Virus record (IMG/VR): IMGVR_UViG_3300031111_000008
Location: 28,112 to 92,111 of that record
Origin: a virus
Direction: 5' to 3' (one strand)
Length of the DNA: 64,000 nucleotides
Part shown: piece after piece, positions 1 through 64,000 of the stretch
How positions within the stretch are numbered: the stretch's first letter is position 1
Layout of the letters: each line of letters opens with the position of its first letter
The notes under the pieces: model-generated
What the model was told of the DNA's origin: nothing
Database searches by the model: none
What the model saw: the letters and a program-made list of their open reading frames with translations, nothing else
Position numbers and translations under genes: made by a program

Positions 1-65
1 GGAAGATTGCCGAAGCTGCTCGTAAAGTTGAGCAAATAACGACGGCCGACATGGGAAATACATAA
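1..65 (+). CDS. 3' end of tail assembly chaperone (G-like), partial
   Basis: The frame beginning at base 3 is open from the window edge and stops with TAA at 63-65; the visible residues end in TTADMGNT. Its place directly before the tape measure gene, and the slippery heptamer a few codons before its stop, fit the upstream partner of a lambda G/GT-type tail assembly chaperone pair, which holds the tape measure protein during tail assembly. Only about 20 residues are visible, so the assignment rests on context. Confidence 0.6.
   Translation, partial: KIAEAARKVEQITTADMGNT
53..59 (+). other. -1 programmed ribosomal frameshift site (GGGAAAT)
   Basis: In the frame of the upstream ORF the bases read G GGA AAT, matching the X XXY YYZ rule and differing from the lambda G/T site GGGAAAG only in the last base. 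It lies two codons before the TAA at 63-65. The -1 frame is open from base 32 to 481 and has no ATG near its beginning, so a frameshift is the natural way to translate it. Confidence 0.75.
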
Positions 66-481
66 GCGCCGCTGCCCTCAGAAACGTCGACGAGAAGGAA
101 GTCGTCGATGGCGGCGGATTGTTAGGACAATTGACGAGCTACCATCTCCGAATCCTTTGCGAGTGTCCAATGAACGGTGGGGGAGGATACACACCGGATG
201 AGGTTGGCATGATGTCTTTGGATCAGATTTGGTTTCGATTGGTGGATATGGACATCCTGAAAAACAAATCTGGAGGTAAGCCCAAGAAGGTTAGCCGATT
301 GGAAGCTGTGGGTAGTTTATCTCCCGACGAGAATGGTCTAGTAAAAGGGCGAGCGGCAGATGGAACTCCTTTCAAAGCTAGACTTGGAGGGAAATCCGTA
401 GCCAGACAATTGATGGAAAGAGAAGCTGCTAAGAGGGCAGCGGAATTGGCGGGCAAGAAGAAGAGAAGAAGAATGGGGTAA
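59..481 (+). CDS. Tail assembly chaperone frameshift extension (GT-like)
   Basis: This is the -1 frame entered from the heptamer at 53-59. The product would be the upstream protein continued by about 140 residues ending in a very basic tail (KKKRRRMG). The frame is open well upstream with no ATG or usual start codon before a TTG at 119, which supports frameshifting rather than independent initiation. In lambda the minor GT product bridges the major tail protein and the tape measure. The gene ends five bases before the tape measure ATG. Confidence 0.65.
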   Translation, partial: YISAAALRNVDEKEVVDGGGLLGQLTSYHLRILCECPMNGGGGYTPDEVGMMSLDQIWFRLVDMDILKNKSGGKPKKVSRLEAVGSLSPDENGLVKGRAADGTPFKARLGGKSVARQLMEREAAKRAAELAGKKKRRRMG

Positions 482-485
482 TTCC

Positions 486-3035
486 ATGAGTTTTGATCTG
501 GCTCAGGCGTATATCATGATCCGTGCCGACGGGTCTATGATGGTTCATGATTTCAATAAGGCCAAACCCGCCGCCGTTCGGAGTTCCAAAAAACTTGGAA
601 CCACGATGGGTCAGGTAATGAGCCGCGCCTTCGGGGCGGCTGGGGCGTTGGGTGTGGCATTGGCTTACATGAAGATAGCCAGCATGGGCGAGCAGTTTAA
701 CCGCAAAATGCGGAACTCTCTTGCCATTATGGGAGATGTCTCGTCTGCTTTGCGTGGAGACATGGCAAACGCGGCGATGGAAGCTGCCAACGTTACTCAA
801 TTCTCCACTGCCGAAACTGCAAAATCATATTTCTATTTGGCATCTGCGGGTTTGTCTGCTGCCCAATCCGTAAAAGCCATGCCTGCGGTTGCTCAGTTTG
901 CGCAGGCGGGCCTGTTTGATCTTTCGGAGGCCACTACCCTAGCGGCGGATGCGCAGGCTGCTTTGGGAATGAAGTCTAAGGATCCCCAGAAAAATATGGG
1001 AAACATGGTGAGAATTACGGACGTTCTTACCAAAGCTAATACCTTGGCCAACGCTTCTGTTCGTCAGTTTTCTCAATCTCTGACCACCAAAGCCGGTGCC
1101 GCCGCTAAGGTTGCTGGCATGCCTTTGGAAGAGGTCGTGGCTCTCCTGGCGGCCATGGCCGATCAGGGAATCAAAGCCCACGATGCCGGTACTGCCGTAA
1201 ACATTGTCTTGAGAGATTTGAAAACGAAGGCGGTTGAGAATGCAGCGGCGTTCAAGGAATTGAATGTGGCTGTGTACAATTCGGATGGTTCCTTGAGGAA
1301 CATTGCAGATATTATTGGAGACATCGAAAAAGCGATGGAAGGAGCGTCTGCTAGGGAGAAGAATTTGATTTTGAGCCATCTTGGATTTATCGACAAGTCC
1401 AAGATTTTCATTCAATCCATCATCGGCACGTCTGAGAAGATTAGGGATTTTGAAAAAGCGTTGTATGATGCTGGGGGGACGACTAGAGAAGTAGCGGATA
1501 AGCAGTTGACTCCTTTGCAAAAATCAATGGCAAAAATAGGAGTTGCGTTTACACAGGTTGGCCAAGTACTCATGCGAATTGTTGAACCAATGGCCACTGT
1601 ATTAGGTGATAATATCCAAATGATGATAAAGTTGATGGTGGCTTTGAGAGCAGCAACCATGGCTTACAAGTTGGTTGGTCTAGCTATCAAGTATGCCAAG
1701 TTTGAACAGATCGCTTTTATGGCCGTCGAGGCGGCGACAACAGTTTATGCGTCTATTGCTTCTGGAAACATTCTATTGATGAGAAAAGCTCTCTTGCAGG
1801 TTGGAGCAGCCATCGCAGTGGGTACAACTGCCTACTTGGCTATGAACAAAGCTTTTGGAGAAGGCAATACGCAAATAAAAAAGGCAGGCGAAGCTTTTGA
1901 AGAAGGCAGTACGCAAATAGAAAAGGCAGGCTCGGCAGTAAACATGCTTACTGGAGAATATGAAGATCTAAACAAACAGATGAAAAGAAACATCGAGTTG
2001 TCTAAAGAGAAGGCTTCCCTCGATAAAAATTTTAGGGCGTACCTTTTTGGACCTCGTCCAGACACTACTCCACGAGGTCTTGTTTCTCCTAAAGTTTTGC
2101 CAGAGGAAATCAAAGAATCGATGCGACGGGGCAGGGGACGGCGAAGAGAAGCCTTTAGCGATGATCGATCAAGATTGCCTGGTAGGGGTGGATTTATACC
2201 AAAAGGGGAAACTGGACCCGTAGGAAGACTCCCTTGGGAACTGGATCCCAAAACAATGGAAGCTGCTTACAAGGATCTAAAAGGAGTCATGGAGGATATG
2301 AAGACGCCAACCCAAACTTTTTTGGAGTTACAGCAAAAGCTCAACGGCATCATACAAAGAAATCCAGGATTGGTGCAGAATGTCATCAAAGTTTGGAATC
2401 AAGCTAGATCTGAGTTGACGGGCTATAAGGATATGATGCAGGGCATGTCCCATGAGTACATCAAGATGTCAACAGGTATGGGGGATTATGAATTTGAAGC
2501 TCGTCGGTTGATTGGTACATGGGGACATTTGCTTTCAGTGGGAGAAAAGTGGAGATTGTTACAAAGGGCTATCGCGCAAGATGCTTTCTTGGAAAAGAGG
2601 GAGGAAGAGGACGAAGCTGAGAGGGAAGCGGAGCAGAAGAAGAAGCAAGCGGAATCGGAAGCAGAAGCACTGGCTTCCAGGAAGGAGCAGTTTGCAAACA
2701 CATTGAAGTCGGAAAGGGATCTTGTCATGGAGGATTTTGAAAAGATCAAGTATCTGCTGAGAGAGGGAATGATCTCCCCCGAGATGGCTCAACGGGGAGT
2801 TCAGGGTCTTGCAGAAAGAATGAAATCACAAGGCCCCCAAACAACAGAAATTTCTGGCAGGATGGGATATGCGGCTTTCGCAAATTCAATCCAAGACGCC
2901 ATTCTAAAAGACGATACGCCGAAAATGACGCTTGCAGAAGCTCGAAAACACACGACCACTCTTGGTAATTTAGAAACCTTAAATACTAGGATGTTGGAAG
3001 CATTGAATAATAGAGGCGGACTGCGTGAAGAATAA
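486..3035 (+). CDS. Tail tape measure protein (TP901 family)
   Basis: 849 residues; sets tail length and helps DNA delivery. Residues about 95-310 carry the TP901 core, including YFYLASAGLSA, DVLTKANTLANASV and AGMPLEEVVALLAAMAD, followed by the typical ADKQLTPLQ segment. Hydrophobic helices lie at about 360-450, where tape measures have membrane-active segments. A short internal repeat (TQIKKAGEAF / TQIEKAGSAV) sits near 470, and a highly charged coiled coil lies near 705-745. The ATG at 486 follows the chaperone stop closely. It is the largest gene of the tail block. Confidence 0.92.
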   Translation: MSFDLAQAYIMIRADGSMMVHDFNKAKPAAVRSSKKLGTTMGQVMSRAFGAAGALGVALAYMKIASMGEQFNRKMRNSLAIMGDVSSALRGDMANAAMEAANVTQFSTAETAKSYFYLASAGLSAAQSVKAMPAVAQFAQAGLFDLSEATTLAADAQAALGMKSKDPQKNMGNMVRITDVLTKANTLANASVRQFSQSLTTKAGAAAKVAGMPLEEVVALLAAMADQGIKAHDAGTAVNIVLRDLKTKAVENAAAFKELNVAVYNSDGSLRNIADIIGDIEKAMEGASAREKNLILSHLGFIDKSKIFIQSIIGTSEKIRDFEKALYDAGGTTREVADKQLTPLQKSMAKIGVAFTQVGQVLMRIVEPMATVLGDNIQMMIKLMVALRAATMAYKLVGLAIKYAKFEQIAFMAVEAATTVYASIASGNILLMRKALLQVGAAIAVGTTAYLAMNKAFGEGNTQIKKAGEAFEEGSTQIEKAGSAVNMLTGEYEDLNKQMKRNIELSKEKASLDKNFRAYLFGPRPDTTPRGLVSPKVLPEEIKESMRRGRGRRREAFSDDRSRLPGRGGFIPKGETGPVGRLPWELDPKTMEAAYKDLKGVMEDMKTPTQTFLELQQKLNGIIQRNPGLVQNVIKVWNQARSELTGYKDMMQGMSHEYIKMSTGMGDYEFEARRLIGTWGHLLSVGEKWRLLQRAIAQDAFLEKREEEDEAEREAEQKKKQAESEAEALASRKEQFANTLKSERDLVMEDFEKIKYLLREGMISPEMAQRGVQGLAERMKSQGPQTTEISGRMGYAAFANSIQDAILKDDTPKMTLAEARKHTTTLGNLETLNTRMLEALNNRGGLREE

Positions 3036-3050
3036 CAAGAAGGTACGATC

Positions 3051-4034
3051 ATGAGCGTAAATGAAGATCCAGCTTCGTGGAGACTCAAAACTCCTGGGGG
3101 CATTCCTTTCAAACTCGTGAAGCAGAACGGCGAGTTCGGAGAAGAGGATTCCCAAGCCTCCATGGAAGTGATCATCGAGGCCCGAAGGCTTAGCGATTTT
3201 ATCAATGAGGGATTTCCTTCTCCCTGTGTGATCGGATCGACCATTTACTACCCTCAGAGAAATTATTTTCCAGGCGCGCCGAGCTTGACAGTTCGGAAAA
3301 TCGCATGGGAGAATTTAACGGAAGGCAAGCCTTGCGATCCTTTCGACGCGGATTCGGAAGCTCCTGAAGGTACATACGGACAATTTTTGAAATGCACCGT
3401 TTCTTTTGGCACTTCTCCCTGGAACGATTCCGAGCCAGATTCTTCTGATCCGCTCACCTATCTGGAAGTAAGCTCCGTGGCTAGTGGGGAGTTTTTGGTT
3501 AGCGCCATTCGGGGAAGGCAGGATGCAACAATCAAACTTATTCCAGAATGGATTTTTCCTGCCCCCATTTCTGCTAGGTTGGAAAACAAGGATGTCGATA
3601 TAGGACAGCCGATAAACCAGTCGATGGTTGAGCACAATCTTCGTTGGAGCCAAATTCCGTATAGCTATTTTAATGGTGTTCTTGCTACCATTTTAAGGGA
3701 GTCAATGGGCAAGGTGAATTCTGATCCGATGTCCATTTTTAACGATGCTCCTGCTGAAACCATTATGTTTCTTGGCTACTCCCGAACAAACCAGTATACT
3801 TGGAGAAGCGGACATTCGGGAACTTCTCCAATTGCTCTCGATCTGAAGTTCTTGGAAAAGAATTTTGAAGTCGACGATCCGATTGCCACGGAAACCAGCA
3901 TTCAAGTGACTCACAACCACGTGTATCGTCCGGGCGATTCGTGGAGAAGGTTGACCATAAGGAAGGAAGGGACTGCTGTGTATAATCCTTTGTACGTTTC
4001 TTACGACCTTAACACAATTTTTGAACTTGGATAA
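3051..4034 (+). CDS. Putative minor tail protein
   Basis: 327 residues, no signal peptide or membrane segment, rich in aromatic residues and beta-type sequence (RTNQYTWRSGHSG, TQVTHNHVYRPGDSW-like region near the C-terminus). The gene follows the tape measure gene by 15 bases with an AAGAAGG ribosome site and ends in TAATG shared with the next start. Genes in this position usually encode distal tail or baseplate proteins, so a tail role is inferred from order; I do not recognise the family. Confidence 0.6.
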   Translation: MSVNEDPASWRLKTPGGIPFKLVKQNGEFGEEDSQASMEVIIEARRLSDFINEGFPSPCVIGSTIYYPQRNYFPGAPSLTVRKIAWENLTEGKPCDPFDADSEAPEGTYGQFLKCTVSFGTSPWNDSEPDSSDPLTYLEVSSVASGEFLVSAIRGRQDATIKLIPEWIFPAPISARLENKDVDIGQPINQSMVEHNLRWSQIPYSYFNGVLATILRESMGKVNSDPMSIFNDAPAETIMFLGYSRTNQYTWRSGHSGTSPIALDLKFLEKNFEVDDPIATETSIQVTHNHVYRPGDSWRRLTIRKEGTAVYNPLYVSYDLNTIFELG

Positions 4035-4627
4035 TGAGCAGTAAATTCCCAGAACTCCGAAAAGGGCAGATGCCGTCTAGGCAGCATTTCAACCGAATCA
4101 ATAATGCTGCCCAGCGGTTTACCAACATTTTTGACAGGAATGGAGATCTTGTTGGATATAGACTACCTCCATGGCATCAGCTTGTGTTGGAGGTTACTGA
4201 GGAGGGTGTTAATGGAGAAGACGATTGGTACTATGGAAAGATCATTTTGTATTCGTTTACGGATGACGAGTGGAAGGATGAGGAAACCCAAGAATGGTTG
4301 ATTGATGTAGGAGCATTTGGAGATAACGAGGTTCTCATCACGGGGGATCGAGTAACTTGTTTTTGGGATAGGCAGAGGGGGGCTTTCATACCAACATATT
4401 GTCCTGATATTCGATGGGCAAAGCTGAATGAAGATCTTGTTGTAGGAGGTTCTGCTGGGGTTTCTATTTATAATGGTGGTCCCACCGTTTCAGATTTGAC
4501 GGATACTGGTAGAGACATTACAGTAGGGGCTCCTCCTTTGCAAGACGATACGATAAGCAGTGGAGAGTGGGTGCTCATAGAAAAAATTGGCGGCTATTGG
4601 TGGGTAACGGGGGCACCTTGCGCATGA
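4034..4627 (+). CDS. Putative tail protein
   Basis: 197 residues; starts at the ATG overlapping the previous stop by one base (TAATG). Acidic and tryptophan-rich (WYYGKIILYSF, DEWKDEETQEWL, YWWVTGAPCA), with repeated glycine and beta-turn motifs. No recognised domain. Coupled in an overlapping string with its neighbours, so most likely a small virion or tail-tip component. Confidence 0.6.
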   Translation: MSSKFPELRKGQMPSRQHFNRINNAAQRFTNIFDRNGDLVGYRLPPWHQLVLEVTEEGVNGEDDWYYGKIILYSFTDDEWKDEETQEWLIDVGAFGDNEVLITGDRVTCFWDRQRGAFIPTYCPDIRWAKLNEDLVVGGSAGVSIYNGGPTVSDLTDTGRDITVGAPPLQDDTISSGEWVLIEKIGGYWWVTGAPCA

Positions 4628-5160
4628 GCGTTGAATCGTGGGCCAGACGTACGAGCGGGCTGTTGGTTCCGGCGATGGGATTTGCCACGGCCCGCTGGCG
4701 GTGGCAGTGTTGGGGGTGCGGGTGTTCGTCCTACAAAGATTGCAACGACTGCTACACGGGCGGGGCGTGGCCCAGTACCCTCTGGCTCGATGTTCCGGCC
4801 CCATCCAACGGCACGTGTAGCAACTGTTCATGGTACGGCCAGACATACGCGTTGTCCAAGATGTTTGACTGCTTCTACCAATTCCAGGCGTCTGGCAGCG
4901 GAGCCGGACCGTGTGGGCCTCTCTTGACCTACACGCCGACCTTGTCGATCTTCGGCGGGATGCAGATAGATGCCGGGCAATGCCAATTGGCGGTGATCAT
5001 AGGCCTCGACGACGGCGTCATAGGAGGGCCAGGCTTTGAGGCCGAGTGGCGATTGAATCTAGATGGTCCCGTCTCGCAAATTAATCACACCCTAACACTC
5101 TATGCCGCCAGCGGTGCTATTTGCGATTTCGTCGGCAGCACGGTGGACCTCTATGAGTGA
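4624..5160 (+). CDS. Cysteine-rich tail-region protein
   Basis: 178 residues from the ATG at 4624, which overlaps the previous TGA (ATGA). A longer open frame reaches back to 4567 but only as a shadow of the preceding gene. The first 75 residues contain many cysteines (CWGCGCSSYKDCNDC, CSNCSWY), suggesting a metal site or disulfides; the remainder is beta-rich and ends FVGSTVDLYE. Family not recognised; an exposed virion protein is plausible. Confidence 0.6.
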   Translation: MSVESWARRTSGLLVPAMGFATARWRWQCWGCGCSSYKDCNDCYTGGAWPSTLWLDVPAPSNGTCSNCSWYGQTYALSKMFDCFYQFQASGSGAGPCGPLLTYTPTLSIFGGMQIDAGQCQLAVIIGLDDGVIGGPGFEAEWRLNLDGPVSQINHTLTLYAASGAICDFVGSTVDLYE

Positions 5161-5449
5161 CTGCCAGCCACAACCGACCGGCACGCCAGGTATCTTCCGC
5201 TGTCCAGTCTGCGGACTCCAGAATCCACGCCCGATCAAAAAACCGTTCGTTCATCAGTGCAAAAAATCTGAGCTGTTCTCAGAGCCGTGGTCCGACGAGG
5301 ATGTTACATTCATTTTAGAAGTAGTATGCCCCTCTTGTCCTGAACAGAGGTATTCCAATAAACGCTGCCATTACAGATGCAAGAAGGGAATTGAAATCAC
5401 TTTGCTTGTAGGATCGATGCAAGGAGCTTGTCCGATTTATTGTTGGTAA
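5153..5449 (+). CDS. Small zinc-ribbon-like protein
   Basis: 98 residues from the ATG at 5153, again overlapping the previous gene's end. Cysteine pairs CPVC and CPSC, followed by further Cys/His near the C-terminus, suggest one or two zinc ribbons. Function unknown. It sits at the junction of the tail genes and the sugar-modification island. Confidence 0.55.
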   Translation: MSDCQPQPTGTPGIFRCPVCGLQNPRPIKKPFVHQCKKSELFSEPWSDEDVTFILEVVCPSCPEQRYSNKRCHYRCKKGIEITLLVGSMQGACPIYCW

Positions 5450-5466
5450 AACCAAGGGAAAGCAAG

Positions 5467-6474
5467 ATGAGATCGTGCATTTATTTTGAAGAGATCCCAA
5501 ATTCTGAAATTCATACCTGCTTCAAGTTCGATAGATGTAAGCTAAAGGACGGAGATGCAGATATTCCAAGCTGTAACAAATGTAAGCAAAAGCTTCTTCT
5601 GGACGATAAAGACTTTCTGAGCAAATGGGAAGATCCCGTCCGAATTCTGGATAGGAAGAAGAACCCTACGGACAGTCTCAGAAATCTACTTGCTGGAACC
5701 CCCGCATTTCTGATTGGAGGTGGTCCTTCCTCCAACGATCTTCCTCTTGAAGAACTATCCCGGCGGGGTGTCTGGTCGATGGGGATCAACAATGTGGCAG
5801 CCCATCCCAGAATCCGTCCACAGGCTTTTGTCTGCTCGGACCCGCCGATGAAGTTCTCCCATAGCATTTGGCTAGATCCCGGCATCATGAAGTTCGTTCC
5901 CATCCCTAAGCTAAGCCGGGGGTATCGAGGGAAGGTTCGCCAAAAGACAGAAGATGGCAGTTTTGTAACTCTCGACCAGAGAACCGAGGATTGTCCCAAT
6001 GTTTGGGCTTTCAAGCGGGAGAGCTGGTTTACTCCTACCAACGATTTCTTCCTCACAGACGGCGTGTGTTGGGGAAATCACAAATCTGGGGTTGCAAAAA
6101 CGGGTAGGGAGAAGGTAGTATGTACGATGTTTCTGGGGATGAGGCTGTTGCGTTATTTGGGGTGCTCAAAGCTTTTTCTGTTGGGAGTGGATTTCCTAAT
6201 GGCTGACGGCTATGGGTATTCCTTCAATCAGGCTAGGGATGCGGACGCTTGCAATTCCAACAACGAACACTATTTGGTAGTAAACAAATGGCTTTGTGAG
6301 ATGCAGGCGGCGGGAGTCTTTGAACGGTTTGGAATGCCCGTTTATAACTGCTTTGAGAGATCGGGACTGAGGGCTTTTCCGTACGTACCTTTCGATGAGG
6401 CCGTCGATGAGTGTTGCGGAATCGTGGAAAGGGAACCCAACATTTCCCGATTTTACGAGAAAGTGGACAAATGA
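5467..6474 (+). CDS. DUF115/GT42-like Rossmann protein, probable sugar transferase
   Basis: 335 residues from the ATG at 5467. A four-cysteine N-terminal section (C...C...CNKC) precedes FLIGGGPSSND, the glycine-rich loop typical of DUF115/MptE-like and GT42 sialyltransferase-like Rossmann proteins. A later LFLLGVDFLMADG motif fits the second half of such folds. First gene of an 11-kb run of sugar, methyl and sulfate transferases. The exact reaction cannot be read from sequence; it could act on a nucleotide sugar or a pterin-type substrate. Confidence 0.55.
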   Translation: MRSCIYFEEIPNSEIHTCFKFDRCKLKDGDADIPSCNKCKQKLLLDDKDFLSKWEDPVRILDRKKNPTDSLRNLLAGTPAFLIGGGPSSNDLPLEELSRRGVWSMGINNVAAHPRIRPQAFVCSDPPMKFSHSIWLDPGIMKFVPIPKLSRGYRGKVRQKTEDGSFVTLDQRTEDCPNVWAFKRESWFTPTNDFFLTDGVCWGNHKSGVAKTGREKVVCTMFLGMRLLRYLGCSKLFLLGVDFLMADGYGYSFNQARDADACNSNNEHYLVVNKWLCEMQAAGVFERFGMPVYNCFERSGLRAFPYVPFDEAVDECCGIVEREPNISRFYEKVDK

Positions 6475-6486
6475 GGAGAGTCCGAA

Positions 6487-6876
6487 ATGAAAACCGCCAA
6501 GTGGGAAGATAAGGTTTGGGGACGTGTTATGCACGTCTTTTCTTTTTGTAATGCTGCTGTCAGCTATTTGGAAGTGAAGAAGGGTTATGAGTGCAGCATT
6601 CATTATCACAAAAAGCGGGTAAACCATTTTGCTGTCATCAAGGGGAAGATTCGGATAGAAGAGTGGTTGTCAGAAGATCTTCTAGGAAAAGCAGATTGCA
6701 TAACAGAGTTGAATGAAGGAGATACCTACTCAGTTCCAATCTGCGTGAAACACCGATTTCAAGTATTGGAAAGTGGCATTGTCGTTGAGTATTACGGTCC
6801 ACACCATCCTAGCTATGATGTAAGTTTAGACGACATTGTTCGGCAGGATGAAGGTGGGAAGATGGAGGGGTTTTGA
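6487..6876 (+). CDS. Cupin-fold protein (sugar isomerase-like)
   Basis: 129 residues. A single cupin barrel with the motif-1 pattern IHYHKKRVNHFAVIKGK (metal-binding His residues) and a motif-2 region GDTYSVPICVKHRF. The sequence resembles the cupin half of mannose-6-phosphate isomerase/GDP-mannose pyrophosphorylase proteins. The gene lies in the sugar island, so a role in preparing a sugar nucleotide is plausible. It ends in TGATG shared with the next start. Confidence 0.75.
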   Translation: MKTAKWEDKVWGRVMHVFSFCNAAVSYLEVKKGYECSIHYHKKRVNHFAVIKGKIRIEEWLSEDLLGKADCITELNEGDTYSVPICVKHRFQVLESGIVVEYYGPHHPSYDVSLDDIVRQDEGGKMEGF

Positions 6877-7421
6877 TGCGTCGACATACTCGCAGATTGG
6901 TTAAAATATTGACTCACTGTGGAATTGTTCCTTCCAAAGGCGCAGAGATTGGTGTTTTTATGGGGAATAATGCGGTCGGTTTGTTGGATACTTTTCCAGA
7001 TTTGCATTTAGTTCTCGTCGACAGCTACGAACTTGAGCAGCGCGGGGCTACTGTCGAAGATGTTCAGATAGTTCGCCGGATGAAACGGGTGCAGAAGAAA
7101 GCCAAAGTTCGTTTTATCGAATATGAGGACAGGATTCTTTGGAAGTACAAGCCCAGCGTAGAAGCTGCTAAGGAGATCGAGAACGAGTCGCTTGACTACG
7201 TCTTTATCGATGCTGAGCATACCTATGAAGCCGTCTCAGCAGACATCGAAGCTTGGTTGCCGAAGATCAGAAAGGATGGTAGAGGATTGATCTCGGGGCA
7301 CGATTACGTTCTTCCGAAGTACCAGGGGTTAGTCCGAGCCGTCCACGAAAGGTTTGGTGAACGAGTGAAAAACATCCGAGATGTTTGGTACATCAATCTG
7401 GACGAGTTTGACAAATGCTAA
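6876..7421 (+). CDS. Class I SAM-dependent methyltransferase
   Basis: 181 residues from the ATG that overlaps the preceding TGA. GAEIGVFMGNN is the SAM-binding loop (motif I), SLDYVFIDAEHTYEAVSADIEAW the DxxH-type motif, and GRGLISGHDY the post-II strand; together these match the Methyltransf_24 group often seen in glycan clusters. A related gene lies at 9035-9607, and a C-terminal fragment of the same type follows at once. Confidence 0.8.
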   Translation: MRRHTRRLVKILTHCGIVPSKGAEIGVFMGNNAVGLLDTFPDLHLVLVDSYELEQRGATVEDVQIVRRMKRVQKKAKVRFIEYEDRILWKYKPSVEAAKEIENESLDYVFIDAEHTYEAVSADIEAWLPKIRKDGRGLISGHDYVLPKYQGLVRAVHERFGERVKNIRDVWYINLDEFDKC

Positions 7422-7558
7422 AGGTGAGATCGGGAGGTTTGATTATTGGGTATGACTACACCCCTACCTACCGTGGGCTCAAACGCGCTGTGAGAGAAGA
7501 ATTCGGAATTGTCAACGCCAATGGGGATGTTTGGTTTACGCAGAAATTAGGAAACTGA
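7415..7558 (+). pseudogene. C-terminal remnant of a SAM methyltransferase
   Basis: 47 codons from an ATG at 7415 to TGA at 7556-7558. The residues SGGLIIGYDYTPTYRGLKRA match the final strand and helix of the neighbouring methyltransferases (compare ISGHDYVLPKYQGLVRA), but the SAM-binding half is absent. Probably left by deletion within a former tandem copy. Translation is still possible because it overlaps the preceding stop. Confidence 0.6.
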
Positions 7559-7559
7559 A

Positions 7560-8351
7560 ATGAACTTTACAACAGTCTGCGGTTTGGATCGTAGACATCT
7601 GGAACAGCTTAGTCTAGTCTGGCCGACATGGAAGAAGAACAAGCCAGACATTCTCAAGAACCCAATGCTTGTTTTCTATGATTATGAACAAGTGAGCCAT
7701 GAGCAAGTTCAAGAGGTTTTGGATCATCCAAATCTGGAGATCCGTTACTGGCCAAGATGGAAAATTTTTTACGGTATAGGTGACGGCAGTAAGTGGGCAG
7801 AACCTCAGCGAGTGAAGATGCTAACGGGTTTTGTCTACATCTCAGGGCTGTTTGTAAAAACCAAATACTGGTTGAAGCTGGATACAGACGTAATCGCCCG
7901 TGATCAGCCAGATTGGATAAATCCAGACTGGTTCAAGAACGATCCTGCTATTGTTTGTCCTCCGTGGGGTTTTACTCGTCCTCCTGAGCAAATGCTTTTC
8001 ATGGACGATTGGGTAGAGCAGAACAAGAACAGGTTTCCTTTCCAAGAGATTGCTGGAAAGCCGCCTCTGGATCTTCATCCAGACCAAGGTGAGGATCGTG
8101 TGAAGCATAAGAGGATTTGCAGTTGGTGTGGCTTCTTCAAATCTTCTTTGTCTAGGACATGCTTTCAGCTGGCGCAGGCTGGGTGTGGGCCAGGATTCCT
8201 ACCGATCAATTCTCAGGATGGGTATATGTGGTATGTAGCGAAGAGGCTTGGTTTGGGAATCGAGCGTGTCAGGATGAAGAATTTGGGTTGGGAGACTTGG
8301 AGTAATAGGGGGAATCTCGTGAAAAATACAATGGAGATTATGAATGCCTAG
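7560..8351 (+). CDS. GT-A fold glycosyltransferase
   Basis: 263 residues. KYWLKLDTDVI contains the DxD metal/nucleotide-sugar motif near residue 105, preceded by a strand-helix region typical of GT-A enzymes, and SWCGFFKSSLSR plus QDGYMWYVAKRLG form the acceptor half. It is not closely similar to the four-gene family further on. Start ATG lies one base after the remnant stop; the gene overlaps the next by eight bases. Confidence 0.75.
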   Translation: MNFTTVCGLDRRHLEQLSLVWPTWKKNKPDILKNPMLVFYDYEQVSHEQVQEVLDHPNLEIRYWPRWKIFYGIGDGSKWAEPQRVKMLTGFVYISGLFVKTKYWLKLDTDVIARDQPDWINPDWFKNDPAIVCPPWGFTRPPEQMLFMDDWVEQNKNRFPFQEIAGKPPLDLHPDQGEDRVKHKRICSWCGFFKSSLSRTCFQLAQAGCGPGFLPINSQDGYMWYVAKRLGLGIERVRMKNLGWETWSNRGNLVKNTMEIMNA

Positions 8352-9033
8352 CAGATTGATGAGAAGATCTGGTACTTCTGCCGTCCACATGAGCAAGCTG
8401 ATTGGTTGGAGACCAAAGACGGTGATTCAAGCTGGTATTGGTTTGAATTGGGAAGAGGTTGATTGTTTTATGGAGCAATGGCCCGACATCCATTTTGAAG
8501 GATTTGAACCCAATCCGTTGTTGATTCGGAAATTGAAGAAGGCTAACTATCCAGGCAACTACTATCCCTACGCCATTGGGGATGCTAAAGGGATTGGAGA
8601 ACTGCGGTATCGACGGAGACACAAAGATGGTTCGTCCCTGAACGATATTGGAGACAAGGAGGATGAACCCACCAAAACTGCTTCGGTGGAAATCGTGACC
8701 TTGGACGAGTTCTTTGCGGGCACAGTTTTTGAGCAGCCAATTCTTCTATGGTTGGATTGCGAAGGGTATGAACTGAAAGCTTTGCGCGGAGCCGAAGCTT
8801 TTCTTGAAGGCGTGGGCATGATCAATGTTGAGATGACAGGAAATCCCAATGGGGAGGGTTGGTGCAAACCTTGGGAAGTGCATCGGTTCATTGTCGATCA
8901 CGGTTTTGTTCTCCAATACATCCACACGTTTCGTAACCACCAAGGGCAGTACGACGGGCTGTACGTACGTCCTTGCATGTTCCATCTCGAATACAGCTGT
9001 TCTCCTTGCAGATGCAAAGATTGTGGGAGCTAG
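8344..9033 (+). CDS. FkbM-family methyltransferase
   Basis: 229 residues. The SAM loop region is TVIQAGIGLNWEE, followed by FEGFEPNPLLIRKLK, VTLDEFF and LLWLDCEGYELKALRGAEAFL, the conserved order in FkbM O-methyltransferases that cap or decorate sugars. It lies in the middle of the sugar island, where it could methylate a glycan built by neighbouring transferases. Confidence 0.85.
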   Translation: MPSRLMRRSGTSAVHMSKLIGWRPKTVIQAGIGLNWEEVDCFMEQWPDIHFEGFEPNPLLIRKLKKANYPGNYYPYAIGDAKGIGELRYRRRHKDGSSLNDIGDKEDEPTKTASVEIVTLDEFFAGTVFEQPILLWLDCEGYELKALRGAEAFLEGVGMINVEMTGNPNGEGWCKPWEVHRFIVDHGFVLQYIHTFRNHQGQYDGLYVRPCMFHLEYSCSPCRCKDCGS

Positions 9034-9034
9034 A

Positions 9035-9607
9035 ATGAGAAAAAAGAAAAAGAAGATTCTTCACCATGAAGTAATCATCAAGTTCCTTCAGCGGGAAGGT
9101 TTTAAGGATGGAGACTTTGTGGGTTGTGAGGTTGGAGTGTTTACATCCAGAACTTCTGTAAATCTACTGGAAGCTTTTCCCAAACTGTTTCTGTACATGG
9201 TAGATCCTTGGGATTCTAATAATACCGAAGGATCTTTGAAAGTTCACCGCACCAAAAGGTTTATGGATACTATTTGCGAAGAGGCTTACCAAAAGACCAA
9301 GTTTGCAAGAAGCAGGCGAGAGATTATGAGGATGGTAAGTGTAGCAGCTTCGCGGGTTGTTGACGACGAATCTTTGGATTTTGTCTTCGTGGATGCTGGA
9401 CATTTTTACAAGCAGACAAAGTCCGACTTGGAAGCTTGGTGGCCAAAAGTAAAGAGTGGTGGTTTTCTCATAGGGCATGATTACAACGGACGCATGGAGA
9501 AGAATGGAATCTGGGGAGTGAAGAAGGCTGCTGATGAGTTCGCTAAGAAAAATGGAGTGGAGATAGAACTGCACGAAGCGTTGATCTTTACCACCAAGAA
9601 ACCATAA
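9035..9607 (+). CDS. Class I SAM-dependent methyltransferase
   Basis: 190 residues from the ATG at 9035; the open frame extends upstream but only across the preceding gene. GCEVGVFTSRTS is motif I, SLDFVFVDAGHFYKQTKSDLEAWWP and GGFLIGHDYNG the later motifs. It has the same domain order as the 6876-7421 product. The N-terminus begins with a run of lysines. Confidence 0.8.
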   Translation: MRKKKKKILHHEVIIKFLQREGFKDGDFVGCEVGVFTSRTSVNLLEAFPKLFLYMVDPWDSNNTEGSLKVHRTKRFMDTICEEAYQKTKFARSRREIMRMVSVAASRVVDDESLDFVFVDAGHFYKQTKSDLEAWWPKVKSGGFLIGHDYNGRMEKNGIWGVKKAADEFAKKNGVEIELHEALIFTTKKP

Positions 9608-9621
9608 TTTTGAGTGTTCCA

Positions 9622-10524
9622 ATGAGATCCCGAGTAGTTTATCTGATGAGCGGTAGTCCGCACTTGCCCTATCTTGTCTGTTCCCTTTGGACGCTGAGAA
9701 AACATTGGGAGGGTAAGCTGACTATCTGTGCTTGGCCCGAGGCTTATGATCTGACGTTACGAATTGCCCAAGACGAAAGACTAGCGGTCTCGGACGTGCG
9801 GGAGAGGGATCCGCAGTTTACAGAACGGAACGGTAGTTGTGTAAATCATTCTCTTGATAAGATCAGGATGATTCAAGAGATGAAGGACAAAACGGATGTT
9901 GTGATGTACATCGATGCTGATACTACAATCCATTACACCATTCAACCCCTGCTGGACATTGGTTTTCAGTATGGTTTTGTGGCTACTCAGTTCAATGATT
10001 GGTTATCCACGGGAAACAAAGCCAGAGGACGCCTGAAGAAGTTTCTAGGCATAGAGGGCATAGATCAGTCAATCGTGCAGTTGATGATGAGGGAACCTTG
10101 GCCTAGCGTCAACAGTGGTGTGTTTGTTGCCCGTCCAGGCTCTCCCGTGCTGGAAACCTACTACAACTATACATACGCAGCCAGGAAGGTTTTCATTGCT
10201 GACGAGACGGCTTTGAATCTCATGCAACCGTTGTACCGTCCTCTGCGGCAATTGGTTACAGTAGGGGATAATGGCAAATGGAACTGCTCTCCGAAGTTCC
10301 AATCCAAAAAGCTTGCCGATGAAGACATTGCAGTACTCCACTTCCACGGCGATTCCTGCGTTCGTCCAGAAAAGAAGAGTCAGAGAGGTTTTGATTTGTG
10401 GTGGCCGATCTATCAAGAGTGCCTCCGAGAAAATGTGGGAGGGATGGCAGAATGGAAAGACTCGATCAGAACCAAATATCTAGGTCCGCTTGAAAAGCAG
10501 TTGGCGGAAGAAGCTTCTGAGTAG
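9622..10524 (+). CDS. Glycosyltransferase (GT8-like)
   Basis: 300 residues from ATG 9622 (a TTG at 9610 in frame is possible). DVVMYIDADTTIH carries a DxD near residue 97, NSGVFVARPGS is the acceptor-side motif, and IAVLHFHGDSC ends with the His typical of retaining GT8-like enzymes. It would transfer a hexose from a nucleotide sugar. Confidence 0.7.
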   Translation: MRSRVVYLMSGSPHLPYLVCSLWTLRKHWEGKLTICAWPEAYDLTLRIAQDERLAVSDVRERDPQFTERNGSCVNHSLDKIRMIQEMKDKTDVVMYIDADTTIHYTIQPLLDIGFQYGFVATQFNDWLSTGNKARGRLKKFLGIEGIDQSIVQLMMREPWPSVNSGVFVARPGSPVLETYYNYTYAARKVFIADETALNLMQPLYRPLRQLVTVGDNGKWNCSPKFQSKKLADEDIAVLHFHGDSCVRPEKKSQRGFDLWWPIYQECLRENVGGMAEWKDSIRTKYLGPLEKQLAEEASE

Positions 10525-10531
10525 AATTTAT

Positions 10532-10869
10532 ATGCCCAAGCCGACGATTGATCAGAGTGAGCACGATTTCCAGTTCACCAAACGCTGGTTTCGTACGTCG
10601 CAAGAGAAAATCGTTTTGGTGTGGGTAGAGGTTCTGTTGATCTGATCATGGTGGATGGACATCACAAAAGCTTTGCTGTCGCTGAGGATGCTAGGATTAG
10701 TTTACGGCTGCTGCGGCAGGGAGGATGGTTGCTGTTTGACGATGTTGAAAACATGCGAAAAAAGAAGGATCATGTAAAGCAAGGAATAGAATTGTTTTTG
10801 TCCAAACATAGTTGCAGGGTAAAACTACTCTGGAAACATCATTTTATGGAGGCATATCAAAAGCTATGA
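10532..10869 (+). pseudogene. Methyltransferase with internal deletion and frameshift
   Basis: The first reading frame (10532-10645, 37 codons) gives EHDFQFTKRWFRTSQEKI, the usual N-terminus of a SAM methyltransferase family with a phenylalanine-rich F..RWF motif. The second frame, from a GTG at 10621, gives GSVDLIMVDGHHKSFAVAED and GGWLLFDDV, the C-terminal half. The SAM-binding middle is missing and the frame changes, so the enzyme cannot be active. An intact relative is not in the window. Confidence 0.6.
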
Positions 10870-11648
10870 AAGGAAATCCTGCCGACGTTCCCAAGGAAGC
10901 TGCTTTAGCTCCAGCAGAGATTCCGCCTGATGTGACTACTGCCAGGTTCATGCTCCATATCACGTATGATTGCAATCTCTCATGCAAAATGTGTGACAGG
11001 TTTACAGATGTGTCGAGATGGGAACATGCAAGCATGACTATAGAGGACATCATCCGTGGTTCGGAGATGTGTCTCAAGAGTTATGTCAACGCTGTTTGGG
11101 TCAAGGTGGCTGGTGGAGAACCTATGGTTCATCCTCAGTTCTACGAGTTGTGTGAAGCTATTAAAAAGAATTGGATGCACACTCGCATAACTAGATTCAC
11201 AATAGCTTCAAATGGAACAATTCCTCTCAAGGAAAATCACAATCTCCGAGTACGGGTGTCTACTCCTGATGAAAAATATCATCAGCCTTGCATGATTTCT
11301 CCAAAGGATCTTGGAGAGAATCCTATTATGGGCTACACAAGGATTTGTAAATCCATCATGCGTTGTGGCAGAATGTTCGACACCTTTGGCTTCACGTCAT
11401 GCGCCTACGCTGGCGTAATCGGGAGGATGATAAACTACGATCCTTACCGAGAACGTCCCGTGTTGTTTGGAGATATTCGGATTTGCGAACATTGTCCAAT
11501 GTCACTTTCTCACAGGCGCAGAACTCAATTGCGGAAGCAGGTGGCGGAAGGGAAAATCGAATACCCCACAAAGACGTACAGGGAAGGAATCGAGAGACTT
11601 CGAGATGAACCTGTCACCTTTCCCAAATTTCAAGAGCGTTTGCAGTGA
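10866..11648 (+). CDS. Radical SAM enzyme
   Basis: 260 residues from ATG 10866. CNLSCKMC is the C-x3-C-x2-C iron-sulfur cluster motif near residue 38, followed by KVAGGEPMVHP (GGEP SAM-binding motif) and a second cysteine group near the C-terminus (CKSIMRCG, CEHCP) like SPASM/twitch auxiliary-cluster regions. Substrate unknown; the context suggests modification of a sugar or peptide destined for the surface. Confidence 0.85.
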   Translation: MKGNPADVPKEAALAPAEIPPDVTTARFMLHITYDCNLSCKMCDRFTDVSRWEHASMTIEDIIRGSEMCLKSYVNAVWVKVAGGEPMVHPQFYELCEAIKKNWMHTRITRFTIASNGTIPLKENHNLRVRVSTPDEKYHQPCMISPKDLGENPIMGYTRICKSIMRCGRMFDTFGFTSCAYAGVIGRMINYDPYRERPVLFGDIRICEHCPMSLSHRRRTQLRKQVAEGKIEYPTKTYREGIERLRDEPVTFPKFQERLQ

Positions 11649-12433
11649 AGACGATTGAGATAGTTTCCCATTGCCAAGCAGTTCAAAATCCTTGGTATGC
11701 CTCTCTGCTGAATTACCAACTGAGCAGTTTGTTTTTGTATCCGTCTAAGAACTGTAAGATTCTTGTCACAATTTGTTGCAACCGAGAGGACGTCAGAACA
11801 AATCGAGTCTTGAATTTTTACAAGCCAAAATTGGATTTGAACATCATTTATCAACCTTTTCCTGAATTGGGTAGAAGATCCATCGGCAGAGATTTGGTAG
11901 CACGTAGGACGGAAGCGGATATCGTTTGGTTTACCGATGTGGATTTCCTGTTTCGTGACAGTTGTTTGCAAACGCTAGTTGAACACCCCTGGAGTGGTTG
12001 TGTGGAAGGACTTCCACACAAAGACTCTCCTGCAATAGTCTATCCTTCAGTGATTCAAGCGCAGCGATTGGAACAAGGACTAAAGCTATCTCCAGACAAA
12101 CTTTTGATAGGGTTAGTAGACATCGACGAGAAAGAGTTTGAACCTTTGGAATTTGATCGTCCGACAGGGGCTTTGCAGATCATTAAGGGGCCATTAGTTA
12201 GAGAGTGGGGATACTGCCGCGACAACCACCACGAACTCCCAGAAGATGGTAGCTTTGATAGATGCCTTGGGGATCCTACTTTCCGAAGAATGTACAGGAA
12301 CAAAGGGCATTGGAAACCCATAGATTTGCAAGGAGTGTACCGATTACGACATCCTCTGCGCGAAGGGCATAGACTCAAGAAGATAGAAGAGAAAAGGCTG
12401 AGACGCCAGAAATTACGGGAGAATAATGGCTAG
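11645..12433 (+). CDS. Glycosyltransferase, paralogue 1 of 4
   Basis: 262 residues; the GTG at 11645 overlaps the preceding TGA. Shared family features: IEIVSHC at the N-terminus, LLNYQLSSL, a GRRSIGRD motif, then IVWFTDVDFLF with the metal-binding D-x-D, and a C-terminal VYRLRHP. The other copies start at 13112, 13887 and 15878. A GT-A/GT2-like inverting transferase is likely. It is the most upstream copy and carries a long basic C-terminal tail. Confidence 0.75.
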   Translation: MKTIEIVSHCQAVQNPWYASLLNYQLSSLFLYPSKNCKILVTICCNREDVRTNRVLNFYKPKLDLNIIYQPFPELGRRSIGRDLVARRTEADIVWFTDVDFLFRDSCLQTLVEHPWSGCVEGLPHKDSPAIVYPSVIQAQRLEQGLKLSPDKLLIGLVDIDEKEFEPLEFDRPTGALQIIKGPLVREWGYCRDNHHELPEDGSFDRCLGDPTFRRMYRNKGHWKPIDLQGVYRLRHPLREGHRLKKIEEKRLRRQKLRENNG

Positions 12434-13115
12434 GTTTCTTGGTGACACAAATGACTTTTTTCTGCACATACCTCGGACAGGAGGTTCTTGGATCCAAAAA
12501 GCTTTGGACGCGAGTAAGATCAGAACCTTTCTGTGGAATTCTAGAAGACCTTCCCAGATAGCCATGAAGCATTTTCTGCTGGGACATATTGAGTACGACA
12601 GTCTCGCAAAGTTGAATCGAGTATTTACTTTCGTACGGCACCCAATTTCATACTATGAGTCTGTCTGGGGTTGGATGATGGAATCGAAAGGCAGTAGAAA
12701 CAATTGGAGAATACTCAAGCGGTACGATTGGCATCCACATTTGGCAGCAATAAATAGTTTCCATCCTGATTTCAATGCTTGGTTACAGTCGTTGTTAGAC
12801 AAGGAGCCTTGCTGGTACACTCGCTTAGTGGAGCAGTACGTTGGTCCTCAAGGAGGAGAGTTTTGTGATTATATAGGACGTACTGAAACACTGACGTCTG
12901 ATTTCTTTAGAATATTGGAATGGTTGGGTTACAGTGAGCAGGTTGTGAAACACAGGGACGAGGTTGAGAAGCTGGGACGAATCAATCCATCTATACGGAA
13001 ACCGGAATGGGAAACTTCTTTGGTGGAGCGGGTAGTACACGAAGAACGGCGAGTGGTTAAAAGATTTTATGGTGCTGATGAGCACCGTAGATTTTATGGT
13101 TCTCGTACTCTGTGA
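12426..13115 (+). CDS. Sulfotransferase-like protein
   Basis: 229 residues. DFFLHIPRTGGSWIQKAL is a 5'-phosphosulfate-binding loop (P-R-T-G-G-S) and RVFTFVRHPISYYESVWGW the 3'-phosphate-binding motif, the two signatures of PAPS-dependent sulfotransferases. These transfer sulfate to sugars or other hydroxyl groups. It lies between two paralogous glycosyltransferases, so the acceptor may be their glycan. Confidence 0.8.
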   Translation: MARFLGDTNDFFLHIPRTGGSWIQKALDASKIRTFLWNSRRPSQIAMKHFLLGHIEYDSLAKLNRVFTFVRHPISYYESVWGWMMESKGSRNNWRILKRYDWHPHLAAINSFHPDFNAWLQSLLDKEPCWYTRLVEQYVGPQGGEFCDYIGRTETLTSDFFRILEWLGYSEQVVKHRDEVEKLGRINPSIRKPEWETSLVERVVHEERRVVKRFYGADEHRRFYGSRTL

Positions 13116-13867
13116 AAGGTTTTGTGGTGGATGTTGAAATTGTTTCTCACTGCTATTCGGAAAGTGATCCTTGCTACGCCGTCTTTTTGGATTTTCAACT
13201 TAGTTCGATTCTGCTCAACCCTTCCAGTTGCAAAGTGCAGATGACCGTTTGCTGTACTCCTTCTGACGAGCGTACTCAAAAGGTTTTGGAGTTCTTCAAA
13301 AACAAACTGAATCTGAAGATTATCGAGTTGTCAGTAGAGAAACTGGGCAGAAGAAGCGTTGGTAGAAATATGGCTGCTAAGCAGACAGAAGCGAATTTTG
13401 TTTGGTTTGCAGATACCGATTATCTCTTTGGAGACAACTGCCTAGATACGCTGGTAGAGTATGAATGGGAAAAGAAGAGAGTGTTGGTTTATCCAAGGAA
13501 GGTTCGTTTTCATAAGAGACACGAATTGGGTGATTCTTTAGTAAAACAACATGACGGAACGGTTGGAATTTTTGGTGTCAACGAAGATGAATTCGTAACC
13601 AAAACCAACAAGATGGCTTGGGGAGGAATACAGATAGCCCGTGGAGATCACGTTCGTAAGCACGGTTACTTGGATGGATTTCAGAAGTTTATGAAGGGGG
13701 CCGAAAAACCGTTTGCTGATTTTCGGGATGACGTGCGTTTCCGAAAGTGTTGTGAGAAGAAAGGCATTACTTTACCTCTTAGAATCCCAAATCTTTATCG
13801 GCTTAGACATTCCTACATTTCGTGCCGCAGACGGCCTGGGCATGTTCCACTAAACATCCGAGATTAG
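13112..13867 (+). CDS. Glycosyltransferase, paralogue 2 of 4
   Basis: 251 residues from a GTG overlapping the previous TGA. VEIVSHCYSESDPCYA, GRRSVGRNMAA and VWFADTDYLFGD (DTD motif) align with the other three copies, and NLYRLRHS matches their C-terminus. It lacks the basic tail of paralogue 1. Confidence 0.75.
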   Translation: MKGFVVDVEIVSHCYSESDPCYAVFLDFQLSSILLNPSSCKVQMTVCCTPSDERTQKVLEFFKNKLNLKIIELSVEKLGRRSVGRNMAAKQTEANFVWFADTDYLFGDNCLDTLVEYEWEKKRVLVYPRKVRFHKRHELGDSLVKQHDGTVGIFGVNEDEFVTKTNKMAWGGIQIARGDHVRKHGYLDGFQKFMKGAEKPFADFRDDVRFRKCCEKKGITLPLRIPNLYRLRHSYISCRRRPGHVPLNIRD

Positions 13868-13886
13868 TTTTGCTGAGGAGATTCAC

Positions 13887-14600
13887 ATAAAGATCATCGA
13901 GATAGTTACGCATTGCCAATCCATAAGACGGGACTTTTACGCCGCTCTTTTGAACTACCAACTCAGCAGCTTGGTTATTTATCCCCCAACGAAATGTCAT
14001 GCTAGAGTTACTGTTTTCTCCAGCCGTGAAGATGAACGCACCCAGAAGGTTCTTGAGCATTTTTTGGGTCTAGACAAACTAGATTTGAATTGTGTGTATC
14101 AGCCTTTGGAGGAATTGGGAAGAAGATCTATCGGGAGAGACTTGGCGGCAAAGAAAACAAAAGCGGACATTGTCTGGTTTACCGATGCGGATTTTTTATT
14201 TCGAGATGGGTGCCTGGATTCTTTGGCAACCAAGCAATGGAGGGATGGTACTGCTGCTGTAATCCCCAAGAAATTTAGGGTGAGCAGAAGCGAGCAGTTT
14301 GGGATGAAAGCCATTAAGAGGGTGGATCGTCCCAGGGTTCTGGACATAAAAGAGGATGAATTCGGAAATTCTATCTGTACTCGCATGTTGGGAGCTTTGC
14401 AAATAGTCAGAGGACCAGAAGTAAAATCTTGGGGTTATTGTCGGGGTCATAGATACCACCAATTACCTACAGATGGAACATTTGAAAGATGTCGTAGCGA
14501 TACCGAGTTTCGACGGTTCTGGGGGACGAGGGGCGATGTGCAGAGAATCGCTATACCCAATCTGTATAGGATATTACATCCCCATCCTCCCCGAAGGTGA
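13887..14600 (+). CDS. Glycosyltransferase, paralogue 3 of 4, apparent AUA start
   Basis: 237 residues if started at ATA 13887. The N-terminal residues KIIEIVTHCQSI and FYAALLNYQLSSL match the other copies, yet the open frame (from 13854) has no ATG, GTG or TTG before a TTG at 13950 inside the conserved region. GAGGAG sits six bases before the ATA. GRRSIGRDLAA and VWFTDADFLF (DAD) are intact, so the protein looks functional. Either AUA initiates or an ATG was recently mutated. Confidence 0.7.
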   Translation: MKIIEIVTHCQSIRRDFYAALLNYQLSSLVIYPPTKCHARVTVFSSREDERTQKVLEHFLGLDKLDLNCVYQPLEELGRRSIGRDLAAKKTKADIVWFTDADFLFRDGCLDSLATKQWRDGTAAVIPKKFRVSRSEQFGMKAIKRVDRPRVLDIKEDEFGNSICTRMLGALQIVRGPEVKSWGYCRGHRYHQLPTDGTFERCRSDTEFRRFWGTRGDVQRIAIPNLYRILHPHPPRR

Positions 14601-14660
14601 GAGAGAAAACTAATTAACCAACCAGAAGAAGTTCTCGTGACAGAATAATAGTATTGAAAA

Positions 14661-15188
14661 ATGATTGAATTTACAAACTTTCAGTTAGCCAGTCCTCCAC
14701 TGGTTGGAGGAGGTTGGTTGCTTGAAGTTCTTTTGCGGCAGAAGGTGTGTCCAACGGAAAGAGTTTCTTGTACGCGGGAACTGCTTCAGCCTTTCCCAAA
14801 CGGAAAAACCAATGATCGTTTAAGAATTTCTTTTGTCAGACATCCTTGCGACTGGTTGTGTGATGTGTTCAGTCGGGAAGTTTTGTTGGATAATGACATA
14901 GACCTTCTACCCCGAACTAGCCTGGATGATTTTGTCAAAGCTTATCTGGATCGGTTTCCTGGTTTGATTTCTAAAATCTTCCTTTCGTACAAAGCAGGTT
15001 CTTTTCTGCGTGCCGAAGACCTGCCAGGGTGTGCTTACGAACTGCTGGAAATGCTTGGGATACCAAGACCGGAAACAGTGCCTCAGCTAACCCATTTGAG
15101 ACTTGCTCCCAAATTGAGTAGTAAGAACCTACGTCGAGAACTCAGAAAAGCCGAAGAGGAGATATTTGATGCCTTCGACTACTACTAA
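14661..15188 (+). CDS. Short sulfotransferase-like protein
   Basis: 175 residues. LRISFVRHPCDWLCDVFS matches the 3'-phosphate-binding motif of sulfotransferases, and the N-terminal VGGGWLLEVLLRQ could be a degenerate 5'-phosphosulfate loop without the usual Lys/Arg. It is shorter than the product at 12426-13115 and may be less active or specialised. The last codons overlap the cytidylyltransferase start. Confidence 0.6.
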   Translation: MIEFTNFQLASPPLVGGGWLLEVLLRQKVCPTERVSCTRELLQPFPNGKTNDRLRISFVRHPCDWLCDVFSREVLLDNDIDLLPRTSLDDFVKAYLDRFPGLISKIFLSYKAGSFLRAEDLPGCAYELLEMLGIPRPETVPQLTHLRLAPKLSSKNLRRELRKAEEEIFDAFDYY

Positions 15189-15915
15189 GGGGAAAGTTGC
15201 AATCGTCATTCCTGCCCGCATGGAAAGCAGTAGGTTGCCTAACAAACCATTGCTGCCCATCCAAGGCAGACCAATGCTCTGGCATACGTATGATAGAGCT
15301 AGGCAATCCAAAGCGGATCATATTATAGTCACTACTCCAAACAAAGAGATTGCTGAGTATTGCCAAACAATGAATATGATATGGATGGGATCCTCTACAG
15401 AAAACCAGAACGGGACTCAGAGGGTTGCTGAGATTGCCGAGAAGCTGAGGACCGAAGCGGGAATTGAAACTATCATCAATTTGCAGTGCGATGAGTATTG
15501 CATTAAACCAGAAGATTTGGATTGTTTTATCGACTTCTCCATCGACTCCTTTTACGACAAGCTTTGCTTTGATGTCTGCACGATAGCTGCTCGGAGATGT
15601 TCCTGGGGGAGTCTTGACGATTTCAGCATAACCAAGGTAGTTGTTTCGGTGAGTAATCGAGCCCACTGGTTCAGCCGAGCCCCTATGGGAGGATCTCTTT
15701 TTCATTGTGGTATCTATTCTTACCCTCTACGTGAACTGATCTCGCTAGGGCAGCTTCCTCCTTCGAGTCTCAGCAAATGCGAAAGCTTGGAGCAGCTGAC
15801 TTTTCTCGAAGACGGTCGTTTGGTAGGTGCTCTTGTTGTGGATGAGCTTCCCAGATCTCTCAACACAAAAGAAGAGTATGATGAAATCAGACGACAAGAA
15901 TTGGAAGTCAATTGA
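15169..15915 (+). CDS. kdsB: CMP-KDO synthetase-like cytidylyltransferase
   Basis: 248 residues from ATG 15169. VAIVIPARMESSRLPNKPLL is the nucleotide-binding signature of KdsB (3-deoxy-D-manno-octulosonate cytidylyltransferase), followed by ENQNGTQRVAEIAEKL and INLQCDEYCIKPEDL, the family's substrate-binding segments. It activates an acidic sugar as its CMP derivative for glycosyl transfer. A KDO-type enzyme suits a Gram-negative host. A related 3-deoxy sugar cannot be excluded. Confidence 0.8.
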   Translation: MPSTTTKGKVAIVIPARMESSRLPNKPLLPIQGRPMLWHTYDRARQSKADHIIVTTPNKEIAEYCQTMNMIWMGSSTENQNGTQRVAEIAEKLRTEAGIETIINLQCDEYCIKPEDLDCFIDFSIDSFYDKLCFDVCTIAARRCSWGSLDDFSITKVVVSVSNRAHWFSRAPMGGSLFHCGIYSYPLRELISLGQLPPSSLSKCESLEQLTFLEDGRLVGALVVDELPRSLNTKEEYDEIRRQELEVN

Positions 15916-16681
15916 AATTGTTGTTCATTGTTATGCGAAAGAACGTCCTTGGTATGCTGCTCTGTTTTGTTACCAGTTTTCTTCTTTAGTTCTATTTCCT
16001 CCCTCCTGCAATGTGCGGCTAACTCTCTTCTGCGATCCAAAAGATGAGGTGCTTGGAAAGTTTCTGGATTTCTTTTGCAAGCACTATTTATTTGGAGTCG
16101 ACTTGAATGTTATCCATAAGGATGTTTCCAAGCTCGGACGGCGGGCGATAGGAAGAAATGAAGCGTCGAAGAGTACCAATGCCGATATTGTCTGGTACAC
16201 GGATCCCGACTATGTTTTCGAGCAAGGATGTTTGGATGCTTTGTCAAACACTACTTGGCCCGACAACGCAGTGCTGCTATTTCCCCATTCAGTCTTCGAG
16301 CAGTACCCAAAGCGAATAGACGTTCCCGAATTGAGAGATCTTGTAGAGAGACCTCGGCTGGCGCGTCTAGCTCCTCACGAGAAGTGTATCAGCTTTTATA
16401 GTCATGCGTTCTTCAGGGCGATGGGATCGATTCAAATCGTTCAAGGCGACTTTGCCAGAAAGTATGGATATTGTCCCCATCATGATAAATTCCAATCTCC
16501 AACAGACAGTCCTTTTGATGGTTACTCTTCACAGTCGGATCTGTCTTTTCGACTCGGCTGCAAACGGATTGCTAGAAACGCTGACTTCCAGCAGCCGGTA
16601 GACATTCCTAACATTTACCGCATGTCTCATCCGTCGCGACGGCATTCGGCGGAGAAGGCAAAACTAAAATGTGGGTGGTAG
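15878..16681 (+). CDS. Glycosyltransferase, paralogue 4 of 4
   Basis: 267 residues from ATG 15878 (ATG 15881 is equally possible), overlapping the kdsB end by 38 bases. IEIVVHCYAKERPWYAALF, GRRAIGRNEA and IVWYTDPDYVFEQ (DPD) align with the family; NIYRMSHPS closes it. The most divergent of the four copies, with a longer central insertion. Confidence 0.75.
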   Translation: MMKSDDKNWKSIEIVVHCYAKERPWYAALFCYQFSSLVLFPPSCNVRLTLFCDPKDEVLGKFLDFFCKHYLFGVDLNVIHKDVSKLGRRAIGRNEASKSTNADIVWYTDPDYVFEQGCLDALSNTTWPDNAVLLFPHSVFEQYPKRIDVPELRDLVERPRLARLAPHEKCISFYSHAFFRAMGSIQIVQGDFARKYGYCPHHDKFQSPTDSPFDGYSSQSDLSFRLGCKRIARNADFQQPVDIPNIYRMSHPSRRHSAEKAKLKCGW

Positions 16682-16682
16682 C

Positions 16683-16958
16683 ATGTTCACTTGGTTGAGA
16701 AACAAACTAAGGAATTGGCTTCTCGAAGCGGGGGAGGAAAAACCTCCGAAGTTGACTCTCGATTGTCTAGAGAACAACAAGCCTGCAACGTATCTCATCA
16801 CAGGAACAGTAGGACTCTATTTGATTGCGCAGGGCAGAGGATTAGTGGGAGAGGGAATTGCTGTGGATCGGGAACACTACCACCAGATCTGGCGGCACTT
16901 CAACAGACACGTCAAATTGGAGTGGGTAGGAGACATCCCTCCAAACGAGAAGTCTTGA
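16683..16958 (+). CDS. Small protein of unknown function
   Basis: 91 residues from ATG 16683. Begins with a basic amphipathic stretch (FTWLRNKLRNWLL), with a hydrophobic TYLITGTVGLYLIA segment in the middle. Not recognised. It closes the sugar island; the next gene's promoter overlaps its stop codon. Confidence 0.45.
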   Translation: MFTWLRNKLRNWLLEAGEEKPPKLTLDCLENNKPATYLITGTVGLYLIAQGRGLVGEGIAVDREHYHQIWRHFNRHVKLEWVGDIPPNEKS

Positions 16959-16983
16959 CTACACCTTTCTGGTGTGGTATACT
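16955..16983 (+). promoter_or_regulatory. sigma70-type promoter for the replication block
   Basis: TTGACT at 16955-16960, a 17-base spacer and TATACT at 16978-16983, preceded by TGG as an extended -10. It lies just upstream of the SNF2 helicase start at 17027. This is one of the best matches to the bacterial consensus in the window. Confidence 0.7.
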
Positions 16984-17026
16984 AGTTGTTGCTTTTGGAC
17001 AAGCTGGCCGTCTCTATCCGTGTGGA

Positions 17027-18394
17027 ATGATGACTCTCAAACCATTCAAATACCAACGGGAAACCCTGGATGAGATCGACGAGTTCGGAGGGAGATCCCT
17101 CGTCGGGCATCAAATGGGGCTTGGTAAGACTCTTATCACTCTCTGGTGGATGAAGCGGCATCGGAAGGAAGCCTTCCCTGCTCTTGTCGTCTGCCCAGCA
17201 AGTTTGAAACTGATGTGGGCTCATGAGGCTCGGAGTATTTTGGGAATTGAACCGTTGGTGCTGCAAGGAAGAAAAGCCCATGAGGATAAGATTGGCTGGA
17301 GTGAAAAGTTTGTCGTCATCAATTATGAGGTTTTGCAAAATTGGAAAGAGGTTTTAGACGATTACCAGTTTCAAACATTGGTACTCGAAGAATGCCAGTA
17401 TTGCAAATCGCACACAACAAAGAGGACAAAAGCTGCAAAGTATTTAGCTAGGCATATTCCATACGTACTAGCACTCAGCGGGACACCAATGTTGAATCGT
17501 CCCATTGAATTGCATCCTGTATTGGACATGATTTCTCCAAAAACTTTTGGCACCAGGTTCAATTTTGGAAAGAAGTTTTGTGCAGGAAGACTTGGTCCTT
17601 GGGGTTGGGAATTCAAAGGAGCGACACACACCGATGAGCTTCATGCCCTCCTCAAGAAAACTTGCATGACGCGAAGGCTGAAGTCAGAAGTTCTCAAGGA
17701 TCTTCCCCCAAAGAATCGATTTGTTGTTCCCGTCCCGATGCGCAATCCGGAGGAGTACGAGGAGGCTCAGGATAACTTTCTGGAGTGGTTGGAAAAAAAG
17801 GATTCTACGAAGGCTGCTCTCGCCAAAGAGGCTGAGGCAGTTGTACAACTTGGCTACTTGAAAAGGCTGGCAGCGCGACTCAAAGCCAAGTATGTGGTTC
17901 GTTGGATCAACAAATGGCTAAAGGACAGTAATGGGGACAAGCTGGTTTTGTTTGCAGAACACCGAGGAATGCTTGGTGTATTGGAAAAGCGTTGTAAGGC
18001 AAAATCGGTTGTTCTCGAAGGTCGAACTTCAATGAAGCGGCGGAACGAACGGGTTGAGCAATTCCAGAATGACCCCGAAACGAGATTATTCATTGCAAAT
18101 AGACAGGTGGGAGGGACGGGATTCACTCTCACAGCTGCTTCCACTGTCGTTTTCACCGAGTTCGACTGGGTTCCTGCTAATCTCATTCAGGCTGAAGATC
18201 GGATCCATCGAATAGGACAAACCAGAAAAGCTTTGATTTACTACTTCGTCGCGATGGGGACAATTGAAGAATCTTTGTGTGGCATCATCCAGTCTAAACA
18301 GAGGACTTTCGACGCCGTTCTCGACGGCGGGAAAATGGATGACAGCATGGACATTTATAACCAACTTTTGGAGGAGTACAAAAATGGATCTTGA
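17027..18394 (+). CDS. SNF2-family DNA helicase/translocase
   Basis: 455 residues from ATG 17027; the longer open frame upstream shadows the small gene. GHQMGLGKTLITLWW is Walker A (motif I), LVLEECQYCKS the motif II position with an EECQ variant, LALSGTPMLN motif III, RQVGGTGFTLTAAS motif V and QAEDRIHRIGQT motif VI. This is the compact phage SNF2 layout, ATP-driven duplex translocation, probably in replication or fork repair. It heads the block behind the 16955 promoter. Confidence 0.9.
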   Translation: MMTLKPFKYQRETLDEIDEFGGRSLVGHQMGLGKTLITLWWMKRHRKEAFPALVVCPASLKLMWAHEARSILGIEPLVLQGRKAHEDKIGWSEKFVVINYEVLQNWKEVLDDYQFQTLVLEECQYCKSHTTKRTKAAKYLARHIPYVLALSGTPMLNRPIELHPVLDMISPKTFGTRFNFGKKFCAGRLGPWGWEFKGATHTDELHALLKKTCMTRRLKSEVLKDLPPKNRFVVPVPMRNPEEYEEAQDNFLEWLEKKDSTKAALAKEAEAVVQLGYLKRLAARLKAKYVVRWINKWLKDSNGDKLVLFAEHRGMLGVLEKRCKAKSVVLEGRTSMKRRNERVEQFQNDPETRLFIANRQVGGTGFTLTAASTVVFTEFDWVPANLIQAEDRIHRIGQTRKALIYYFVAMGTIEESLCGIIQSKQRTFDAVLDGGKMDDSMDIYNQLLEEYKNGS

Positions 18395-18479
18395 ATATTT
18401 GAAGTTGGTTGCCGCCCTCCTCGTTTCTGTTGTTTTCATTTTCACAATTTTCTATCTGACGACGAGAAAGGATTTTTAG
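18384..18479 (+). CDS. Small single-pass membrane protein
   Basis: 31 residues: a short N-terminus, one hydrophobic span (LVAALLVSVVFIFTIFYL) and a basic TTRKDF end. A strong GGAGGAG site lies inside the helicase gene's last codons, and the gene ends one base before the primase GTG. Function unknown. Confidence 0.55.
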   Translation: MDLEYLKLVAALLVSVVFIFTIFYLTTRKDF

Positions 18480-18480
18480 C

Positions 18481-19356
18481 GTGCTTTCCATCACTGATGT
18501 TTTGCGAGAACACGGTGTCGACTTTCGTGAATTTTCTGACCACAAAAATGTCCGCGAAGGTTGGATTGGAGTCTGCTGTCCATACTGCGGAGATTTGGAA
18601 GGCAAGTTCCATCTCGGCATCGAAGTTGATGCTTCCAGAGCCACTTGCTGGGTTTGTGGTTGGCATCCTTTAGCTGATGTTCTGAAAGAACTCACAGGAG
18701 AGCCCTACAGTGCGTGTCAGACGCTTTCCGAGACTCTGCACGAACCAACAGCCGCCAAGGACAGATTGCCCAGAGGAGGCAAGCTGAGGCTTCCTGCGGG
18801 CATTGGCAAATTTGAGGAAGCCCATCGCCGGTATCTTGAGGGACGGCAGTTTGATCTGGATGAGTTATCTGAAAAGTGGGGAGTGGCTGGGATAGGAATC
18901 GCTGCCCGCCTAGCTTGGAGAATATTTGTTCCAATAACCCACGAAGGGGAAACGGTTTCGTGGACGACTCGAAGTCTGTCGAAACGTGGTAGGTACATCA
19001 ACGCAAGTGCTGAAGAGGAGATAGTGAATCCAAAATCCTTCCTTTTTGGCGAAGAACATTGCATCCACACGATCATCATCGTCGAAGGTCCATTTGATCT
19101 TTTCAAAGTAGGTTATGGTGCAGTTGCTACGATGGGAGTCGGGTATTCTCCCGAGCAATTTGCAAGAATGACGAAGTACCCAAATCGAATAGTCTGTTTT
19201 GACAACGAGCCGATCGCGCAAAGGAGAGCGTTGACACTTTGCAACGATCTCGAAGAGTATCCTGGAGAAACTACAAATGTGGTTTTGAAAGCTAAAGATC
19301 CGGGAAGTGCCTTTCCTTTTGAAATCTCACAGTTAAGGAAGAAATTTCTGGTTTAG
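18481..19356 (+). CDS. DNA primase (zinc finger plus Toprim)
   Basis: 291 residues, GTG start one base after the small membrane gene. CPYCGD...CWVCGW is the N-terminal zinc finger that reads single-stranded template. IIIVEGPFDLFKVG and IVCFDNEP supply the Toprim Glu and Asp residues. Shorter than DnaG and without its helicase-binding domain, as in phage primases. It would make primers together with the DnaB-like helicase at 26748. Confidence 0.85.
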   Translation: MLSITDVLREHGVDFREFSDHKNVREGWIGVCCPYCGDLEGKFHLGIEVDASRATCWVCGWHPLADVLKELTGEPYSACQTLSETLHEPTAAKDRLPRGGKLRLPAGIGKFEEAHRRYLEGRQFDLDELSEKWGVAGIGIAARLAWRIFVPITHEGETVSWTTRSLSKRGRYINASAEEEIVNPKSFLFGEEHCIHTIIIVEGPFDLFKVGYGAVATMGVGYSPEQFARMTKYPNRIVCFDNEPIAQRRALTLCNDLEEYPGETTNVVLKAKDPGSAFPFEISQLRKKFLV

Positions 19357-19365
19357 GAGAACCCA

Positions 19366-20247
19366 ATGCCTAAGATTTGTTACATCGAAAAGAAATTCAC
19401 TACCGCCAGTCGCAGCCTAATAACAAAAGCAAATGAAATCATTCGGGAGTACTCCCTGCAAGGATTTCGGCTGACGCTACGACAACTTTACTACCAATTC
19501 GTAGCCAGGGATTGGATAGAAAACAGCCAGAGAAGTTACAAGCGACTAGGTTCTGTAATTGGAGATGCGAGGAATGCTGGCCTGGTCGATTGGTACGCCA
19601 TCGAGGACAGGACTCGCAATGTGCGTGCTCTGAATCATTGGGATCATCCTAGCGACATTCTTCGGGCTTGTGCCGGACAGTTTCAATTAGATTTGTGGAA
19701 AGGGCAGGCGTACCGTCCAGAAGTTTGGATTGAAAAGGATGCTCTCGTCGGCGTCTTTGAGCCCATTTGCCAAGAATTGGATGTTTCTTTGTTTTCTTGT
19801 CGAGGTTACACCAGCCAGTCTGAAATGTGGACGGCTGCGCAACGAGTCAAGTCCAACCGTACAGAAGATCAGAGATCTGTTATTCTTCATTTTGGAGATT
19901 ACGATCCCAGTGGCATTGACATGTCCCGAGACATTTGTGACAGGCTGGAACTGTATTCTGGTGAGGCGGTCCATTTCGAGCGATTAGCGTTAAACAGAGA
20001 TCAGGTTGATCGATATGGACCTCCTCCAAATCCTGCGAAGGTGACTGACAGCAGGTTTGCGAATTACGTGAGAATTCATGGAGGAGAGAGTTGGGAACTT
20101 GATGCTTTGGAACCGGCTGTTCTTGCAGATTTGGTTCGGGAAAACGTGCTAGACTATCGAGCGGATGGACTTTGGAATGAAGCTGTGGAACGACAACAAG
20201 CAGCAAGAAATCGGTTGCAGGTTCTTGCCGACGAGTGGGAGGATTAA
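19366..20247 (+). CDS. Spo11/topoisomerase VI A-like Toprim protein
   Basis: 293 residues. TLRQLYYQFV at residues 37-46 resembles the winged-helix catalytic tyrosine motif of Spo11/TopoVIA. WIEKDALVG (Glu123) and HFGDYDPSG (Asp178, Asp180) supply the Toprim acidic residues. No partner topoisomerase B subunit is seen. It could cut or nick DNA or bind ends; related stand-alone proteins occur in phages without known function. It lies between primase and methyltransferase genes. Confidence 0.65.
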   Translation: MPKICYIEKKFTTASRSLITKANEIIREYSLQGFRLTLRQLYYQFVARDWIENSQRSYKRLGSVIGDARNAGLVDWYAIEDRTRNVRALNHWDHPSDILRACAGQFQLDLWKGQAYRPEVWIEKDALVGVFEPICQELDVSLFSCRGYTSQSEMWTAAQRVKSNRTEDQRSVILHFGDYDPSGIDMSRDICDRLELYSGEAVHFERLALNRDQVDRYGPPPNPAKVTDSRFANYVRIHGGESWELDALEPAVLADLVRENVLDYRADGLWNEAVERQQAARNRLQVLADEWED

Positions 20248-20249
20248 GG

Positions 20250-20333
20250 ATGAGTAACATTTGGCTTACTGCCGATACCCACTTCGGACATGAAGCAATA
20301 CTGAAACACATGCCTGAAATCCAATGTACTTGA
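20250..20333 (+). pseudogene. N-terminal stub of a metallophosphoesterase
   Basis: 27 codons from ATG 20250. SNIWLTADTHFGHEAILKH is the first metal-binding motif (D-x-H) of calcineurin-like phosphoesterases, but a TGA follows and the rest of the domain is missing. It is too short to fold as an enzyme, and appears to be a deletion remnant that kept its start site (AAGG shortly before ATG). Confidence 0.65.
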
Positions 20334-20356
20334 GCACTGCAAACGGGGAATAGCAA

Positions 20357-20821
20357 ATGGCTGTTGATGACAAAATCCCTTTCAACACAAAAGTTCCCAT
20401 TGTACTCTGTACTGAAACGTACAAGTTGTCAATTTGGCTGCGGGAAAAGATGGATTTGAGTAAGTACCGCTTCAACAAAAAGGTTGGTTTGACGAACGGC
20501 GCTTTAGATCCTTACGAGAAAAAGGAAAAACCTTTATCAGTTCCAATTTTGCAGAAGATTTCCAAGAGTTGTAAATGCTCTTTTTGGATTAGTGGGAAGT
20601 TGGTAGTGCTGGTCAGTCCTCCCAAAACTCAGAAGTTTTTGCAGAAATATTCAGAATGTTTTATTCTGGCATACAAACACTCCCACTTCCTCTACGAGCA
20701 TCTTACCGAAGTGGCAAATTGCTCAAACATATCCTTCTGGGTTGTGGCGGGACAGGTTGGAGTTTTGGGAGAAAAAGCTACCAGAGAATTTCGAGAGAAG
20801 TACATTGCCAAAAAAACCTAA
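20357..20821 (+). CDS. Protein of unknown function
   Basis: 154 residues, basic and aromatic, with repeated short hydrophobic strands (SFWISGKLVVLVSPP, SFWVVAGQVGVLG). The two parts look like an internal duplication of a strand-turn-strand unit. No domain recognised. The end overlaps the start of the methyltransferase. Confidence 0.5.
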   Translation: MAVDDKIPFNTKVPIVLCTETYKLSIWLREKMDLSKYRFNKKVGLTNGALDPYEKKEKPLSVPILQKISKSCKCSFWISGKLVVLVSPPKTQKFLQKYSECFILAYKHSHFLYEHLTEVANCSNISFWVVAGQVGVLGEKATREFREKYIAKKT

Positions 20822-21617
20822 AGTCGAGATTGTACACGGCGATTGTTTGCGAGAGCTTCTGAAAATTCCTACGGGTTCCGTGGATTTGATTTTTGCAGAT
20901 CCTCCTTACAACATCGGCGTCGACTACGGGAAAGGCTGTTCGGCGGACAATCTACCTCTTCATTTATACCTTCGGTGGTGCGGAAGATGGATGCGACTAT
21001 GCCGTGACGTTCTGAAGCCGTCTGGGACGTTTTGGGTAATGATCAATGATGAACACGCTGACTACTTTGGTATCATGCTTAGAAAGTTTGGATTCCATCG
21101 CAGATCTTGGGTGAAGTGGTATGAGACTTTTGGTGTAAACTGTACGAAGAAATTCAACAGGACGAGCAGACATCTTTTCTACTGCGTTAAGAATCCGAAA
21201 GCATTCACGTTCAACGCCGACGCTATTCGAGTTCCTTCGGCGCGACTAAAGAAATACAAAGACGCAAGAGCTAATCCAAAGGGCAAGCTACCCGACGACG
21301 TGTGGGCAATCCCCCGCGTTGCCGGGACATTCAAGGAACGAGTAAAAGGAGCCAAAAACCAATTGCCTTTGGAGCTGTTGGAGAGGATTGTGGCTTGTTC
21401 TTCAAATCCCGGAGATTTAGTTCTCGATCCTTTTTTGGGGACGGGCACGACTGGAGTAGCAGCAATGGAGTATGGGAGAAAGTTTGTAGGGATCGATAGT
21501 AGTAAAGAGTTTGTCGAAATCGCTAAAGGAAGAATTTTAGAATGGGGACTGGAAACATTTGCGACTAAGGGCGGCTGGTTTCCGTGCGAGGAGATTACCC
21601 CCGGTGGAAGTGCTTGA
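20805..21617 (+). CDS. DNA adenine/cytosine-N4 methyltransferase (beta type)
   Basis: 270 residues from TTG 20805, chosen because the preceding gene ends at 20821 and GAGAGAAG stands upstream. VDLIFADPPYNIG is the catalytic D-P-P-Y, placed before DPFLGTGTTGVAA, the SAM-binding motif, giving the beta-group order. The target recognition region lies between. It may protect phage DNA from host restriction or mark phage DNA. Confidence 0.88.
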   Translation: MPKKPKVEIVHGDCLRELLKIPTGSVDLIFADPPYNIGVDYGKGCSADNLPLHLYLRWCGRWMRLCRDVLKPSGTFWVMINDEHADYFGIMLRKFGFHRRSWVKWYETFGVNCTKKFNRTSRHLFYCVKNPKAFTFNADAIRVPSARLKKYKDARANPKGKLPDDVWAIPRVAGTFKERVKGAKNQLPLELLERIVACSSNPGDLVLDPFLGTGTTGVAAMEYGRKFVGIDSSKEFVEIAKGRILEWGLETFATKGGWFPCEEITPGGSA

Positions 21618-21729
21618 AGAACTGGCGAACTGGCCGGAAGGCCAAGCGGATATTGCTGGCGTGCTAAACCGTCATCTAGTAATAGAAAAGGAAGGGAGTT
21701 GCCAAGATGAGAAGACCAAGCATCACTAA
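21604..21729 (+). CDS. Possible small ORF
   Basis: 41 codons from GTG 21604 (VLEELANWPEGQADIAGVLN), bridging the otherwise empty gap between the methyltransferase and the next gene and overlapping both. GAGGAG lies about ten bases upstream. The composition looks protein-like, but there is no homology I recognise. Confidence 0.35.
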   Translation: MEVLEELANWPEGQADIAGVLNRHLVIEKEGSCQDEKTKHH

Positions 21730-22036
21730 ACCGCAAGCTGACAAAATCTGGAATCTTTGGCAGCAAGGAATTCCCATTAGAAAGATCTCCAGGGATCTGG
21801 ATCTTTGCCGGAGATCGGTTCAAAGGTTTATAAATGAGAGATGTTTTCCAGAAGGAAAGAAGTCCAAAAATAAAGTTGCGAATAAACCACCAACAAAAAA
21901 GGAGAAGCACGTTCTGCCACCAGACAGAAGTGCTGAGGTTGTGTGGTGCAAAGCCTGTAGCGCTTACGTCTACCCTCCTTGCCTCGCTTGTCAAATACGA
22001 TCAATAAAAGAGAGGAACAACCGTGAAAAATTTTGA
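21707..22036 (+). CDS. HTH plus zinc-ribbon small protein
   Basis: 109 residues. The N-terminal 45 residues form a homeodomain-like helix-turn-helix (KIWNLWQQGIPIRKISRDL followed by RRSVQRFI), as in resolvase and transposase HTHs. The C-terminus has CKAC and CLAC for one zinc ribbon. Probably a DNA-binding regulator. The gene overlaps the next start. Confidence 0.6.
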   Translation: MRRPSITKPQADKIWNLWQQGIPIRKISRDLDLCRRSVQRFINERCFPEGKKSKNKVANKPPTKKEKHVLPPDRSAEVVWCKACSAYVYPPCLACQIRSIKERNNREKF

Positions 22037-22322
22037 ACTGGTAGGAGTAAGGTTCAATTGTTTGACGGGAAAACCCAGTGTCGTGGTGTGTGGGGTTACT
22101 TTGGAGAAGAGCATTCTTTTAGGACCGTGGATCCGAGTTCACGGCGGAGTGACTGGACACGAATCGTTTTGTTTGGGAGGCAAATCCGCAGCGGACCTCA
22201 AAAGTATGACAACCTTTGGTTGGCACGCTTGCGCAGGAACTCCCGGAAGATGGGATGCGCTATTTTTTCACGGGTTACAAATGGCAAAACTTTTCAAGGA
22301 TATGGGGATAGATGATGATTGA
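22023..22322 (+). CDS. Protein of unknown function
   Basis: 99 residues from GTG 22023. Contains GPWIRVHGGVTGHESFCLGG and ends in an acidic GIDDD. Not recognised. Overlaps both neighbours by about a dozen bases, in keeping with an operon of coupled small genes. Confidence 0.5.
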   Translation: MKNFELVGVRFNCLTGKPSVVVCGVTLEKSILLGPWIRVHGGVTGHESFCLGGKSAADLKSMTTFGWHACAGTPGRWDALFFHGLQMAKLFKDMGIDDD

Positions 22323-22899
22323 GAAATCTCATTGTTATGGAGATGAACATTGGATACAAACTTTCACGGGCAGAAAGTTCTGGCCATTGGATCCAAAACC
22401 TGAAGATGTTTTTATCGAAGACATTGCACATTCCCTCTCGTTGACTTGCAGGTTTGGTGGGCACGTTAAGGAATTCTATTCCGTTGCCCAGCATTCCGTT
22501 CTCGTTTCCGAGTGCTGCATGTCCCAGAAAAAGTGGGGGTTGCTGCACGACGCGGCGGAAGCGTACCTAGCAGATATTTGTAAACCAATCAAACCCTACA
22601 TGAACGGCTTTGCGGATTTTGAGGAAGATGTGCTAATAGCTGTTTCGGAAAGGTTTGGGTTGACATATCCCATTCCCACTTCCGTCCATCTTCGGGATTT
22701 GCAAATGTTAGCCACGGAGCAAGCCCATCTGATGGATGCCGGATTGGATTGGGTAGGTTTGGGTTCGGTATGTCCTATTGAGAATTTGAATATCGAACCT
22801 TGGCATTCTAGTTCTGCTGAGATGAGTTTTCTGTCTGCGTTCGAGCGTTTGTTTGGGCGCGCGGAAGATGTTGAAAACTGTTTAAGTGACGTTCTTTAA
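22312..22899 (+). CDS. HD-domain nucleotide phosphohydrolase (YfbR-like)
   Basis: 195 residues. FYSVAQHSVLVS gives the first His, GLLHDAAEAYLADI the H-D pair, and a later Asp completes the HD metal site. The N-terminal FTGRKFWPLDPKPEDVFIEDIAHSL region is typical of a phage HD family. Likely dephosphorylates nucleotides to shape the dNTP pool, consistent with ThyX and MazG-like genes further on. The resemblance to dATP-removing DatZ enzymes is only at the domain level. Confidence 0.8.
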   Translation: MMIEKSHCYGDEHWIQTFTGRKFWPLDPKPEDVFIEDIAHSLSLTCRFGGHVKEFYSVAQHSVLVSECCMSQKKWGLLHDAAEAYLADICKPIKPYMNGFADFEEDVLIAVSERFGLTYPIPTSVHLRDLQMLATEQAHLMDAGLDWVGLGSVCPIENLNIEPWHSSSAEMSFLSAFERLFGRAEDVENCLSDVL

Positions 22900-22909
22900 G
22901 GAGATAGGC

Positions 22910-23128
22910 GTGAAAGTCTCAACTCTTTTTTGGTTTTTTCTGGGCGGTATTTTTTTCTTGGCGGCTACGGCGATTCCGTTATTTGCTCAATATATGTATG
23001 TTTGTGGACCCGAATGGCTGCGGCATGGGGAGCCTGTTGGACTTGCTATTTCCAGCTTGTTGGGATTCGCACTGACTGTGGTGTGTGGAGGAATTTGCAT
23101 TTCTTTGGGTGATAAGTCGATAAAATGA
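22910..23128 (+). CDS. Small two-span membrane protein
   Basis: 72 residues from GTG 22910, chosen for the strong AAGGAGA site just upstream. Hydrophobic segments at about 5-28 and 48-68 flank a short polar loop (CGPEWLRHGEPVG). A holin-like role is possible from topology, but no lysin gene is nearby, so function is unknown. Confidence 0.55.
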   Translation: MKVSTLFWFFLGGIFFLAATAIPLFAQYMYVCGPEWLRHGEPVGLAISSLLGFALTVVCGGICISLGDKSIK

Positions 23129-23178
23129 TGGTTATCCGAGTGTGCAGAAGTTTGAAGCTAGCATTTTGATTCTAAAGA

Positions 23179-23187
23179 TGGTAAGAT
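23179..23187 (+). promoter_or_regulatory. Possible extended -10 promoter
   Basis: TGGTAAGAT, the same extended -10 form as at 28659-28667, eleven bases before a GC-rich hairpin. No good -35 at the right distance. Confidence 0.35.
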
Positions 23188-23197
23188 GAACCATACG

Positions 23198-23270
23198 CCC
23201 CCGGCGCGGAAAACTCTTGGCTGTTCTTTCAGCCGCTAGCTTTGTCCAACCGCGCCGGGGGTTTTCTTTT
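23198..23270 (+). terminator. Rho-independent terminator or attenuator
   Basis: Perfect 12-bp stem (CCCCCGGCGCGG at 23198-23209 with its complement at 23250-23261), a 40-base loop containing a small GGCTG/CAGCC hairpin, and a T-rich run. It closes the preceding operon; if the extended -10 upstream is active it would act as a leader attenuator for the gene at 23283. Confidence 0.75.
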
Positions 23271-23282
23271 TGGGATGAAGCT

Positions 23283-23528
23283 ATGATGACCCGAGTAGAA
23301 TGTTTGAAAAGAGAGTTAGCAGCGTTACAGGAGCTTGGGATAGAGACTCCCGAGGAGGAGAAGGAATTCCGCAAGCTGATGGACGAACACAACCAGCTAA
23401 CGGGACGGCGGGATGTGCGGCAGAATATGATCAGGCAGAAACATTCAGAATCGCCTAGCGCAAGTGGGAGGTATCGCTACGAACATTTGAAGGATAAAGG
23501 AATGCATAAAACTTTTGGCGATCATTGA
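23283..23528 (+). CDS. Small coiled-coil protein
   Basis: 81 residues from ATG 23283 (ATG 23286 also possible). Predicted helical, with charged heptad-like sequence (CLKRELAALQELG, EEEKEFRKLMDEH) and a basic C-terminal half. First gene after the 23198 terminator. Function unknown. Confidence 0.5.
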   Translation: MMTRVECLKRELAALQELGIETPEEEKEFRKLMDEHNQLTGRRDVRQNMIRQKHSESPSASGRYRYEHLKDKGMHKTFGDH

Positions 23529-23552
23529 TCTCGTAGAGTGGGAGAGTTGATT

Positions 23553-23990
23553 ATGTCTCGTGAAAGCAACCATCTACAACGATACATTGCGGAGAGTTTG
23601 GCCGAACGGGAAGCTTGCCGAAAGTGGATTCGAGAAGCGGAAGCACGTTCGCCGTGGATCACCGTGACCGAACGTGATTGGGAACAGTTTGGTCACATGC
23701 CGGTAGGAGAATGGTTGATGGATAACCCGACCGACGACGAAGATCCTCGTGATGACTGGGAGGATTCTTGGGACGAGGAAATCTACGACTATTGTTCCCA
23801 CTGCGGAAGGATGTTCGACATCATTGGAGGATGCTCTTGTAACAACGAAGAGTTTGAAGAAGCATGTCTTCTTGACGATTGGTATGAAGAAACCATCGAA
23901 GAGTATGGAGACAGGAGGTATCCAATGGCACATGTACGGGCGGCTAGGGAATACTTAGAAAGAAAAGGAGATTACAAATGTATCCCATAG
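23553..23990 (+). CDS. Acidic protein with CxxC and CxC motif
   Basis: 145 residues, strongly acidic in the centre (NPTDDEDPRDDWEDSWDEE) with CSHCGRMFDIIGGCSC, a likely small zinc site. Helical ends. Not recognised; its acidity suggests binding a basic partner or DNA mimicry, which is speculation. Confidence 0.5.
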   Translation: MSRESNHLQRYIAESLAEREACRKWIREAEARSPWITVTERDWEQFGHMPVGEWLMDNPTDDEDPRDDWEDSWDEEIYDYCSHCGRMFDIIGGCSCNNEEFEEACLLDDWYEETIEEYGDRRYPMAHVRAAREYLERKGDYKCIP

Positions 23991-24223
23991 AATTTCCAGA
24001 ACAGAATTGTGTGTATGCGGAGAACCAGAATAAGTATTTTAGTCTTCCTTCCCACGAGACAGAGGAAGGCGAAGTGATCTCGTGCTGGAAATTTTCATGG
24101 AAGGAACGCTTGCGGGTGTTGTTTAGTGGAAAACTGTGGCTGCATCAGCTTTCCTTCGGCTCGCCGTTGCAGCCGCAGCTGCCGGAAGTCGTTAGCCCGT
24201 TTGAGAAGGGAGAACCAAAATGA
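23978..24223 (+). CDS. Conserved small phage protein
   Basis: 81 residues. The order ...SLPSHETEEGEVISCWK, then WKERLRVLFSGKLWL and SPLQPQLP is a pattern I recall in many phage and prophage small proteins of unknown role. AAAAGGAG precedes the ATG. The stop overlaps the next ATG (ATGA). Confidence 0.65.
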   Translation: MYPIEFPEQNCVYAENQNKYFSLPSHETEEGEVISCWKFSWKERLRVLFSGKLWLHQLSFGSPLQPQLPEVVSPFEKGEPK

Positions 24224-24375
24224 CCGTTAGAAAACTGGCTTCAGTATTTGGGGTTTTGTTTGGACTCTGGGTGTCGAGCATCGGAATCGGCTACGTGCTA
24301 GCCTCATTCACATTCTGGATGTGGCCAGAGTTGCTCTATCCAGCAGCCATGATGTGCATGAAGTATTGGTGTTGA
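24220..24375 (+). CDS. Small membrane protein
   Basis: 51 residues from ATG 24220, translationally coupled to the previous gene. Hydrophobic from residue 6 to about 30 (GVLFGLWVSSIGIGYVL), then an aromatic, Met/Cys-rich tail. One or two membrane spans. Function unknown. Confidence 0.5.
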   Translation: MTVRKLASVFGVLFGLWVSSIGIGYVLASFTFWMWPELLYPAAMMCMKYWC

Positions 24376-24461
24376 CAACGAGCAGCGGGATAGAGTTGGA
24401 CGAGGAGTATTTCCAGATAGCCAAAGAGAGGTTGGAGAAATGTTCAGAACAAAATGCTTGA
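24369..24461 (+). pseudogene. C-terminal stub of a DNA methyltransferase
   Basis: 30 codons from a GTG. GIELDEEYFQIAKERLEK is the closing segment of N6-adenine/N4-cytosine DNA methyltransferases, where it follows the FxGxG loop (compare GIDSSKEFVEIAKGRI in the 20805 gene). The catalytic part is gone. The stub overlaps the membrane gene and the lipoprotein start. Confidence 0.55.
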
Positions 24462-24850
24462 TCGTCTTGCTGCTCGTCTCGTTTATCGGGTGTGGGGATA
24501 GCAAGCAGACCATCATCACCGTCTACGAATCCGAGATGCAAGAATTGACAAGACTGTGTTTGCATCAGTCTGCTATCGAGATCGAGGCGGATGATGAGAT
24601 CCGTCAGATTGCCCGAGAGGTGGATGAGATCAACGATCAGTTTAGAGTTTTTAGTATTAACATGTCCAAAGGTGAGTTTGCTTCATTCAAAGAGAGAGCC
24701 TTTCCCGAGCGGGAGAAGCTGCAGGCTGAAATGTACACACTCGAAATCCGTAAGCGGGCGCAGATGAAGAAGTCCCAAGCCGCCATCGACAAGCAGGCGG
24801 AACGGGTGGCTGTGGCCAAGGCAAAGAGGGATAAGGTTTTGGGATATTGA
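24440..24850 (+). CDS. Putative lipoprotein
   Basis: 136 residues. Basic start, hydrophobic core and lipobox (CLIVLLLVSFIGC, cleavage before Cys18) indicate a lipid-anchored envelope protein. The mature part is a long charged helix ending in a Lys/Ala-rich coiled coil. A superinfection-exclusion, Rz1-like or surface role is possible; none can be shown. Confidence 0.65.
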   Translation: MFRTKCLIVLLLVSFIGCGDSKQTIITVYESEMQELTRLCLHQSAIEIEADDEIRQIAREVDEINDQFRVFSINMSKGEFASFKERAFPEREKLQAEMYTLEIRKRAQMKKSQAAIDKQAERVAVAKAKRDKVLGY

Positions 24851-24852
24851 TC

Positions 24853-24881
24853 TTGACAGGGTGCTGGCATAGAAGTAGGGT
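24853..24881 (+). promoter_or_regulatory. Possible sigma70-type promoter
   Basis: TTGACA at 24853-24858, a 17-base spacer and a weak TAGGGT at 24876-24881. It starts right after the lipoprotein stop and would transcribe a short leader and the HNH gene. Confidence 0.45.
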
Positions 24882-24906
24882 GGCGGGCGGAACCAAGGAG
24901 TGATCG

Positions 24907-25128
24907 ATGAAAAATATTCCCCCAACCCAGCAAAGTCTCAGTCTCTCTGGCTGGCTCCTTTGGTTCCACTGGGTTGGGGGTTTTTCTATTTGTGGGGTGA
25001 GAGATGATTGCAAAGAAACCATCTTCCAAATCATCATTTTCGTGCTGGATCATTCCGAAAAAGGTAATTGTTGCATATCAGAAGGAGAAGTTGATATACA
25101 AAGACGTTTTGGTTTACGCTGCTTTTGA
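24907..25128 (+). CDS. Possible tryptophan-rich leader ORF
   Basis: ATG 24907 with AAGGAG eight bases upstream opens a 73-codon frame (QQSLSLSGWLLWFHWVGG) that reads through the hairpin at 24919-24980 and overlaps the HNH gene. Three Trp codons in seven positions fall inside the hairpin. The C-terminal part is just the +1 shadow of the HNH gene, so only the leader portion may matter. Confidence 0.3.
   Translation: MKNIPPTQQSLSLSGWLLWFHWVGGFSICGVRDDCKETIFQIIIFVLDHSEKGNCCISEGEVDIQRRFGLRCF
24919..24985 (+). terminator. Rho-independent terminator or attenuator
   Basis: Perfect 12-bp stem (CCCCCAACCCAG at 24919-24930 with CTGGGTTGGGGG at 24969-24980), a 38-base loop and TTTTT. It lies between a promoter-like site and the HNH start, and a ribosome-bound leader ORF would disrupt it. 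Confidence 0.75.
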
Positions 25129-25606
25129 AAATCGTGTAGACGAAGAAATTCCGATGTGGGATTTAGCAGTAGCCATAACGAATGACGTGCGGCTAGATTT
25201 CAATGATGTTTGTTTATCCATAGAAGATTTGTGCGACCAAGGTTTTATAGATGACTTGTATTTCAACAATCTGGTTGACAGTTTTGGAAATGAGCCTCTT
25301 CTTAATCCTGATTTTAGGCAGCTCATTGTGGCAAGAAACATCCGAGAGATGGAAGAGAAAGAACGGCTTCATCCTAGTCCTGTCCCACCGCCGAGAAAAT
25401 CTCTTTCTCCAGGAGAACGAACAGTAGTTTTTGAAAGGGATAAATATCGTTGTGTGAGGTGTGGTACTTGGAAAGATCTCGCAGTGGATCATGTTGTCCC
25501 AAGAATCAAAGGCGGCACAAACGATCTAGATAATTTGCAAACCCTGTGCAAATCTTGCAATTCAAAAAAGGGTACGAAGACAAAACTTTATCGGAAAGGT
25601 TCCTAA
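25004..25606 (+). CDS. HNH endonuclease
   Basis: 200 residues. The C-terminal 65 residues hold the HNH core: FERDKYRCVRCG, DLAVDHVVPRIKGGTNDLDNLQTLCKSCNSKKG, with the two CxxC zinc pairs and the D-H catalytic pair. The N-terminal 130 residues are an unrecognised helical region. A free-standing homing nuclease or a packaging/recombination HNH are both possible; the position before replication genes suits a homing type. Confidence 0.85.
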   Translation: MIAKKPSSKSSFSCWIIPKKVIVAYQKEKLIYKDVLVYAAFENRVDEEIPMWDLAVAITNDVRLDFNDVCLSIEDLCDQGFIDDLYFNNLVDSFGNEPLLNPDFRQLIVARNIREMEEKERLHPSPVPPPRKSLSPGERTVVFERDKYRCVRCGTWKDLAVDHVVPRIKGGTNDLDNLQTLCKSCNSKKGTKTKLYRKGS

Positions 25607-25607
25607 A

Positions 25608-26729
25608 ATGTCCGAAGAAAATGGGAATGGAACCGAGGGGGTTTTTCAAGGTTTCGAGAAACCAAAAAGCAACTATTCAAAACTTCCACACGATTGGTTT
25701 CCGTACATCGCAAAAATGCAGCTTTCTGAATTGAAAGTAATGCTGTACATCCTTCGGCATACTTGGGGATTCAGCGAGTATGGAAAACCAAAACGGATTT
25801 CCTTGGATGAATTTGCCAACGGAAGATGGAAGAAAGACAGCACCAGAATGGATTGTGGTACTGGAATGTCGAAGTCGTCGGTGCGGGAAGGACTCCAAAA
25901 AGCAGTGGAGCACGGGTTCCTAGTCGTGGTGAAAAAGAGAGGTAAGAACAATTCTCCAGAGCATTCTTACTGTCTAAATGTGCTGGGAACAAACCCCCCA
26001 TCCACTGTAGTAGAATTCGGCACAGGTGTACTGAATTCCGATACACCGAAAACTGAATTCCGATACACCTCAGTACTAGAAAGAAACTTAGGAAAGAAAC
26101 TTGGCAGAAAGTCGGACCCTGAAGGAACCGACAGCATGTGTGTTTCTGGCGATTCTCCCAACAAGTCTTCTGGAAATTTTAGAGAAGGTAAATTTTCTGG
26201 TAATTCTAATAATGGATCTTCTGGAAAAGGAAATAAGAAGGTTCCTACTTCTTGGGATTTGAAAGTAGCTAAGAAACTTCATAGTATTGTTTCTTCTCAT
26301 ATCAAAGTAAATGCAAAATCAAATATTCGGGAATGGGCAAACCACATCCGAATTTTGCGTGAGCATTACGAGGTAGACAAAGAAGACATCATCACAGCAT
26401 TGAAATGGTATTCTAGAAATATTGGAAAAGAGTATGTTGTTGAAGCGTTTTCTGGAAAAGCGTTCAAAGAGAAGTTTGTGAACGGACAATTCAAACGAGC
26501 CTTCAACGAGGATGGTGGAGATGTCGAAGAACATCACAACCCCGAAATCGAAATTCAAGATCCGAAAACGGGAAAATGGCACAAGCGAGAAAAGCTCGAT
26601 AAGTACAGAAGTGAATTTTTGAGAACTCATGGTCCCAGAATGATGAACCAAAAAGAGCTAAACGAGATTTTGGAAAAACACGGAATGGAACCAGACAGCA
26701 TTTCCTACAAAGCTGTGAATCAGGCGTAA
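25608..26729 (+). CDS. Replication initiation protein (phage O-like)
   Basis: 373 residues. The N-terminal 110 residues match the phage replication O N-terminal winged helix (PHDWFPYIAKMQLSELKVMLYILRHTWGFSE, then GMSKSSVREGLQKAVEHGFL). A Ser/Gly/Asn-rich linker at about 185-215 leads to a helical C-terminal half that may bind the helicase encoded next. It probably binds the origin and loads the DnaB-like helicase. Confidence 0.78.
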   Translation: MSEENGNGTEGVFQGFEKPKSNYSKLPHDWFPYIAKMQLSELKVMLYILRHTWGFSEYGKPKRISLDEFANGRWKKDSTRMDCGTGMSKSSVREGLQKAVEHGFLVVVKKRGKNNSPEHSYCLNVLGTNPPSTVVEFGTGVLNSDTPKTEFRYTSVLERNLGKKLGRKSDPEGTDSMCVSGDSPNKSSGNFREGKFSGNSNNGSSGKGNKKVPTSWDLKVAKKLHSIVSSHIKVNAKSNIREWANHIRILREHYEVDKEDIITALKWYSRNIGKEYVVEAFSGKAFKEKFVNGQFKRAFNEDGGDVEEHHNPEIEIQDPKTGKWHKREKLDKYRSEFLRTHGPRMMNQKELNEILEKHGMEPDSISYKAVNQA

Positions 26730-26747
26730 TCATGGAAATACCAAAAC

Positions 26748-28118
26748 ATGAAAATCAAAAAGTTCAATCTTCAAAAAGCAAACTATGTGCTTGCTGGAAT
26801 GATTTTGGATCCCACGGTTTGCGCCAGGATTTCTTCAAAATGGAAAATCGAAGGTTTGTTCGGTGGCAGATGGCAAAATATCGTAGCCGGATGGGCAGTC
26901 AAGCATTTCAAGGAATATGGGGAAGTTCTTGGCCAGGAAAGTGTGGAAGTCAGATTCTCCGAATGGGCTGCGAAGTCGAAAAGCGAAGCCGCAATAAATT
27001 CGATGGAGGAATTTTTCTACCAGTTCGACCAGAACTACGTCGAAAAAGTCCAGGGGATGTCGTCAGAGTACCTCTTGGATTTGGCCGGTCAGATCTTCGA
27101 GCGAGTCCGAATTAGGAACACAATTGAGCAAACTCAGTTCGATCTCGATGAGGATAACGTCGAGAAGGCGTCCAGGAGGCTCGCTGAGAGCCTCAAAGTG
27201 GAATTAGGTGCTGGGAGTCTCTTCAAGCCTGCAAGCGACTACGAGCGATGGCAGGCGGCTTTTGACGCAGATCAGTCAGAACCGTTAATTACGTATCCTG
27301 GGGCAATTGGGAAACATTTCGGGAGCGACTTCTCCCGTGATTCGTTCGTCTCGTTCATCGGCATCACGGGAATCGGGAAATCTTTCTTCCTCCTGGATGC
27401 CGCCTATAGGGCAGTGAGACAGCTAAGAAGGGTGGCTTTCTTCGAGTGCGGGGACATGTCCGAAAGCCAGCTGACGCGGCGGATGGGGCAGCGGGCATTG
27501 CGCCGTCCGAAGAAAAGTTGCGAAGTCAAACGTCCGCTTGGGTGGGACGGCGATGGTATTCTCGAAACTGAGGAAATGAGGTTGGAAGGAATTTCTCCTC
27601 AAGAGTCGTATCGTGAGTGGCGAAAGATTTCGAGGAAGAGGGATCTGTTGAGAGTTTCTTGCCATTCAAACATCTCAATAAATGCGGAAGGGATTAGTTC
27701 GATTGTCGAGGATTGGGCGAGGGAAGGTTGGTTGCCAGACTGCGTGATTTGCGACTACGCCGACATCCTTGCTCCTCCTCCAGGAATTCGAGAATATAGA
27801 GATCAGATAAACGCGACGTGGCAGAGGTTGAGGAGGCTGAGCCAGGATTTTCACTGTTTGGTTCTGACGGCTACGCAGGCCGACGCGGAGAGTTATGAGA
27901 AGGGGTTGTTGACATTGCGAAGTTTTACCAACGACAGAAGGAAGAACGATCACGTCACGGCGATGATAGGTTTGAATTCCAACGTCGAGGAAAAGGAGGA
28001 AGGAACTTATCGGATCAACTTCATCAAGCGGCGTGAGGACGAGTTTAGCGTAAAGCGGGTTTGCAAAGTGGCGGGATCGTTGGCGATGGGTTGTCCGATT
28101 TTGGTTTCGAGTTTTTGA
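26748..28118 (+). CDS. DnaB-like replicative helicase
   Basis: 456 residues. RecA-type C-terminal domain with FIGITGIGKSFFLL (Walker A), CVICDYADIL (Walker B), LTATQAD (motif H3) and INFIKRREDEF near the C-terminus. The N-terminal helical part is divergent. It unwinds the fork 5' to 3' as a ring together with the primase at 18481. It follows its presumed loader gene directly. Confidence 0.85.
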   Translation: MKIKKFNLQKANYVLAGMILDPTVCARISSKWKIEGLFGGRWQNIVAGWAVKHFKEYGEVLGQESVEVRFSEWAAKSKSEAAINSMEEFFYQFDQNYVEKVQGMSSEYLLDLAGQIFERVRIRNTIEQTQFDLDEDNVEKASRRLAESLKVELGAGSLFKPASDYERWQAAFDADQSEPLITYPGAIGKHFGSDFSRDSFVSFIGITGIGKSFFLLDAAYRAVRQLRRVAFFECGDMSESQLTRRMGQRALRRPKKSCEVKRPLGWDGDGILETEEMRLEGISPQESYREWRKISRKRDLLRVSCHSNISINAEGISSIVEDWAREGWLPDCVICDYADILAPPPGIREYRDQINATWQRLRRLSQDFHCLVLTATQADAESYEKGLLTLRSFTNDRRKNDHVTAMIGLNSNVEEKEEGTYRINFIKRREDEFSVKRVCKVAGSLAMGCPILVSSF

Positions 28119-28126
28119 AGGAGAAA

Positions 28127-28294
28127 ATGATGGGTCAGGAGTGGGAGATAAGCAATGTAAAAAAGGATGAGGATGGTTTGTATTTTGTTTTCAATTCAGC
28201 TAGAGGGAGATTTGTGGAGTGCATGGTGGAGTATGATGAAGAAATGGACGAGTTGATTGTGCGGGGAAATGATCACATCGTTGGAAAAATTTAG
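28127..28294 (+). CDS. Small acidic protein of unknown function
   Basis: 55 residues from ATG 28127 with a strong GAAGGAGAAA site. Beta-rich alternation (LYFVFNSARGRFVECMVEYD) suggests a small barrel. Unknown. Confidence 0.5.
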   Translation: MMGQEWEISNVKKDEDGLYFVFNSARGRFVECMVEYDEEMDELIVRGNDHIVGKI

Positions 28295-28306
28295 AGAGGA
28301 GGATTT

Positions 28307-28642
28307 GTGAATCTAAAAGAATTGAGCGACTACCAGAAGGAAGTGATCGTAGTAGTGGCGGCTTTTCAGGAATTGTTGGATATGGGAATCGTGGCTGGAT
28401 GTTGTGCAGCATATCCCAAAGGGATGGCGTTGAGCGATCAGATTCGAGCGTCTGGATTTGAAGTTCCGGATGAAAACATCCCGGATATTCTCTACACGTT
28501 TTTTGGAGAAAGTCATGGGGGTTTTAGTCCCAAGGATTTCAACCATGTTTGTTTATTTACAAGATTAGTGATGAATGGAAAGCTGGATCGGGAGAAAGTG
28601 GAAGGTTTCAAAAAGGAATTTGGAAACGACTTTTTGCGTTGA
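28307..28642 (+). CDS. Protein of unknown function
   Basis: 111 residues from GTG 28307 (AGAGAGGAGGA upstream). Helical, with a small Cys/Ala-rich patch (GIVAGCCAAYPKG). Its stop overlaps the next promoter's -35. Confidence 0.5.
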   Translation: MNLKELSDYQKEVIVVVAAFQELLDMGIVAGCCAAYPKGMALSDQIRASGFEVPDENIPDILYTFFGESHGGFSPKDFNHVCLFTRLVMNGKLDREKVEGFKKEFGNDFLR

Positions 28643-28667
28643 CGCGGCAAAGAATTTGTGGTAAGAT
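28639..28667 (+). promoter_or_regulatory. sigma70-type promoter
   Basis: TTGACG at 28639-28644, 17-base spacer, TAAGAT at 28662-28667 with TGG before it (extended -10). Drives the acidic protein gene at 28731 and probably the first tRNA-like gene. Confidence 0.65.
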
Positions 28668-28730
28668 AGTTGGTGTGGATGAAAGCTGGAAATGAGTTTG
28701 TTACTCTGACATAACCAAGGGAGATCTGAA

Positions 28731-29606
28731 ATGGGTGTAGAGGTTTTGCTGGACGATGCTGTCGACATTTTGAAAGTCATGGGGAACGAGCAGGCGGGTA
28801 GGTGGAAGAAGGAGAGGGTTTGCAAGGAGTTTGACAAGCAGGTTTTGTTTGAGGAGTGGGACGACGAGCTGTTCAAGATGTATAAGTTCAACCGCCGACT
28901 CAAGCGGTTGCTCGTCAAGATTGCGGGGTTGGACGATGCTGATGAAGTTGAGATTATTGACAACACTGAGGATGCCGAGGACGACGTTAGTGAGCAGGAA
29001 GAGTTTGAGGATGGAACCGATGCGGAAGAGGAGGATGACGACGATTCCCTCGAAGACGATGATGAGGAGGATGACGATGAGAGCGAGGTCGGGTCGGACG
29101 TTGTGGATGATGGCGCTGAGGATGCTGATATCGATGGTGACAAAGATGATGAAGGGGAAGTAGAGGGAGCTACAGAAGGAGTCACCATTGGGGAGCATGT
29201 GATTTCGGTGGGCGATTGGGTGGAAGTGAACGATCCCGCCTATCCGGTGCCGTACAAGGGGCAGCTGAAGGAAATTCAGAATGAGAAGTACGGCCTCGTC
29301 GTTACGGTGCATGACAAGGAGTGGGAGCAGGCGTTCGAGCACATGACTCCTTGTGCTGCTCCCAAGCGAGCCAAGAGCAAGCCGAAGCTCAATCGGCAGC
29401 AGTGCGTGATGAAGGTTTTGAAGGGACTGAAGAAACCTACGCCGATGGGTACGGTGCTGAAACTTTCTGACGAGGCTTTCGTCGATCAGGGAGGAAAGCG
29501 CAAGGGGAATGCGGATCAGGTGAAGAAGTACCTCGATACGATTTTGGAGGTTCTTGTTTACTTTGGGAAGGCAAAGGTTGAAGGGAAGATGGTTTCCGTG
29601 AAGTGA
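28731..29606 (+). CDS. Protein with long acidic linker
   Basis: 291 residues. A helical N-terminus (1-75) is joined by about 75 residues that are almost entirely Asp/Glu to a C-terminal part with a KOW/SH3-like strand set (VGDWVEVNDPAYPVPYKGQL) and a winged-helix-like end (LGKAKVEGKMVSVK-type). Such acidic stretches mimic DNA or tether basic partners. Family not recognised. It is the first gene after the 28639 promoter. Confidence 0.6.
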   Translation: MGVEVLLDDAVDILKVMGNEQAGRWKKERVCKEFDKQVLFEEWDDELFKMYKFNRRLKRLLVKIAGLDDADEVEIIDNTEDAEDDVSEQEEFEDGTDAEEEDDDDSLEDDDEEDDDESEVGSDVVDDGAEDADIDGDKDDEGEVEGATEGVTIGEHVISVGDWVEVNDPAYPVPYKGQLKEIQNEKYGLVVTVHDKEWEQAFEHMTPCAAPKRAKSKPKLNRQQCVMKVLKGLKKPTPMGTVLKLSDEAFVDQGGKRKGNADQVKKYLDTILEVLVYFGKAKVEGKMVSVK

Positions 29607-29612
29607 TTGGTG

Positions 29613-29751
29613 GCAATCCCGTAGCAGAATTGGTAAATGCACACTAACAGGTGGAGAAGACCAGTGGCCCGACGTGGCCATCTCCAGAGCTACGCTGATT
29701 AAATATCGGGAGAAACTTCTCATTGCTGGTTCAAGTCCAGTCGGGGTTGCT
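29613..29751 (+). tRNA. Oversized Leu-like tRNA gene with structured insertion
   Basis: 5' AATCCCG pairs with 3' CGGGGTT (29742-29748), extended by GC/GC to nine pairs. The D-arm (GCAGAATTGGTAAATGC) and T-arm (GCTGG TTCAAGT CCAGT) are canonical, and a GAGA/TCTC variable arm indicates class II (Leu/Ser type). The span is about 50 bases too long: a stable hairpin (TGGAGA...TCTCCA enclosing TGGCC...GGCCA) sits between D-arm and variable arm. The anticodon cannot be assigned safely. CCA is not encoded. Confidence 0.6.
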
Positions 29752-29780
29752 TGAGTTTGTGGGGTTGTTTGTTGCGCGAG

Positions 29781-29829
29781 CCGGTTCCCGGTGTTTTGGC
29801 TCGATGGCATTCGCCGGGGGCCGGTTTTT
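29781..29829 (+). terminator. Terminator upstream of csrA
   Basis: 11-bp stem (CCGGTTCCCGG at 29781-29791 with CCGGGGGCCGG at 29814-29824, two G-T pairs), 22-base loop, then TTTTT. Ends transcripts from the tRNA-like gene, or attenuates csrA, whose ATG lies 22 bases beyond. Confidence 0.7.
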
Positions 29830-29850
29830 AATCGAAAGGAGTCTGAAGAA

Positions 29851-30057
29851 ATGTTGGTTTTGTCTCGCAAGAAAAACGAGAGTATCATCATCAACGATGA
29901 CATAACAATTGTTGTTGTTGAGATACGTGGTGATAAATGCAGGCTCGGAATCGAATGTGACAAGTCCATTCCAGTACATAGAAAGGAAGTCTACGATGCC
30001 ATTCAAAGGCAGGAACAGAAAAGTTCCACTGCCCCAAAAGCATCCGACGGTACATAA
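29851..30057 (+). CDS. csrA: CsrA-family RNA-binding regulator
   Basis: 68 residues from ATG 29851 (AAAGGAG upstream). LVLSRKKNESIIINDDI, VVEIRGDKCRLGIECDKSIPVHRKEVY follow the full CsrA beta1-beta5-helix pattern, including the R-x-G-I core. CsrA binds GGA in leader hairpins and blocks or stabilises mRNAs. A phage copy could reset host carbon and motility control or tune phage translation. The longer in-frame region upstream overlaps the terminator and is not used. Confidence 0.9.
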   Translation: MLVLSRKKNESIIINDDITIVVVEIRGDKCRLGIECDKSIPVHRKEVYDAIQRQEQKSSTAPKASDGT

Positions 30058-30178
30058 CTTTTTGGATTTAACCGGGCAGACTTTCGGCAGACTAGTTGTA
30101 GATTACTACGGAGGGCGGGTGGAAGACAAGCCTTCGTGGATTTGTACTTGCGTGTGTGGAAATACTAATGAGGGTTGA
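29996..30178 (+). pseudogene. N-terminal stub of an HNH-type homing endonuclease family
   Basis: 60 codons, overlapping csrA. NFLDLTGQTFGRLVVDYYG and WICTCVCGN match the start of a family seen in full at 52018-52701 (NLIGETFGHLKIVAYAG, GLCDCG), but it ends before the nuclease core. Probably a decayed homing gene. Confidence 0.55.
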
Positions 30179-30196
30179 GTTTTTTCAGTTGTGGTG

Positions 30197-30300
30197 GTAG
30201 CCCCGTGGCGGAATTGGTATACGCCTGCTCGCAAAGGAAGAGGATCCAGTCAGTTAGAACGGGCCTGGACATTTGCTGGTTCGACTCCAGCCGGGGCTAC
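30197..30300 (+). tRNA. Leu-like tRNA gene, atypical anticodon region
   Basis: AGCCCCG (30199-30205) pairs perfectly with CGGGGCT (30292-30298), and GT/AC extend the stem to nine pairs. TGGCGGAATTGGTATACGC is the standard Leu D-arm, GCTGG TTCGACT CCAGC the T-arm. The middle 55 bases hold TCCAG/CTGGA as a variable-arm stem but no normal 5-bp anticodon stem with a seven-base loop. About 15 bases longer than usual. A TAG anticodon-like GTTAGAA is present inside. Confidence 0.6.
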
Positions 30301-30348
30301 TTTTATTTGGCAGTGGAAATTGGTTGACTTAGAAAAGGAGAATTCAGA

Positions 30349-31092
30349 GTGGCAAGACTCAATCAGATTATTGCGTTGGTGAAGGGCAGGAAGGCAGAGG
30401 TTCAGTCGGCTTTGACTCTGATCTACCATCAATGCCAGAAGACGGATCTCTTCGCGGGACTGGTGAAGACTTACGAACCCAGCGACGAGGAAGGGGAACG
30501 CTACCCTGGTGACGAGAAGCGGCTTCAGCTTCGCGTCGAGGAGCTTCTGCAACAGGTGGGTAAGGAGAGCAGCAAGCTGTTCGACGTGGTCGAGTTGCAG
30601 GATAGGATGAACTGCGAGACGAAAGCCAATGTGGTAGTCGACGGCGCGGTGGTTCTCAATGACGTTCCGCCTACTCATTTGCTCTTTCTGGAGCATAAGC
30701 TGGTGGATTTCATTACTCTGCTCGAAAAGATTCCCGTCCTGGATCCCGCCAAGAATTGGTCTTATTCGGACGAGGGCCGCTGTTTCCGTTCCGACCCGAT
30801 TCGGAGAACCAAAACGAAGAAGGTTCCCCGGTTCAAGTCAGTGGCGGAAGCTACCGTACAGCATCCCGAGCAGGTTGTTCAGATCACGGAGGACATTGTG
30901 GAGGGAACTTGGACGACTGTGGAGTTCTCTGGGGCGGTTAGCGAGGAAAGGAAGCATCAGCTAATCAGCCGGGCGAGGAAGCTTAAGGATGCCGTGATCG
31001 CAGCCAGGGAGGAGGCCAATTCGGCAAAGGTGGGCTTGAAGCCTTCCGTTGGAAAATCAGTGTTTGACTTCTTATTGAAGGAGGATGCTTAA
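30349..31092 (+). CDS. Conserved phage protein of unknown function
   Basis: 247 residues from GTG 30349 with AAAAGGAG upstream. Long helical N-terminal half (ALTLIYHQCQKTDLFAG, KRLQLRVEELLQQ) and a central FVITLLEKIPVLDP-like segment with KNWSYSDEGRCFRSDP. I recall similar proteins of about this length in bacteria and phages (DUF7873-like), with no known function. It lies alone between tRNA-like genes. Confidence 0.6.
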   Translation: MARLNQIIALVKGRKAEVQSALTLIYHQCQKTDLFAGLVKTYEPSDEEGERYPGDEKRLQLRVEELLQQVGKESSKLFDVVELQDRMNCETKANVVVDGAVVLNDVPPTHLLFLEHKLVDFITLLEKIPVLDPAKNWSYSDEGRCFRSDPIRRTKTKKVPRFKSVAEATVQHPEQVVQITEDIVEGTWTTVEFSGAVSEERKHQLISRARKLKDAVIAAREEANSAKVGLKPSVGKSVFDFLLKEDA

Positions 31093-31230
31093 CAAAATAG
31101 GATGAAAGTTTTAGTCTCAGATTCTTCTTGATCTAGCAGCGTGGATAAATGAAGCGCGGCGAATCAGAATTAGACTATCATCCTAGCATCAGAATTGCAC
31201 CAAAAGGTCACATCAAGTCCCGATGTCAAT

Positions 31231-31323
31231 ATTGTCATGATGACGGTTCAATCCCGTCCTTCCGCTCTTGGGCAGAAACAACTAAGCGGAAGTAGCTCAA
31301 TGGCCAGAGCAATGGCATTTAAG
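31231..31323 (+). tRNA. Circularly permuted tRNA gene candidate
   Basis: The 3' half comes first: anticodon-stem strand GTCAT (31234-31238), T-arm GACGG TTCAATC CCGTC (31242-31258), acceptor strand CTTCCGC and discriminator T31266. After a 19-base spacer comes the 5' half: GCGGAAG (31286-31292), TA, D-arm GCTC AATGGCCA GAGC, A, ATGGC (31312-31316). GCGGAAG and CTTCCGC pair 7/7, and ATGGCA/TGTCAT pair 6/6 with one G-U. No other matching half is found nearby. Bases 31093-31230 hold nothing I recognise except a weak long hairpin. Confidence 0.7.
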
Positions 31324-31396
31324 AATGAACGGAGGGTTTAGCGGAGAACGGTGGCCTGTGATTGTTGGTGAAAAATCATGTTAAAATGATGCACAA

Positions 31397-31435
31397 GCTC
31401 CTCGGGGGACGGATAATGCCTCCGGGGAGCGTTTT
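31397..31435 (+). terminator. Hairpin upstream of tRNA-Met, terminator-like
   Basis: Twelve pairs (GCTCCTCGGGGG with CCTCCGGGGAGC, two G-T), ten-base loop, then GTTTT. It separates the permuted tRNA from the tRNA-Met; it could end the first transcript or guide processing. Confidence 0.55.
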
Positions 31436-31436
31436 A

Positions 31437-31509
31437 ACCGGGGAGGTTGCTGGTTTACCCGCCCAGCCTCATAAGTTGGGTTACGACGGTTCGATTCCGT
31501 CCCCCGGAA
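31437..31509 (+). tRNA. tRNA-Met (CAT)
   Basis: 73 bases. Acceptor ACCGGGG/CCCCGGA pairs except A1-A72; anticodon arm CCAGC CTCATAA GTTGG gives CAT; variable loop GTTAC; T-arm GACGG TTCGATT CCGTC. The D-arm is weak (GGT/ACC). The unpaired 1-72 position recalls initiator tRNA, but the three G-C pairs of the initiator anticodon stem are missing. An Ile2 tRNA with modified CAT is an alternative. CCA is not encoded. Confidence 0.82.
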
Positions 31510-31715
31510 CTTTGGTAGTAAAGCAAACCCCAGAAGGAGGAACCCCAGGGCACATTTGCGAGATTTTTCACTATCAATTTCCTGGTCCTGATTTGGACGT
31601 GGGTTTCCCAAGGTTAGCCAAGGGAAGGTAGTCGGAATCGCACGTCTCGTAGTGTCATTTCCAGTTTGATGACGGCTGGATGGGGTTCCTCCTCTTCTTG
31701 CAGGAAGGATGGCAA

Positions 31716-32735
31716 ATGGTAAAGATCGTGAGGGAGGATCTGATCAAAGTTCTCGATTTCCTCCAACCAGGACTTTTGGAAGCGACCAAGGATCGGCCTG
31801 GTTTCTATTGCTTTTCTATAGGCAAAGTATTTTCTTGGAACGATAACGTTGCATGCGAAGTGGCGTTCAGAAATGGAGGCGCAAACTTCAAAGTACCAGC
31901 CGATCCTCTAAGGACTCTTCTTGGCAAACTCTCAGATCAGGAGATTAGTTTTTGCGTCGAGGAGAATCAGCTACGGATACGAGGAATCAACAAGCGGGCC
32001 AAGATCAACCTGCTGGAGTTGGAGAATGAAGTTATTCCCAGAAAATCTGTAAAAACCAAGTGGGAGGAGCTGCCGGAAGGATTTGAGGAGGCTTTGAAAG
32101 TAGTGATGCCCAGCGCTGCCAGGAAGCAGGAAGGTATAGAGAGATACATTCATTTTCATCCTGGATGGGTAGAGGCTTGCGATAATTTTCAAGCGGTTCG
32201 TTGTGATCTGGTTGGTTGGGACGATTCGATTCTGATACACGCGGCATGGGCAAAGCACCTGGTTGGTGCAGGATTGACTCGTTTTGTAATTGAACAAGGT
32301 TGGATCCATTTCAAAAGTTCTGTGGGACGAATCAGTCTGCGGAGGTACGATGACGATTATCCAGACTACTACTCGGCAGCGTTTGCAGGGGATGGCAGGG
32401 TAATGAAAATGCCGAAGGGGCTTGAGGGCATTATCAATCGGGCCGTCGTGATGAGTAAGGACGAGAAAGTTGGTGAAGAGCTTGGGGACGATGTCGAGAT
32501 TAGTTTCAGAGACGGGCGGGTAACTGTACGGTCCAAAGGCAAGTACGGATCTTATCAGGAGTTTGTGAATGAGGATTACAACAGCTACGTGGAGGACGAG
32601 AACGTTTCGTTCATTGTTTCTGCTAGCATGTTCAAACGAATGTTGGATATGCCAGGAAAGTGCGAAGTGACGGACAGGACGTTGAGGAAGATTACGGGTT
32701 CCTGTTCGTTTGCTGTTCGGTTGAATTCTAATTGA
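31716..32735 (+). CDS. DNA polymerase sliding clamp (beta-like)
   Basis: 339 residues from ATG 31716 (AGGAAGG upstream). Three-part layout of similar strand-helix units, with FKVPADPLRTLLGKL, ISLRRYDDDYPDY and FIVSASMFKRMLDM typical of DnaN-type domains. Divergent from cellular DnaN. The clamp loader at 36161 would place it on DNA for the polymerase domain at 34564. Confidence 0.75.
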   Translation: MVKIVREDLIKVLDFLQPGLLEATKDRPGFYCFSIGKVFSWNDNVACEVAFRNGGANFKVPADPLRTLLGKLSDQEISFCVEENQLRIRGINKRAKINLLELENEVIPRKSVKTKWEELPEGFEEALKVVMPSAARKQEGIERYIHFHPGWVEACDNFQAVRCDLVGWDDSILIHAAWAKHLVGAGLTRFVIEQGWIHFKSSVGRISLRRYDDDYPDYYSAAFAGDGRVMKMPKGLEGIINRAVVMSKDEKVGEELGDDVEISFRDGRVTVRSKGKYGSYQEFVNEDYNSYVEDENVSFIVSASMFKRMLDMPGKCEVTDRTLRKITGSCSFAVRLNSN

Positions 32736-32753
32736 TCCAGTCAAGGGGTTGTG

Positions 32754-33941
32754 ATGGAAGGTTTTCTCTCGCCTTCTGTTCTGAATACGTACGACAAACC
32801 CACGAATCCGAAGTGTGGGAAATGCGGTTTGTTTCGTAAGTGCAACTCTCCGAAGATGCCGATGACGGGAGAAGGTGGGGAGAAAATACTAGTTGTTGCG
32901 GAAGCGCCCGGAAAAAATGAAGATGAAGAAAACACTCAGCTGATAGGTAAGTCTGGACAACTCCTCCGAAAACATCTCCGAGAATGCGGGATTGATCTCG
33001 ATAGAGATTGTTGGAAAACTAATGCGGTTATTTGCTATCCAGGCGATACTCCTACTCCGAAGCAGGTGGAGTATTGCTTTGCCAATCTAAGGGCTACTAT
33101 CAAGGAAACTAATCCCGAGATCATCATTGTCCTTGGTGGCACAGCTGTCTCTTCTCTCATAGGCTGGTTGTGGAAAAGCAGTACGGGAAAGTTGTCTCGT
33201 TGGGTGGGTTGGCAAATTCCAGATCAGAAATTGAATGCTTGGATTTGTCCTACGTACCATCCGTCTTATATTCTTCGTAAGGATGAGTCTATTTACGAAG
33301 AACATTTTCATGATCACCTAGAAGCCGCCGTCAGTCTGAGAGGCAGACCCCATCCCAAGGAGCCTCGGCGATGGCATCGGGATGTACGGATCATTACGAA
33401 TACGGGCGAAGCTGCCGATGCCATCAAGAAGATTGTGGCGTGGGGAGAGGGACTAGCTGCTTTCGACTTCGAGACGGATCGACTGAAGCCCGACTCCGAG
33501 GACGCGAAGATCGTTTGTTGTTCTATAAGCCATGACGGGAAGACGATTGCTTTTCCCTGGTATGGATGCGTTCCTTCCGTAATGAAGAGGTTTATGGAAT
33601 CGGAGAGAATTGGAAAGATTGCAGCAAACATCAAATTCGAGCATCGATGGGTGAAGGCGAAGCTGGGAATCGATGTTGCGAATTGGGCTTTTGATACGAT
33701 GCAGGCGGCGCACCAGTTGGACAATCGAAAAGGAGTGACGGGGTTGAAGTTTCAATCCTACGTACGGTTGGGGCAACCTTCTTATGACGAGCACATCGCG
33801 CCGTGGCTAAAGGCCAAGTTGGGAAATGAGCAGAACCGCATAAGTAAGATTTCGACGCGGGAGCTGCTTTTGTATTGTGGTATGGATTCATTGTTGGAGT
33901 ACAAATTGGCTCTGATGCAAATGGAGGAGTTGGGAGTATGA
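32754..33941 (+). CDS. Uracil-DNA glycosylase fused to 3'-5' exonuclease
   Basis: 395 residues. Residues 1-200: a family 4/5-type UDG with cysteines CGKCGLFRKC for an iron-sulfur cluster, AEAPGKNEDEE, TNAVICYP and CPTYHPSYILR. Residues 230-395: DEDDy exonuclease with AAFDFETDRL (Exo I), NIKFEHRW (Exo II) and YCGMDSLLEY (Exo III). The exonuclease proofreads for the polymerase domain two genes later; the UDG may prevent uracil in the template. Confidence 0.88.
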   Translation: MEGFLSPSVLNTYDKPTNPKCGKCGLFRKCNSPKMPMTGEGGEKILVVAEAPGKNEDEENTQLIGKSGQLLRKHLRECGIDLDRDCWKTNAVICYPGDTPTPKQVEYCFANLRATIKETNPEIIIVLGGTAVSSLIGWLWKSSTGKLSRWVGWQIPDQKLNAWICPTYHPSYILRKDESIYEEHFHDHLEAAVSLRGRPHPKEPRRWHRDVRIITNTGEAADAIKKIVAWGEGLAAFDFETDRLKPDSEDAKIVCCSISHDGKTIAFPWYGCVPSVMKRFMESERIGKIAANIKFEHRWVKAKLGIDVANWAFDTMQAAHQLDNRKGVTGLKFQSYVRLGQPSYDEHIAPWLKAKLGNEQNRISKISTRELLLYCGMDSLLEYKLALMQMEELGV

Positions 33942-34264
33942 GCTTTCTTGATGGTTCGTGGCAAGTTGCTGGTGAAAAAACTTGCAAAGCCCCGTGGAAT
34001 GGGGGAAAGAATGGAAAGTATTTCCGTTGTGCTTACTGCGGGAAGAAGTTTGCGGTTGGTGATATATGGAGATGTATCTACACGAACGACATAAAGTATG
34101 GAGGTGGGAATCCTCTTTGCTGCGGGAAGTGCAGTGAGAAGGCGGGAAACTCGAAGGACGAGTTACGGAGGATCTGGTTGGAGAGAAGTATTACATGGAG
34201 GGAAATGCACTCTCCGAGTGGAATGTGGTGGTGGTTTGCTAGAAATTGTGAGGATCATGGATAG
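33938..34264 (+). CDS. Cysteine-rich zinc protein
   Basis: 108 residues from ATG 33938, overlapping the previous stop (ATGA). FRCAYCGKKF and PLCCGKCSEK give two CxxC zinc pairs; the rest is aromatic and basic. Inserted between the exonuclease and polymerase parts. Unknown role. Confidence 0.6.
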   Translation: MSFLDGSWQVAGEKTCKAPWNGGKNGKYFRCAYCGKKFAVGDIWRCIYTNDIKYGGGNPLCCGKCSEKAGNSKDELRRIWLERSITWREMHSPSGMWWWFARNCEDHG

Positions 34265-34571
34265 TTTTCAGGGGATGGAGAGAAAATTCTCTACGGTCTA
34301 TGCAGATCCTCCTTGGAGGTTTCGCAATCGGACTGTTAGGGGTGCTCCCGAAGGATACAACGCACATCATTATTCTACTATGAGCTTGGAAGAAATAATG
34401 GATCTTCCAGTAGGTGATTTGGTTTACATGTCTCAAAGGAGGGATCATTCACGAAAGCCCGACGAATTGCGTTCGATAATAAGATTTTGTAGTCCCGGTC
34501 CTTACTTGGAACTGTTTGCCCGCGAGAGGGTGAAAGGTTGGACGTGCTGGGGGGATGGAATAGATGGCTGA
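34257..34571 (+). CDS. MT-A70-like adenine methyltransferase with internal deletion
   Basis: 104 residues. STVYADPPWRFRNRT carries the catalytic D-P-P-W, and YSTMSLEEIMDLPVGDL is the usual next element. The sequence then jumps straight to RRDHSRKPDELRSII and SPGPYLELFARERVKGW, the family's C-terminus. About 90 residues, including the central strands, are missing without loss of frame. Likely inactive. It overlaps the zinc protein and polymerase genes by eight bases each. Confidence 0.7.
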   Translation: MDSFQGMERKFSTVYADPPWRFRNRTVRGAPEGYNAHHYSTMSLEEIMDLPVGDLVYMSQRRDHSRKPDELRSIIRFCSPGPYLELFARERVKGWTCWGDGIDG

Positions 34572-35955
34572 ACTCACTCCTAAAGATGCCTACCAACTAT
34601 TTCACGAGGGGACGTTAGCCCTTGCGGACGTAGAGGCTAATGGCATACGGGTTGATGTAGCCAAGCTTGACAAGAACATTAAGAGGGTTGAGAGAAGGAT
34701 AGAAGACAACCTGAAGAAACTGAAGCGGGATGAAGTTTGGGAGAAGTGGAAGGGAGTCTATGGGGAAAAAGCAAATATTGGCAGCCGTACTCAATTGGGC
34801 AAGATCATATTCGAGCATTTGGGTTATGAATGTACCCAAAGAACGGAGAAGACTGGCAGAGCGAAAGTCAGCGAGGAAACTCTTCAAGATGTAAACATAC
34901 CCTTCACGCGGGCTTGGTTGAAGATCGAGCATTTCAGAAAATTCCTATCGACTAGCCTAAAGGGAATTCGGAACGAGTTAGTTGGTGATAGGGTCCATGC
35001 GATCTACGATTTGCATTTGGCGATTTCATTCCGTTCCCGGTGCGAACGTCCCAACATGCAGAACCAGCCGATCAGGGAACCAGTTACAGGCAAGCTGATT
35101 CGAGAGTGTTTCATTGCCAGCCCGAACCACCACATCATGGAAGCGGATTTCGGAAGCTTGGAGTTTCTCATAGCGTGCTGTTTTTGGTGTGATGACACTA
35201 TGATCGAGTACGCCAACGATGAGACAAGGGATATTCATCGGGACATGGCGACTGAGTGTTACCACCTTCCTGAGAACGCGGTCCCGAAAGATTGTAGATT
35301 CTATACGAAGAACCAATTCGTATTTCCCCAGCTGTACGGCAGCGATTACGTAGCCTGTTCGAGAAATCTGTGGCACGCAATCGAAACCGCTAAGCTGAAG
35401 ACGGCGGATGGAATTCCTCTCAGGAGACATTTACGTAGAGAACTGGGGATTAAAAAGCTAGGTAGGTGCAGCCACAAATTTGATCCGTTTCCGGGAACGT
35501 ATGAGTACTACATTCGCCGTGTTCAGAACAACTTCAACAAACGCTTCTCTCAATACGCTGCCCGAAAGGAAGTCTGGTGGGAAAAGTACAAGGAGACGCG
35601 GCAGTTTCGGCTAATGACTGGTTTTGATGTTCGTGGGGTGTATCGGAAAAACCAGGTTTACAACATACCGATCCAGGGACCAGCCTTCCACTGTTTGCTT
35701 TGGAGTTTGATTCGTATGAACAACTGGTTGAAAGAGAACAACATGCGAACAAAGATCGTGGGGACGGTCCACGATTCAATCGTCTTCGATGTTCACAAGG
35801 ATGAGTTGGGAATAGTCATGAGGAAGTGCAAGGAAGTCATGACAAAGGACATACGGAAAGTTTGGGATTGGATTATCGTGCCTCTGAAAGTCGAGTTTGA
35901 GGCTTCGCCTGTGAACGGTTCTTGGTGGGAAAAGAAGGAGATTGATGATGCCTAG
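34564..35955 (+). CDS. DNA polymerase I family, polymerase domain
   Basis: 463 residues, no exonuclease domain. Motif A is HIMEADFGSLEFLIACC, motif B KNQFVFPQLYG (the K...F...YG helix), motif C GTVHDSIVFDV. RCERPNMQNQP before motif A is the R-x-N-x-Q signature. The exonuclease is encoded two genes upstream, so the A-family enzyme is split. This is the phage replicase. Confidence 0.92.
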   Translation: MAELTPKDAYQLFHEGTLALADVEANGIRVDVAKLDKNIKRVERRIEDNLKKLKRDEVWEKWKGVYGEKANIGSRTQLGKIIFEHLGYECTQRTEKTGRAKVSEETLQDVNIPFTRAWLKIEHFRKFLSTSLKGIRNELVGDRVHAIYDLHLAISFRSRCERPNMQNQPIREPVTGKLIRECFIASPNHHIMEADFGSLEFLIACCFWCDDTMIEYANDETRDIHRDMATECYHLPENAVPKDCRFYTKNQFVFPQLYGSDYVACSRNLWHAIETAKLKTADGIPLRRHLRRELGIKKLGRCSHKFDPFPGTYEYYIRRVQNNFNKRFSQYAARKEVWWEKYKETRQFRLMTGFDVRGVYRKNQVYNIPIQGPAFHCLLWSLIRMNNWLKENNMRTKIVGTVHDSIVFDVHKDELGIVMRKCKEVMTKDIRKVWDWIIVPLKVEFEASPVNGSWWEKKEIDDA

Positions 35956-36157
35956 ACGATTAAGACAGTCAGCCAGCGATGCCAGCAATGCGATAGACGC
36001 GGCGGCGAACGCTGTACGGGAAGCTGCCGTGACAATAGATTCTCTTGTTGAGGACATTTCGGAGCAAGGGATAGAGATAGGGGTGAAGAAAGTGGAAGCG
36101 GAGGATTTCATTTCGAGGTATCGTCTTTGCATCAAGCTAGGAACCGTCGAGAAGTAA
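35948..36157 (+). CDS. Small helical protein
   Basis: 69 residues from ATG 35948, overlapping the polymerase stop. Alanine-rich helix (SASDASNAIDAAANAVREAA), then an acidic and a basic end. Unknown; coupled to replisome genes. Confidence 0.5.
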   Translation: MPRRLRQSASDASNAIDAAANAVREAAVTIDSLVEDISEQGIEIGVKKVEAEDFISRYRLCIKLGTVEK

Positions 36158-36160
36158 CAG

Positions 36161-37078
36161 ATGGAACTCTACAAGAAATACCGGCCACAAGAACTGAGGG
36201 GTGTGGTAGGGCAAAAGAACGCTCTGCTACCGATAGTGGAGTTGGGCAAGAAGAAGAAGCTTCCACACACCATTCTCTTTTCGGGGCCGAGCGGAGTAGG
36301 GAAGACGACGACGGCAAGGATATTGGCGAAGAAGGTTAAGTGCAAGAAACCGGACTTGCATGAGATGGACGCCGCGCAGGTTCGAGGAATCGATGCCATT
36401 CGGGAAATAGCGGACAGAATTCGCCAACTTCCTATTGCAGGGGAATCCTCAGTATGGATAATAGATGAAGTGCATCAGTTGACGGGTGCGGCAGTAGATT
36501 CCTTCCTGAAGATCCTTGAGGATACTCCTTCTTATATCTACTTTTTTCTCTGCACGACGAACCCAGAGAAACTGAAGAGAACCATTCTTACGCGGTGCCA
36601 TCAGGTCAAGATGGTTCCTATCAATGATTTGCAGATGCGCAGGTTGTTGGTTCTAACTGCCAAAGCGGAAGGATTCAAGCTCAATGTTGAGGTTGTTGAT
36701 AAGATTACTGAGAATTCAGGAGGAAGTGCTCGGCAAGCTCTGGTTTACCTCAACGCGGTTTTGCTCATCCCGGAACCAGAGGATCAACTCAATGCAATTG
36801 GGAGCGTTGTAGCAGAAGCTAGTGGGATCGACTTGGCTAGATTGTTGGTGAAGAATCAATGCTCCTGGCGACAGCTTACGGACATTCTGGGGAAGTTGAA
36901 GCCTGATGATGTTGAGACGGTTCGTTGGACAGTGATGGGCTACTGCCGAAGCATTTTGTTGAAAGAGAAAAACCCTTTGGCAGCGAGAGTTTTGGATTTG
37001 TTTTTGGAACCTTTTTACGAAAGCAAGATGAATGGTTTGGTAGCCGCTTGCTGGCGAGCCAGGATGGAGGAAGGTTAG
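36161..37078 (+). CDS. Clamp loader ATPase (DnaX/RFC-like)
   Basis: 305 residues. YKKYRPQELRGVVGQ is the DnaX start, LFSGPSGVGKTTTARIL Walker A, VWIIDEVHQL Walker B, LTRCHQVKM the S/T-R-C motif with arginine finger. The C-terminal helical part is shorter than in bacterial tau. It opens the clamp encoded at 31716. Confidence 0.92.
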   Translation: MELYKKYRPQELRGVVGQKNALLPIVELGKKKKLPHTILFSGPSGVGKTTTARILAKKVKCKKPDLHEMDAAQVRGIDAIREIADRIRQLPIAGESSVWIIDEVHQLTGAAVDSFLKILEDTPSYIYFFLCTTNPEKLKRTILTRCHQVKMVPINDLQMRRLLVLTAKAEGFKLNVEVVDKITENSGGSARQALVYLNAVLLIPEPEDQLNAIGSVVAEASGIDLARLLVKNQCSWRQLTDILGKLKPDDVETVRWTVMGYCRSILLKEKNPLAARVLDLFLEPFYESKMNGLVAACWRARMEEG

Positions 37079-37282
37079 ATGAATCAGGAAGAAAAGGCTG
37101 CGTTTGATCAAGCTTTGGCCTTGTTTCGGGACACGATCCCAATAGCTTGGTATTCGATGTATCAAGGTTGTCGGCAGGCCGGTTTCACGAAAGCGGAATC
37201 TATGTCGTTGTTGAAGACTTATATTTTGGGTTTTGCTTCTAATGGGATAAACCCTCCCCCGACTGAGCAAGGAGAGAAATAG
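37079..37282 (+). CDS. Small helical protein
   Basis: 67 residues beginning directly after the clamp loader stop. Helical, ending GINPPPTEQGEK. Unknown; a small clamp-loader partner is a possibility only from position. Confidence 0.5.
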   Translation: MNQEEKAAFDQALALFRDTIPIAWYSMYQGCRQAGFTKAESMSLLKTYILGFASNGINPPPTEQGEK

Positions 37283-37786
37283 ATGAAAACAAAATGCCCA
37301 CATGAGGAAGGCGAAGACATTCTCGCCGTCGATCAGTATAGGCTAGATAGCGAATGGGTACGCCAGTCCCGTATTTACAACTACTACGCGGAACGAGCAG
37401 CGGACGCGAAACGGGAAGCGGACGAAGCCAAATCGAAGCTGGCTCTCATCGAAGCAAAGTTGCGTCTAGCTATCGTGTCCTCTCCCGACGAGTATGGGTT
37501 GGCTAAGACGACGGAGAAGGTTGTGGATGCGGCTATCGTGGTTCAGCCCGAGTGCATCGATGCTGCCAGGGACATGCGGGATGCCAGGTACAACGCGGAC
37601 TGCATAGCTAGTTTGCTAACAGCGTTGGATCATAAGAAGAAAGCGCTGGAGAACCTCGTCAGTCTGCAAGCCAGGGATTACTTCAGCGAACCCAAAGCGA
37701 GAGGTGAGGCGAGGGATGTTGCCGAAAGCGCCAAGCGGGATACTCCTGCAAGCCGTCTGAAAAAGAGAACGCGGAAATTGTCGTAA
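37283..37786 (+). CDS. Coiled-coil protein, possible recombination mediator
   Basis: 167 residues. Long charged helix (AADAKREADEAKSKLALIEA), a central PDEYGLAKTTEKVVDAAI segment and a basic end. Placed between the clamp loader and SSB/RecA genes, where T4-like phages carry UvsY-type mediators; I see no direct sequence proof. Confidence 0.5.
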   Translation: MKTKCPHEEGEDILAVDQYRLDSEWVRQSRIYNYYAERAADAKREADEAKSKLALIEAKLRLAIVSSPDEYGLAKTTEKVVDAAIVVQPECIDAARDMRDARYNADCIASLLTALDHKKKALENLVSLQARDYFSEPKARGEARDVAESAKRDTPASRLKKRTRKLS

Positions 37787-37824
37787 CCAGAAGGAAGAAG
37801 AACTTTTCAACGAGGGAAATCAAG

Positions 37825-39198
37825 ATGTCGAAAAAGAAGCGTAAGCCGATCAGTGCTAGGGGAGCAGTAGCGGACGCCGCGTCGGGCCGAGGTTCCAGTT
37901 ACCTAAAGCTGCCGAAGGGAGTCGAGCAGTTTGAACCCGACAAAAAGGTGTACAGGTTGGATTTCATGCCGTTCATTGCTGGGGATGAGAATCCGTCCAA
38001 GGAAGCCGTTCCTGGAGAGCCCTACACCGAGCGTCGGTTCTCTGTTCACAAGAACGTGGGGCCGGATGGTGATTGGGTAGTTTGCCCCGCCAAGAGTCTG
38101 CGGCACAAGCGTCCTTGTCCGATTTGTGAGTATTTGAAGAAGAAGTCCGTCGATCCGGACATCGATGCAGATGAGTTGAAGGAACTGAAGAAGAATATTG
38201 GGGCGAAGGAACGTCGTCTCTACCTCGTTAGGGATTTGGACGAGGATGGAACCGAGGGCAGGCTTCTCGTGTACGATGCTTCGTACTACACGTTCGGGGA
38301 GGTCATTGTCAACAAGATCCGCAGCGCCGACGAGGAAGATGGCTACGACTTCTTTGCGGATCCCGAGCAAGGTCTTGTTGTTCGAGTCTCTTTCAAGCGG
38401 GCGTCGGGAGGGAGTTGGTTGGAGGTGGCAGACCTGGAGTTCCGTCCTCGGAAGCATTCGTATCCCGAGGACGTTGCGGATGACATGCCCAGTCTGGACG
38501 ACATGATCCAACCAATGTCTTATAAGGAGATTCGGAACCTGTTTCTGGCTGTCGACAGCACCGATGCGGATGACGACGACAACGACGACGAACCCGCCCC
38601 CAGGAAGTCAAGGTCGAGGCTCGATGACGATGACGACGAACCCGCCCCGAGGAAAAGGAAGCCGCGTCGGGTGGTCGAAGACGATGACGACGACGATGAA
38701 CCCGCTCCGAGACGTTCAAGGAGAAAGTCTGTCGAAGACGACGACGACGACGAACCCGCATCGAGGAAACGGAAGCCGCGTCGGGTGGTCGAAGACGATG
38801 ACGACGAAGAGGAAGATCCTCCGAAGAAGAGTAAGCCGAAGAAAGCTCCTACGAGTGCTCACGATGTGAAATTGAAGAAGGGAGCCTTGGTACGGTTTGC
38901 CCGTGAGGATTGTACTGTTTTGAAGATCAGTCCCGATGGTACGAGCCTGATTTTGGAAGGGAACGAATCTGAGGAAATCTACAAGTCGATTGGGGTCGAC
39001 GACGTGGAGATTCTTGCGGTTGGAGAGGTTGATCCTGAGCCCGAGCCCGAACCCGAGGAGGAGAAGCCGAAGAGGAGAGCCAAGCCCGCTCCCGAACCGG
39101 ACGACGATGAAGGGGACGATGACGATGAAGGGGACGACGACGGCAGCGGTGACGACGGCGAGTGGGATTTTGGCGAGGATGAGGAGGAGGACGAGTAG
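37825..39198 (+). CDS. Single-stranded DNA-binding protein, gp32-like, with repeats
   Basis: 457 residues. Residues 30-235 resemble the gp32 core, including the zinc site region RHKRPCPICEYLKK. Residues 250-345 are four related acidic-basic repeats around DDDEPAPRKRKPRRVVED. A beta segment (KKGALVRFAREDCTVLKI) follows, then an acidic tail ending DFGEDEEEDE like SSB tails that recruit partners. The repeats are an unusual expansion; copy 2 and copy 4 are almost identical in DNA. Confidence 0.72.
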   Translation: MSKKKRKPISARGAVADAASGRGSSYLKLPKGVEQFEPDKKVYRLDFMPFIAGDENPSKEAVPGEPYTERRFSVHKNVGPDGDWVVCPAKSLRHKRPCPICEYLKKKSVDPDIDADELKELKKNIGAKERRLYLVRDLDEDGTEGRLLVYDASYYTFGEVIVNKIRSADEEDGYDFFADPEQGLVVRVSFKRASGGSWLEVADLEFRPRKHSYPEDVADDMPSLDDMIQPMSYKEIRNLFLAVDSTDADDDDNDDEPAPRKSRSRLDDDDDEPAPRKRKPRRVVEDDDDDDEPAPRRSRRKSVEDDDDDEPASRKRKPRRVVEDDDDEEEDPPKKSKPKKAPTSAHDVKLKKGALVRFAREDCTVLKISPDGTSLILEGNESEEIYKSIGVDDVEILAVGEVDPEPEPEPEEEKPKRRAKPAPEPDDDEGDDDDEGDDDGSGDDGEWDFGEDEEEDE

Positions 39199-39216
39199 GG
39201 AGAGGGTTTGTTGCTA

Positions 39217-39248
39217 GGCAGAGGAAGGGATTCCTCTGCCGCCTTTTT
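39217..39248 (+). terminator. Rho-independent terminator
   Basis: Perfect ten-pair stem (GGCAGAGGAA with TTCCTCTGCC) with a GGGA tetraloop and GCCTTTTT after it. Lies between the SSB and RecA genes. Confidence 0.88.
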
Positions 39249-39263
39249 CACCGAGATTGAAAC

Positions 39264-40361
39264 ATGCCAAAGAAAAAAGAAGTCGAGTACGTCGAGTCGC
39301 TGCTGAAGAAAGAAAGAAGCATGATGTTTGAGTCTCCAGGATTTCTGTCGTCGGGTAGCACGCTTTTGAATCTGGCTTGCACGGGGACGGTGGATGGGGC
39401 GTGGCCAATAGGGGCATATAGCTTGTTCATCGGAGATTCTTCGTCGGGGAAAACATGGGTTGGTTTATCGAGTCTTGCTGAAGCTTCTATCGATTCGAGG
39501 TTTGATTCTTATCGTCTGATTTATGACGGCGGCGAGTTCGGCGCTATGATGTCAATTCAGGATTACTTTGGCAAAAAGTTAGCAGAGAGGATTGAACCTC
39601 CCGCCTATGAGGATGGGATTCCTGTAGCTTCCCGTACGGTAGAAGAGATGTATGTCAGGATAGACGACGCGCTGGAAGATAGTCGTCCGTTTATTTGGAT
39701 TGAAGATTCGATGGATTGTCTCTCGTCGCTGGCGGAAATTGGTAAATTCAAGGACGTTCGGGATGCCGTGAAGAAGGATCGGGAAGTTTCTGGTTCGTAC
39801 GGAGATGGAAAAGCAAAAGTAAATTCTTCCAATCTCCGCAGGCTTATGACTCCTTTGCGGGAAAGTGGAAGTATCTTATTGATCCTGAACCAAACCCGTG
39901 ATTCGTTTGATCAATTTACCGCCAAAACTCGCAGTGGTGGTAGGGCTTTAGGTTTCTACGCCCAGGTCGAAGTTTGGTCTTCCATTAAGGAGCGGCTGAA
40001 GCGGACAGTAAACAAAAAGAAAAGGCAGTATGGAATTGTTAGCAAAATGGACGTGAAGCGGTCTCGGGTTACGGGTAAGGAGAGGACGGCGTTCGTACCC
40101 ATTTTGAATTCATCAGGGATAGACGAGTACGGATCGTTAGTAGACTTCCTCGTCGATGAGGGGGTTTGGAAGAAGGCTCGGGGGAAGCAGTCGTTGTTGG
40201 TTGATAATGCTTTCTCGATGAAGGAAGTTACTCGGGGAAAGCTAATCAAGATGGCCGAGGAGGATCCCGACGTTGCGGAGACCATGCGGGATTTGGTGCT
40301 AGAGACGTGGGATGGCATCGAAGAAGCTTTGAAGCCATTGAGGAAGAAACGGTATGGTTAA
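39264..40361 (+). CDS. RecA/UvsX-type recombinase
   Basis: 365 residues. LFIGDSSSGKTWVGLSSL is Walker A; FIWIEDSMDCLSSL the Walker B region; SILLILNQTRDSFDQ the L2-preceding segment with Asn-Gln-Thr. The C-terminus ends in a basic WDGIEEALKPLRKKRYG, a piece of which recurs in the chimeric ORF at 42531. Strand exchange in recombination-dependent replication, with the SSB encoded just upstream. Confidence 0.88.
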   Translation: MPKKKEVEYVESLLKKERSMMFESPGFLSSGSTLLNLACTGTVDGAWPIGAYSLFIGDSSSGKTWVGLSSLAEASIDSRFDSYRLIYDGGEFGAMMSIQDYFGKKLAERIEPPAYEDGIPVASRTVEEMYVRIDDALEDSRPFIWIEDSMDCLSSLAEIGKFKDVRDAVKKDREVSGSYGDGKAKVNSSNLRRLMTPLRESGSILLILNQTRDSFDQFTAKTRSGGRALGFYAQVEVWSSIKERLKRTVNKKKRQYGIVSKMDVKRSRVTGKERTAFVPILNSSGIDEYGSLVDFLVDEGVWKKARGKQSLLVDNAFSMKEVTRGKLIKMAEEDPDVAETMRDLVLETWDGIEEALKPLRKKRYG

Positions 40362-40379
40362 GGAGGGGCTCGGTTGGGT

Positions 40380-41521
40380 TCGTTCTGTCATGTTGTGTTG
40401 GGGTGAGTTTCGGCCTTCAGCGGCGGGGCAAGTTACGTTTGGTTATGGTAAGGATTTTTAACTTCCAAGCAAACAAATGAGGTAAGTTAAGGCAAGATTC
40501 TTCCAGGTTGATTCCCGTCAAGTTTAGGTCGGTTGTGTTTGGTTCGTGTTGGGTATGTTGTGGTTTGTTGCGATCAGGTAAGGACTTTTTAACTTCCAAG
40601 CAAACAAATGAGGTGATGTCAGGCAAGCCGCGTTATGGTGAGGCGAAATGAGGCACGGCTTGGCGAGTTGGGTTATGTTCAGGCGTGTTTCTACAGGGTT
40701 GGTTCTGTTCAGTTTAGTCATGGCAAGGCAAGGACTTTTCAATTTCCAAGCAAACAACTCTGGTAGGTTTAGTTTTGGTAGTGTAAGGCATAGGTATGGT
40801 GTAGCAGGTTATGTTTGTGTTTGGTTTGTCAAGGTTTGGATGTCGGAATGGGGATTTGAGAATACAAATGAGGCATGGTATGTCGGGTCTGGTTGCGTTG
40901 CGGAATGTTCGGGCTTGTTGCGGCATGTTGGGTTCGGGTATGTTGCGGCGCGGCAAGTTACGGTCAGTCTTGCTTTGCTTAAGGTTGGGTTTGTTAGGGT
41001 AAGGGTTTTAACTTCTAAGCAAACAAACGAGTTAAGTTACGTTGTGTCGTGTTTCGGTTTGGTGTGACATGTTAAGTTACGGTACGTCTTGGTAGATTTC
41101 GGTCTGTTCGGTTCGGTTTAGGCTGGGTTTGGTTCTTTCATGTTCTGTCAAGTTGAGGCAAGGACTTTTTCATTTTCAAGCAGACAAATGAGATTCGGCA
41201 AGGCGGGTTGGGGTTAGTTGGGGCGGTGTTCATTCGGTTACGACAAGGTCGGTTCCGTTGGGTTATGGTAAGGATTTTTAACTTTCAAGAAAACAAATAA
41301 GGCATGTTAGGATTTGTTGGGGAATGTCGTGTCGCGGTGGGTTTTGTTACGGAGTGTCATGTCGCGGTGGGTTTTGTTACGGAGCGTTATGGCAAGGACT
41401 TTTTGAGCAGACAAGCGTGGTGAGGCTAGGAGGGGACGGGCGAGGTAGGATATTTTTTGGCTAGTTTCGGCTCGGCTGGTTGTTTCATGTTCCGTCAAGT
41501 TATGGTAAGGACTTTTTCAAA
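40380..41521 (+). repeat. Non-coding repeat block with five-base periodicity
   Basis: No gene. Nine degenerate copies of an element (GGTAAGGACTTTTTAACTTC-type, continuing CAAGCAAACAAATGAGGT) start near 40447, 40577, 40727, 40849, 40997, 41157, 41267, 41391 and 41504. Between them the G/T-rich sequence falls into pentamers of the form N-G-(G/T)-N-N for long runs, for example GGTTA TGTTC AGGCG TGTTT. Several element spacings are multiples of five (130, 150, 270, 160, 110). The last element abuts the HNH start. Confidence 0.75.
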
Positions 41522-41522
41522 A

Positions 41523-42023
41523 ATGAAATATACAGGAAGACCTTTTGGACTTCATCCTCATCCAGCTCATTGGGAAAAGATCAGGAAACAAGCTCTGAAG
41601 CGGGATGGTTATCAATGCAGACTTTGCAACCATTCTCAGAAGGATGGATACAGGCTTGAATGTCATCATCGGCATTATGAAAATTGGGGCGAAGAGAACC
41701 TTGAAGACGTGACGATGCTTTGTATCGAATGTCACGATCTGATTACAAATTACAATCGAGAGTCTAGGTATGCAGAACGGGAATACTCTATGACTCCTTA
41801 TGTTTCTCCCGTTCATTTACAAGGGGATGAAGATGCGAAAGACGATGAAGATGAAGTGGATCGGACAGTCACCGTTGATTTGCCACAATGGGCAACTAGC
41901 AGACCCGTTAAACGTGTGGTCCCAAAGGATCAAGAAGATCTCGTCAAAATCGAAAAAAACGGAAGCCGATCTGATGGAAATGGGCCATTTGGAGTTTTTA
42001 GGGGGCCTTTACCTGGACAATGA
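41523..42023 (+). CDS. HNH endonuclease
   Basis: 166 residues from ATG 41523. ALKRDGYQCRLCN, LECHHRHYENWG and VTMLCIECHDLI are the HNH core with paired CxxC. The core ends near residue 85. The last 65 codons run into the next gene in another frame, so the original stop may have been lost. It begins right after the last repeat element of the block upstream. Confidence 0.8.
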   Translation: MKYTGRPFGLHPHPAHWEKIRKQALKRDGYQCRLCNHSQKDGYRLECHHRHYENWGEENLEDVTMLCIECHDLITNYNRESRYAEREYSMTPYVSPVHLQGDEDAKDDEDEVDRTVTVDLPQWATSRPVKRVVPKDQEDLVKIEKNGSRSDGNGPFGVFRGPLPGQ

Positions 42024-42465
42024 TGAGGAACCCTGTATTCCAGAATTGTTGATCGAAGCAACTCTTCTAGGAGGAGCAAAAAAATTCAAGGAAGGTCCGA
42101 AAGCAAAAGCTGGAATTTTTGTCATTGCCCCTGCGAAAATCAAGTATGACGGTCCAAAGGACGCGGAAGAACTCTGGGAATCTCCCGATTTCCGTTCCCG
42201 TACTCCGGCCAAGATTGGGCAGAGCAAGGTGATGAGAACTCGCCCAATTTTCCACGAATGGGAAATTGAATTCGAGATAAACTTTGACGATGAGATGCTC
42301 GATGAGGAAAGATTGTTGGAGTGGGCCAAGGCGGCTGGTGCCCAGGTAGGACTTGGTGATTGGCGTCCACGGCATGGAAGATTTTTGGTTAAGGTGGTCG
42401 AAGGAAAGAACGGGAAGTCTGTGATGAGCAAAAAGAAGCGGAGGATGGTAGCGGCGGAAAGCTAG
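41827..42465 (+). CDS. Conserved phage protein of unknown function
   Basis: 212 residues from ATG 41827; ATG 41851 is an alternative. WIGQSPLICHNGQLADPLN at the start, LEFLGGLYL, IPELLIEATLLGGAKK, MRTRPIFHEW and LGDWRPRHGRFLV follow an order I recall from many phage proteins without assigned function. The layout of small beta strands is compatible with a ferredoxin/RAMP-like fold, which I cannot show. The first 65 codons overlap the HNH gene out of frame. Confidence 0.6.
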   Translation: MKMRKTMKMKWIGQSPLICHNGQLADPLNVWSQRIKKISSKSKKTEADLMEMGHLEFLGGLYLDNDEEPCIPELLIEATLLGGAKKFKEGPKAKAGIFVIAPAKIKYDGPKDAEELWESPDFRSRTPAKIGQSKVMRTRPIFHEWEIEFEINFDDEMLDEERLLEWAKAAGAQVGLGDWRPRHGRFLVKVVEGKNGKSVMSKKKRRMVAAES

Positions 42466-42475
42466 GAAATCATTC

Positions 42476-42516
42476 AGGGACGGGGGAATGATTTCGTTCC
42501 CCTGATCCCTCCTTTT
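42476..42516 (+). terminator. Probable terminator
   Basis: AGGGA and GGGGAA pair with TTCCCC and TCCCT around a small internal loop, followed by CCTTTTG. Ends the HNH operon before the exonuclease-like duplication. Confidence 0.6.
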
Positions 42517-42518
42517 GT

Positions 42519-42590
42519 TAGGAAGCAAAAATGAGAACCCTCCTTATCGTCGATTGTTCCGCAGTTTGTCACAAAGCATTCTCCGGATTC
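42519..42590 (+). repeat. Left direct repeat: copy of the exonuclease gene 5' end
   Basis: TAGGAAGCAAAA followed by ATG and 36 further bases identical to the start of the exonuclease gene at 44985, then scattered third-position differences to about 42590. Together with 44972-45043 it flanks the Cas12-like gene and array. Confidence 0.85.
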
Positions 42591-42725
42591 GACGGTTCGA
42601 TGGGTACTTTGGTGAAGACTATCGAGGAGGAGGGCAAGGAGAAAGAGTTGCGGGAGATCGTCGGGGATGTCTGGCAGGAGATCGAGAGGTCTTTGCGGGT
42701 GAAGAGGAAAAAGAGGTACGAGTGA
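42531..42725 (+). pseudogene. Chimeric ORF: exonuclease N-terminus joined to RecA C-terminus
   Basis: 64 codons. The first 18 residues (MRTLLIVDCSAVCHKAF) equal the exonuclease start. The last 40 (GTLVKTIEEEG, LREIVGDVWQEIERSL, KRKKRYE) align with the RecA C-terminus in this window (GKLIKMAEEDP, MRDLVLETWDGIEEAL, LRKKRYG). It looks like a deletion scar between two core genes. Intact and with its ribosome site, so a small protein may still be made. Confidence 0.7.
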
Positions 42726-42814
42726 TGCCATGCACTCTCTCAGCCTTGTTCGTCGCGATTATCGAGCTGGTGATATTCTTGTTCATGCTTTTGGAGACGG
42801 TTGGGAGGAAGTAA
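42725..42814 (+). CDS. Tiny membrane protein
   Basis: 29 residues, start overlapping the previous stop (TGATG). One hydrophobic span (ALFVAIIELVIFLFMLL). It sits between the chimera and the Cas12-like gene, ending five bases before the nuclease ATG. Unknown. Confidence 0.45.
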   Translation: MPCTLSALFVAIIELVIFLFMLLETVGRK

Positions 42815-42818
42815 AAAC

Positions 42819-44246
42819 ATGGGGAAGGAAAAACGAGATAGACCGAAACGGAATATAGGGGTAATAAAATTTGAGATTTTGAAGCCTTTGGGAGGGATGA
42901 CCTGGAAGGAATTGTCGAACATCCTTCGCGACGTTCGTTATAGAACTCAGCGTCTTGCCAACAAGTTTATGAGTGAGAGGTTTTTGGAGGCTAAGCTGCG
43001 CCAGAGTAATCCAGGAAAGGAAATTCCGAAAACGTCCATTGGGGAATTAAACAGAGTTCTTTTGGAGGAATTGATTAAAGAAAAGAAAAAGAAGAGGGAG
43101 GAAGTAAAGGAGTTTTCTAGAGTGGGGGCGTTGTGTTCCACAGTGTATGACGCTCTCCATCAGTATAATTTGTACGCGCTAACTACCAAATCTGCTTGGA
43201 CAAAGGTTTTGCGAGGAGAATCTTCCTTACCAACTTTCAAAAATAACATACCGATACCCATTCGATGTGATGGGGATGGGCGCAAGAGGTTGGCGAGAAG
43301 TTGGCGGGGAGGTGTCGTGCTTCGGTTGATGGTTTGTTTACGTCCATATCCCCGAGTGCTTTTGAAAACAAAGAGATTGAGTGATGGGGCTAAGACTGTT
43401 TTGGAAAGATTGTTGGATAATCCCGACCAGCTGGAAAGTGGTTATCGGCAGCGGGCTTTCGAGGTCAAGTATGACGAGAAGAAGAAAAAGTGGTGGTTGT
43501 ATGTTACTTACGACTTTCCTCCCGAGAAAGTGGAAGTTTCTAAAGACATCGTTGTGGGAGTTGATCTAGGATATGCTTGTCCTGCGTATGCAGCTCTGAG
43601 CAATGGTGAAGCTCGTTTGGGATGGAAAGTTTTTGCGGGGATTGCAGCAAGAGTAAAGCGGATACAAATAATGACTTTTGCCACAAGACGGAACATGTTG
43701 AGGGGAGGAAGATCAAGTTTGTGTGAGGACACGGCCAGAAGTGGGCATGGAAGGAAGAGAAAGTTGAAATGTACAGAAGCTCAGCAAGGAAAGATAAATG
43801 ATGCTTATACAACAATGAACCATCAGATTTCGAGGGCGGTAGTAGATTTTGCTGAGAGAAATCATGCAGGCATAATCCAAGTCGAGGATCTGTCGGGTCT
43901 AGATGATTATCTATCTGGAACATTCTTGGGGGAGAGATGGCGATACTACCAGCTGCAACAATACATCGAATATAAGGCAGAGCAGTGTGGGATTGGGTTT
44001 CGGAAGGTTAATCCTAGGTACACGAGCCGCCGCTGTAGCAAGTGCGGTTATATCAACAATGGGTTTACTAGAAAGTCCAGAGATTCAAATAAAGAGAAGG
44101 GAGGAAAGACTGTCAAGTTCGAGTGTCCCGAGTGTGGACACAAGAGCGATCCAGATTACAATGCCGCTAAGAATTTAACGGTGTTGGGTGTGGATGCTTT
44201 GATTGAGAACCAATGTAAAAAACAAGGAATAGAATTGAGTGTTTGA
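42819..44246 (+). CDS. Compact Cas12 (type V, Cas12f/TnpB-like) nuclease
   Basis: 475 residues from ATG 42819 (GGGAGGAAG upstream). RuvC-I is VGVDLGYACPAYAAL (Asp249), RuvC-II GIIQVEDLSGLDDY (Glu356), RuvC-III SDPDYNAAKNL (Asp446). A zinc ribbon C406-x2-C409 ... C436-x2-C439 lies between II and III. The N-terminal 240 residues are basic and helical, as in TnpB/Cas12f recognition lobes. With a CRISPR array immediately downstream and no transposon ends or TnpA, a guide-RNA-directed DNA nuclease of a miniature type V system is the best reading. No cas1, cas2 or cas4. Confidence 0.85.
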   Translation: MGKEKRDRPKRNIGVIKFEILKPLGGMTWKELSNILRDVRYRTQRLANKFMSERFLEAKLRQSNPGKEIPKTSIGELNRVLLEELIKEKKKKREEVKEFSRVGALCSTVYDALHQYNLYALTTKSAWTKVLRGESSLPTFKNNIPIPIRCDGDGRKRLARSWRGGVVLRLMVCLRPYPRVLLKTKRLSDGAKTVLERLLDNPDQLESGYRQRAFEVKYDEKKKKWWLYVTYDFPPEKVEVSKDIVVGVDLGYACPAYAALSNGEARLGWKVFAGIAARVKRIQIMTFATRRNMLRGGRSSLCEDTARSGHGRKRKLKCTEAQQGKINDAYTTMNHQISRAVVDFAERNHAGIIQVEDLSGLDDYLSGTFLGERWRYYQLQQYIEYKAEQCGIGFRKVNPRYTSRRCSKCGYINNGFTRKSRDSNKEKGGKTVKFECPECGHKSDPDYNAAKNLTVLGVDALIENQCKKQGIELSV

Positions 44247-44249
44247 TAT

Positions 44250-44454
44250 GAGGTCATCAACAATGTCTTTTGTAGTCTACGGACAATCCAAAAGCAGATG
44301 GCTGAAGGCGATCCTGAATCGCCTCAAGGTTGAGAAGGGTTTGGGTAACATGGCAAAAATTGCCTTCCAGATACCGCTCACCAAACAGTTTTCTCATTTT
44401 TTGCCTCAAAAATTTCACCTAAAGACAGCGGGGGGCTTGGTTTGCAGCAAACCT
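44250..44454 (+). ncRNA. Leader and possible tracrRNA between effector and array
   Basis: About 200 non-coding bases with two hairpins (GGCGAT CCTGA ATCGCC at 44307-44323; GGCAA AAA TTGCC at 44352-44364) and CCTAAAGACAG at 44418-44428, which pairs at 10 of 11 positions with the 3' end of the repeat (CTGTCTTCAGG). A GGTTT...AAACC hairpin abuts the first repeat. Position and anti-repeat fit a type V-F tracrRNA; promoter not identified. Confidence 0.5.
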
Positions 44455-44940
44455 GGTGGAGATACCAGTGAAATGAGGACTGTCTTCAGGGATAGGGAAC
44501 GAATACGGGCGGAGGGTGCGGGTGGAGATACCAGTGAAATGAGGACTGTCTTCAGGGTATCGAAAGCCATGGCGGACATCTCCAAGGTGGAGATACCAGT
44601 GAAATGAGGACTGTCTTCAGGGGAAAGCCGTCGATGGTAATTGAAAGCTCTGGTGGAGATACCAGTGAAATGAGGACTGTCTTCAGGACATAGCGTAAAC
44701 CTACGTGCATGATGCGGGGTGGAGATACCAGTGAAATGAGGACTGTCTTCAGGGTTCGTCGGTAACTGTCTGACGGTAAATACGGTGGAGATACCAGTGA
44801 AATGAGGACTGTCTTCAGGGCAAAAGCAACGTGCTGACTATGCGTTGGGGTGGAGATACCAGTGAAATGAGGACTGTCTTTAGGGACTTCAGCGCGTCGA
44901 CTGCGGTGGAGATACCAGTGAAATGAGGACTGTCTTCAGG
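44455..44940 (+). CRISPR. CRISPR array, 8 repeats and 7 spacers
   Basis: 36-base repeat beginning GGTGGAGATACC and ending CTGTCTTCAGG. Repeat starts: 44455, 44521, 44586, 44652, 44718, 44784, 44849, 44905. Spacers are 30, 29, 30, 30, 30, 29 and 20 bases and all different. Seven repeats are identical; the seventh ends TTTAGG instead of TTCAGG. The last spacer is ten bases short. The repeats also contain the small GGT/ACC hairpin at their 5' end. Confidence 0.97.
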
Positions 44941-44971
44941 AATGGGTGCAAATGTGAACAGAGAGATCTAG

Positions 44972-45043
44972 TAGGAAGCAAAAAATGAGAACCCTCCTTA
45001 TCGTCGATTGTTCCGCAGTTTGTTACAGAGCATTCTTCGGAAT
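44972..45043 (+). repeat. Right direct repeat: authentic exonuclease gene start
   Basis: Matches 42519-42590: same TAGGAAGCAAAA leader with one more A, the same first 13 codons, then small differences. Lies 32 bases after the last CRISPR repeat. Confidence 0.85.
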
Positions 45044-45827
45044 CAAAAATCAGCTCTCACATGAAGACGAGCCAACCGCTGTCATCTACGGCTTCTTGAC
45101 TCAGCTTCTAGCCATCAAGGAAGATTTCTACGCGGACGGAGTCGTATTCACGTTCGACTACGGCAGAAGCCTGCGCCGGGAAGTCTATCCTAACTACAAA
45201 TCCTCTCGCAGGACAAAGAGGAAAGAGCAATCTATAGAGGACAAGATCCTCTTCAGCCAGCTTCAAGCCCAGATGTACCAACTCAGGACGGAGATCCTTC
45301 CTGAAATGGGGTACAAGAACGTCTTCTTCCAGAAAGGCTACGAAGCTGATGATGTCATAGCCTCTCTCTGCCATAATTCTTTGGCGAAGGACGAGTACGC
45401 AATCGTCGTCTCGAACGACGAGGACTTGTTCCAGCTACTCACAAAACGGATTTCGATTTGGAATCCCTCTTCCCACAAACGCATTACCCTGAAGTCCTTT
45501 CAAAAGCAGTATCGAATCTCAGCGCCGCAGTGGGCGGACGTGAAAGCGATTGCTGGTTGTGATACGGATGACGTGGCAGGTGTGGCAGGCGTCGGCAACA
45601 TCACGGCCTGCAAGTTCCTCGGCGGGATTCTTAAGCCGACGACAAAAGCCCACAAGAAGATCGTCGAAAGTAGAAACCTTTGGGACAGGAACCTCCCATT
45701 AGTGAAGCTTCCTTACGAGGGAACGGAGACGTTCGTGATCCAAGAGGACAAGATCAAACAGAAGAAGTGGGATCAGATGATGGAGAAGTACGGCATGGAG
45801 AGCTTGAAGGGCGAAACCCCGTTGTGA
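44985..45827 (+). CDS. 5'-3' exonuclease (FEN/Pol I N-terminal type)
   Basis: 280 residues. LLIVDCSAVCYRAF, VVFTFDYGRSLRREVYPNYKSSR, GYEADDVIASL, IVVSNDEDLFQLL and AGCDTDDVAGVAGVG give the acidic metal ligands and the helix-hairpin-helix of the FEN family. It removes RNA primers and flaps and completes the split polymerase I set (exonuclease here, proofreading at 32754, polymerase at 34564). Confidence 0.92.
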   Translation: MRTLLIVDCSAVCYRAFFGIKNQLSHEDEPTAVIYGFLTQLLAIKEDFYADGVVFTFDYGRSLRREVYPNYKSSRRTKRKEQSIEDKILFSQLQAQMYQLRTEILPEMGYKNVFFQKGYEADDVIASLCHNSLAKDEYAIVVSNDEDLFQLLTKRISIWNPSSHKRITLKSFQKQYRISAPQWADVKAIAGCDTDDVAGVAGVGNITACKFLGGILKPTTKAHKKIVESRNLWDRNLPLVKLPYEGTETFVIQEDKIKQKKWDQMMEKYGMESLKGETPL

Positions 45828-45834
45828 GTGAGAA

Positions 45835-46326
45835 ATGAAAATGAAATGTTACATAGGAATCGATCCAGGGAAGAAAGGCGGCATCGCATGGATTTTGGGA
45901 CAGAGGATTTTCTACGAACCGATGCCCGAGACGGAAACGGATTTGAAAACATTGTTCTCAAATGAGCTGAGTGGGTTGGACGCCTTTGCATTCATTGAGA
46001 AAGTTCACGCGATGCCAGAGCAAGGACGGAGTTCGATCTGGACTTTTGCTGAGGGTTTTGGTGGTTTACGGATGTGCCTAGTTTGGGCGGGTATCCCGTT
46101 TGAAACTGTTACTCCGATGACCTGGCAGAAATCTTTGCGAATACCAAAGAAGGGGAAGAACGAGAGCAAGAACCAGCACAAGGAGAAGCTTCGGGCGAAA
46201 GCGCAGGAGTTGTATCCTAAGCTGAAGATTTGGAGCAAGCCGAAAACAAAAGGGAAGCAGTTGGCGATTTGTGACTCTTTGCTGATTGCTACTTACTGCA
46301 AAAGGAATTTTGAGGGGTGGAAGTGA
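45835..46326 (+). CDS. RuvC-like Holliday junction resolvase
   Basis: 163 residues. YIGIDPGKKGGIAW (Asp10), AFIEKVHAMPEQG (catalytic Glu) and a C-terminal AICDSLLIATYC (Asp) form the RuvC acidic set. Resolves recombination junctions before packaging. The lysine-rich loop before the last motif is usual for phage members. Stop overlaps the next ATG. Confidence 0.85.
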   Translation: MKMKCYIGIDPGKKGGIAWILGQRIFYEPMPETETDLKTLFSNELSGLDAFAFIEKVHAMPEQGRSSIWTFAEGFGGLRMCLVWAGIPFETVTPMTWQKSLRIPKKGKNESKNQHKEKLRAKAQELYPKLKIWSKPKTKGKQLAICDSLLIATYCKRNFEGWK

Positions 46327-46478
46327 TGGATTCATTTACTCGTAGCTGGTTGGAAGATTTGGAAAGAACCTTGAACAAGTTGCAAAACGAGGTTCGGGAG
46401 TTGGCGGAAGCCGTTGGACGGATCGAGGAAAATAGGAAAAGGGCTGCCGAGATGTTGGAAGGAAAAAAGGATGCTTGA
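46326..46478 (+). CDS. Small coiled-coil protein
   Basis: 50 residues, ATG overlapping the resolvase TGA. One long helix (LEDLERTLNKLQNEVRELAE). Ends inside the start of the SbcC-like gene. Unknown. Confidence 0.5.
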   Translation: MDSFTRSWLEDLERTLNKLQNEVRELAEAVGRIEENRKRAAEMLEGKKDA

Positions 46479-47643
46479 AAAACTTCGCTTGCGAAACTTT
46501 CAAATCCACGAAGATCGAGAGATCATCTTCGACGAGAAAGTGACTACAATCATTGGTCCCACCGACGCGGGCAAATCCGCGATTATGCGATCTCTCAAAT
46601 GGTTGGTTGAGAACAAGCCAGCAGGAGACGCCTTTCGTCGGGATGGTTCTAAGGTAGTCAAGGTAGGTCTGAAGTTCGACGGCAGGATGTTGATGAGGAC
46701 CAAGAGCGCTTCCGTCAACAAGATGACTTTGGACAAGGAACCGTTCGAGGCTTTTGGTAAATGCGACGTGCCTGATGAAATTTCCCAAGCTTTGAATATT
46801 CATCCTCTGTCCTTCCAGGATCAGCACGATTCTCCATACTGGTTGTCAGACACGGCGGGGCAGGTTTCCCGGCAGCTGAACGCCATTGTGAATCTCGATG
46901 TGATTGATGTGACTATGAAAAATATCACGTCAATGCTGCGAAAGGCGAAGGGGGAGGAAGCAGCTTCGGTCAGTAGGAAGAAGCAGGCTGTCGAGGAGGT
47001 TGAGAAGTATGGGTTTGTTGAGGATCTCCAAGAGGACTTCGAGGAAGTAACCACCCTGGAGGAGGGGATAGCTGAGAAAGCTGCCAGATTGGCCCGTATT
47101 GAGAAGCTTTTGGAAAAGGCTTCGCAGTACCTAAAGGCTGCCAAGACGGCGTCAGAGGCTCTCCGGGACGCTTCTCGGACGATTATCAAGGGAGAGACGG
47201 CTGCCAGGAAGATTGAGCAGCTACAAAAGTTGGAAAAGTTGGTTTTGGAGGCAGAGGAGGCTTCTGTTCTGGCTGGGATGGAACTCCCCACTAAGGGGGA
47301 GATGGCAAAGGTTGAAGATCTGCATGGAGAGTTCTGGGAAAGCCGTGCTGCCCAGACTCGTTTGGAGGAGTTCATCGAGCAGGCAGAGAAGAAGCAGGAA
47401 TGGGTAGACTCTCTAGCTTTCCCCAGCGTGGCCGAGATCGAATCTGTACAGGTCTGGGGCAGGGAGTACGAGTCGGAACGGAAATTCGCGGAAGGGCTGG
47501 AAGAAGCCGCGATGAAGGCCGAAGCGATGAGATCCTTTTGGGTGGAGAAGGACCAGGCTGTGATCGTGGCCAAACGTGAGTTGGAAGAAAAGTTGGAAGG
47601 GCAATGTCCTTTATGTGGAGGAGAGTGGAATGCTGCCGAATGA
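46471..47643 (+). CDS. SbcC/Rad50 N-terminal half (split)
   Basis: 390 residues from ATG 46471. LRNFQIHEDREIIF and TTIIGPTDAGKSAIMRSL (Walker A) open the ABC half. HPLSFQDQHDSPYWL is the Q-loop region. A long coiled coil ends in QCPLCGGEW, the CxxC zinc hook. The signature motif, Walker B and D-loop are missing here and appear in the gene at 51244. With SbcD it would process DNA ends. Confidence 0.85.
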   Translation: MLEKLRLRNFQIHEDREIIFDEKVTTIIGPTDAGKSAIMRSLKWLVENKPAGDAFRRDGSKVVKVGLKFDGRMLMRTKSASVNKMTLDKEPFEAFGKCDVPDEISQALNIHPLSFQDQHDSPYWLSDTAGQVSRQLNAIVNLDVIDVTMKNITSMLRKAKGEEAASVSRKKQAVEEVEKYGFVEDLQEDFEEVTTLEEGIAEKAARLARIEKLLEKASQYLKAAKTASEALRDASRTIIKGETAARKIEQLQKLEKLVLEAEEASVLAGMELPTKGEMAKVEDLHGEFWESRAAQTRLEEFIEQAEKKQEWVDSLAFPSVAEIESVQVWGREYESERKFAEGLEEAAMKAEAMRSFWVEKDQAVIVAKRELEEKLEGQCPLCGGEWNAAE

Positions 47644-48043
47644 ATATCAAAGATTGGCCCACCGCACCGAAACTGATGCGAAGTCACCGTTCGATGAGAG
47701 TGTCTACGGTCCAGAGATAGCAAAAATGCTCTGGCGATTGATGCATGCCCAGCAAGGACTAGCCGACGAGGTTGGCGAGTTCACGAAACAGATCAAGGCT
47801 CATTTGTATTACAGTTCAGAGCTGAACTGCAACAATTTGGTAGAGGAATTGGGCGATGCCTTGTGGTATATCGCTTTAGCCTGCAATGCTATGGATGCGG
47901 ACCTGGAGTATGTTATGGAGAAGAATATCGAGAAGCTGAGAAAACGATTCCCCAACAAGTTCACTGCCGAGGCTGCACAAGAGGAGAACAGAGATCGGGA
48001 GGCCGAAGCTGAGGTTTTTGGTGAGGAGAATCAAAATGGATAG
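47630..48043 (+). CDS. MazG-like nucleotide pyrophosphohydrolase
   Basis: 137 residues from ATG 47630. GLADEVGEFTKQIK and LVEELGDALWYIALAC are the E-x-x-E and E-E-L-G-D metal motifs. Cleaves NTPs or alarmones to monophosphates; phage versions are thought to adjust nucleotide pools or (p)ppGpp signals. Overlaps the SbcC half by 14 bases. Confidence 0.82.
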   Translation: MLPNEYQRLAHRTETDAKSPFDESVYGPEIAKMLWRLMHAQQGLADEVGEFTKQIKAHLYYSSELNCNNLVEELGDALWYIALACNAMDADLEYVMEKNIEKLRKRFPNKFTAEAAQEENRDREAEAEVFGEENQNG

Positions 48044-48377
48044 GCGACAAATGCTATTTGGAATCCCCGCGTTCGTTGGGGGATTCTTTGTTCGGAGGAG
48101 GGATCCGAAGATAGAAGAGAACTGTAGTGAGGATGGGATTGACATTCTTGATCTTATAGATTCTCGAATGCGGGAACTAGATAGGGCGATTCTTGCTATA
48201 GCAAAGAGCAAGTGTAGACACGTTCCTTATTGTGGTGGCAGGTTGGAAGGATTGGTCTTAGCAAGAAGTATTTTACTTGGAAAAAAAGAGGATGAGGATT
48301 GGATCAGTTACGGAGTGGAAACCGAAGCAATTGTACAAGCATCATCCAGAACGCAACGTCTTCCATCTTCGCCATGA
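48036..48377 (+). CDS. Protein of unknown function with twin-Arg-like start
   Basis: 113 residues. Begins MDRRQMLFGIPAFVGGFF, a basic-hydrophobic segment that could be a signal anchor, followed by RRR. A central conserved-looking RMRELDRAILAIAKSKC region is helical. Unknown. Confidence 0.5.
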   Translation: MDRRQMLFGIPAFVGGFFVRRRDPKIEENCSEDGIDILDLIDSRMRELDRAILAIAKSKCRHVPYCGGRLEGLVLARSILLGKKEDEDWISYGVETEAIVQASSRTQRLPSSP

Positions 48378-48496
48378 AACGAAAACGACGAGTAAAAGGA
48401 CATCGTCAGGCGGGTAGGAAACACAACAAAAGCAGAAAGAAATTGGCTAAAGAACGAAAAAGGAAACTTTCACGCCGCGAGGGTAGTAGCAGGTGA
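48374..48496 (+). CDS. Very basic small protein
   Basis: 40 residues, about half Lys or Arg (KRKRRVKGHRQAGRKHNKSR). Resembles ribosomal or nucleic-acid-binding peptides in composition. ATG overlaps the previous gene. Could bind DNA or RNA; unproven. Confidence 0.45.
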   Translation: MKRKRRVKGHRQAGRKHNKSRKKLAKERKRKLSRREGSSR

Positions 48497-48518
48497 AAAT
48501 GTGAATAGGAGGACTGAA

Positions 48519-48938
48519 ATGATGTGGGATACTGCAAAGCTGAGATGTTATGACGAGATGTGTGAGAGGGTAGAGGAGCAGATTTTACGCATTCGTCAGT
48601 TGGAAAGGCAGGTGGATCATCAAAGTGTGGTTATTGGCAACCAAAAGGCGACGATTGAGGAGTACATTCACAACGAACGTGCAATTGAAAATGCGCTCGC
48701 ACCAGTGTTTGGTCGGTACGGTGGAGAGGGAGAGGAGGAACAAGACTACCCGGCGATGATCAAGAAGATTGTTCACGATTTGGTGGAAGGGAAGAAAGTA
48801 CCGGATATGCACGGTAGTTTGCGTTGTGAGTGTTGCGAGCCAATGGGTGGTTATGACCAGTTGACATGGCTGTCTGATGGCATTTATTTTGACAAGTCGG
48901 CGTTGATGGGCGAAGTCATCGTCGGTGTCGATTTGTAG
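48519..48938 (+). CDS. Protein of unknown function
   Basis: 139 residues from ATG 48519 (AGGAGG seven bases upstream). Coiled-coil N-terminal 55 residues, then an acidic middle and CECCEPMGGYDQLTWLSDG. Not recognised. Confidence 0.5.
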   Translation: MMWDTAKLRCYDEMCERVEEQILRIRQLERQVDHQSVVIGNQKATIEEYIHNERAIENALAPVFGRYGGEGEEEQDYPAMIKKIVHDLVEGKKVPDMHGSLRCECCEPMGGYDQLTWLSDGIYFDKSALMGEVIVGVDL

Positions 48939-48980
48939 TCAGCTAGGGCAATGAAACACAACTGAAAGAGGAGAATTAGT

Positions 48981-49670
48981 ATGTACTTGGTTTATCCTAG
49001 TTACAGGATCATGCCGATGTTCGGGCTGCCGTGGAATCGTTCGTATGGATTGTGGCTGATGCAGCATATCGAAAAGATAGGCCGGACGTGCTACAAGTCG
49101 GAGGACAAGATTACTGACGAATCAGCCGGGCCGTTTTGTGAGATGCTGACGAAACGGGGTCACACCGCAATGATCGAGCACGCAACGGTGAGTGTTCGGT
49201 TTATCGTGACGAGAGGATTCACCCACGAATTAGTCCGGCACCGGATTGCCAGCTACGCTCAAGAGAGTACGAGGTTCTGCGATTACAAGGATGGTCATGT
49301 GATGTTTATCATCACACCGAAAGTCGAAGAGCGGTTGAAGGAGTTTGCGTATTCGAGAATGGCCGAAGGCATCTGGGAGAGTCTCGATACGCGGGGTTGG
49401 CCTTCGGATGTTAGGCGATGGTACGATTACCGACTGGATGTTGAGAAACAGTACAAGTATCTCCGATCCCAAGGATGGAAACCAGAAGAGGCAAGGGATG
49501 AGTTGCCAATCGGGCTGAAGACGGAGATCGTAATTACAGCCAATCTGACGGAGTGGCTTCATATATTCAGTCTGAGGTGTAGCAAGGCCGCACACCCGCA
49601 AATGCGACAATTGATGCCTTTGGTGGAGAAGGATTTTCAAGAGGTTTTACCGGAAGTATTTGCTGGTTGA
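48981..49670 (+). CDS. thyX: Flavin-dependent thymidylate synthase
   Basis: 229 residues. ELVRHRIASYAQESTRF is the ThyX signature R-H-R-x-x-S-x-x-x-x-S-x-R, and RGHTAMIEHATVSVRF the FAD/dUMP segment before it. Converts dUMP to dTMP using methylene-tetrahydrofolate and NADPH, feeding replication. AGAGGAGAATT precedes the ATG. Confidence 0.95.
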   Translation: MYLVYPSYRIMPMFGLPWNRSYGLWLMQHIEKIGRTCYKSEDKITDESAGPFCEMLTKRGHTAMIEHATVSVRFIVTRGFTHELVRHRIASYAQESTRFCDYKDGHVMFIITPKVEERLKEFAYSRMAEGIWESLDTRGWPSDVRRWYDYRLDVEKQYKYLRSQGWKPEEARDELPIGLKTEIVITANLTEWLHIFSLRCSKAAHPQMRQLMPLVEKDFQEVLPEVFAG

Positions 49671-49681
49671 AGGAGAATTCG

Positions 49682-50602
49682 ATGTCAAGCGTAATAGCAA
49701 TTCTAGTTTCTGACATCCACTTGTCTGAGAAACCTCCCATCGCCAGATCGGATGAACCGGATTGGTTTGCAGCGATGGCTCGGCAATTAAACGAGCTGGA
49801 GGATCTGTCAGAGGGATATGATGTTCCAATCATCTGCGCTGGGGATGTGTTCGACAGAGCAAAGCCTTCACCTTGGTTGATAAATTTTGCTTTGGATAAA
49901 CTTCCTGGAATGTACTCCGTAGCAGGGCAGCACGATTTGCCCAACCACCGCATGGAGGACATGGGTAAAAGCGCTTTCTGTACGATGGAGAAATCTCGAA
50001 AGATAAGATTTCTCAAAGGAGTAGATTTTGCCGAGGAGTTTAAGAAGAATGTCTATCTGTATGGATATTCTTGGGGAGAGAATCCACGGCCTTGTGTGAT
50101 GGGAACTAGTCTAAACATATTGGTAATGCACAAATATGTTTGGCATGGGGAATCTCACTATCCAGGCGCGCCAAAAACAGCGAATGTGAGTGTCTGCAAA
50201 GATTTTTTCAAAGGCTATGATGCAGCTCTCGTGGGAGATAATCATCAGTCTTGGAAAACAAAGGTAGGTAACTGCACCGTCTACAATCCGGGTTCTTTCT
50301 TCCGCCGACGAACGACGGACATCGACCACCGGCCCCAGGTGGGATTGCTAAAAAGCGATGGGAAAGTGGAGATCCATTATCTGGACGTGTCTCAGGATAT
50401 TCTCACGGTTACGGATACCGCTGCCCGGCAGGAGGAAGTAGAAACTCTGAAGATGGAGATGGGAAAGTTTATGGAAGGGCTGAAAGGACTCGGGGAAGCC
50501 GGGTTGGATTTTGTGGATGCCGTTGCGGATTACTGCGGACAGAAGGGAGTGAGAAGAGAAATTCGTTCTTTACTAGTCCAAGCAATGGAGGATAAAGGGT
50601 GA
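49682..50602 (+). CDS. SbcD/Mre11-like nuclease
   Basis: 306 residues from ATG 49682. SDIHLS, GDVFDRAKP, GQHDLPNH, VMHKYVWHG and GDNHQSW are the five metallophosphoesterase motifs. Partner of the split SbcC/Rad50 whose halves lie on both sides. The fourth motif has GQHD instead of GNHD. Confidence 0.88.
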   Translation: MSSVIAILVSDIHLSEKPPIARSDEPDWFAAMARQLNELEDLSEGYDVPIICAGDVFDRAKPSPWLINFALDKLPGMYSVAGQHDLPNHRMEDMGKSAFCTMEKSRKIRFLKGVDFAEEFKKNVYLYGYSWGENPRPCVMGTSLNILVMHKYVWHGESHYPGAPKTANVSVCKDFFKGYDAALVGDNHQSWKTKVGNCTVYNPGSFFRRRTTDIDHRPQVGLLKSDGKVEIHYLDVSQDILTVTDTAARQEEVETLKMEMGKFMEGLKGLGEAGLDFVDAVADYCGQKGVRREIRSLLVQAMEDKG

Positions 50603-50766
50603 CTATCAAACTTAATGATGACGATGTCATGCCGTTTGGGAAATACAAAGGACAGAGACTTGGAGAAATTGAGGATAGCTACTTTTTGTGGTTCTTAAAG
50701 CAAGAATGGAGTAGCAAGTTTCCTGATTTGGTTGAATACGCTCAATTAGTAGAGGAGGATGAGTGA
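50599..50766 (+). CDS. DUF3820-like small protein
   Basis: 55 residues from GTG overlapping the previous TGA. MPFGKYKGQRLGEIEDSYFL is the DUF3820 signature, found in many phages and bacteria, also within exonucleases. Function unknown. Confidence 0.75.
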   Translation: MTIKLNDDDVMPFGKYKGQRLGEIEDSYFLWFLKQEWSSKFPDLVEYAQLVEEDE

Positions 50767-50945
50767 TGAGATATTGGGTTTTGATCTCCAGAAAGAAGGG
50801 CGGCAACTATAGGATTGGTCCGTTCAAAACCAGGGAGGAAGCTACTCGCATAATGTTCAACAATTCCAAACGTCCGAGTGTGCAGGAAGTTGAACTAATC
50901 GAGGAGGTTGTTGAGGAATTGAAGGAGGACCAGAATGACGCTTGA
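50766..50945 (+). CDS. Small protein of unknown function
   Basis: 59 residues, ATG overlapping the previous TGA. Beta-alpha pattern (YWVLISRKKGGNYRIGPFKT) with an acidic tail. Unknown. Confidence 0.5.
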   Translation: MRYWVLISRKKGGNYRIGPFKTREEATRIMFNNSKRPSVQEVELIEEVVEELKEDQNDA

Positions 50946-51195
50946 ACTAAAAGAATTTGATCGTCTGAAAAAGGAAGCCGAGAACCTTCGTCGGCAAGCG
51001 GACAAGGCCCAAGGAGCTTTGGAACAGACTATGGCCATACTCAAGGAAGAGTACGAGTGCGATACCATAGAAGAAGCCAAAGAGTTGGCTGAACAGTATA
51101 GCGAGGAAGCCGACAAGCTCAAAGCCCGTTTCGAGAAAGCGGAGAAGGCTTTCAGGGAGAAGTGGGAAGATGTGCTAGATGGGAATTGGGAATAA
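50935..51195 (+). CDS. Coiled-coil protein
   Basis: 86 residues, almost all charged helix (LKKEAENLRRQADKAQGAL). Positioned just before the C-terminal SbcC half; it might supply part of the missing second coiled-coil strand. That is inference from position. Confidence 0.5.
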   Translation: MTLELKEFDRLKKEAENLRRQADKAQGALEQTMAILKEEYECDTIEEAKELAEQYSEEADKLKARFEKAEKAFREKWEDVLDGNWE

Positions 51196-51243
51196 GGAGG
51201 ACGATGAGAATTTTTGCATCTGCCCGACGAGGAAGGGGAAAGA

Positions 51244-51825
51244 ATGATAAGCGATTGGAAAACTGAAGTAGACCGTCTAGCTTTTCAGAGGGGGGTGGCT
51301 GAAGAGACTCTGAAGAGGGAAGAGGAGAATCTGAAGCGAGCCGCTGAATATCGGGAGGATGTCGAGGAGACTCAAATCATCGTCCAGACGGTTGCTCAGG
51401 CAGTTCAACAGCAGATCCATAATCGTGTAGCTGGTGTAGTCTCTCAGTGCTTAGAAGCTGTTTTCGACGATCCTTACGAATTTCAGATTGTTTTTGAACA
51501 GAAGCGGGGCAAGACCGAAGCCCGGTTAGTGTTCGTACGGGATGGTTTGGAAGTAGATCCCATGACGGCATCGGGTGGTGGGGTTGTTGACGTTGCGGCT
51601 TTCGCTCTCAGGCTCTCCTCGTTGCTTCTCCTGCGTCCCGCCGTAAGACGAGTGATTGTAGCGGACGAGCCTTTCCGCTTCGTCTCAGCCCAATACAGGG
51701 GCAGAATACGGGCAATGCTGGAAGGGCTCGCAGAAGACATGGGAATTCAATTCATAATCGTGACCCACATCGATGATCTCAAGATGGGGACGATTGTGGA
51801 TTTGAGTCGGGCGGTGCCAGAATGA
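51244..51825 (+). CDS. SbcC/Rad50 C-terminal half (split)
   Basis: 193 residues from ATG 51244. A short coiled coil leads to MTASGGGVVDVAAFALRLS (ABC signature), VIVADEPFRFVS (Walker B and D-loop) and IIVTHIDDL (H-loop). No Walker A; it completes the protein at 46471. The halves are 3.6 kb apart with sbcD, thyX and others between. Its stop overlaps the end of the convergent minus-strand gene. Confidence 0.85.
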   Translation: MISDWKTEVDRLAFQRGVAEETLKREEENLKRAAEYREDVEETQIIVQTVAQAVQQQIHNRVAGVVSQCLEAVFDDPYEFQIVFEQKRGKTEARLVFVRDGLEVDPMTASGGGVVDVAAFALRLSSLLLLRPAVRRVIVADEPFRFVSAQYRGRIRAMLEGLAEDMGIQFIIVTHIDDLKMGTIVDLSRAVPE

Positions 51826-52021
51826 CGAAGGAGTCGGCGCTGTCGTCTCTTCGTTTTCTCGTGGTGCTCACGGTCGTGCCGTCAGTGAATCGGGTAAGCC
51901 AGCAATAATGCTTACGTCCAGCCGATTCGGAAACCAGCCCTCCATCTACGACTAGCAAAGCTCTGTCCATAGCTTGGGCGGCGGTGATCTTTTCGTCGTA
52001 TCTGATGATGATGGTTTTCAT
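51779..52021 (-). CDS. Small conserved phage protein
   Basis: 80 residues. ITAAQAMDRALLVVDGGLV, GRKHYCWLTRFTDGTTVSTTRK and SADSFVI follow an order I have seen in small phage proteins of unknown role. The last 16 codons overlap the SbcC half tail to tail. Confidence 0.6.
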   Translation of the reverse strand: MKTIIIRYDEKITAAQAMDRALLVVDGGLVSESAGRKHYCWLTRFTDGTTVSTTRKRRDDSADSFVILAPPDSNPQSSPS

Positions 52022-52701
52022 TGGTTTTTATTTCTCCACTTCTCGGCTTTTGATTTGAAGTTTTTTGACAAGGCGATTTCCGGTGGGTATCTCTTTAGCC
52101 GTTGCCGAACTCTTTCCCGACTAATTCCAAGCCACCGAGCCCAATCTGATATGCAACCGGATTTCTTGTTGAAAGTGTACCAAATTCCTGCTCGCCTAGC
52201 TTGCAGTTCTTGGAAAGTTATCCACTGAAAGTTTTCTGGCCCGTACTTTCGACTCTCATCGATTCTCGCGAGTACCTTATTTTCGGGAGGATGTCCTACG
52301 TCAGCGGCGAAGTTCAAATACGAATTTTTCCACCTCTTGCAAAGCTCATTGGGGTAGCGGAATTTCAATCCAGCCCACCTATAGTAAAACAGTGTTTTTG
52401 ATTGTCCTCCACTTTTTCCCGGTTTCTTATATTTGTGAGCACACTCTTGGCAGTGGGTGCTTATTCCTCCTCGCAGATTTCCAGTGGTGTAGAGATTGTA
52501 CGATCCGCAATCGCACAAACCAACCCACTTGGATTGGATTGAAGTACATGGTTGAGACTTTTTGGATCTCTTCCTGCCCGCGTAAGCTACGATTTTGAGA
52601 TGCCCAAAAGTTTCTCCAATCAGGTTTTTGAAAACGGCGTGTGAGTTGAGGGGTTGGGCTTTTACAATTTTTCCCGTTAGCAGATTGTATTTACGAGGCA
52701 T
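52018..52701 (-). CDS. HNH/NUMOD-like homing endonuclease family protein
   Basis: 227 residues from the ATG complement at 52699-52701. NLIGETFGHLKIVAYAG, GLCDCGSYNLYTTGNL, HCQECAHKYK, FYYRWAGLKFRYPNELCKRW and RIDESRKYGPENFQWIT follow the layout of phage AP2/HNH homing proteins; the C-terminal SDWARWLGISRERVRQRL is a helix-turn-helix. A stub of the same family lies at 29996. Confidence 0.7.
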   Translation of the reverse strand: MPRKYNLLTGKIVKAQPLNSHAVFKNLIGETFGHLKIVAYAGRKRSKKSQPCTSIQSKWVGLCDCGSYNLYTTGNLRGGISTHCQECAHKYKKPGKSGGQSKTLFYYRWAGLKFRYPNELCKRWKNSYLNFAADVGHPPENKVLARIDESRKYGPENFQWITFQELQARRAGIWYTFNKKSGCISDWARWLGISRERVRQRLKRYPPEIALSKNFKSKAEKWRNKNQ

Positions 52702-53362
52702 TTTTCTCTCTTTCACTATTGTTGATCACTTCTCCAAGATGGATTCGATTTGCTGGGACGGAAGGATTCTCGGGCTGACATTTTTCAACATATCTTGCAG
52801 CCGTACGGCGAGATAAGCCGGTTTTTTCCATGATTCTCTTGTAGGTCAGTCCCGATTTTCTCATGCGATAGACTACACGAGGATCCATTTTGGTTGTCCC
52901 AGGCTTTCTTCCTTTGTACTTTCCCTTCTTTTTGGCGATGGCGATTCCGGCAGCTTGTCGTTCTCTTCTGGTTTCCTGCTCCATTTCGGCGACGGCGAAT
53001 AGCACGGAGGCGATGAGTTTCCCGCCCGCTCCTGAAAAATCCAGCTGTTGGGTGACGGAGACTACACGGATATTTTTTTCACACCAGTCACATAGGGTAT
53101 TGATGCCGTCTTTCAGCGAACGTGAAAGACGATCCAACTTCCAGACGACGACTGTTTTGATCTGCCCGTTGAAGATCATTTGTTGCAATTTTTTCAGTTC
53201 AGGACGGTCGAGGTTGTCGCCCGTCTGCTTGTCGACGAAGAAGATCACATCCTTCCTCTTGTAGCAATTGCCTTTCAGCCACTTGACGATCTCGGAACGC
53301 TGCCCAGCAGCATTTTGAGAGCAAGTGCTGACGCGAATGTACACTGCTGTTGATGGGTTCAT
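52691..53362 (-). CDS. Serine recombinase (resolvase/invertase type)
   Basis: 223 residues. AVYIRVSTCSQN holds the catalytic Ser, VVWKLDRLSRSLKDG and AEMEQETRRERQAAG the other catalytic and dimer-interface residues. The C-terminal GLTYKRIMEKTGLSRRTAARYV is a Hin-type HTH. Full small-resolvase length. It could resolve multimers or invert a segment; no clear inverted sites were seen in the window. Confidence 0.92.
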   Translation of the reverse strand: MNPSTAVYIRVSTCSQNAAGQRSEIVKWLKGNCYKRKDVIFFVDKQTGDNLDRPELKKLQQMIFNGQIKTVVVWKLDRLSRSLKDGINTLCDWCEKNIRVVSVTQQLDFSGAGGKLIASVLFAVAEMEQETRRERQAAGIAIAKKKGKYKGRKPGTTKMDPRVVYRMRKSGLTYKRIMEKTGLSRRTAARYVEKCQPENPSVPANRIHLGEVINNSEREKNAS

Positions 53363-54432
53363 TTTAACTCCAGAGTCGTTTTTCTTTCTGCGCTGGTTAG
53401 TATGGTGGAAGATTTTTCAATACGCACTATGACAATAGAATCATCTTGTGGCATTGGTGGTTCTGCGAAACTCTTGAAGATGATTACAGATTGATCTTTG
53501 CATTCTTTCACGGTGGCCGAATCGAAAGCCCACACGGTAGCCGAGTTGTAAGCCTCTACGGTAGCCGAGTTGTAAGCCGTCACGGTAGCCGAGTTGTAAG
53601 CCCTTACGGTAGCCGAGTTGTAAGCCTCTACGGTAGCCGAGTTGTAAGCCTCTACGGTAGCCGAGTTGTAAGCCTCTACGGTAGCCGAGTTGTAAGCCTC
53701 TACGGTAGCCGAGCCGGAAGCCGTCACGGTAGCCGAATCAAAAGCCCACACGGTAGCCGAGCCGTAAGCCTCTACGGTAGCCGAGCCGCAAGCCGTCACG
53801 GTGGCCGAATCGCGAGCCCTCACGGTAGCCGAGCCGTAAGCCTTTACGGTAGCCGAGTTGCAAGCCGTCACGGTGGCCGAATCGCGAGCCCTCACGGTAG
53901 CCGAGCCGCAAGCCTCTACGGTAGCCGAGCCGCAAGCCCTCACGGTAGCCGAATCGTAAGCCGTCACGATGGTCGAGCCGGAAGCGTGTACGGTAGCCGA
54001 GTCGGAAGCCCATACGGTAGCCGAATCGTAAGCCGTCACGGTAGCCGAGCCGGAAGCGTGTACGGTAGCCGAGTCGGAAGCCGTCACGGTGACCGAGCCT
54101 ACAGCGTATACCTCTCCTTCCTTAACCTCTCTTTTTCCTTCTCTGATGATTTTCTTCTCGGCCCAATCGACCAGCCCCAACCTGGTGCGGCGTTCGATGT
54201 CTCGTACGCCCGCCCAGTCTGGGAGGATGTCTTGATCGAGTTGAAAGTTCCACTCGTCAAGAGGTTTTGAGAAGTCTTTTTCGGGCGGCGTAATCTCCAC
54301 GCGGACGATATTCGGACCCCGAACTCCGTCTGCGTTTAGAGAATGCTCGTCGATGATGTCTTCGTGAGAATCTGTTTTGACCGACCAAAAGATCTTATCT
54401 TTTGTCAGAACGAAAGAGGCTGGTTGACACAT
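53359..54432 (-). CDS. Octapeptide-repeat protein, copy 1
   Basis: 357 residues. Residues 1-110 are a unique domain (DKIFWSVKTDSHEDIIDEHS, DWAGVRDIERRTRLGLVDWA); 110-315 are about 26 copies of an eight-residue unit N/D/G-S-A-T-V-x-A-x. Such regular units should stack as a beta-solenoid. A short tail follows. Copy 2 at 60367 has the same N-terminus almost base for base. Role unknown; an adhesive or ice-binding-like surface, or a ruler, are guesses. Confidence 0.75.
   Translation of the reverse strand: MCQPASFVLTKDKIFWSVKTDSHEDIIDEHSLNADGVRGPNIVRVEITPPEKDFSKPLDEWNFQLDQDILPDWAGVRDIERRTRLGLVDWAEKKIIREGKREVKEGEVYAVGSVTVTASDSATVHASGSATVTAYDSATVWASDSATVHASGSTIVTAYDSATVRACGSATVEACGSATVRARDSATVTACNSATVKAYGSATVRARDSATVTACGSATVEAYGSATVWAFDSATVTASGSATVEAYNSATVEAYNSATVEAYNSATVEAYNSATVRAYNSATVTAYNSATVEAYNSATVWAFDSATVKECKDQSVIIFKSFAEPPMPQDDSIVIVRIEKSSTILTSAERKTTLELK
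53512..54100 (-). repeat. 24-bp tandem repeats coding octapeptides (copy 1)
   Basis: Period exactly 24 bases, on the plus strand of the form ACGGTAGCCGAGTYGTAAGCC plus three. Units differ mainly at the two variable residues. A run of identical units (GAG TTG TAA GCC pattern) near 53540-53700 indicates recent duplication. Confidence 0.9.
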
Positions 54433-54525
54433 GTTCGGGGTTCTTTCTTTTTACTTTTGAAATTGAATTGGAGAGGGCTGATTCCAAAACGCACGATTGT
54501 TATCTGTAGATATTCCACGAGGAAT

Positions 54526-54560
54526 GTAAAAGGTGCCCCGTTTGTATAGGTCCGGGGCAC
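54526..54560 (-). terminator. Terminator downstream of the DUF932 gene
   Basis: Perfect eight-pair stem (GTGCCCCG with CGGGGCAC, 54533-54560), twelve-base loop, and CTTTTA on the minus strand. Confidence 0.75.
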
Positions 54561-54600
54561 GACCTTAAAACCAAAATTCCGCGACGATTGGTTAATCATT

Positions 54601-55344
54601 CTATGCCGAAACAGCAATTCCCGCGAAGCTGTCGAGTAGTCCGTGCAACGCCATCGTTCGACGAGGCAGGTTTTCGGGCTTGACGACTTTCAGGGCTTCT
54701 GTGCAGGCATTGAAGTACCGCCAGAGGGTCTTGTCTCCGAACTCCTCGTGATCGGGTTCCCGCCACTGCTCGATGACCTTGGGCAAGTTCCGAGTGGAGA
54801 TTGCTCGTACGTCGAGAGCTTGGATAGTCAGATCGTGGGCTTCTGCGTCAGTCAGTTCGTATTGCTTATACGCGGCGAACCTCATGTCTTGCCCTCTTCG
54901 GGCATCTCCGATTTTTCCTACGGCAGTAGCAATCAGTTGGGGCAAATCCCTTCCGATCCAACGAGTGTGCTTCCTGGCAATGACAATCTCGCCGCTGAAG
55001 CTCATGTTGTCACAAACGAAAACATGAGCACCAACCGACAAACCGGCGGGGAATACTTTGTCGTGGGAATTTCTTAGCCCCATCAGAGTACCGTAGTCGT
55101 CATGGTCATCACCATTTTCAAGCCGCATCAGCCCGAAGTAGCGAGCGCCATCGTAGGCTAGCCCGTGCTGCTCTTGGGTGACCTTGAGCCCAGTCTGAGT
55201 GATCGTATCCCGAACTCGATTCACGAGGTCGGCGTGCGGAATAGGGGTCCAAGACTTGGTAGATTCGGGGGTGGGAACCATTTCGATTTCCTCGAAGCTG
55301 GTTTCCTCGCCGCCACAGTGCAACAAAAGTCCTTCAAGAGCCAT
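54601..55344 (-). CDS. DUF932 phage/plasmid-like protein
   Basis: 247 residues. PHADLVNRVRDTI, YFGLMRLENG, LRNSHDKVFPAGLSVGAHVFVCDN and SGEIVIARKHT are the DUF932 pattern found in plasmids, phages and integrative elements. Molecular function unknown. It is the gene served by the promoter at 55403-55431. Confidence 0.88.
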   Translation of the reverse strand: MALEGLLLHCGGEETSFEEIEMVPTPESTKSWTPIPHADLVNRVRDTITQTGLKVTQEQHGLAYDGARYFGLMRLENGDDHDDYGTLMGLRNSHDKVFPAGLSVGAHVFVCDNMSFSGEIVIARKHTRWIGRDLPQLIATAVGKIGDARRGQDMRFAAYKQYELTDAEAHDLTIQALDVRAISTRNLPKVIEQWREPDHEEFGDKTLWRYFNACTEALKVVKPENLPRRTMALHGLLDSFAGIAVSA

Positions 55345-55402
55345 TGTGGATTCTCCTTAAAAAGGGAGGTTGGTTTGTGTTTCCTTGCCTTTGACACCAA
55401 CT

Positions 55403-55431
55403 ATTTTACCAAAAGTAAGATGGCTTGTCAA
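55403..55431 (-). promoter_or_regulatory. Consensus phage promoter 1 (minus strand)
   Basis: TTGACA (55426-55431), 17-base spacer and TAAAAT (55403-55408) with TGG before it. TTGACAAGC and TAAAATAGTTGGT recur at the other two minus promoters. Confidence 0.85.
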
Positions 55432-55449
55432 CAGCACTTGAGAAAATTT

Positions 55450-55851
55450 TCAGTTGTTACGATTCTTGCTTGTGGAGACTACTGAAAGAATACTGCTTAC
55501 TGATCCCTCGTAGTCTGAATGCACAGAAACCACGAGGGCTTCTCCTTCGTCACGGAACCAGTTTGATGGTACTATTACGACATCACCAACTTTTACGTCG
55601 TATTCACAGTGATAGGCATACGCATTACCACTTCCAGCAAACTTGACTTCGATCAATCCTGGTATTGCATTGGCAATTTTTTTGGCGGTTCTTTCTGCTT
55701 CTGCTTTTTCTTTGGCTGCTTTCTCGCAGGCTTTGCAACAATTTCCTACGCCCCGTACAAACCCTTCCAGATCTTCCCACAATGGGAATTGTTTTTTGCA
55801 GAAGGGGCATTCGTATCCTTCCTTCTCAGCATTGCGTCCGGCTAGGCACAC
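55450..55851 (-). CDS. Zinc-finger protein with small beta domain
   Basis: 133 residues from the GTG at 55849-55851, chosen because GGGAGGAG stands just before it and an AATGATAA element, always intergenic elsewhere, lies at 55867. YECPFCKKQF and NCCKACEKAA give two cysteine pairs and an Ala/Lys helix; the C-terminal DVKVGDVVIVPSNW resembles a KOW-like barrel. Unknown function. Confidence 0.6.
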   Translation of the reverse strand: MCLAGRNAEKEGYECPFCKKQFPLWEDLEGFVRGVGNCCKACEKAAKEKAEAERTAKKIANAIPGLIEVKFAGSGNAYAYHCEYDVKVGDVVIVPSNWFRDEGEALVVSVHSDYEGSVSSILSVVSTSKNRNN

Positions 55852-55880
55852 GGATTTCTCCTCCCTAATGATAAGTGATT

Positions 55881-56780
55881 TCAAATCTGACAAGAGCCGT
55901 CTACAGAATTCTCCCTACCCGTGGGGATCCGCTCGACGGTTTCCCGGTGGACAATGCTGCCCTTCCGCATGACGATTTTGCAAAGGGATTTCTTCGGCCC
56001 ATACCAGACTAGAGCCGGATGCGGTCTTCTGATGTGGGGTATTACCTCCATTCCTGCTCCAATGTTCCAACCCTTTTTACCTCGACGATGTGCCTTCTTC
56101 ACGAACTTTGGATCCAGAGTCTTTTCAAACTTCTCCCGATCCTTCACCAACACGTCTGGGGAAATTAACTCGGCATCGTTTCCAATCAGGCAGAGGGTGC
56201 AGACAAGCCGCAGACAATCCATTTCTACGTCGGTAGGTAATTGCAAACCCACTGCCAGGGATTCCATGTCGGCTTCCAGGTCCAAGGTGCTTTCTACGCT
56301 TACTCCTTTTGCAGTGGGAAAGTTCCGGTAGGTATAAACCGGCAAACTTATGGTGGGTATATCAATGGGTTTCTGCCGTTCCCCCAGGTCCATCCAAATA
56401 GTGATCCCGCCTTGTCCCTGGAGGTTGCATCCAGAAATCAACAGACAACGAATCGATTCTTCCTTACCGTCTTGTTCCCAAGTGAATACGTTTTTGTTGG
56501 TGGGCAGGCGGATTTCCAGAACTTCCATAGGCAGCTTGATTAGCGCCGAGTCGATGTCCAATTTCAACCGAGTAAGCATCGGCACGATGGATGGGTAGAC
56601 GTTGTAGTATGGACACCGATCCTGTATCCAAAGCTTCTCCGCAGTGCAACGGTTTGCCAAAGTGGGATCGTCCTTGGCGGCGGCGATGTTCCAAGCTTCG
56701 TCATAAAAACCCTCGGCGGTTTGGTGGGTTCCCAGCTTTTTGAAGATCGGGAACAACGGCTGGAATTTGTGGAAGTTCAT
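55881..56780 (-). CDS. Conserved phage protein of unknown function
   Basis: 299 residues. RCTAEKLWIQDRCPYYNVYP, MLTRLKLDIDSALI, DVEMDCLRLVCTLCLIGND and HPALVWYGPKKS form long conserved-looking blocks that I recall in other phage proteins without assigned function. Largest product of this minus-strand stretch apart from the repeat proteins. Confidence 0.65.
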   Translation of the reverse strand: MNFHKFQPLFPIFKKLGTHQTAEGFYDEAWNIAAAKDDPTLANRCTAEKLWIQDRCPYYNVYPSIVPMLTRLKLDIDSALIKLPMEVLEIRLPTNKNVFTWEQDGKEESIRCLLISGCNLQGQGGITIWMDLGERQKPIDIPTISLPVYTYRNFPTAKGVSVESTLDLEADMESLAVGLQLPTDVEMDCLRLVCTLCLIGNDAELISPDVLVKDREKFEKTLDPKFVKKAHRRGKKGWNIGAGMEVIPHIRRPHPALVWYGPKKSLCKIVMRKGSIVHRETVERIPTGRENSVDGSCQI

Positions 56781-56786
56781 TGGGTT

Positions 56787-57095
56787 CTACGATTTGTTTG
56801 AAGATAAATCAATAGAGGAAATCAGTAGGATTTCGATGGCTTCAAGATCCAAGCTGTTGATTAGAAAGGCTTGCAGATCCTTATTCCAACGAGTCTTTGT
56901 TTGCATAACTTCGAGCATGAACTTCAGTCGGTCCCGCACTAGCTCCAACCGCCTCTCGATGCTGGAGTTTTCGGCGGCGGCGACTTGTCCCTCCTCGTAC
57001 GCGATTTGGATCAGTGGATTTTTGTTCAAAGCTTCTGGAATTTCCTTGGGGTCTTTGGGAATTTTGTATTGGAACGTGCTTTTCTTTTTGCCCAT
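56787..57095 (-). CDS. Small helical protein
   Basis: 102 residues. Basic N-terminus (GKKKSTFQYKI), then helices (SSIERRLELVRDRLKFMLEV). ACAAGGAAG lies upstream. Unknown. Confidence 0.55.
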   Translation of the reverse strand: MGKKKSTFQYKIPKDPKEIPEALNKNPLIQIAYEEGQVAAAENSSIERRLELVRDRLKFMLEVMQTKTRWNKDLQAFLINSLDLEAIEILLISSIDLSSNKS

Positions 57096-57177
57096 TGTTG
57101 GTACTTCCTTGTAGAGAATGATAAGGGACTCAGAAATTGAAGTAGAAGGGTTTTCAGTTTCAGGGGGACTCCCCCAG

Positions 57178-57555
57178 TTAGGCGTCGACGCCGAGCACTC
57201 TGATTGTCTCCGCTATGCCGTTCTGCTGCGCGTAGATTATCCACTCGTTCCACTCGGGCGATCCGTAGTCCAGTGCTTCCCAATACTCCTGGCCCGGCAT
57301 GTCGCTAATACCGTTGGTGATTGCGTCATGAATGTCTTTAATTTTCAGGTCGCTCATAGTCTCGGTTCCTTTCCATTTCAGTTTACGGTTTTCGGTTGGG
57401 CACTTCCCCTCATGGTGTACGAGGTTGTCGTCCCACTCGCAATAGCCGTGCTTGATCAGCTTCAGGCAAATGACGTGCTCGGCTTGCGTGAGGTCTTCCC
57501 AACGAATTCCCGAGAGTTCATTTGCGATACTTTCCAGCAGTTCAAGAGGGGTCAT
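57178..57555 (-). CDS. Protein of unknown function
   Basis: 125 residues, helical N-terminus and an aromatic C-terminal half (YWEALDYGSPEWNEWIIYAQ). A GGGGGACTCCCCC palindrome lies just after its stop, followed by an AATGATAA element. Confidence 0.55.
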   Translation of the reverse strand: MTPLELLESIANELSGIRWEDLTQAEHVICLKLIKHGYCEWDDNLVHHEGKCPTENRKLKWKGTETMSDLKIKDIHDAITNGISDMPGQEYWEALDYGSPEWNEWIIYAQQNGIAETIRVLGVDA

Positions 57556-57650
57556 CTGTTATGCCTTCCATGAAAAACGATCAGGTGGTATAAGTAGGCA
57601 GCAGATAGCACCATGATAGCCAGGCTGTTAAGTATTGAAGCAACATCCAT
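57552..57650 (-). CDS. Tiny membrane protein
   Basis: 32 residues (ILNSLAIMVLSAAYLYHLIV core), stop overlapping the next ATG (ATGA). Leader AAAGGAAACCGAATA is shared with the gene starting at 58962. Confidence 0.5.
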   Translation of the reverse strand: MDVASILNSLAIMVLSAAYLYHLIVFHGRHNR

Positions 57651-57665
57651 TATTCGGTTTCCTTT

Positions 57666-57824
57666 TCACATCGAGCAGTAGAGTATCCACACCACGATTC
57701 CGATAGCGCACATCAGGACGGCCAGGTCCAGGGCGAGCTTCCAGCGGGGGTACGGGGGGCGATTCCGCCAGCGATCTTGGTTCTCTTCCCAGTCGAGTCT
57801 ATCCTCTAATTCGTGCAGGTTCAC
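57666..57824 (-). CDS. Small tail-anchored membrane protein
   Basis: 52 residues from GTG 57822-57824 (AAAGGAGAAGCC upstream). Charged N-terminal half, hydrophobic C-terminal span (LALDLAVLMCAIGIVVWIL). Unknown. Confidence 0.55.
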   Translation of the reverse strand: MNLHELEDRLDWEENQDRWRNRPPYPRWKLALDLAVLMCAIGIVVWILYCSM

Positions 57825-57904
57825 GGCTTCTCCTTTCCGACATGGGCGCATACCGTGACAACGATCACGGCGACCACAATGGCGAGAACAATTTGTAGGT
57901 CTAT
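57821..57904 (-). CDS. Tiny membrane protein, apparent AUA start
   Basis: 27 residues if started at the ATA complement at 57902-57904: DLQIVLAIVVAVIVVTVCA, then GKEKP. GAAGGAG lies nine bases upstream and the TGA overlaps the next GTG, as in a coupled operon. No ATG, GTG or TTG suits better. Confidence 0.4.
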   Translation of the reverse strand: MDLQIVLAIVVAVIVVTVCAHVGKEKP

Positions 57905-57924
57905 GTTTTGTGTCTCCTTCGTGG

Positions 57925-58476
57925 TTACCAAGATGATCTGTAATAGAATTCGCCGGTCTCTTCGTCAAGCAACGGTTCCAGCATCTCGACGGTCTCGGTC
58001 AAATCTTGAAGGTAGTGTTCATCGTAATCCGTGCCGCCAAAGAAAAACCCTCCTTGCGTTGGCATGAGTTTGGCAGCAAGTCCCCCCTGAGCTACGACAG
58101 GCCCAGGGTGTGTATGCTGTTCAACGCGACCATCGGGGTGATAAGTCGCACCGTCCGCCACATCGCCCGTGACACATTCAACGCTGCGGATTACCTGTTT
58201 GCACAAATCTACCAATTCCCGTAATTGGTCTTGGTCTACATAGTATTCGCGGCAGTCGTCATTTCCAGATTGGACGTGATCTACAAACCATTTGTGGATG
58301 GCATTGGCCTTACGCCAGTAGGCCACTTCTTCGATGACGTGAGACACACGTTCTGGCTTGAATTCCGGGTGTGGCTTGCCACCCTTGGTTACGGTGACAG
58401 AGTGTGTCACCGCTTCCGATTGGTGGTCCCACCGTTTCACGTAAGTACGTTTCGAGAGGTACATATCAAGTCCCAT
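57925..58476 (-). CDS. Conserved phage protein of unknown function
   Basis: 183 residues. Starts MGLDMYLSKRTYVKRW, and has VAYWRKANAIHKWFVDHVQ and DDCREYYVDQDQL; this order is widespread in phages and bacteria with no assigned activity. AAGGAGACAC leader is shared with the gene before it. Confidence 0.75.
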   Translation of the reverse strand: MGLDMYLSKRTYVKRWDHQSEAVTHSVTVTKGGKPHPEFKPERVSHVIEEVAYWRKANAIHKWFVDHVQSGNDDCREYYVDQDQLRELVDLCKQVIRSVECVTGDVADGATYHPDGRVEQHTHPGPVVAQGGLAAKLMPTQGGFFFGGTDYDEHYLQDLTETVEMLEPLLDEETGEFYYRSSW

Positions 58477-58559
58477 GCCGTGTCTCCTTCGTGGTTAGTT
58501 AGTGAATCACTTTCCGCCCATTGTGAATCGTATCGAATAGTTCGGTGGTGCGGGCGGTT

Positions 58560-58722
58560 TCAGTCGTCGGAATTCAACTCGCCCGCATGTCTCACGGCCT
58601 CGTCACGGCGGCGTACTCCGTTCGCACGGTTCCGGTTTTGCCGCTCACGATAGCCCGCCCGGCGTCGTTGGTTAGGGGGGGTGGACTTCGTATTTTCTGC
58701 CACAGTCAATTATTTCGCTCAT
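58560..58722 (-). pseudogene. Small ORF broken at a run of seven C
   Basis: ATG at 58722 with AGGAGAAAC upstream reads SEIIDCGRKYEVHPP, then TAA right after seven Cs. Removing one C continues the frame for 37 more codons (NQRRRAGYRERQN to GELNSDD). Either a real frameshift or a homopolymer error. Function unknown. Confidence 0.5.
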
Positions 58723-58755
58723 CGTTTCGTTTCTCCTAAATAAATGATAAGGGAC

Positions 58756-58962
58756 TCACGAATTGAAGGGGGTAAACATATTTTCCAGGGAACTCCATCG
58801 GATGAGGGGTCCGCACTCGACGCGCCAATCGTCCTTCTCGCTCGCCCGAAGTATCCCGACTGAGCCAAGGTAGTGTTTCAGGATCGTTTCACTATCGATG
58901 CCAAGAGGTTTTTCGATGATGGCACAGATACGATTCCCGTTGAAGATCAGGGCAACTTCCAT
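58756..58962 (-). CDS. Small protein of unknown function
   Basis: 68 residues starting VALIFNGNRICAIIEKPLG after the Met-Glu. Beta-rich. Its ATG overlaps the previous gene's stop; leader identical to that of the 57650 gene for about 13 bases. Confidence 0.5.
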   Translation of the reverse strand: MEVALIFNGNRICAIIEKPLGIDSETILKHYLGSVGILRASEKDDWRVECGPLIRWSSLENMFTPFNS

Positions 58963-59279
58963 TATTCGGTTTCCTTCTCTAGTCGAGAGCGGTTGAAGAT
59001 TACATCATCGTGGAATGGGGGCCAAGGCAAGACTCTTGTTGTTCCATCGACTAGCTTGAAGACGATCAGTCGAGAGAACTTCCTACGGTTGTACCTCTTC
59101 CGGATCTCCATCGGGATCTTGGCCCAATTGTAAGTGAATTGGTTGCCCGCCTCACGAACTTCTCGGATCATGTTCCAAGAAAGTCCATGTTCTTCCAACC
59201 ACTCGTAGTAGGCGAGTATGGAAGTGAGACGGTTCATTTCTGAAAGCTTGCTTTGCAAGTTAGCTAGTTTGGAGTTCAT
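58962..59279 (-). CDS. Helical protein of unknown function
   Basis: 105 residues. Coiled-coil start (SKLANLQSKLSEMNRLTSIL), then aromatic and basic segments. Unknown. Confidence 0.55.
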   Translation of the reverse strand: MNSKLANLQSKLSEMNRLTSILAYYEWLEEHGLSWNMIREVREAGNQFTYNWAKIPMEIRKRYNRRKFSRLIVFKLVDGTTRVLPWPPFHDDVIFNRSRLEKETE

Positions 59280-59335
59280 TGCTGCTTTACAATTCTAGTC
59301 TTTGTGTTTACGTCAGCGCAGTAAACGTAGGGCAT
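59276..59335 (-). CDS. Possible 19-residue peptide
   Basis: MPYVYCADVNTKTRIVKQQ, bridging two coupled genes and sharing ATGA with the next. May be only a coupling device. Confidence 0.3.
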   Translation of the reverse strand: MPYVYCADVNTKTRIVKQQ

Positions 59336-59336
59336 A

Positions 59337-59438
59337 TTATCGTCTCCGCCTTCGTCTTGGAAATGGGAAAGAGTGTGCGAAATCGTAAGCGACACACACA
59401 GCCGCTACGATCACGGCGGCGATTTCTACTTGGTCCAT
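59337..59438 (-). CDS. Tiny membrane protein
   Basis: 33 residues: VEIAAVIVAAVCVAYDF span, then a poly-Arg end. Its ATG overlaps the peptidase-like stop (TGATG). Unknown. Confidence 0.45.
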   Translation of the reverse strand: MDQVEIAAVIVAAVCVAYDFAHSFPFPRRRRRR

Positions 59439-60292
59439 CAATCGATCTCCTGATAGGGTCCGGGTTCCTCCGTTTCAGGCAGGCTGGCCCATTCTTTGGT
59501 GTGGTAGCTCAACCCACCATCCTTGATGAATTCTTCGGCACTTCCGTAGCCGTAATACTCGGCCATTCTATCAATTTCCCACCACTCGTCGCGGGTATAC
59601 TCGGAAAGCTTCTTTTCCTCCTGCGCAGTACCCTTATCATCCAGCCACCAATCGTTGTAGGTGTCCACGTACTTGGCGGGCTTTTCCACAATGGGCATTG
59701 GGATGTCTTTGTAATCGTTCCAGAATTCTGCGAAAATCCTAGCTTGCCGTCGGGTGTCGTTGAGATTAGCCCAACAATGCTTGCTGTGCTCCTGGTAGTA
59801 GCCCGTGCCGATGTTGAAACCTACTACACCCAGGTGCTCCAGGTAGCAAATATCGGAGAAGGATCCCCAGCCAGCGTAGATCCCATAACGCTCTAGGGCG
59901 TCGATGTATTCGTGGTGTTCATAATCGTACATCACGAAGTCGGTCCCCTTGCGGTCAAATTCCACCATCCAATTGTAGTCTTTGACTTTGGGGAAATGCT
60001 GGGCGGTAGACTGCCCTACCTCTTCGCAGTCGGTGAGCAATACATCGACGTTGACGCCGATTTTGGGCAGCATGTAGAGAAGCACCCACACGCCCAGCCG
60101 GTCATCCAGCTGAGGGCAGAAGACGTAGGGGCCTTCCTTGGTGGGCTTGGATACCATCACGGCGTCGAGATGGGCAACGGCCAGCACGTCCGCACCGTTG
60201 TCTCGGTAGTACAAAGCGCCGGTTGGGTTCTGTAGTTCGCCCCCCCACTTGTTGGATTTGATAGGTTCTGTAAGACAGTCGTGTAGTTTCAC
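59438..60292 (-). CDS. M20/M42-type zinc peptidase-like protein
   Basis: 284 residues from GTG 60290-60292 (AAAGGA upstream; the open frame continues to 60370 through an AATGATAA element, so is not used). VLAVAHLDAV (H-x-D), CPQLDDRLGVW (D-D-R-x-G), LTDCEEVGQ (E-E) and SDICYLEHLG follow the metal-ligand order of M20/M42/M28 peptidases. It may cut peptides or act as an amidohydrolase on small molecules. Confidence 0.65.
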   Translation of the reverse strand: MKLHDCLTEPIKSNKWGGELQNPTGALYYRDNGADVLAVAHLDAVMVSKPTKEGPYVFCPQLDDRLGVWVLLYMLPKIGVNVDVLLTDCEEVGQSTAQHFPKVKDYNWMVEFDRKGTDFVMYDYEHHEYIDALERYGIYAGWGSFSDICYLEHLGVVGFNIGTGYYQEHSKHCWANLNDTRRQARIFAEFWNDYKDIPMPIVEKPAKYVDTYNDWWLDDKGTAQEEKKLSEYTRDEWWEIDRMAEYYGYGSAEEFIKDGGLSYHTKEWASLPETEEPGPYQEID

Positions 60293-60366
60293 GTTGGTAG
60301 TCCTTTGGTTTTGCAGGTGGTTGGCAATTTCCCCCAATGGGAGGAAATGATAAGGGGTGGTTGAAT

Positions 60367-61422
60367 TCAATCAACCATTGTCAATTTTGCCGATAGCCCC
60401 TGTGTGCTACGGAAAATTTCAACTTCGTTTGTTCGATAGACAAGAACGTTTGAATCATCTTGTGGCTTTGGTGGTTTTGTTGAACTCTTGAAGACAATTA
60501 CAGATTGATCTTTGCACTCTTTTACGGTAGCCGAGCCGCAAGCCGTCACGGTGGCCGAATCGCGAGCCCTCACGGTAGCCGAGCCGTAAGCCTGCACGGT
60601 AGCCGAATCGCGAGCCCTTACGGTAGCCGAGTCGAAAGCCCGCACGGTAGCCGAGTCGAAAGCCTTTACGGTAGCCGAGTCGAAAGCCCGCACGGTAGCC
60701 GAATCAAAAGCCCACACGGTAGCCGAGCCGTAAGCCCTCACGGTAGCCGAGCCGTAAGCCCGCACGGTAGCCGAGTCGAAAGCCCGCACGGTAGCCGAAT
60801 CGCGAGCCCTCACGGTAGCCGAGCCGGAAGCCGTCACGGTAGCCGAGTTGCAAGCCCGCACGGTAGCCGAATCGCGAGCCGTCACGGTGGCCGAGCCGGA
60901 AGCCCTCACGGTAGCCGAGTTGCAAGCCGTCACGGTGGCCGAATCGCAAGCCGTCACGGTGGCCGAGTTGTGAGCCCGCACGATGGCCAAATCGCGAGCC
61001 CATACGGTAGCCGAATCGTAAGCCGTCACGGTAGCCGAGCCGGAAGCGTGTACGGTAGCCGAGTCGGAAGCCGTCACGGTGACCGAGCCTACAGCGTATA
61101 CCTCTCCTTCCTTAACCTCTCTTTTTCCTTCTCTGATGATTTTCTTCTCGGCCCAATCGACCAGCCCCAACCTGGTGCGGCGTTCGATGTCTCGTACGCC
61201 CGCCCAGTCTGGGAGGATGTCTTGATCGAGTTGAAAGTTCCACTCGTCAAGAGGTTTTGAGAAGTCTTTTTCGGGCGGCGTAATCTCCACGCGGACGATA
61301 TTCGGACCCCGAACTCCGTCTGCGTTCAGAGAATGCTCGTCGATGATGTCTTCGTGAGAATCTGTTTTGACCGACCAAAAGATCTTATCTTTTGTCAGAA
61401 CGAAAGAGGCTGGTTGACACAT
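60367..61422 (-). CDS. Octapeptide-repeat protein, copy 2
   Basis: 351 residues from the ATG giving MCQPASF. The N-terminal 105 residues equal copy 1 (53359). About 24 octapeptide units follow, rich in RA and FD forms, whereas copy 1 has long EAY runs. The tail differs (VLVYRTNEVEIFRS). The DNA flanks nearly match those of copy 1, so gene conversion or segmental duplication is likely. Confidence 0.75.
   Translation of the reverse strand: MCQPASFVLTKDKIFWSVKTDSHEDIIDEHSLNADGVRGPNIVRVEITPPEKDFSKPLDEWNFQLDQDILPDWAGVRDIERRTRLGLVDWAEKKIIREGKREVKEGEVYAVGSVTVTASDSATVHASGSATVTAYDSATVWARDLAIVRAHNSATVTACDSATVTACNSATVRASGSATVTARDSATVRACNSATVTASGSATVRARDSATVRAFDSATVRAYGSATVRAYGSATVWAFDSATVRAFDSATVKAFDSATVRAFDSATVRARDSATVQAYGSATVRARDSATVTACGSATVKECKDQSVIVFKSSTKPPKPQDDSNVLVYRTNEVEIFRSTQGLSAKLTMVD
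60523..61085 (-). repeat. 24-bp tandem repeats coding octapeptides (copy 2)
   Basis: Same 24-base period as 53512-54100 with a different order of variants. The first four units (in gene direction) match copy 1; the rest have diverged. Confidence 0.9.
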
Positions 61423-61465
61423 TTTTTGGGTTCTCTCTTTTTTGGAGAAATGATAAGCGATTGAC

Positions 61466-61717
61466 TCACCGGCGGCGGATGAAGCCGTCACGGCAGATCA
61501 CCAGCATATCGACCAGCTTATCACCTTCTGCTCTGGGGAAGTTGGTAACCAGTTCACCAGAAGCCAAAGGGGGTCGGGATAGGTCTAGGTAGTGCTCCCA
61601 AACTCTGGCGGTGTCCCGTTCGCGCGTTGATGCTATCGGGCCGTCGTTGTCGGCCAGGGTCCAGATAGAGCCGTATTCGCCATCGATACGGGAAACGGCT
61701 AGGGTTGCGTATTGCAT
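61466..61717 (-). CDS. Small protein of unknown function
   Basis: 83 residues from the ATG at 61715-61717 (AAGAGG upstream). Beta strands (ATLAVSRIDGEYGSIWTLAD), helix, basic end. An AATGATAA element follows its stop. Confidence 0.5.
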   Translation of the reverse strand: MQYATLAVSRIDGEYGSIWTLADNDGPIASTRERDTARVWEHYLDLSRPPLASGELVTNFPRAEGDKLVDMLVICRDGFIRRR

Positions 61718-61758
61718 CTTGAAGCCTCTTAGGGTTGGTTCTGGCGGACGTGTGGGGC

Positions 61759-62055
61759 TCAGGCGTCGAGGGCGGTGGCGAAGTTCCGTTCCGGTTCGCA
61801 CTTCGGGTACGGCTTGCCCTCGATCACGATTGTTTGGTAGGCCCTCTCCCAAGCTTCTTGGCGGTGGAACCGTCCCCAGCCGACTACTTTAGGACGTGGA
61901 CCCATCTTGTACCTTTGCTCGATGCTGAAGGCGTGGGGGCTTTCGTGGCGGGTGAAGTTTACCATGCAATTCCGATAGTTCCCATCATTGAAAACGTGTT
62001 CCGTGAATTGCCAGCCTTTCGCGAGAATGGCGTTTTGCATTTCGGTAATGGTCAT
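61759..62055 (-). CDS. Small protein of unknown function
   Basis: 98 residues. FTEHVFNDGNYRNCMVNFTR and ERAYQTIVIEGKPYP suggest a compact alpha-beta fold. TGGAGAA precedes the ATG, right after an AATGATAA element. Confidence 0.5.
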   Translation of the reverse strand: MTITEMQNAILAKGWQFTEHVFNDGNYRNCMVNFTRHESPHAFSIEQRYKMGPRPKVVGWGRFHRQEAWERAYQTIVIEGKPYPKCEPERNFATALDA

Positions 62056-62097
62056 TTGTTGGGATTCTCCAGAAATGATAAGGGATACACAAAACGG

Positions 62098-62331
62098 TCA
62101 GCGGGTAGTCTTGACGACGATGTCTTCTTGTCCGTTGTCGGGGCTAATCCGTAGGGTTAGGTTTCCCTCCGTGTCAGCGGTTCCAGAAATTAGAACGACG
62201 CCCCGCCGGGTGCCGTCGTCCCGCATCATGATGGACATGTCGAATCCGCCGTCTTTCCGCCGGGGTCCGCCGGAAAGCATAGTTGAGCGCCCATCGATTT
62301 GACAGTTGATGTAAAAGTTGCGAGTAGCCAT
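62098..62331 (-). CDS. Small protein of unknown function
   Basis: 77 residues, mainly beta (FYINCQIDGRSTML, RRGVVLISGTADTEG). Unknown. Confidence 0.5.
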   Translation of the reverse strand: MATRNFYINCQIDGRSTMLSGGPRRKDGGFDMSIMMRDDGTRRGVVLISGTADTEGNLTLRISPDNGQEDIVVKTTR

Positions 62332-62374
62332 AGTTTTGAGTTCTCTCGTTTTGAAGGGTGTTTAGGTTCACGCC

Positions 62375-62449
62375 CTACCCTCGGGGTGCTGGGCGGACAA
62401 TCGTTACTTCGGTAAAGCACGCAAATTTGTTGAATTGTTCCGTGAACAT
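62375..62449 (-). CDS. Possible 24-residue peptide
   Basis: MFTEQFNKFACFTEVTIV... with a strong GAGGAG site. Within the 62332-62660 stretch that has no long gene. Confidence 0.35.
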   Translation of the reverse strand: MFTEQFNKFACFTEVTIVRPAPRG

Positions 62450-62471
62450 CGGTCTAGCTCCTCAATTCAGG

Positions 62472-62543
62472 TTAGGTGATTGTTGGTCCGGACGGTTCGG
62501 GGTCGTCGTCTTCGTCTTCGTAGAAATCTTCGGGATCGTTCAC
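62472..62543 (-). CDS. Possible 23-residue acidic peptide
   Basis: GTG start giving NDPEDFYEDEDDDPEPSG. First ORF after promoter 2; CGGGGA upstream. Confidence 0.35.
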   Translation of the reverse strand: MNDPEDFYEDEDDDPEPSGPTIT

Positions 62544-62602
62544 GTCGAATCCCCGACTTCTCAACTCGTTTGTTGTTCGCTTTGTCCCTTGCGATACCAA
62601 CT

Positions 62603-62631
62603 ATTTTACCATAGGTTGGGAAGCTTGTCAA
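62603..62631 (-). promoter_or_regulatory. Consensus phage promoter 2 (minus strand)
   Basis: TTGACA (62626-62631), 17 bases, TAAAAT (62603-62608). Bases on both sides match promoter 1 (TTGACAAGC, TAAAATAGTTGGTA). Confidence 0.85.
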
Positions 62632-62660
62632 CAGCATTTGAAAAATTTTACTGCGAATAA

Positions 62661-63164
62661 TTAGATCGACCAGACTTCGCGGAGGTCGTTCCTAGCAACA
62701 CGGAAACCGGGCCGAGGAACGGCAGGGATTTCCACTTCGTACAACGTGGCGCTGCCGTGGGAGCCCTCTAGAAGCACGTAACCCGTTGCATCATCGGGAA
62801 CCTCTTCCAGATCCGAGACTCGTAAAACTTCACCATCATAATAATCATCGTCGTAGAAAAGTTCTTCGGTTACCCAGAAACCGTAGTCGGCACCGTCGCC
62901 GGGATGGGAACCGAAGTAGCAGAAGGGCGGAGCGTGTTCGTTCAGCATGTCGAATAGATCTTCGTTTAGATCGTACATTGCATCGTCGGAATTGTAATAG
63001 CTTTCGGGTTCCGTTTCGATACGCCGCTCGATGTCGTCCAGCTTACCGTCTTCGTGTCCCAGCGACCGCAAAACGCAGACGAATCGGGGGATTAGATCCT
63101 CTACCTGCATCGTGGCGCTAGAAACCGATCCGAGTTCAGCCGTTTTGAATTTGTTGTCTGACAT
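62661..63164 (-). CDS. Acidic conserved phage protein
   Basis: 167 residues. EHAPPFCYFGSHPGDGADYGFW and ELFYDDDYYDGEVLRVSD stand out; strongly acidic throughout. I recall the PPFCYFG-type block from other phage proteins, without function. Confidence 0.65.
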   Translation of the reverse strand: MSDNKFKTAELGSVSSATMQVEDLIPRFVCVLRSLGHEDGKLDDIERRIETEPESYYNSDDAMYDLNEDLFDMLNEHAPPFCYFGSHPGDGADYGFWVTEELFYDDDYYDGEVLRVSDLEEVPDDATGYVLLEGSHGSATLYEVEIPAVPRPGFRVARNDLREVWSI

Positions 63165-63188
63165 ATTAGGTTCTCCGTGAGTGTTGGA

Positions 63189-63458
63189 TTATCTATAATT
63201 TTCATCTTTGATGTTTCCGGCGGCGATCCAGACGATTCGCTCCCAGTTGTCCGAGTCGTTGGCTAGTTGATCGTCATCCCAAGCCCCATATTCTGCTAGC
63301 TCATCCCGCAAAGCTTCCGGGGTGCAATCGTCGGGACGGTCAATTTTCGGCGCCCATGCTTCCACATCGGGCCCGCAATCTCCCTGATGTGAGCAATCGT
63401 CAACGGCTTCTCGGGGCATTGTGATTTCAAATCTTTCAAACATTGAAGACAAATTCAT
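63189..63458 (-). CDS. Small conserved phage protein
   Basis: 89 residues from the ATG at 63456-63458, downstream of promoter 3. ITMPREAVDDCSHQGDCGPDV, then LRDELAEYGAWDDDQLAND and RIVWIAAGNIKDE; the pattern is common in phage small proteins. Confidence 0.65.
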   Translation of the reverse strand: MNLSSMFERFEITMPREAVDDCSHQGDCGPDVEAWAPKIDRPDDCTPEALRDELAEYGAWDDDQLANDSDNWERIVWIAAGNIKDENYR

Positions 63459-63504
63459 GGTTTGTGTCCCTCGGTCAATTGTTTTGTTGTTTGTGATGGG
63501 TACT

Positions 63505-63533
63505 ATTTTATACTTTTTCGGTTTGCTTGTCAA
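63505..63533 (-). promoter_or_regulatory. Consensus phage promoter 3 (minus strand)
   Basis: TTGACA (63528-63533), 17 bases, TAAAAT (63505-63510); again TTGACAAGC and TAAAATAGT. An AATGATAA element lies just upstream. Confidence 0.85.
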
Positions 63534-63550
63534 CACTAGTTTTGCATGTT

Positions 63551-63704
63551 AATGATAAGTGATCGACAAAATGAAGTAGAGGGGTGCGCAAAATCGAGGG
63601 GACTCCCCCGCCCCGCACCGTCCCGGCGTCGGGTTGGGTTTCCTGGAAAAAATGATAAGTGACTAACAAAATGAAGTAGAGGGGTGCGCAGTTTCGAGGG
63701 GACT
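63551..63704. repeat. Two 54-bp direct repeats, 100-bp period
   Basis: 63551-63604 and 63651-63704 share AATGATAAGTGA, ACAAAATGAAGTAGAGGGG, TGCGCA and TCGAGGGGACT with about six differences. GC-rich sequence lies between. The 63537-64000 stretch has no gene. Confidence 0.85.
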
Positions 63705-63794
63705 ATACGTCCCCCTCCTGAGGTGGCAGACCCAATTCAGGGGGGCCTGGTCTAGGGGGAGGGGTGTTTGCTCACCCCCCGTGGGGTGTTTGCC

Positions 63795-63817
63795 CTATGC
63801 CCGTCAATTGGGCATAG
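63795..63817. other. Perfect 8-bp hairpin
   Basis: CTATGCCC GTCAATT GGGCATAG; no T run after it on either strand. Lies eight bases before the 49-bp tandem repeats. Confidence 0.6.
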
Positions 63818-63824
63818 TTGCGCT

Positions 63825-64000
63825 GTCGACCTTCGAGTGGCTCATCGTGGCCCAGGTCGCTGCCGAGAGGCCCGTCGACCTTCGAGTGGCTCATCGTGGC
63901 CCAGGTCGCTGCCGAGAGGCCCGTCGACCTTCGAGTGGCTCATCGTGGCCCAGGTCGCTGCCGAGAGGCCCGTCGACCTTCGAGTGGCTCATCGTGGCCC
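63825..64000. repeat. 49-bp tandem repeats at window end
   Basis: Units starting GTCGACCTTCGAGTGG at 63825, 63874, 63923 and 63972 are identical; the last is cut by the window edge. 49 is not a multiple of three, so a coding repeat is unlikely. Confidence 0.95.

Follow-up and report, generated by a model that had tools for sequence, protein, structure and literature searches.

A conserved, circularly permuted tRNA-like RNA behind the DUF7873 gene of a tailed phage, probably a tRNA mimic of the YrlA type

Y RNAs near Ro genes in phages have reportedly been recorded already in the Y RNA survey of Chen et al., 2014. In the bacterial Y RNA YrlA, D-, T- and acceptor arms make up a tRNA-like domain, which sits on a stem formed by the ends of the RNA; the stem binds Ro/Rsr, and the tRNA-like head binds PNPase (PMC8394870). 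In Salmonella, rsr, the Y RNA and rtcBA are organized in one operon, and the YrlA head has been proposed to compete for an anticodon nuclease (PMC7790460), a function that would fit a phage. TROVE proteins have been noted in some jumbo phages (PMC7824862). Reports of permuted tRNA genes in phages were not found in the open-access literature searched, coverage of which was partial, with the main Y RNA papers lying outside it.

The window analyzed here, a stretch of 64,000 nucleotides, is part of a 92,111-base viral record (IMGVR_UViG_3300031111_000008) of a tailed phage, as indicated by portal, terminase-like and capsid matches. Near relatives at the DNA level were not found, and a search for the host via related prophages gave nothing. 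The 587-nt non-coding stretch between a DUF7873 gene and a DNA polymerase processivity factor gene contains a permuted unit at 31233-31317 on the plus strand, as read from the sequence and its fold. The features of the locus are:

30349-31092, plus strand: DUF7873 gene, 247 aa, GTG start (Pfam PF25283, E 5e-85), directly upstream of the RNA
31099-31184, plus strand: hairpin AGGATGA...TCATCCT upstream of the unit (MFE fold)
31198-31212, plus strand: predicted basal stem, 5' strand, CACCAA-AA-GGTCACA (MFE and centroid)
31233-31238, plus strand: closing ("anticodon") stem, 3'-side strand in tRNA order, TGTCAT, pairing 6/6 with 31312-31317
31242-31258, plus strand: T-arm, GACGG-TTCAATC-CCGTC, 5-bp stem and loop TTCAATC (covariance model)
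31259-31265, plus strand: 3' acceptor strand, CTTCCGC, pairing 7/7 with 31286-31292; the helix covaries in relatives
31266-31285, plus strand: spacer closing the acceptor stem, TCTTGGGCAGAAACAACTAA, 20 nt, beginning with U73-CTT
31286-31292, plus strand: 5' acceptor strand, GCGGAAG (covariance model)
31293-31310, plus strand: TA linker and D-arm (D-arm 31295-31310), GCTC-AATGGCCA-GAGC (covariance model)
31312-31317, plus strand: closing ("anticodon") stem, 5'-side strand in tRNA order, ATGGCA, pairing with 31233-31238
31357-31370, plus strand: predicted basal stem, 3' strand, TGTGATT-G-TTGGTG (MFE and centroid)
31680-32735: gene matching DNA polymerase processivity factor (clamp), PHROG 947

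The strands of the unit thus follow the order anticodon-3', T-arm, 3' acceptor, spacer, 5' acceptor, D-arm, anticodon-5'. Pairing is complete in the acceptor stem (7/7, all Watson-Crick), the T-stem (5/5), the D-stem (4/4) and the closing stem (6/6, including one G-U). Strand reading therefore bears out the earlier note, which had placed T-arm and 3' acceptor before 5' acceptor and D-arm, with the same acceptor and anticodon-stem pairing across the junction; its gap of 19 bases between the halves is the 20-nt spacer with U73 counted to the tRNA. Folding of 31220-31330 gave z = -2.3, equally stable shuffles occurring in 3 of 200 cases. The 6-bp closing stem alone is weaker evidence: by our estimate, once the allowed offsets are taken into account, chance would produce such pairing in about a few per cent of cases. 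A 13-bp outer (basal) stem is predicted in both the MFE and the centroid structure, but it does not stand out from shuffled flanks (p 0.18-0.25, in a test that is weak for other units too). The hairpin at 31099-31184, which takes the place of the first unit in related loci with two units, is a possible, albeit unproven, second RNA of an array.

Other tRNA-like genes occur nearby. Those at 29615-29750 and 30199-30300 have Leu-type D-arms and inserts between D-arm and T-arm, and ARAGORN detects them only when introns are allowed; the latter is readable as Leu(UAG) with a 21-nt insert. All four tRNA-like elements carry a discriminator followed by CTT and no encoded CCA (29615-29750, G-CTT; 30199-30300, A-CTT; 31242-31292, T-CTT; 31437-31509, A-CTT). 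The motif GATAATNCYNCGGGGAGCGTTT is located upstream of the clamp gene both in the window (31399-31440) and in a syntenic phage, L004 (5600-5630), the sole match in a scan of viral contigs; in the syntenic place before its clamp gene, L004 has a tRNA-like RNA (5713-5816) with a long hairpin in the anticodon/variable region. Elsewhere, the minus strand of the window carries a pair of long genes (53359-54432 and 60367-61491) that closely resemble each other and contain SATV repeat tracts; some 7 kb separates them.

When 10.7 Mb of control sequence, either reversed or shuffled, was scanned strictly for the permuted succession T-arm, acceptor, spacer, acceptor, D-arm, nothing reached the score of the window unit (20). 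The covariance-model search proposed in the earlier note was carried out with a model, R1, trained on 18 permuted units from other phages with the window unit left out; it found the unit with 50.6 bits (E 9.7e-14). On 605 kb of loci picked solely by a related clamp gene, the best full-length R1 match reached 11.9 bits. R1 also hits the places where ordinary tRNAs adjoin in tandem, which makes the lack of intact tRNAs a necessary filter. No intact tRNA is present in the non-coding stretch holding the unit, and ARAGORN finds none in the whole window unless introns are allowed, from which it follows that the halves do not belong to two ordinary tRNAs.

Comparison with related phages, as suggested in the earlier note, was possible at long distance: DUF7873 homologues with 32-39% identity are present in 43 phage records. 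We read the loci behind DUF7873 in nine of these records and in the contig L121, whose unit had been found independently by DNA pattern; the loci were chosen by protein homology, and units inside them were found with R1 and a scan asking for at least 6 acceptor pairs. In 9 of the 10 loci (L121, Racecar, Phendrix, NiceHouse, PA-SR01, Keelan, Rhizobium phages TM61 and TM16, and Klebsiella phage KpLz-2_45), where the DUF7873 homologues show 33-43% identity, the gene is followed about 60 to 680 nt downstream by either one or two permuted units whose acceptor strands pair 7/7. The hosts belong to Arthrobacter, Gordonia, Rhodococcus, Pseudanabaena, Rhizobium and Klebsiella, and one locus is from an uncultured virus. 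The Microcoleus locus contains no permuted unit but merely a T-arm-like match. Intact tRNAs are absent from the nine unit-bearing loci, save one beside the unit of Keelan. In the T and acceptor helices of 15 units, including that of the window, 180/180 cells are paired, and double-sided changes occur at 12/12 pairs; all 15 pair 7/7 across the junction, with compensatory changes at every acceptor pair. The covariation score of 1.07 compares with 0.27 for shuffles, and sliding gave no more than 0.26. In five of the loci with a clear unit, the spacer of the last unit is long (24-36 nt), and those of first units are short (6-10 nt); the 20-nt spacer of the window resembles the long, last-unit kind. 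We define the set by a permuted unit that follows a DUF7873 gene on the same strand, in non-coding sequence and at a distance of up to about 0.7 kb; the window has all of these, and its unit is a member of this set. These data show the permuted fold, its covariation and its conserved place behind DUF7873. As judged from sequence comparison, the RNA and DUF7873 form a conserved phage module of one protein gene followed by one or two RNAs, and DUF7873, by its position, is a candidate protein partner of the RNA. The AlphaFold model of DUF7873 is poor (pLDDT 54).

Permuted units are not confined to DUF7873 loci. DNA pattern scanning with ARAGORN filtering yielded about 25 of them from large phages. 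The acceptors measure 7 bp, and the spacers, which are 4 to 28 nt long, often consist of N-CCA and a few bases; the acceptor helices of these units covary strongly, pairing having itself been a search requirement. A scan for a Gly-specific permuted pattern gave 0 hits. In Streptomyces phage Satis, a unit is located directly upstream of the gene of an annotated Ro-like RNA-binding protein, and in Klebsiella phage KP2025 one adjoins a gene of DUF2828, which we take to be a Ro-like family. TROVE or DUF2828 was detected in 12 of 18 IMG/VR records with permuted units (TROVE (Ro60) in 6, DUF2828 in 5 above and 1 below the cut-off) versus 0 of 22 other phage records, in a comparison made after the fact that includes two near-duplicate record pairs and controls which are mostly tRNA-bearing and on average shorter. 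Among the nine named DUF7873 records, that of Rhizobium phage TM61 alone contains TROVE. The phage represented by L128 (5300-6250, minus strand) and L136, with an array of four permuted units and two same-flank units lacking a tRNA domain, carries TROVE and RtcB. KVP40, which has a DUF2828 gene, harbors such tRNA-like RNAs in unpermuted form, an additional hairpin lying after position 28. Its long tRNA-like RNAs (L087, c9302-9417, c10968-11091, c11101-11214, c11332-11455 and c11720-11842), three of which are annotated as pseudo-tRNAs, contain 41-50 nt hairpin inserts, in two cases between positions 28 and 29; relatives of a stretch that includes two of these RNAs occur in 51 Vibrio phage records.

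The tRNA-like domain of the window unit, in which T-arm, closed acceptor arm and D-arm follow one another in the permuted succession, is that of YrlA. YrlA is the sole sense-strand Rfam family that aligns in register with the unit, albeit weakly, with 15.5 bits versus a gathering threshold of 69 bits for RF02553 (E 1.1 for 231 bases); a separate search with Rfam YrlA left the window without a match at E <= 1. The model gave 29-38 bits (E 5e-5 to 0.012) on DUF7873-linked units from Klebsiella, Rhizobium and Arthrobacter phages, and 30-45 bits, below the gathering score, on other phage units. Weak matches at E <= 1, none over the cut-off, also appeared in 13 of 14 control genomes, so these E-values, too, have to be combined with the filter for intact tRNAs. 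Neither TROVE (Ro60) nor DUF2828 was detected in the 92-kb record; a Ro protein might be supplied by the host. Since the Rfam threshold is not reached and a Ro gene was not found, we do not file the window RNA as a Ro/Y RNA; it resembles Y RNAs by architecture, and membership in the Ro/Y system is not claimed.

The earlier note had spoken of a permuted tRNA gene. The permuted tRNA topology is real and conserved, but splicing into a tRNA, in which RNase P and 3' processing would open the spacer, an endonuclease trim the ends and a ligase join the loop to give a working tRNA, perhaps Gly-bodied, is not supported and appears unlikely. The topology does match that of permuted genes in algae and archaea, the acceptor and U73 of the unit are Gly-like, and U73-CTT agrees with the discriminator-CTT of the three other nearby tRNA-like genes; moreover, some other phages with permuted units encode RtcB or Rnl1, and a canonical anticodon arm results from joining in some of these units. 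However, neither RtcB nor a T4-type Rnl1 ligase is encoded in the 92-kb record, and the DUF7873-linked relatives behave like YrlA-like RNAs. Joining of the loop ends in the window produces UUA in most cases, as the earlier note had observed with a well-placed warning against trusting it; only UUA or AUA arise, with a 3-nt variable loop, joins with a 4-5 nt variable loop yield nothing usable, and a cloverleaf with a sensible anticodon was not obtained. A stop-codon suppressor reading UAA is unlikely because TAA terminates 9 of 37 genes. The permuted self-splicing intron envisaged earlier as the route to a tRNA finds no support, either, as Rfam gave no intron match at 30150-31700; for a permuted group I or II intron, the flanks are also too short. 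A new small intron spliced at 28/29 and marked by the recurring flanks "ACAGCAA" and "GCAGCGTAG...TACTTCG" ceased to be the main reading once YrlA matches and genes of Ro-like proteins had come to light. A join after position 28 creates a canonical anticodon arm in several other phages (12 of 26 units with matched halves versus 18% for mismatched halves); these units may be tRNA mimics with a retained anticodon hairpin, and some of them may undergo true splicing.

Lying between two same-strand genes, the unit might also act in cis, as a tRNA-like part of the clamp gene's 5' leader at which RNase P cleavage separates the DUF7873 and clamp mRNAs; according to a title cited in PMC9433436, permuted tRNAs have served in vitro as probes for RNase P. 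In related loci, however, the unit stays with DUF7873 and not with the clamp gene, and two units are often present, which makes a cis role rather improbable. A tandem tRNA duplication that lost its outer halves would yield the permuted order as well, and the neighboring tRNA-like genes are also odd, but a functionless, degenerate remnant is very doubtful given that all stems are intact and that nine further phage loci, rich in compensatory changes, keep this order behind DUF7873. Least credible is a two-piece tmRNA-like RNA: the strand order is identical, and related units match beta_tmRNA weakly (24-25 bits, E 3e-4 to 6e-4), but the window has no tmRNA match, and the unit possesses a complete 4-bp D-stem and a G-C pair 3-70.

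We consider the window RNA to be a circularly permuted tRNA mimic of the type of YrlA, with a probability of roughly 0.7. The RNA would be co-transcribed with the DUF7873 gene; T-arm, D-arm and the loop-closed acceptor stem would form a tRNA-shaped head, and the RNA ends would exit at the site of the anticodon arm and pair as a basal stem (31198-31212 with 31357-31370). This stem would be bound by a protein, which is Ro60 in known Y RNAs and, judged by position, might be DUF7873 here. The anticodon-less head may then be offered to tRNA-binding enzymes, either tethering PNPase as in YrlA or serving as a decoy, conceivably for anticodon nucleases or tRNA enzymes. A Y-like RNA would not need splicing, and its acceptor loop may either stay closed or be opened by RNase P and 3' processing. 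To the further idea that DUF7873 is the dedicated partner in a Ro-independent RNP of one or two permuted tRNA mimics, constituting a new phage RNA-protein system in phages of Actinobacteria, Cyanobacteria, Rhizobium and Klebsiella, we assign even odds. The locus points to an unannotated class of phage RNA tied to a protein family of unknown function and missed by tRNA finders, and the module is testable in the cultured phages Gordonia Phendrix, Arthrobacter Racecar and Rhodococcus NiceHouse, for which laboratory hosts exist. Between phages and bacteria, tRNA-based defence and repair are fields of active contest, in which an anticodon-less tRNA mimic could serve as decoy, nuclease tether or repair platform.

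Among known systems, YrlA (RF02553) shares with the window RNA the permuted succession of T-arm, loop-closed acceptor stem and D-arm, with RNA ends that exit where the anticodon would be and that, in the window RNA, are predicted to form the basal stem; the window RNA differs in its 20-nt acceptor loop, in the absence of a Ro60 gene from the record and in having DUF7873 at the position of Ro. The BHB-spliced permuted tRNA genes of algae and Thermoproteales have the same order of halves and a junction in the anticodon region, but they possess a usable anticodon and splicing enzymes, whereas the window unit has neither. Permuted two-piece tmRNA agrees in the order 3' acceptor, spacer, 5' acceptor, but lacks a D-stem and has G3-U70 in place of G3-C70. 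The "pseudo-tRNAs" of KVP40 and the "tRNA-like stable RNA" of T5 are likewise tRNA-like RNAs of phages, in which the anticodon region has been replaced or extended; unlike the window RNA, they are unpermuted and carry the extra hairpin within the ordinary tRNA order.

Follow-up and report, generated by a model that had tools for sequence, protein, structure and literature searches.

A probable guide-RNA array of a phage-carried VIPR system upstream of HNH nuclease and vipr genes

The block of five-base periodicity that lies between a recA/UvsX-like gene and an HNH gene in the virus record IMGVR_UViG_3300031111_000008 is, with a probability of roughly 0.93, a vrRNA (guide-RNA) array of a phage-carried VIPR system that also comprises the HNH and vipr genes directly downstream. 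The stretch analysed here (the window) spans 64,000 nucleotides (record bases 28112-92111), and the block occurs as a single copy in the whole 92,111-bp record. VIPR systems have been public since 2026, when a preprint described them as a possible forerunner of CRISPR (PMC13142463), and a literature search for VIPR terms returned no paper besides this one. According to the available text of the preprint, they consist of phage-encoded RAMP proteins (Vipr, ~20 kDa) and guide RNAs (vrRNA) that are built from GGY/NN pentamers (YNNGG/GGY-NN, related consensus sequences being allowed), 9-16 per guide, and a constant 3' tail (PMC13142463). The NN pairs are described there as reading DNA with one base skipped ("1-nt skip"), mostly that of competing phages and satellites; the systems occur mainly in viruses or proviruses, in seven types that differ in array form and accessory genes (vap1-6 among the latter), with predicted enzymes (e.g. 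nucleases) in types III-V (PMC13142463). For the systems of phage SUSP1 and of P. fulva the same text reports that RNA production, Vipr binding, the 1-nt skip rule and repression have been shown (PMC13142463). The new element is an array of a kind that is already known, though it was described only very recently, and it departs from that kind in some features. Homology, predicted fold and anatomy give good support to its membership of VIPR, and we infer its function in the window phage by analogy with these systems.

The periodicity, which the original prediction had read from the raw sequence, is strong and unique in the window. Identity at lag 5 is 0.424 in the block, compared to 0.280 in dinucleotide shuffles (n = 300; z = 10.3), with echoes at lags 10, 15, 20, 25 and 30 (z of 6.4 to 7.9), and when the 64 kb are scanned in sliding windows of 300 bases, all maxima of period-5 power fall within 40.2-41.3 kb, where they reach up to 10.4 versus 2.97 at best elsewhere. 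In line with the predicted plus-strand pentamers, a pattern of 11 consecutive GKYNN units (at most one mismatch) occurs 21 times, every time in the block and on the plus strand, and 0 times in shuffles (n = 100). The consensus on that strand is G-(G/T)-(T/C)-N-N, in which position 2 is G or T in equal shares (i.e. looser than the published GGY), position 3 is T in 61%, C in 29% and A in 10% of cases, and positions 4-5 are near even. The location first proposed (40380-41521) was right, but the true tract is slightly longer, since it starts directly after the recA stop (about 40362) and runs to 41513; the recA/UvsX-like gene forms its 5' limit and the ribosome-binding region of the HNH gene its 3' limit. 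A coding function, which had been excluded from the outset, is out here as well, because a period of 5 is incompatible with codons and stops are present in all frames; open reading frames inside the block reach up to 139 aa because the pentamers contain few stops.

Searches for known elements and for direct relatives of the block gave little. No Rfam family scored above its gathering score in the 64-kb window, no tRNAs were found in it, and the counts of promoters and terminators were not above those in shuffles. Direct DNA relatives of the block were absent from the phage collection (named phages), and none were found when relatives were sought via RecA. The suggestion that the conserved element might be traced in other phages also failed, as its 16-mer gave 13 single matches in viral contigs, all without pentamers and for that reason taken as chance.

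The block can be parsed into nine units, each located upstream of a copy of a tail, GGYAAGGACTTTTTAACTTCCAAGCAAACAAATGAGG, the common close of the units being GGYAAGGA(C/T)TTTT... (Table 1; tail starts from local alignment). This tail is well kept in six units and decayed or truncated in three. Of the nine conserved elements of about 38 bases that had been proposed, the AAGGA-T-rich core is confirmed but the full length is not, CAAGCAAACAAATGAGG being recognisable in ~7 of the nine copies. The tail spacings (~130, 150, 120, 151, 159, 110, 124 and 113) are multiples of five in some cases, as had been claimed, but not in others. A unit holds 16-26 pentamers, as parsed between tails with 1-2 tail pentamers included, versus 9-16 in the preprint, and several pentamers in the array are off-consensus or out of phase. 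The stub that closes unit 9, AAGGACTTTTT, occupies the position expected for the ribosome-binding site of the HNH gene. Neither a guide-plus-tail unit nor the tails alone folded better than shuffled sequence, and no consensus pairs were found. The earlier candidate of one large structured RNA thus survives as RNA but not as a single structured molecule, an array of separate guide RNAs being the best match.

Table 1. Units of the predicted vrRNA array and the two genes that follow it, in window coordinates
Feature	Coordinates	Strand	Remarks
vrRNA unit 1	40362..40482	+	pentamer tract; tail 40450-40482
vrRNA unit 2	40483..40613	+	regular tract part 40517-40579; tail 40580-40613, exact match to consensus
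vrRNA unit 3	40614..40757	+	tract; tail 40730-40757
vrRNA unit 4	40758..40873	+	irregular tract; degenerate tail ~40850-40873
vrRNA unit 5	40874..41031	+	longest regular tract, 22 in-phase pentamers 40872-40981; tail 41001-41031
vrRNA unit 6	41032..41192	+	tract; tail 41160-41192
vrRNA unit 7	41193..41302	+	tract; tail 41270-41302
vrRNA unit 8	41303..41414	+	tract with recent 30-bp tandem duplication 41313-41391; truncated tail 41394-41414
vrRNA unit 9	41415..41517	+	tract; tail stub 41507-41517
HNH nuclease gene	41523..42023	+	166 aa; between array and vipr; Pfam HNH E 0.037; NCBIfam IscB HNH region E 4e-7
vipr	41833..42465	+	210 aa; predicted RAMP/Cas7-fold guide-binding protein; phrog_4652

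The identification of the array leans on the second of the two downstream genes. Its product falls in phrog_4652, a family of unknown function (E 9e-52), and is 36% identical to the SUSP1 Vipr over 194 aa (E 1e-39). The SUSP1 sequence used, KT454805.2 28474-29061, is taken to be the vipr of the preprint, whose text gives no accession, because of where it lies, because it has the G-rich loop and because pentamer RNAs flank it. Residues R137, W143, G173, G175, R178 and G182 are invariant in Vipr (GLGDWRPRHGRF loop), and the G-rich loop GLGDWRPRHGRF of the window protein is common to tract-adjoining proteins in many loci. The predicted structure (pLDDT 92.3, pTM 0.85) matches that of the Csm3/Cas7 subunits found in type III CRISPR complexes (Foldseek E 5.7e-6, probability 1.00; VIA Z 11.9 over 136 residues), which points to a Cas7/Csm3 RAMP fold. 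Vipr homologues are present in 129 phage records. One cultured phage, Mycobacterium phage LittleE (L410, 22801-28346), has a Vipr homologue, gp34, annotated as hypothetical, and GGC-NN tracts in its tail-gene region, and is a convenient relative for experiments.

Linkage between pentamer tracts and Vipr is found in both directions. When viral contigs were scanned for runs of 14 GKHNN units, at least 120 stretches were obtained; among the viral matches listed, tracts are up to 176 pentamers long, their triplets come in GGC, GGY, GTC and GTT flavours, and NN is near-random in many (entropy about 3.5 of 4 bits). When loci were fetched by pentamers only, the Vipr HMM matched in 91 of the 120 viral loci listed, compared to 0 of 85 controls, and 284 of 297 tracts, among the matches listed, lay on the vipr strand at a median gap of 226 bases. 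When they were fetched by Vipr only, a tract was present within 4 kb in 76 of 80 loci versus 1 of 71 control loci (a weak tract), and all but one of 275 tracts shared the strand of vipr. The anatomy of one viral locus (L095) equals that of the window, its tracts being closed by a repeated element. In other viral loci with a Vipr match (e.g. L056, L120, L122) the triplets are GTC throughout, from which it follows that a T is permitted at position 2. Among bacterial genome stretches fetched by the pentamer pattern, many of them short of flanks, Vipr was present in just 3 of 119, so that in cellular genomes the pattern by itself does not identify a VIPR locus. Two stretches with GTT-NN or GTY-NN tracts (L058, 7962-11115; L045, 12647-12801) had no Vipr by HMM in what was fetched, and their partner is perhaps a more distant RAMP, or one located beyond the stretch.

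The gene between the array and vipr has weak but consistent matches to HNH domains (Table 1), and its 3' end and the start of vipr share bases 41833-42023, read in different frames. HNH homologues adjoin vipr in 30 relatives, namely those with the closest Viprs, and a tree of 173 Viprs places every one of the 31 HNH-linked members in a single clade of 34 (support 0.95), which includes the window and excludes SUSP1. Conversely, HNH lies beside vipr in 31 of the 34 clade members and in none of the other Viprs examined, and it is therefore probable that the gene encodes a vipr-accessory protein (vap). The overlap of HNH and vipr, 125-245 nt in the same relative frame, recurs in most clade members (L256, L257, L259-L270).

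The composition of the NN pairs bears on what the guides read. In 89 loci with 5,889 pairs (those within a locus not being fully independent), a mix of sense and antisense codon positions 1-2 is favoured by 84 log units over contig background and by 97 over a mix of positions 2-3, a statistic over many phages and not a test of the window phage. Guides that read coding DNA but pass over its wobble bases should give such a fit. For the window itself, a search of viral contigs for natural targets of four guides (8-dinucleotide cores, 1-nt skip) gave none that was convincing: the cores matched 6 to 50 stretches, with flanking dinucleotides agreeing at about chance rate. In the phage's own record, matches with a 1-nt skip were not in excess over those with other skips.

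By analogy with the described systems, the array would be transcribed on the plus strand, each unit giving an RNA whose part made of G(G/T)Y-NN pentamers is variable and whose 3' tail is constant. On this guide Vipr would polymerise as Cas7 does on crRNA, presumably with a subunit on every pentamer that grips the G(G/T)Y triplet and presents the NN pair; jointly, the NN pairs would recognise double-stranded DNA as NNxNNxNN (i.e. with one target base skipped per unit). Likely targets would be genes that belong to competing phages or to satellites, of which codon positions 1 and 2 would be read and the wobble base passed over; their transcription would be blocked by the binding, and the HNH nuclease encoded alongside, presumably an accessory protein, may cut them. 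Expression, processing, targets, subunit stoichiometry and HNH cleavage are inferences as far as this phage is concerned. A bolder and decidedly tentative proposal, to which we give somewhat less than even odds, is that the clade represents a nuclease-armed phage VIPR lineage in which Vipr with HNH cuts rival genomes and does not only repress them, by means of guides with a loosened G(G/T)Y scaffold and a tail that lacks structure, and which here forms a two-system interference island together with a miniature Cas12 CRISPR locus.

The alternative that deserves most attention is that the array has decayed or become inactive, its former guides drifting. This would explain the relaxed position 2, the irregular pentamers and the truncated tails: the tails of units 4, 8 and 9 are degenerate or truncated, several pentamers have lost consensus or phase, and T at position 2 is commoner in the window than in the closest relatives examined. 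However, the vipr and HNH frames are intact, units 2, 5 and 6 have long in-phase tracts with good tails, and the Vipr loci with GTC throughout show a T at this position outside the window too. Decay of the array as a whole is therefore judged unlikely, although part of it is possibly decayed.

The remaining explanations do without guides. The original prediction had named a replication origin or partition site, i.e. protein-binding DNA made of 5-bp iterons, and the position of the block among replication genes (DNA polymerase A, clamp loader, RecA/UvsX-like, 5'-3' exonuclease) would suit it. Against this, tracts across diverse phages follow vipr and not replication genes, on one strand only, two in every five bases are free to vary, and a SUSP1 tract of like kind is, in the text of the preprint, transcribed to Vipr-bound RNAs (PMC13142463), which makes an origin or partition site very improbable. 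Amplification of a pentamer, also named at the time, would in its simplest form be a functionless expansion of a microsatellite by slippage. The recent 30-bp tandem duplication in unit 8 is of that nature, but the triplets and their phase persist for hundreds of bases with near-random NN between them, and tracts keep to a single gene family and to its strand, so that slippage is barely conceivable as the origin of the block. Similar tracts in hundreds of unrelated phages, beside one protein family, on its strand and with near-random NN, leave these earlier candidates without support. A regulatory RNA or sponge for a ring-shaped, TRAP-like RNA-binding protein would also have triplets at 5-nt spacing: TRAP binds triplets about two bases apart, and the tracts do consist of a constant triplet and two free bases. 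The protein linked to them is, however, a predicted Cas7-fold RAMP, and the codon-position signal in the NN pairs is not expected of a spacer, for which reasons there is very little to be said for it. Readings of the triplets as primase sites or as TRAP-like sites were both dropped on identification of Vipr.

The guide-RNA array is part of a larger run of genes, in the order recA/UvsX-like, array, HNH, vipr and a Cas12-like gene, to which a further, separate array belongs. The Cas12-like protein (481 aa; 42801-44246, plus strand) matches PADLOC Cas12u3 (E 7e-79), Cas12f (E 2e-75) and NCBIfam TnpB (E 5e-38), and is followed by a CRISPR-like array (44456-44940) in which eight copies of a 35-nt repeat enclose six spacers of 30-31 nt and a shorter one (21 nt). 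These spacers had no match in the sequences searched, nor did they match the VIPR guides. This stretch comes directly after vipr, so that two RNA-guided systems adjoin in one phage. The start of a 5'-3' exonuclease gene (TAGGAAGCAAAA-ATGAGAACCCTCCTTAT) is present twice, at 42518-42725 and 44973-45827, on either side of the Cas12/CRISPR stretch, as if the latter had been inserted with duplication of the 5' end of that gene. Elsewhere in the window, a paralogous gene pair on the minus strand (53359-54432 and 60367-61491) shares its N-terminal part and has long runs of the 8-residue repeat SATVxAxx, which account for 24-bp tandem repeats; a serine-recombinase-like gene (52691-53362) adjoins one of the two. 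The record ends (63825-64000) in 3.6 copies of a perfect 49-bp direct repeat, possibly an assembly artefact.

The array was found independently of the preprint, from raw sequence, and the two-way linkage of tracts and Vipr, the strand agreement and the codon-position signal in the NN pairs add tests that do not depend on it. With a coherent HNH-linked clade of phage Viprs, target cutting by some VIPR systems becomes a directly testable question, and a VIPR array beside a phage-borne Cas12 CRISPR array bears on how viral RNA-guided systems meet and spread.

Among known systems, the window comes close to the VIPR of the Escherichia phage SUSP1, with which it shares a homologous Vipr, strand-matched triplet-NN arrays with constant 3' tails beside vipr, and carriage by a phage. 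It differs in the accessory gene (a small vap1 in SUSP1, an HNH nuclease here), in the array, which is one upstream block of about nine units, in the triplet (GGY versus G(G/T)Y) and in a Vipr that belongs to the separate HNH-linked clade. The tail, too, is A-rich and predicted to be unstructured, whereas that of SUSP1 is reported to fold, a conserved tail structure being reported for the SUSP1 clade and not demanded of every type (PMC13142463). With the HNH-linked loci of uncultivated viruses (e.g. L256-L270, L272-L288) it has in common an HNH gene that immediately precedes vipr and in many cases overlaps it, and tracts beside vipr; most of these relatives, however, have the main array downstream of vipr and mostly G at position 2, whereas in the window the array lies upstream and half of these positions are T. 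The predicted Cas7-family fold, and guides with a constant and a variable part each, recall the Csm3/Cas7 proteins of Class 1 CRISPR-Cas, but no cas operon and no direct repeats flanking free spacers were found at the window array, and its variable part, unlike a Class 1 spacer, is a pentamer repeat that would be read with gaps.
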